A stretch of 11,368 bases of DNA from a bacterium (lineage in GTDB: Bacteria > SZUA-182 > DTGQ01): positions 1-11,368 of the forward strand of contig JAILZY010000105.1 of assembly GCA_023512255.1 (NCBI GenBank). Reading direction: 5' to 3'. A program made the translations under genes and the position numbers. Below the pieces are notes generated by a model. It saw only the letters and a program-made list of their open reading frames with translations, was not told where the DNA came from and searched no databases. Numbering within the stretch: position 1 is the first letter of the stretch; each line of letters opens with the position of its first letter. Of this stretch, positions 1 through 11,368 are shown in pieces.

Positions 1-156
1 CGTGGGCGGAAATCCAGAGGGTTGCTGCAATTATACATGGATTATCACTTTCGCGGGCATGACGATAAAAAAGTGTCCGGTAGTGAATCTTATACTTGGT
101 GTCATAAATGTTGGGTTTTGGCCTATTTTGTGAAATTATTTTTACCTGCTCTTTAA
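1..156 (+). other. Open frame running in from the left edge; identity unknown
   Basis: Frame 1 is open from base 1 to a TAA at 154-156, giving 51 residues with a segment reading DYHFRGHDDKKVSG. It could be the 3' end of a gene lying outside the window. However, frame 2 is also open to about 139, and frame 3 to a TGA at about 60-62 (reading RVAAIIHGLSLSRA at its end), so the sequence alone does not choose a frame. I recognise none of the three products. A truncated gene end is possible; chance openness is equally likely. Confidence 0.15.
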
Positions 157-206
157 AAAAATTCCCTCACTCCCTTCGAGAAGAACTTTTAACTATCGAG
201 TAAATA

Positions 207-265
207 ATAAAAAGAGGGCATCCCCTCAATCTCCAAGCTAAAAGAGAAAAATGCCCTCTTATTAT
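207..265 (-). terminator. Probable intrinsic terminator of the giant gene
   Basis: Positions 212-221 and 251-260 form a perfect 10-bp inverted repeat (AAGAGGGCAT / ATGCCCTCTT). After one mismatch, four more A-T pairs extend it (207-210 with 262-265). Read on the minus strand, the second arm runs into CTCTTTTTATTATTTA, a U-rich tail. It lies about 165-215 nt downstream of the giant gene's stop, in the right orientation. The 29-nt loop is long for a classical terminator, so an extra processing or protein-binding role cannot be excluded. On the plus strand the tail is less U-rich, so it fits the minus strand better. Confidence 0.55.
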
Positions 266-413
266 ACCTATTTATACCTATTAATAGATAACTATTCTCT
301 TTTAGATAACTATCCTCTCATACTAGTTAACTCTAACTTTTAGCAAAGCTCTAACTTGAGGAGCGAATCTATACCCCTTAAACACTTGCCAACTCCCTTA
401 AAACCCTTGCCAA
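262..413. repeat. Cluster of four short imperfect tandem duplications in the giant gene's 3' untranslated region
   Basis: Four unrelated short sequences are each doubled side by side. TTATACCTA occurs at 262-270 and 272-280. TAGATAACTATTCTCT occurs at 285-300 and, with one change, at 303-318. CTCTAACTT occurs at 331-339 and 349-357. CCCTTAAACACTTGCCAA (375-392) recurs with one change and one inserted base at 395-413. Periods are 10, 18, 18 and 20 bp. The units do not share a sequence, so this is repeated local duplication and not one satellite. The patch lies between the giant gene's stop and its likely terminator, so it should be transcribed. Confidence 0.7.
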
Positions 414-425
414 ATACCAAATCAA

Positions 426-3400
426 TTACCACATCCACCACTTTTCCTGATCGCCGAATAGAAGCCGCTTGATAGCGGAAATAAAACACATCCCTCCACC
501 ACCTGAGGAATCACCAGGGGTATGTTTGCCCGGATCCAGGGTGGTTACCTTGACCGTATTCGAGAATGAGCTGCGCCCCTGCCGACTGCTCACGGCACAG
601 ACCCGATACTGATAGGTTGATTTTGCCTGAAGCCCAGTATCAATATAACAGGTTGTGTCAGCAGACAGCCTAGCCAGGGGATAGAAGTCGCTCCCATCCT
701 GATCCTTTCGCTGAACCTCAAATCCTGCTTCCGAAAGGGCATTATCCCTCCAGGATAACTCGACCTTAGTGTCAGATAAGGCTCTGGCCATAAGGTTGGT
801 CGGCGAGACATGGAAGATGGCTAGACGGCCACTGTGCACAAGCAGGCCAGAAACCGCGAGCATATGCTCCGTATCTCCCTCAAGTCGTAGGTTATCCAGG
901 CCATTGGCTCGCCAGAGCGAATTTGCATCTTGATACCAGACCTCAAGATCATCCAGTATGGGAATCTTGCCGCTTCCGCCAGGGGCATAGGCCAGCCAGG
1001 CCCTGTTCGGGTCATTATCGGGCCAGCCGCCTCCTCGGTTTGGATCGTAGTAGAAGCTGAGCAGGCGTTCCATATCTAGCTGGATGTAGGCCGCGGGAGG
1101 ATTATCCAGATTCAGCTTTGCCCAGGAGGCCGGGGTATCCTGCCCAGCTCCTCCCAAGGGCTCCAGAATCTGAAAGTCATAGATCAAGCTGACCATCTTC
1201 TCCCCACCCTGCTGCGGTCTGGTTTCCAAGGCCGGTGCTCGATCAAGGCAAAGGCGCAAGGGCTTGGCATCCTTGTCTTCCTCAACTTCAGTGGCTTTAT
1301 CATGATATAGGCCACATGGAGAAATATCGATCCGGGAGTAATCAAATATACGCCTTAGAGAGTCTTCGGGGTCAATGAAGCCAACTGGGCCAAGTCGTCC
1401 ACCCTCAACCAGGGTAGTGCTAATTTCAGTTCGGCTAGTCAGAAATTGGGCGGCTGTACTCGCTTGGGCCTGTGGATGGACAATGAACTGATAGCGGAAT
1501 TCCTGCGGCGGGCAAGAGGCGTATACTACCCTGCCATCAAGAACGATGCGGCCCAAAGCGGGAGCCTGCGGCTGGCTATAATAGTGGTCAAACCTAGCCT
1601 CATAGTGCCCTCGAAGTATATGGTATTTATCCTGATCATCCTCGATCCAGGCAGCTCGATCATCCATTCTGCCGATATTGATCAGAGCAGAGTCAGTGCC
1701 ATTAGGACTGACAGACAACTCAATCAGCGGAGGATCTGCTTCTTGGAAGAAAGCCTCATCTTGCGGATAGAAGAAAAGAGCGGTTATAAGCTGAGGATGG
1801 TTGGGATCAGTGCGGTCCCATTTTTCCACCGAGGTAATGGTAAGGGCAGGTGGCAGATTGGGCCAGCTTGGATTGGCAGATACTTTCAGCTTGAGCTTTT
1901 CATGCGAGTTAGGATCAAGCTGCGGCTGATTGGCATCTAGCCTGAATCCCTGGCCGTTGTTGGTTTCAACCACTGGCAGAAATTGACGGTTAGGATCAAA
2001 GACAGCTAACTTAAAGGTACCCGTTGGAAGGTCAAATTGATACCTGCCGTTTGGATCGGTTTGAGTGGTGTAGGGAGGCAGCCCGCCGGACATCGCTGTG
2101 GCCACAACCATAACCCTATGGCCAGTAGGCAAAGCACGCTCTGTGTCTCCTGAAACCTTCTCAACTACCTTGCCAGCTATAGATCCCCCCTTTATAGGCA
2201 ACTGAATATTATACACTATGGTCTGCCCGGCCGAGAGAGTGATCCGATCAGAGAATCTCTTCTGATACCCTTTGGCTGAAACCACCAGCCGATATTGGCC
2301 AGGGGAGAGCCCCACGAGGCTAAACTTTCCTTCTGCATCCGATTGGCTGGATTTAGCCGGCAAGCCCTGAACCTGAACCAGGGCCTGGTTAACAGGCTCT
2401 CCATCCTTCTGGCTGGTGATTTTTCCCTCAATAGCCCCAAGCCCAATGACTGTAACCAGCACCTTGCGGCTGCTCCGATTGCTGTTTAGTGAGGTATTCG
2501 AGCAGCTATCCTGAGCCGTAACCGTAACCCAATGGGTGCCGACATCTTTCGGATCTGCAGTAGCGGAGCTTTGGCTCATCCAGCCAGAATAGCTGAAGGT
2601 AATGCTGTCGCCATCAGGGTCAGTAGCCTTTGGCCGGAGGGTTAAGGTCTGGCCAACTCGGACCACCTGCGGCGGGATAAACTCAAGTTGAGGCGGGTTA
2701 TTGTCCGGAGTATTGATTGGGTCGCAGTCCTCATCCTGGCCGTTGCAGTGCACTTCCTGAGCTCCAGGATGGAAGTCAGCGCTTTGATCATTGCAATCCA
2801 AGGCATTGTCTACATAGCCTGAATGCTCCTCACAGATGGTGAATGACTTGATATTAGCCGGATCGCCCCAGCCATCGCCATCTAAGTCGCGATAGTAGCT
2901 CTGCTTCGGGCTATTATCAATCAGACCGTCGCAGTTATTGTCCAGCCTGTCACACTGCTCTGGGGCACCAGGATAAGTAGATGGGTCATTGTCATTGCAA
3001 TCCTTCCCATTGATCACATAGCCGGATGGGTTTTTACCAAGACAAAAATTTCCCCAACTCTCAGGATTCCCGTATCCATCACCGTCAAGGTCTTCATAAT
3101 ATTTTCTTCCATCTATAGGATCATCATCAATTAGGCCATTGCCGTTATTATCCTTGCCGTCACAGATCTCAGGTGCCCCTGGATAGATATTGGGGTTGGT
3201 ATCATCGATATCAAAAGCCCCCTTCAGGGCAAAAGCCACATAACCAGCCGGAGCGCTACACTGCTCTTTCATTATTTCCGGATTACCATAGCCATCACCA
3301 TCGGCATCTCGATAGTAGCGGTTAGCAACTTTGACGGTACGATCCACAGTCGGATTTCCGACAGCTGAGGCTCCCTGATCCCTAAACTCCATCTTGTATT

Positions 3401-6400
3401 TTAATATCCCATCACCTCGGCAGGAGAGAGTCTTCTCAAGGGTAAAGATCACCCCATCGGGGTTTGAATAGTCAGGGTTAGCCTCTTTCGGGCTCATCTG
3501 AAAATCCTCGCCCAGACCGTAGCGGCCATCGTCATTGATATCGATCCAGCAGATGGCCACCCTACCCTTGGAAGGATCGTTAGAATCTTTAAGCTTGGGA
3601 GGATCCCCATCCGCATCCCGATATTTCACCTGAAATTCATACTTCCAGGTGTCTGGATCAATGAGCTGAGCGCCGGGGGAGTTGGCATCTGGCCAGCTCA
3701 ATTCAGGAGCCCGGTTGATCAAAAATTTCCCTCCCGCAACCGATGGTCCACTGGCTATATTTTTCCCATCCGTCGCCCAGAAGCGATAGCCGAAGACTCC
3801 ATCTCCGCCCTCACGGCCAAAGCGCCAAGTTAATGCGTAGATTCGGCCCGAGGTAATCGAGCTGGCCGAGACAGGGTGAAGCAAATATCTTTCCATAACC
3901 TGATTTATCCTATCCCTATTGCGCTCGATCAGAAGCTCTACCTTCGGCAGCGGATCCCCCTCTTGGTAATCCGTATCCTTATACAGTACCTTGAAGCTGA
4001 AATTGGCATCAGACAGGGCAGAGTTAGGATCGACTCCATTCTGGCGGAAGCCATCCTCAGCCACCCATTGCAGGATCGGCACAGCTCCCGCCTGAGTTAC
4101 CGAAAGGGTTAGTTTGGCACTTTTGACTGTACTGAGGCTATCGGAAAACACAAATTGGAAGCAGATCGGAGCCTCAGTCGCATAAAGGATCGGTATTGAC
4201 CGCTCATAGAGAACCCCATCCTTGAACTCCTTCTGCGAATCCGCTCGGTACAAGGGTTTGTACTCATTCTGCTCATCAATTCCATTGCCATTCTCATCTA
4301 TCCAGACATCGTATCTGATAGGAGTATCGTTATCTAGATCGCGATAGACTACCTTGAAAGTAAAACTGCTCCCACCAGGCCCTTGCTGTGGGCTTACCTG
4401 CGGGGATTCAAGCACAGGACTATGATTCAGAGTCAGCAGCCGATCATGGGTCGGTGCACCCTTGGCCAAATTTTTGCCATCATGGAAATAGAAGCGATAG
4501 CGAAGCGAGTTCTGGCCTGCGCTTGGAAGGAAGAGGTCTAGGGTATAGACTTTCCCATCCTTGCAATTTTTGTCTTGCGAGCTCTCCTGAGCCATCCAGT
4601 ATCTCTCATCAAGATCGTAGACACCATTATCATTCATGTCTATCCATAACTGATAGCTTTCAGGGAAATCGCCGTCCAGATCGGTATAAATTACCTGAAA
4701 GGTAAAAAGATCCCCTACCGTACCCAATTGTGGTATGAGACCATAGGTTAGCTCTGGAACGTTCCCGACTCTCTCTACCTTAAGAGTCGATGCGGATGGA
4801 GTATTGGTATCGCCAAAGTAAAACTGATACTCAAGCTCATTGACTCCGCTGTTGCCGAAATCAATATTAGGATCAAAGAAAATCTGCTTGGGTGGTATCT
4901 GTACCTGGTATACCTTGCCCTCACGGTAATTTTTCTGATCGGCATCTTTCTCTTCAAGAGGCCATTTTTCGCTCTCCTGCCGCAGATGATCATGGTTTAT
5001 ATCAAGCCATAGCCTTCCCGCAACGCTCGGTGGCTCATCATCCTCATCCTGGTAAGTAACCTGAAACAGGAAAGCACTTCCGCCTTTGCCGGGATTTGGG
5101 CTCGCCTGGCCGCCCGTCAGCACCGGGGGCCGATCAGGAGTAATGCGCAGGCAACGTTTAGCTGCCGGTGCGCCAGCGGCTTCAGTCCGGCCATTTTTAA
5201 ACACAAACCAATAGGAGAAACAGTCGGTCAAAGACCCAGCGGTCTGCGATGAAAACGAGAGCGTCCTCTGATACACCTTGCCTTCGGCATAACTTGCGCC
5301 GCTCACTTCCTGAAGACCGAATCTTTCATCTTCTTCGATGTAATTGTTCTGATCAAGGTCGATCCAAAGCTGCGCCAGGGTGGGAGAAACATCCCTCGCG
5401 TCCTTATATTTGACCGCGAAGGTAAACTGGGTTTTGGTGGAGCCAGAGTCAGGATCAACTCCATCCTCCTGAAAACCACCACTGCCAAGCCAAGAGAGTT
5501 CGGGCTTTGGCCAGACCTTGAGCAGGTGATCTTCGGCGGGCTCTCCACTAGCCGCACTGTAGCAGTTATTGAAGACAAAGCGATAGGAGATATTTTGGGG
5601 GCTATCGGCCTCCAGCACCTGATAGTAGGTGTAGATGCCGGAGCTGTAAGTATTTGGATCTAGTCTTTCGCTTGCTTCATACTCGCCGTTATGATTCAAA
5701 TCGATCCAAAGCTGATGTTTTCTGTAAGAGCAAGTCTGTGATTCTGCCGGATCGAAGTATTTCACCTGGAAAACGAATTTTTCACCACTATATCCTTGAT
5801 CAGACTTTACGCCTTTGGGATAGCCTGGCGTCCAGTCCAAAGTGGGTGGGGGAAGAGTTGTCTCTACAGCTAGGGTATGAATCTCATAAGGCTCACCTAA
5901 AACCCTCCCCTGAATGGGATGAGTAAACAGAAACTGATATTGCAGCTTTCCATCTCCGGCGTAGGAAATCCACACCTCCCGCTTGTACTCCTTCCCATCG
6001 ACATAATTATTATCATTACGATCCACTGGATCCATGGAAAATTTCTCGTTCTCTTCTATGAGGCCGTTATCATTGAGATCCAGCCAGACCTTGCTCTCAG
6101 TCGGCGGCTGATTATCGGCGCTAAAATATCGTACCCAGAAGGTGGCTGTCTGGCCGAGAGTGGCTTTGTCAGGATTTGGCATCCACTCAAGACGAGCTAG
6201 ATTAAAGTAAATAGACTGAGCCGCGACCTCATCGCCTGTGGTGGCTTTATCGTCAACCGCGGCATTATTCCCATCATGGAAGTAGAACCGGTAATTGAGC
6301 TTTCCACTCTCAAGGGGAGAAACATGGTAGATAGAGCGGCTATAGGTAGCACTATAGGTGCCGCCCTCCTTCTTTTCCTCCACCTTGTCCATCAGGAACC

Positions 6401-9101
6401 GCTCGCTCCCGCTGTAGAGGCCATCTCCGTTAAGGTCAACCCAAACCTCATATCCCGGATCAACCCAAGGGGAACGACCCTGTCCCGGCGGATCCCCGTC
6501 GGGGTCAGTATATTTGATCCTGAAGGTAAGGGTATACCCTTGGCCATCGGGGCTGGTATTTACCTCAACCCCGTTGCTCTTAAACTCTCCCTCACCAGCC
6601 CAAGTCAAAGTGGGTGGGATACCATACTGCTGAAGAGAGAGTGATTGGCCAGCAGGAGAGCGCCCCGCTGGGCAGGCTGAGGTATCGGCCTGGGTGGCGT
6701 AGCTATCTTGGAAATCAAACCTTAGGGGAACGCTTTGGTATCCCCCATACAGCAGGAAGACCTCGGCCTTATAAACCCGGCCAAGAGCATAATCAGTGGT
6801 GTCGTTTGGATCAGCCAGATGGAGGGGATAATTTTCCCCATTCTGTACCTGGCCATCTTTGTTTAGGTCGATCCAAATCTGGTGCACAGAAGGAGGATCC
6901 TTATCTTGATCCTGATAGCGCACATTGAAGGTAAAAAAATTCTCATCAGACCGCTTCTCATACCCACTATCATCTGCCCAGCAGAGGGCAGGAGCTCGGT
7001 TTACCCTAAGGGTCTGATCCAAGGTTGGGGCACCAGTAGCATAACTTACAGAATCATAGGCAAAAAAGCGGTAGCTCAAACTTCCATCACCAGCATAATT
7101 CAATACCTTGCTAACCCTGTATACGTCGCTGGTTCCTACTCTGCTCATGACAAGCTTTTCTTCTGAATTATCATCGTAGGTGCCGCTGTCATCGACATCG
7201 ATCCACAGCTCGACGTGAGCATAGGAAGGAGGGTATTGAGAAATGAACCGCACCTGAAAAACCCGCTCTGTGCCCGGCGTAGCCACGTTAGGCTCTACCC
7301 CATCGCTGGTGTAGCCAGAGGCTGTGTCCCATTGCAGTTGCGGCACCCCGCCGATCGGGCTGGTAATGGTCAGAGTGCGATCCCTGGCCGGGCTTCCAGC
7401 AGCTATGTTGCCACTGCTGGCCACAAAGTAGAATCGGTATCGGTGGAGATGGTCCACTGAGTTCGGATGGTATCGCAGGGGCAAATTAAAGGTATAAATG
7501 CATCCATCCTTGTAGCTTTGGCTGTTAGTGGTCATATCATGGTTTTTTTCATCCTCTTCATAGAAACCATTATCATTTTCATCCACCCAGACCTGACAGA
7601 TGGAAGGCGGCATATTCAGACTGTTTTTGTACTTCACCCGAAACTCGAAATTGCTTCCCCCAGAGGCAGAATCAGGATCTACCCCATCAGCGGTAAACCC
7701 CGACACCCCGGCCCATTCCAGAGCAGCTTCAGTATTGATAAAAGAATTTAGGTAGGTGCTTTTTTCGCCTGTCTCAAGCCAGATGGCGTAAAGGTCTCCC
7801 TTGCCACTGCTGTCACAGCAGAGCCTTGAGTAGCGGGCTTGAGCATTATTTCCATTATTCCTCAGATTTGGAACGGCGGTTGTTGATAGCCATGTAGCCG
7901 CAAAATCCAGTGAATAATTCACAAAGGCATTCAGCCCAAATCCTGGCCGCGACTGACTCCAGCTTACAGCCACAAACCCCTGATCGTTGCAACTTAGGCT
8001 TGGCTGATCGCAAGGATAGTCGTTATAGCTATTATCAATTCTTTTACAGGCTGTTTGCCAGCTATTGCCGCTATCAGAGGAAAAATTGCCAAAAACATGG
8101 TCTTTAGAATACTCGCGCTGGTCAAGCCAGACTGCATAGATATGTCCTTGCGAATCACCAGCCAGACAAAGACTGCGCACCGGATAAGAAACTTTGTTCA
8201 GCCAAATCGGACTTCCCGACTTGGTCAGATTTTTGAAATAGGCCTCTTTCCCATTCTGAATCCAGGCCAGACAGGGGCTGTTGCTCTTCTTTTCCCAGAG
8301 AGCCTGAAGCTCTGAGACCGAGGCGCTGGCCACCAGTTGAATACCCTTAGATTGGAAGCTTTGGCCCCAATTGGTGGAATAATTATAGTATACCCCACCG
8401 GAGCTATCGCTCCTCTGGTCGATCCAGGCCACGTACACGGAGCTGCCTGAGCAAATAAGCCTGGGCTGGATGCACTGGGCTGACTGGCTCGGCAGGTCAG
8501 AGTCTAGGCGGCGCTCCTCGGTCAGCCACTTTTGGGTTTGGCTCGAATAATAATTGTAATATACCCCACCCGGGGAGCTTGGACGGACCCAGACCACAAA
8601 GATATCCCCACGCTGATTGCAGGCGATCTGAGGATCACTTACCCCGGCTATAGCCATGCTGAGCCTGGTGTCCTGACTTTGCCAGGTTTGGCCATTATCG
8701 TTAGATTGATTAAGGTAAATTGTGCCTCCTCCATGCCGACTATCTACCCAGACCGCATAGAGATTGCCGGCACTATCGTAGCAAATCTGAAAATTCGCTG
8801 CTGATGATACCTTCGCCTCCTGACTGTGAACAACTACGGCCTCTGGAAACCAGTTCAGGCTGCGATCGTAAGAAGTGCTCACCACGATCCGATTTCCACT
8901 CACCATCTCCTCAAGCCAAGCTATAGTAAGACTACCCTGCTGATTGGTGATGATCTTAGGTTGAATTTCCTTTACCTGTCCAGTGCTGACTTTCTGTTCG
9001 TTCGTAAAGGCTACTGACGCGGAGCGGGCTAGCGTAGCGTTCCCCAAAATTAGGGCTAATACTAGCAGCAGCCAGTAAGTTGGAAATCTCCTTCTTTTCA
9101 T
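426..9101 (-). CDS. Giant secreted multidomain protein: beta-propeller, twelve calcium-loop modules, MopE repeats, FN3
   Basis: The gene encodes 2,891 aa, roughly 320 kDa. The ATG at 9101 is chosen because GGGAGG lies 10 nt upstream and the protein then begins MKRRRFPTYW followed by a hydrophobic stretch, a clear signal peptide. The in-frame TTG six codons earlier overlaps that ribosome site and is unlikely. Domains in order: BNR/sialidase-like propeller (35-457); twelve tandem modules (461-1926); three MopE-type metal-binding repeats (1928-2131); Ig/cadherin-like (2136-2220); two carboxypeptidase-regulatory-like folds (2222-2400); an unassigned part (2405-2762); FN3 (2766-2855); glycine-rich tail with a CFI motif (2864-2891). 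No catalytic centre is recognisable, and the propeller lacks an obvious sialidase active-site set. Probable role, inferred: a calcium-dependent extracellular or surface structural or adhesive protein. The frame is intact along its whole length. No convincing sigma-70 promoter was found upstream. Confidence 0.93.
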   Translation of the reverse strand: MKRRRFPTYWLLLVLALILGNATLARSASVAFTNEQKVSTGQVKEIQPKIITNQQGSLTIAWLEEMVSGNRIVVSTSYDRSLNWFPEAVVVHSQEAKVSSAANFQICYDSAGNLYAVWVDSRHGGGTIYLNQSNDNGQTWQSQDTRLSMAIAGVSDPQIACNQRGDIFVVWVRPSSPGGVYYNYYSSQTQKWLTEERRLDSDLPSQSAQCIQPRLICSGSSVYVAWIDQRSDSSGGVYYNYSTNWGQSFQSKGIQLVASASVSELQALWEKKSNSPCLAWIQNGKEAYFKNLTKSGSPIWLNKVSYPVRSLCLAGDSQGHIYAVWLDQREYSKDHVFGNFSSDSGNSWQTACKRIDNSYNDYPCDQPSLSCNDQGFVAVSWSQSRPGFGLNAFVNYSLDFAATWLSTTAVPNLRNNGNNAQARYSRLCCDSSGKGDLYAIWLETGEKSTYLNSFINTEAALEWAGVSGFTADGVDPDSASGGSNFEFRVKYKNSLNMPPSICQVWVDENDNGFYEEDEKNHDMTTNSQSYKDGCIYTFNLPLRYHPNSVDHLHRYRFYFVASSGNIAAGSPARDRTLTITSPIGGVPQLQWDTASGYTSDGVEPNVATPGTERVFQVRFISQYPPSYAHVELWIDVDDSGTYDDNSEEKLVMSRVGTSDVYRVSKVLNYAGDGSLSYRFFAYDSVSYATGAPTLDQTLRVNRAPALCWADDSGYEKRSDENFFTFNVRYQDQDKDPPSVHQIWIDLNKDGQVQNGENYPLHLADPNDTTDYALGRVYKAEVFLLYGGYQSVPLRFDFQDSYATQADTSACPAGRSPAGQSLSLQQYGIPPTLTWAGEGEFKSNGVEVNTSPDGQGYTLTFRIKYTDPDGDPPGQGRSPWVDPGYEVWVDLNGDGLYSGSERFLMDKVEEKKEGGTYSATYSRSIYHVSPLESGKLNYRFYFHDGNNAAVDDKATTGDEVAAQSIYFNLARLEWMPNPDKATLGQTATFWVRYFSADNQPPTESKVWLDLNDNGLIEENEKFSMDPVDRNDNNYVDGKEYKREVWISYAGDGKLQYQFLFTHPIQGRVLGEPYEIHTLAVETTLPPPTLDWTPGYPKGVKSDQGYSGEKFVFQVKYFDPAESQTCSYRKHQLWIDLNHNGEYEASERLDPNTYSSGIYTYYQVLEADSPQNISYRFVFNNCYSAASGEPAEDHLLKVWPKPELSWLGSGGFQEDGVDPDSGSTKTQFTFAVKYKDARDVSPTLAQLWIDLDQNNYIEEDERFGLQEVSGASYAEGKVYQRTLSFSSQTAGSLTDCFSYWFVFKNGRTEAAGAPAAKRCLRITPDRPPVLTGGQASPNPGKGGSAFLFQVTYQDEDDEPPSVAGRLWLDINHDHLRQESEKWPLEEKDADQKNYREGKVYQVQIPPKQIFFDPNIDFGNSGVNELEYQFYFGDTNTPSASTLKVERVGNVPELTYGLIPQLGTVGDLFTFQVIYTDLDGDFPESYQLWIDMNDNGVYDLDERYWMAQESSQDKNCKDGKVYTLDLFLPSAGQNSLRYRFYFHDGKNLAKGAPTHDRLLTLNHSPVLESPQVSPQQGPGGSSFTFKVVYRDLDNDTPIRYDVWIDENGNGIDEQNEYKPLYRADSQKEFKDGVLYERSIPILYATEAPICFQFVFSDSLSTVKSAKLTLSVTQAGAVPILQWVAEDGFRQNGVDPNSALSDANFSFKVLYKDTDYQEGDPLPKVELLIERNRDRINQVMERYLLHPVSASSITSGRIYALTWRFGREGGDGVFGYRFWATDGKNIASGPSVAGGKFLINRAPELSWPDANSPGAQLIDPDTWKYEFQVKYRDADGDPPKLKDSNDPSKGRVAICWIDINDDGRYGLGEDFQMSPKEANPDYSNPDGVIFTLEKTLSCRGDGILKYKMEFRDQGASAVGNPTVDRTVKVANRYYRDADGDGYGNPEIMKEQCSAPAGYVAFALKGAFDIDDTNPNIYPGAPEICDGKDNNGNGLIDDDPIDGRKYYEDLDGDGYGNPESWGNFCLGKNPSGYVINGKDCNDNDPSTYPGAPEQCDRLDNNCDGLIDNSPKQSYYRDLDGDGWGDPANIKSFTICEEHSGYVDNALDCNDQSADFHPGAQEVHCNGQDEDCDPINTPDNNPPQLEFIPPQVVRVGQTLTLRPKATDPDGDSITFSYSGWMSQSSATADPKDVGTHWVTVTAQDSCSNTSLNSNRSSRKVLVTVIGLGAIEGKITSQKDGEPVNQALVQVQGLPAKSSQSDAEGKFSLVGLSPGQYRLVVSAKGYQKRFSDRITLSAGQTIVYNIQLPIKGGSIAGKVVEKVSGDTERALPTGHRVMVVATAMSGGLPPYTTQTDPNGRYQFDLPTGTFKLAVFDPNRQFLPVVETNNGQGFRLDANQPQLDPNSHEKLKLKVSANPSWPNLPPALTITSVEKWDRTDPNHPQLITALFFYPQDEAFFQEADPPLIELSVSPNGTDSALINIGRMDDRAAWIEDDQDKYHILRGHYEARFDHYYSQPQAPALGRIVLDGRVVYASCPPQEFRYQFIVHPQAQASTAAQFLTSRTEISTTLVEGGRLGPVGFIDPEDSLRRIFDYSRIDISPCGLYHDKATEVEEDKDAKPLRLCLDRAPALETRPQQGGEKMVSLIYDFQILEPLGGAGQDTPASWAKLNLDNPPAAYIQLDMERLLSFYYDPNRGGGWPDNDPNRAWLAYAPGGSGKIPILDDLEVWYQDANSLWRANGLDNLRLEGDTEHMLAVSGLLVHSGRLAIFHVSPTNLMARALSDTKVELSWRDNALSEAGFEVQRKDQDGSDFYPLARLSADTTCYIDTGLQAKSTYQYRVCAVSSRQGRSSFSNTVKVTTLDPGKHTPGDSSGGGGMCFISAIKRLLFGDQEKWWMW
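429..512 (-). other. Glycine-rich CFI-type C-terminal tail of the giant protein
   Basis: The last 28 residues hold SSGGGGMCFISAIKRLLFG and end in a Trp-rich EKWWMW. A run of glycines followed by Cys-Phe-Ile resembles the glycine-rich CFIATAAYG endings found on many secreted proteins of Deltaproteobacteria and relatives. Here Met is inserted before Cys, ISAI replaces IATA, and the end is short, so it may be a degenerate form. A role in sorting or anchoring is inferred. Confidence 0.5.
537..806 (-). other. Fibronectin type III domain of the giant protein
   Basis: Residues 2766-2855 show the FN3 pattern: SPTNLMARALSDTKVELSW, GFEVQRKD, TCYIDTGLQAKSTYQYRVCA and a closing SNTVKVTT. It is a normal length for the family and acts as a spacer or binding module next to the C-terminal tail. 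Confidence 0.85.
816..1889 (-). other. Unassigned region of the giant protein (about 358 residues)
   Basis: Residues 2405-2762 match no family I recognise. Visible are TITSVEKWDRTDPNHP (2421-2436), an aromatic-rich part around FRYQFIVHP (2535-2543), a loop with FYYDPNRGGGWPDNDPNR (2683-2700) and a beta-rich end leading into FN3. There are no transmembrane segments. It is long enough for one or two folded domains and is the least explained part of the protein. Confidence 0.6.
1902..2438 (-). other. Two carboxypeptidase-regulatory-like beta-sandwich domains
   Basis: Residues 2222-2302 follow the family pattern: GAIEGKITS start, VQVQG strand, the D-A-E-G-K-F-S-L turn, L-x-P-G-Q-Y-R-L-V-V-S and A-K-G-Y. 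Residues 2306-2400 repeat it more loosely (SIAGKVVE, TDPNGRYQFDLPTGTFKLAV). This fold is usually a structural or ligand-binding module in exported proteins, without enzyme activity. Confidence 0.75.
2442..2696 (-). other. Ig/cadherin-like domain of the giant protein
   Basis: Residues 2136-2220 read PPQLEFIPPQVVRVGQTL, then ATDPDGDSITFSY, then DVGTHWVTVTAQDSC and a final VLVTVIG strand. The DPDGD turn and closing V-x-V-T-A-x-D motif are typical of cadherin-like or PKD-like beta-sandwiches in secreted bacterial proteins. Confidence 0.7.
2709..3320 (-). repeat. Three tandem MopE-type metal-binding repeats
   Basis: Residues 1928-1997, 2000-2066 and 2068-2131 each contain YYxDxDGDGYGNP, then DCNDxD, YPGAPEQC and DNNCDGLID, the signature of the putative metal-binding repeat named after Methylococcus MopE. 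Repeats 2 and 3 have all four cysteines. Repeat 1 keeps the first and third but has FDIDD in place of DCNDND and NNGNG in place of NNCDG. The Asp-rich loops should bind calcium or another divalent ion. Such repeats are common in large secreted proteins of Myxococcota and Deltaproteobacteria. Confidence 0.85.
3324..7721 (-). repeat. Array of twelve tandem beta-rich modules with EF-hand-like calcium loops
   Basis: Residues 461-1926 hold twelve head-to-tail modules starting near 461, 586, 703, 829, 969, 1085, 1199, 1325, 1448, 1561, 1674 and 1798. Each runs: P-x-L-x-W start; F-x-F-x-V-x-Y strand; acidic turn (D-x-D-x-D-x-P-P); LWIDLN-type strand; a 12-residue D-x-[ND]-x-[ND]-G-x5-E loop; DGKVY strand; Y-R-F-x-F strand; a DGxNxAxGxP turn; and a closing D-R-x-L-x-V strand. 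The loop matches EF-hand spacing at 507, 745, 889, 1008, 1134, 1248, 1367, 1488, 1602 and 1854. Module 2 (635) has one extra residue and module 11 (1726) is degenerate. The pattern recalls bacterial Ig-like repeats and the WIDxNGDG part of GEVED-type domains, but I cannot assign a family. The modules are well diverged at DNA level, so the array is old. Confidence 0.85.
7731..8999 (-). repeat. BNR/sialidase-like beta-propeller region (eight blade motifs)
   Basis: Residues 35-457 carry eight copies of a pattern [LIV]-Y-A-[VI]-W-[LIV]-D-x-R followed about 20 residues later by an Asp-box-like turn such as SNDNGQTW or SSDSGNSW. The anchoring tryptophans are at 62, 118, 171, 226, 280, 325, 381 and 441, a period near 54 residues. 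This is typical of BNR-repeat propellers, which in secreted bacterial proteins bind glycans or proteins. Blades 5 and 8 are the most divergent. Whether the fold closes with seven or eight blades cannot be told from sequence alone. Glycosidase activity is not supported. Confidence 0.8.
9018..9101 (-). other. Sec signal peptide coding segment of the giant protein
   Basis: Residues 1-28 show the three-part layout of a signal peptide: basic start (MKRRR), hydrophobic core (WLLLVLALILG, 10-20) and a small-residue region (NATLARSAS, 21-29). Cleavage probably falls after residue 25 or 28; neither site is perfect. No lipobox cysteine is present, so this is not a lipoprotein signal. Confidence 0.85.
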
Positions 9102-9111
9102 GACACAATAA

Positions 9112-9117
9112 CCTCCC
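9112..9117 (-). promoter_or_regulatory. Shine-Dalgarno site of the giant gene
   Basis: On the minus strand GGGAGG sits 10 nt before the ATG at 9101. It decides the start: the alternative TTG codon at 9119 overlaps this site and would leave no room for a ribosome site of its own. Confidence 0.7.
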
Positions 9118-9462
9118 AATTGTAAAAAGCGAAAGTCTTGAGAAGAACAAGCGATGCCAAATTGCTACCTCAAGCCGATTGAAGAATATAATTATTTTAA
9201 GTTATTAGCTAGTTATGTATTTTCTACGCTTTTGCAAAAATCTCTCCCTGCCTTGAACTTCTTGAAAGTTATCTTTCATACCCAACCCAGTAAAATCGAG
9301 GGTTCGGAGAAAAAGTGCAAAAGAAAAGTATTTTGAGTTAATAAGTTATTTATAGCTTAGCCGAAAAGCGAATACAAATTCAAGCAGATCCAATCTAAGT
9401 CACTAATTTTATGGGGATACTCCATCCTGCTTACTAGTGTTGGCAAGAGATGGTGGCTCAAA

Positions 9463-9611
9463 TCCCTACTTTAGTGGTTCTTTCGCTAAGTGCATAATAG
9501 AAGTGGGCAGCGGATCAATTACGCTGTCAATTGTAGGGGCTGACCTTGTGCCCGCCGCAGCTTGCGCACTTTATTAGCGAAAAGACCATTTATTGTCCCT
9601 ACTTTAGTGGT
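9463..9611. repeat. Small element flanked by 16-bp direct repeats with inner inverted repeats
   Basis: TCCCTACTTTAGTGGT occurs exactly at 9463-9478 and 9596-9611. Just inside lies an inverted pair: CTTTCGCTAA (9480-9489) against TTAGCGAAAAG (9574-9584), with GTGC/GCAC next to it (9490-9493 and 9566-9569). A shortened third copy, CCTACTTTAG, is at 9679-9688. The middle (9535-9556) reads TAGGGGCTGACCTTGTGCCC, which resembles palindromic dispersed repeats scattered between genes of many bacteria. It could be a MITE-like relic. There is no transposase. Confidence 0.5.
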
Positions 9612-9634
9612 AATACCTAGGTTGTAATTACCAC
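9607..9634. other. 8-bp hairpin with a palindromic loop
   Basis: GTGGTAAT (9607-9614) pairs exactly with ATTACCAC (9627-9634) across 12 nt that begin with the palindrome ACCTAGGT (9615-9622). It overlaps the right direct repeat of the element at 9463-9611. No U-run follows on either strand, so a terminator is unlikely. It could be an operator or the tip of a mobile relic. Confidence 0.4.
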
Positions 9635-9926
9635 CTTAACCTAATCAATAACACAATAAGCCTGCTTTAACATGATGGCCTACTTTAGCCACCACGGTAG
9701 GTCGAAAAAATACAACCAGGCGGCATTTACTTCATTTCCAGCTTTAAAGTCATCATTCACTAAAATGGTAACATGAGCAGGTCCATTTTGTAAATACTTT
9801 ATTTTGTTTGCCTTACGTTTTCCTAAATCCCGCACCTTGCTAGATCTTCGATCCAGGAATATGCTCTAAATGCCAAAAAAATCTCTTTTAAGCTGCTCTC
9901 CCTAGAAAATCCATCCCTGTGGCGCG

Positions 9927-9978
9927 AGGCTCCATTTTTATTGAATTGCCCTAGGCTCCATTTTTATTGAGTTGCAAG
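9927..9978. repeat. 26-bp tandem duplication across the stop of the zinc-ribbon gene
   Basis: A 23-base core starting AGGCTCCATTTTTATTGA occurs at 9927-9949 and 9953-9975 with a single difference (A at 9945, G at 9971). The period is 26 bp. The copy at 9953-9975 contains the last three codons and the TAA of the neighbouring gene (9964-9966). Each copy carries its own in-phase TAA relative to its start, so removing either copy would leave the gene's end almost unchanged. Confidence 0.8.
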
Positions 9979-10722
9979 AAGAGAGCCACACCAGGGACAA
10001 TACTTCCACGAGCCGCTCTCCTGCTGCCTGCATTTTGGACAAAATTTAGCTGGAACAAGAGAGCTCAAAGGCAATATCCATTGAAAAACCTGATCTTTTA
10101 CCTGAGGAATACCCTTTATCCTGATAGAAAATTTCCCCTCCCCTGTGGCCTCATACAGCTTCTCTTTCCCCTTGCTCTCCGAGGGGAAAAGGATAAAATT
10201 CATGTTATCTCCCATCTGCCCCAGCATACTTGAAAAAAGCGGCTTAATCATGACAATCGCATTCCGAGTGCCTGGCTCAAGGTCTTCATCATCAAGAGGT
10301 TTATAGACATGACCGGCCCTGTCTTCGAGAAAAATATGCTGCTGAAGCACTGATTTAGAGGTGAAGACCGCAAATCCAGATGAGGCAATCCGACCATGAA
10401 CGACGATAAAGGTTACATAAGGGGCAAAAAGCTCAAGCACTTCCCTGATTCGGGCCTCAGTAACATCAGCCCGCTTCAGGGTAAGCTGCCACCACTCTTT
10501 GGGTATCCACTGAATAATGGTGATTACTCCAGGATCAGTAGACATTTTCTGGCATTCATTCATTAACGCGACCAGATCTTGTTTCTCCGCCATATTCTGT
10601 TTCTCCGCCGCTTGGCAGATCGAAGGAGGCTTGATCAGGCTCAAGATACCTATAGACCAGGCTACATAAGACAAGGCTACAGACAAGGCTGCTGCTGCCA
10701 GCCAGCAAGATCGATTTTTCAT
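9964..10722 (-). CDS. Exported or membrane-anchored protein with C-terminal zinc ribbon, unknown function
   Basis: The product is 252 aa. The ATG at 10722 is supported by GAGGAG 9 nt upstream. Residues 1-30 are basic then hydrophobic (WLAAAALSVALSYVAW), a signal peptide or single N-terminal anchor; possible cleavage is after Ala38. There is no proper lipobox at Cys36. The middle (about 50-215) carries WIPKEWW, FAPYVTFIVVHGRI, a MIKPLF-x8-MGDNMNF segment and a FQWILPLSSLVP strand before the end. The last 25 residues hold CPKC (228-231) and CPWC (242-245), a four-cysteine zinc ribbon. I think similar small proteins exist in environmental bacteria as hypothetical proteins, but no function is known to me. 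Two in-frame duplications are visible: ALSV/ALSY (12-19) and AEKQNM/AEKQDL (39-50). It reads towards the giant gene, with 862 bp between them. Confidence 0.85.
   Translation of the reverse strand: MKNRSCWLAAAALSVALSYVAWSIGILSLIKPPSICQAAEKQNMAEKQDLVALMNECQKMSTDPGVITIIQWIPKEWWQLTLKRADVTEARIREVLELFAPYVTFIVVHGRIASSGFAVFTSKSVLQQHIFLEDRAGHVYKPLDDEDLEPGTRNAIVMIKPLFSSMLGQMGDNMNFILFPSESKGKEKLYEATGEGKFSIRIKGIPQVKDQVFQWILPLSSLVPAKFCPKCRQQESGSWKYCPWCGSLLATQ
10580..10609 (-). repeat. In-frame 18-bp duplication inside the zinc-ribbon gene
   Basis: TGTTTCTCCGCC (plus strand) is found at 10580-10591 and 10598-10609, period 18 bp, giving the doubled peptide AEKQNM-AEKQDL at residues 39-50, just after the hydrophobic segment. 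It keeps the frame and lengthens the linker after the predicted signal or anchor. Confidence 0.75.
10669..10690 (-). repeat. In-frame 12-bp duplication in the signal/anchor segment
   Basis: AGACAAGGCT occurs at 10669-10678 and 10681-10690, a 12-bp period, producing ALSV-ALSY at residues 12-19 of the hydrophobic core. It lengthens the core by four residues. Confidence 0.65.
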
Positions 10723-10731
10723 TCCTCAATA

Positions 10732-10737
10732 CTCCTC
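10732..10737 (-). promoter_or_regulatory. Shine-Dalgarno site of the zinc-ribbon gene
   Basis: On the minus strand GAGGAG lies 9 nt before the ATG at 10722 and supports that start. The sequence is itself nearly doubled (ATTGAGGAGT then ATTGAGGAAT), so a second weaker GAGGA touches the start codon. Confidence 0.75.
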
Positions 10738-10770
10738 AATGTGCTCATAATGCTTTCTAGTTAACTTACG

Positions 10771-10806
10771 GGTCATAATACTTACTATATACTTAATTTA
10801 TACTTA
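10771..10806 (-). promoter_or_regulatory. Three 7-bp direct repeats at 11-bp spacing: candidate response-regulator operator and promoter
   Basis: ATACTTA (TAAGTAT on the gene's strand) occurs exactly at 10778-10784, 10789-10795 and 10800-10806, with 4-bp A+T-rich spacers (CTAT, ATTT). This 7-4-7-4-7 spacing places each unit one helical turn apart on the same face and is the layout of pho-box-like sites bound by OmpR/PhoB-type regulators. The sequence differs from the PhoB consensus. Next to it on the gene strand are a weak -35 (ATGACC, 10771-10776), an 18-bp spacer and a weak -10 (CATTAT, 10747-10752), which would suit an activator-dependent promoter for the zinc-ribbon gene. The A+T-rich setting raises the chance of coincidence. 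Confidence 0.4.
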
Positions 10807-11186
10807 TAATTTATACATGTTCTATGCTTACTTTTATCCCTCTATCGGTTTTTTAATCCGATCAAGCTCAAAACAAAAACTCTTCTACCTTGGATTGCTC
10901 GAGGAAAATGACAAGGCTATGGTAGGGATGAAGGGGAGGGTAAGGCTTTTTCCCCCCAACTGAAGCCATGAAGGGAGAGTATGAGGAGAGTATGGGAGTC
11001 TTCAATTATGGGAGTCTTAAATAAAGATAGGGAAAATCTGCCCCCAACCAGACAATAAAAGAAAAGAGAATTTGGCTTGTTTATGATTATTTTTCAGCAA
11101 GATACCAGAATCATCTTTTAAAAATAGTCTTGATTATTTTATATTTTTATGATACTTATTTTTACGTGTAATCCTCTTCTTCTTTT
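10807..11186. other. Non-coding stretch upstream of the zinc-ribbon gene
   Basis: No supported reading frame is present on either strand. The stretch holds a second copy of AATTTATAC (10795-10803 and 10808-10816), a purine-rich part with several G-runs (10921-10940), a weak hairpin GGCTT/AAGCC (10944-10948 and 10963-10967), tandem duplications at 10974-11022 and very A+T-rich DNA at 11090-11165. A plus-strand transcript could cross it and end at the terminator at 11187. Confidence 0.5.
10974..11022. repeat. Two adjoining short tandem duplications
   Basis: GGAGAGTATG occurs at 10974-10983 and 10985-10994 (period 11). Directly overlapping it, TATGGGAGTCTTCAAT (10991-11006) is followed at once by TATGGGAGTCTTAAAT (11007-11022), a 16-bp tandem copy with one change. 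The two events share the bases TATG, so one duplication seems to have been laid on the edge of another. Confidence 0.75.
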
Positions 11187-11228
11187 GTAGGCAGGTCAAT
11201 CTATGTTGGCCTGCCTACCCCTTTTTTT
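11187..11228 (+). terminator. Strong intrinsic terminator on the plus strand
   Basis: GTAGGCAGG (11187-11195) pairs exactly with CCTGCCTAC (11210-11218). The stem continues inward with one U-G pair and CAA/TTG (11197-11199 and 11206-11208), making 13 pairs around the 6-nt loop TCTATG. After three C's there are seven T's (11222-11228). On the minus strand the outflow is A-rich, so it acts on plus-strand transcription. No plus-strand gene precedes it inside the window. Confidence 0.7.
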
Positions 11229-11368
11229 CATTAGACCTGATACCTGGGAAAAGCTCTTTCTTCCCCTCCACAATTTTTATTTAGTTTAATTTCTATACTT
11301 TTGCACTTTTGAGCGACTAATTGCCTGTTTTGAGTAAAAGCATAGGATGGGTAAGGTGTGTCCAATAA
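11229..11368. other. Right-edge stretch, nothing identified
   Basis: This A+T-rich stretch has no supported gene. A weak promoter-like pair on the plus strand near the end (TTGCCT, 16 bp, TAGGAT, about 11322-11349) could serve a gene to the right of the window, but each box matches only four of six consensus bases. Confidence 0.3.

Follow-up and report, generated by a model that had tools for sequence, protein, structure and literature searches.

A twelve-module Ig-like array with an EF-hand-type loop on one hairpin: a candidate calcium-stabilised stalk in a predicted surface or secreted bacterial protein

The window, by which we mean the whole 11,368-nucleotide stretch of DNA analysed here, carries a long reverse-strand gene whose product combines a propeller-like head, a twelve-module array and a series of smaller domains (Table 1). 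An ortholog in a genome of the same genus (G001) has 2845 codons, begins with MKRRRFPTYWLLL, exactly as this gene does, and follows the identical domain order with 57-74% identity by domain. The head resembles sialidase-type propellers in Pfam (BNR_2, E 4.2e-6, 26.7 bits, under the cut-off of 31.4; BNR_4, E 4.7e-4), whilst the three MopE-type motifs that follow the array suggest that further metal ions are probably bound beyond the modules. A stretch of about 350 residues (aa 2413-2760, window 822-1865, reverse strand) has no family match in Pfam and is conserved in the ortholog at 58% identity. Upstream of this gene, at 9964-10722 on the reverse strand, lies a gene for a protein of 252 aa that starts with a signal-like segment and ends in a zinc-ribbon-like CxxC...CxxC; it has a 73% identical counterpart at the equivalent place in the same-genus genome (L030:3309-3968). 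Scans for tRNA genes and Rfam families gave no match.

Table 1 Layout of the gene and its product, with positions given on the window
Feature	Position	Strand	Basis
Complete gene (ATG at 9101, stop 426-428), 2891 aa	426..9101	-	Open frame
Putative signal peptide, aa 1-28, boundary approximate	9018..9101	-	MKRRRFPTYW-LLLVLALILGNATLARSA; basic N-end and hydrophobic core
N-terminal BNR/sialidase-type beta-propeller-like domain, aa 29-458	7728..9017	-	Pfam BNR_2, BNR_4
Twelve-module array, aa 459-1927	3321-7727	-	Alignment
Ig-like module M1	7350..7727	-	Alignment
M1 loop DENDNGFYEEDE	7548..7583	-	Sequence
Ig-like module M2	6993..7349	-	Alignment
M2 loop DVDDSGTYDDNSE, 13 residues, one extra	7161..7199	-	Sequence; 12 residues in ortholog
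Ig-like module M3	6618..6992	-	Alignment
M3 loop DLNKDGQVQNGE	6834..6869	-	Sequence
Ig-like module M4	6201..6617	-	Alignment
M4 loop DLNGDGLYSGSE	6402..6437	-	Sequence
Ig-like module M5	5853..6200	-	Alignment
M5 loop DLNDNGLIEENE	6045..6080	-	Sequence
Ig-like module M6	5508..5852	-	Alignment
M6 loop DLNHNGEYEASE	5667..5702	-	Sequence
Ig-like module M7	5133..5507	-	Alignment
M7 loop DLDQNNYIEEDE, Gly6 to Asn	5325..5360	-	Sequence
Ig-like module M8	4758..5132	-	Alignment
M8 loop DINHDHLRQESE, Gly6 to His	4968..5003	-	Sequence
Ig-like module M9	4428..4757	-	Predicted structure (AlphaFold2), pLDDT 94.0, pTM 0.85
M9 loop DMNDNGVYDLDE	4605..4640	-	Sequence and predicted structure
Ig-like module M10	4083..4427	-	Predicted in tandem with M9 (AlphaFold2), pLDDT 92.0, pTM 0.72; matches 6fhj 817-921
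M10 loop DENGNGIDEQNE	4263..4298	-	Sequence and predicted structure
Ig-like module M11	3711..4082	-	Alignment
M11 altered loop ERNRDRINQVME, Asp1 to Glu, Gly6 to Arg	3891..3926	-	Sequence; candidate ligands identical in ortholog
Ig-like module M12	3321..3710	-	Alignment
M12 loop DINDDGRYGLGE	3507..3542	-	Sequence
Three MopE-type putative metal-binding motifs (DxDGDGYG...), aa 1928-2130	2712..3320	-	Pfam PF11617, E 2.7e-23, 3 stretches
PKD-like domain, aa 2131-2220	2442..2711	-	Pfam PKD, E 4e-4, under cut-off
Two carboxypeptidase-regulatory-like domains, aa 2221-2412	1866..2441	-	Pfam PF13620, E 5.9e-22, 2 stretches
Fibronectin type III domain (fn3), aa 2761-2858	528..821	-	Pfam PF00041, E 2.9e-7
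C-terminal tail GGGGMCFISAIKRLLFGDQEKWWMW, likely sorting or anchoring tail	429..527	-	Tail conserved in ortholog; CF[IVT] in paralogs

Beyond the fn3 domain the protein ends in a tail (GGGGMCFISAIKRLLFG...) that has counterparts elsewhere in the lineage: nearly all paralogous module proteins have CF[IVT] near the C-terminus, to which some add a hydrophobic stretch and arginines downstream, and most paralogous and related proteins likewise combine a propeller-like head with the modules and a tail of the CF[IVT] type. Among the module proteins of the window's order (L031, L032, L034, L035, L037, L038, L039, L040) the motif often comes after Gly (GGCFIRS, GCFISS, GCFTDS, CFVEH). The motif resembles a tail for sorting or anchoring; since neither a hydrophobic stretch nor a transmembrane segment lies downstream of the CFI tail in the window protein, the anchoring of this protein is uncertain.

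An earlier note on this DNA had described a twelve-module array at 3324-7721 with an EF-hand-like loop at the same place in nearly every module, and alignment of the modules bore this out with slightly wider limits (Table 1). The loop D-x-[DN]-x-[DNS]-x6-E sits at one alignment position in 11 of the 12 modules, between a [LV]W[ILV]D strand and a DGKVY strand, a placement that the earlier note had recognised and that both the alignment and the predicted structure reproduce. The strict motif, D-x-[DN]-x-[DN]-G-x5-E, occurs eight times in the array against a mean of 0.01 and a maximum of 2 in 2000 shuffles; the relaxed motif, which drops Gly6, occurs 11 times against a mean of 0.22 and a maximum of 3 (2000 shuffles), one of these 11 matches lying off the aligned position (DRNDNNYVDGKE, aa 1027, in M5). 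Pairwise identity among the twelve modules is only about 19-39%, so the shared loop is no trivial effect of recent duplication. The extra residue noticed before in the M2 loop is present, and as the M2 loop of the ortholog has 12 residues and its M9 loop 13, a slip of one residue ahead of the Glu is tolerated. M11, which had been singled out as the only clearly broken module, is better described as altered than as clearly dead: its loop follows the pattern E-R-N-R-D-R-x5-E, retaining E-x-N-x-D and Glu12, and all four candidate ligands recur in the ortholog (ERNTDRINTVME).

Comparison with the ortholog across the twelve module pairs supports selective conservation of the four candidate ligand positions. 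At positions 1, 3, 5 and 12 the two proteins agree in 44 of 48 comparisons, the four changes being two of N to D, one of S to N and one of D to N, and an oxygen-bearing side chain is kept in 48/48. By comparison, 44/84 (52%) of the other loop positions and 817/1281 (64%) of the positions in the rest of the modules are identical (p about 1e-6 and about 1e-5, respectively, both to be read as guides, given that positions are partly dependent and that the loop was aligned by hand in two gapped pairs). The excess remains (p about 2e-6, a guide in the same sense) when ligand positions are set against D, N, E and S residues elsewhere in the modules, of which 184/312 are identical. Across 60 modules of the order, a sample gathered by a loop-containing profile and hence biased toward loop-bearing modules, Asp1 is found in 58, Asp/Asn3 in 60, Asp/Asn/Ser5 in 60 and the terminal Glu in 55, and position 8 is hydrophobic in 54. 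A hydrophobic position 8 is a feature of canonical EF loops. Examined as a Dx[DN]xDG-type loop, the sequence has both the motif and a later acidic ligand, and these are conserved. In a tree built without the loop columns each module pairs with its own ortholog; the array was therefore complete, and in the same order, before the two species split, with no homogenisation since then.

An AlphaFold2 model of M9, built with the other eleven modules as the alignment, is all-beta, with seven strands of three or more residues (confidence values in Table 1). The loop follows the third strand (residues 34-40), and a single helical turn at residues 49-51 (HHH) ends at Glu12. M9's local pattern is repeated for M10 in the tandem M9-M10 model (HHH 163-165, Glu12 at 165), placing Glu12 within a one-turn helix directly after the loop in both modelled modules. 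We take the predicted module to be an Ig-like beta-sandwich, with Ig-like strand order and the loop after strand C, in keeping with the earlier proposal that the loop is part of the sandwich itself, as opposed to a helical EF-hand or dockerin. Those two folds were rejected on the all-beta model, in which the only helix is the single turn after the loop, and on the lack of any such Pfam match in any module. Few residues separate the last strand of M9 from the first of M10 in the tandem model, and the module junctions are short and mostly proline-containing. If the strands run in the standard Ig order, the C-C' loop is expected on the pole in contact with the following module.

As the earlier note had suspected, no family in Pfam or NCBIfam covers the whole module, and the module family and the position of its loop are without an entry in the curated databases searched. 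Pfam scans reaching E 1 with the whole protein and E 5 with single modules turned up neither cadherin nor RTX (hemolysin-type calcium) families, and membership of either was ruled out on that basis. Pfam likewise gave no SdrD_B (PF17210) match in the modules, the one sub-threshold match (aa 2337-2397) falling outside the array. The best Pfam match is GEVED (PF20009; whole protein E 1.2e-18, 68 bits, 3 stretches), a domain defined in CshA-type fibrillar adhesins and likewise found in adhesin stalks, which raises the possibility that the modules are diverged GEVED domains and the array a known family. GEVED domains of another genome do have a WIDxNxDGxxxxxxE loop at the corresponding place, with what seems to be the same strand order around it. 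The match, however, reaches 5 of the 12 modules, none of them at the curated cut-off (best single module 21.2 bits; cut-off 24.4 bits per domain), and the GEVEDY motif is absent from the modules. A comparison of module and GEVED profiles aligned only 20 loop columns at 73% probability, which fell to 0.3% once the twelve loop residues were deleted (reversed control 1.4-1.8%), and outside the loop no similarity is detectable. With the resemblance sub-cut-off and confined to the loop, the modules are not GEVED by these tests, and we consider that assignment unlikely; a single well-described family for the array, which the earlier note had given as the outcome that would overturn its view, was not recovered. 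The paper defining GEVED makes no mention of calcium or metal. The GEVED domains of one sampled genome (G053, L062-L091) conserve the WIDxNxDGxxxxxxE loop, which looks like a calcium site, and we suggest the same of this loop in fibrillar adhesins.

A closer relative was found among solved structures. The beta-module of the Paenibacillus xanthanase PspXan9 (6fhj, residues 817-921) is the best PDB profile match (E 0.011) and the best Foldseek match (E 4e-5), and in VIA it superposes on M9 with Z 11.8 and on M10 with Z 14.7 (rmsd 1.5 Å, 102 aligned), the next rows for M10 scoring about 10. It shares with the modules the fold, 24% identity and the VID...SDGRVY landmarks; it differs in having a short turn in place of the EF-hand-type loop (VVID-GVIRSM where the modules have LWIDMNDNGVYDLDERYWM) and in being part of an enzyme, not of a twelve-fold array. 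Both profile and whole-domain structure comparison thus place the array modules with the 6fhj beta-module, and we favour treating them as one unnamed Ig-like domain family. Other VIA and Foldseek matches (PPAD, sulfite oxidase, ICAM, CBM21) were set aside as relatives, their scores being typical of any Ig-like sandwich.

The xanthanase relationship also invites a reading in which the modules bind carbohydrate, the array being a multivalent polysaccharide binder whose calcium loop shapes or forms the sugar site. The matched 6fhj domain adjoins or overlaps CBM84: the forward primer of the published CBM84 construct of PspXan9 encodes SDGRVYT, which lies inside the matched domain, so the published boundary may be misplaced, cutting through the domain. 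That construct, however, includes the final module too, which may do the binding, and although CBM21 and starch-binding domains also appear, lower-scoring, in the Foldseek and VIA results, their Z of 8-9 is of the size that any Ig-like sandwich reaches. Conservation in the modules falls on core positions and the loop, with no conserved surface aromatics identified, and we regard sugar binding by the array as improbable.

The module profile found members in 31 of 386 sampled genomes, including all five genomes of the window's order; those outside the order belong to many unrelated families. Nearly all modules within the order are loop-bearing, and in other lineages the place is taken either by the loop or by a short turn (YIDGSPYTM or ILKGGVHISGSPFTL, for example); these loop-less cousins have no Pfam family either. 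A tree built without the loop columns contains at least six changes of loop state, of which well-supported branches force only one, and we do not claim repeated gain of the loop because one origin is still compatible with the tree. No close relatives were found in the plasmid collection, the viral contigs or the genome contigs, the last giving one weak match, to a Bacteroidetes MAG.

Taken together, our preferred explanation, at a probability of roughly 0.6 and including the shared family with the 6fhj module, is a surface or secreted protein whose stalk is stabilised by one calcium per module, with a function like that of the SdrD/SdrG B domains and a different build. The array would be an extended stalk of twelve copies of the uncatalogued Ig-like domain, in which, in the window's lineage, the hairpin after strand C would hold a 12-13-residue EF-hand-type loop with predicted ligands Asp1, Asp/Asn3, Asp/Asn5, the carbonyl of residue 7 and Glu12. 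One calcium ion per module, as the motif suggests, would pin this hairpin and the neighbouring pole of the domain. As the linkers are very short and mostly contain proline, the array should, once loaded with calcium, form a rather stiff rod that resists proteases, is perhaps 50 nm in length and carries the N-terminal propeller away from a presumed cell-proximal C-terminal part.

Some features stand against this calcium-stalk interpretation, Gly6 being missing in M7, M8 and M11 and the Glu slipped in M2. Loops of this type, moreover, need not control stiffness, since the fold of an SdrD B domain survives calcium depletion. They could bind calcium only so that each module folds and is stable once outside the cell, as when the protein has been secreted into a medium rich in calcium, and leave the stiffness between modules alone. 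Each module has its one loop inside it, and the motif takes no ligands from a neighbour; in SiiE of Salmonella it is the type I interface sites that give rigidity, whilst type II sites, within one domain, mainly tune conformation, and the N2N3 region of SdrD keeps its shape without calcium. An effect at the junction is favoured, on the contrary, by the shortness of the junctions, most of which contain proline, and by the probable location of the C-C' loop on the pole toward the following module; we hold the fold-only role to be possible, if the less probable one, beside the calcium-stabilised stalk.

A broader form of the calcium-stabilised stalk is offered only tentatively, as somewhat speculative. 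In an unnamed Ig-like family widespread among bacteria, the C-C' hairpin may serve as a plug-in site that accepts a complete EF-hand loop. All sampled genomes of the order, and scattered other lineages, have this loop; cousins have a plain turn in its place, and the GEVED domain, otherwise unalike, has a similar loop. The loop might then act as a calcium clamp at the junctions, by which a twelve-module arm would pass from flexible to rigid with calcium.

The earlier note had likened the array to cadherins and RTX adhesins, as a calcium-stiffened chain with a loop of another kind. The position of the loop, between C and C', does set it apart; the kind of device is not new, as EF-hand-like calcium loops in Ig-like stalk modules are already known from the B domains of staphylococcal SdrD and SdrG, and a loop-less homolog of the module, 6fhj, has been solved. 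Like the array, the SdrD/SdrG B domains form a stalk of Ig-like modules in tandem, every one with its EF-hand-like calcium loop; those of SdrD are joined by linkers of one or two residues with proline, and in SdrG B1 mechanical strength is governed by calcium. In SdrD, however, the fold is of the CnaB type, strands A and B flank the loop and each domain takes three ions, whereas the array modules have the loop between C and C' and one evident site. SiiE has a long chain of Ig-like BIg domains made rigid by calcium, its type I sites being built from Asp residues of two neighbouring domains, in contrast to the continuous EF-hand-type loop of the array. Section 5 part 1 and the table of new folds in Rigden and Galperin describe Dx[DN]xDG calcium loops in varied folds, among which the Ig-like hairpin is not listed; the array loop has the identical linear motif and a later acidic ligand, at position 12 as in EF-hands. 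An uncatalogued Ig-like family would thus join the short list of calcium-stabilised stalk modules, with its EF-hand-type loop on the C-C' hairpin in place of the A-B position of the staphylococcal B domains, and the same domain with a plain turn, in 6fhj and in other lineages, provides a natural comparison, with and without the loop, for what one calcium loop does to the stability of such an Ig-like domain.
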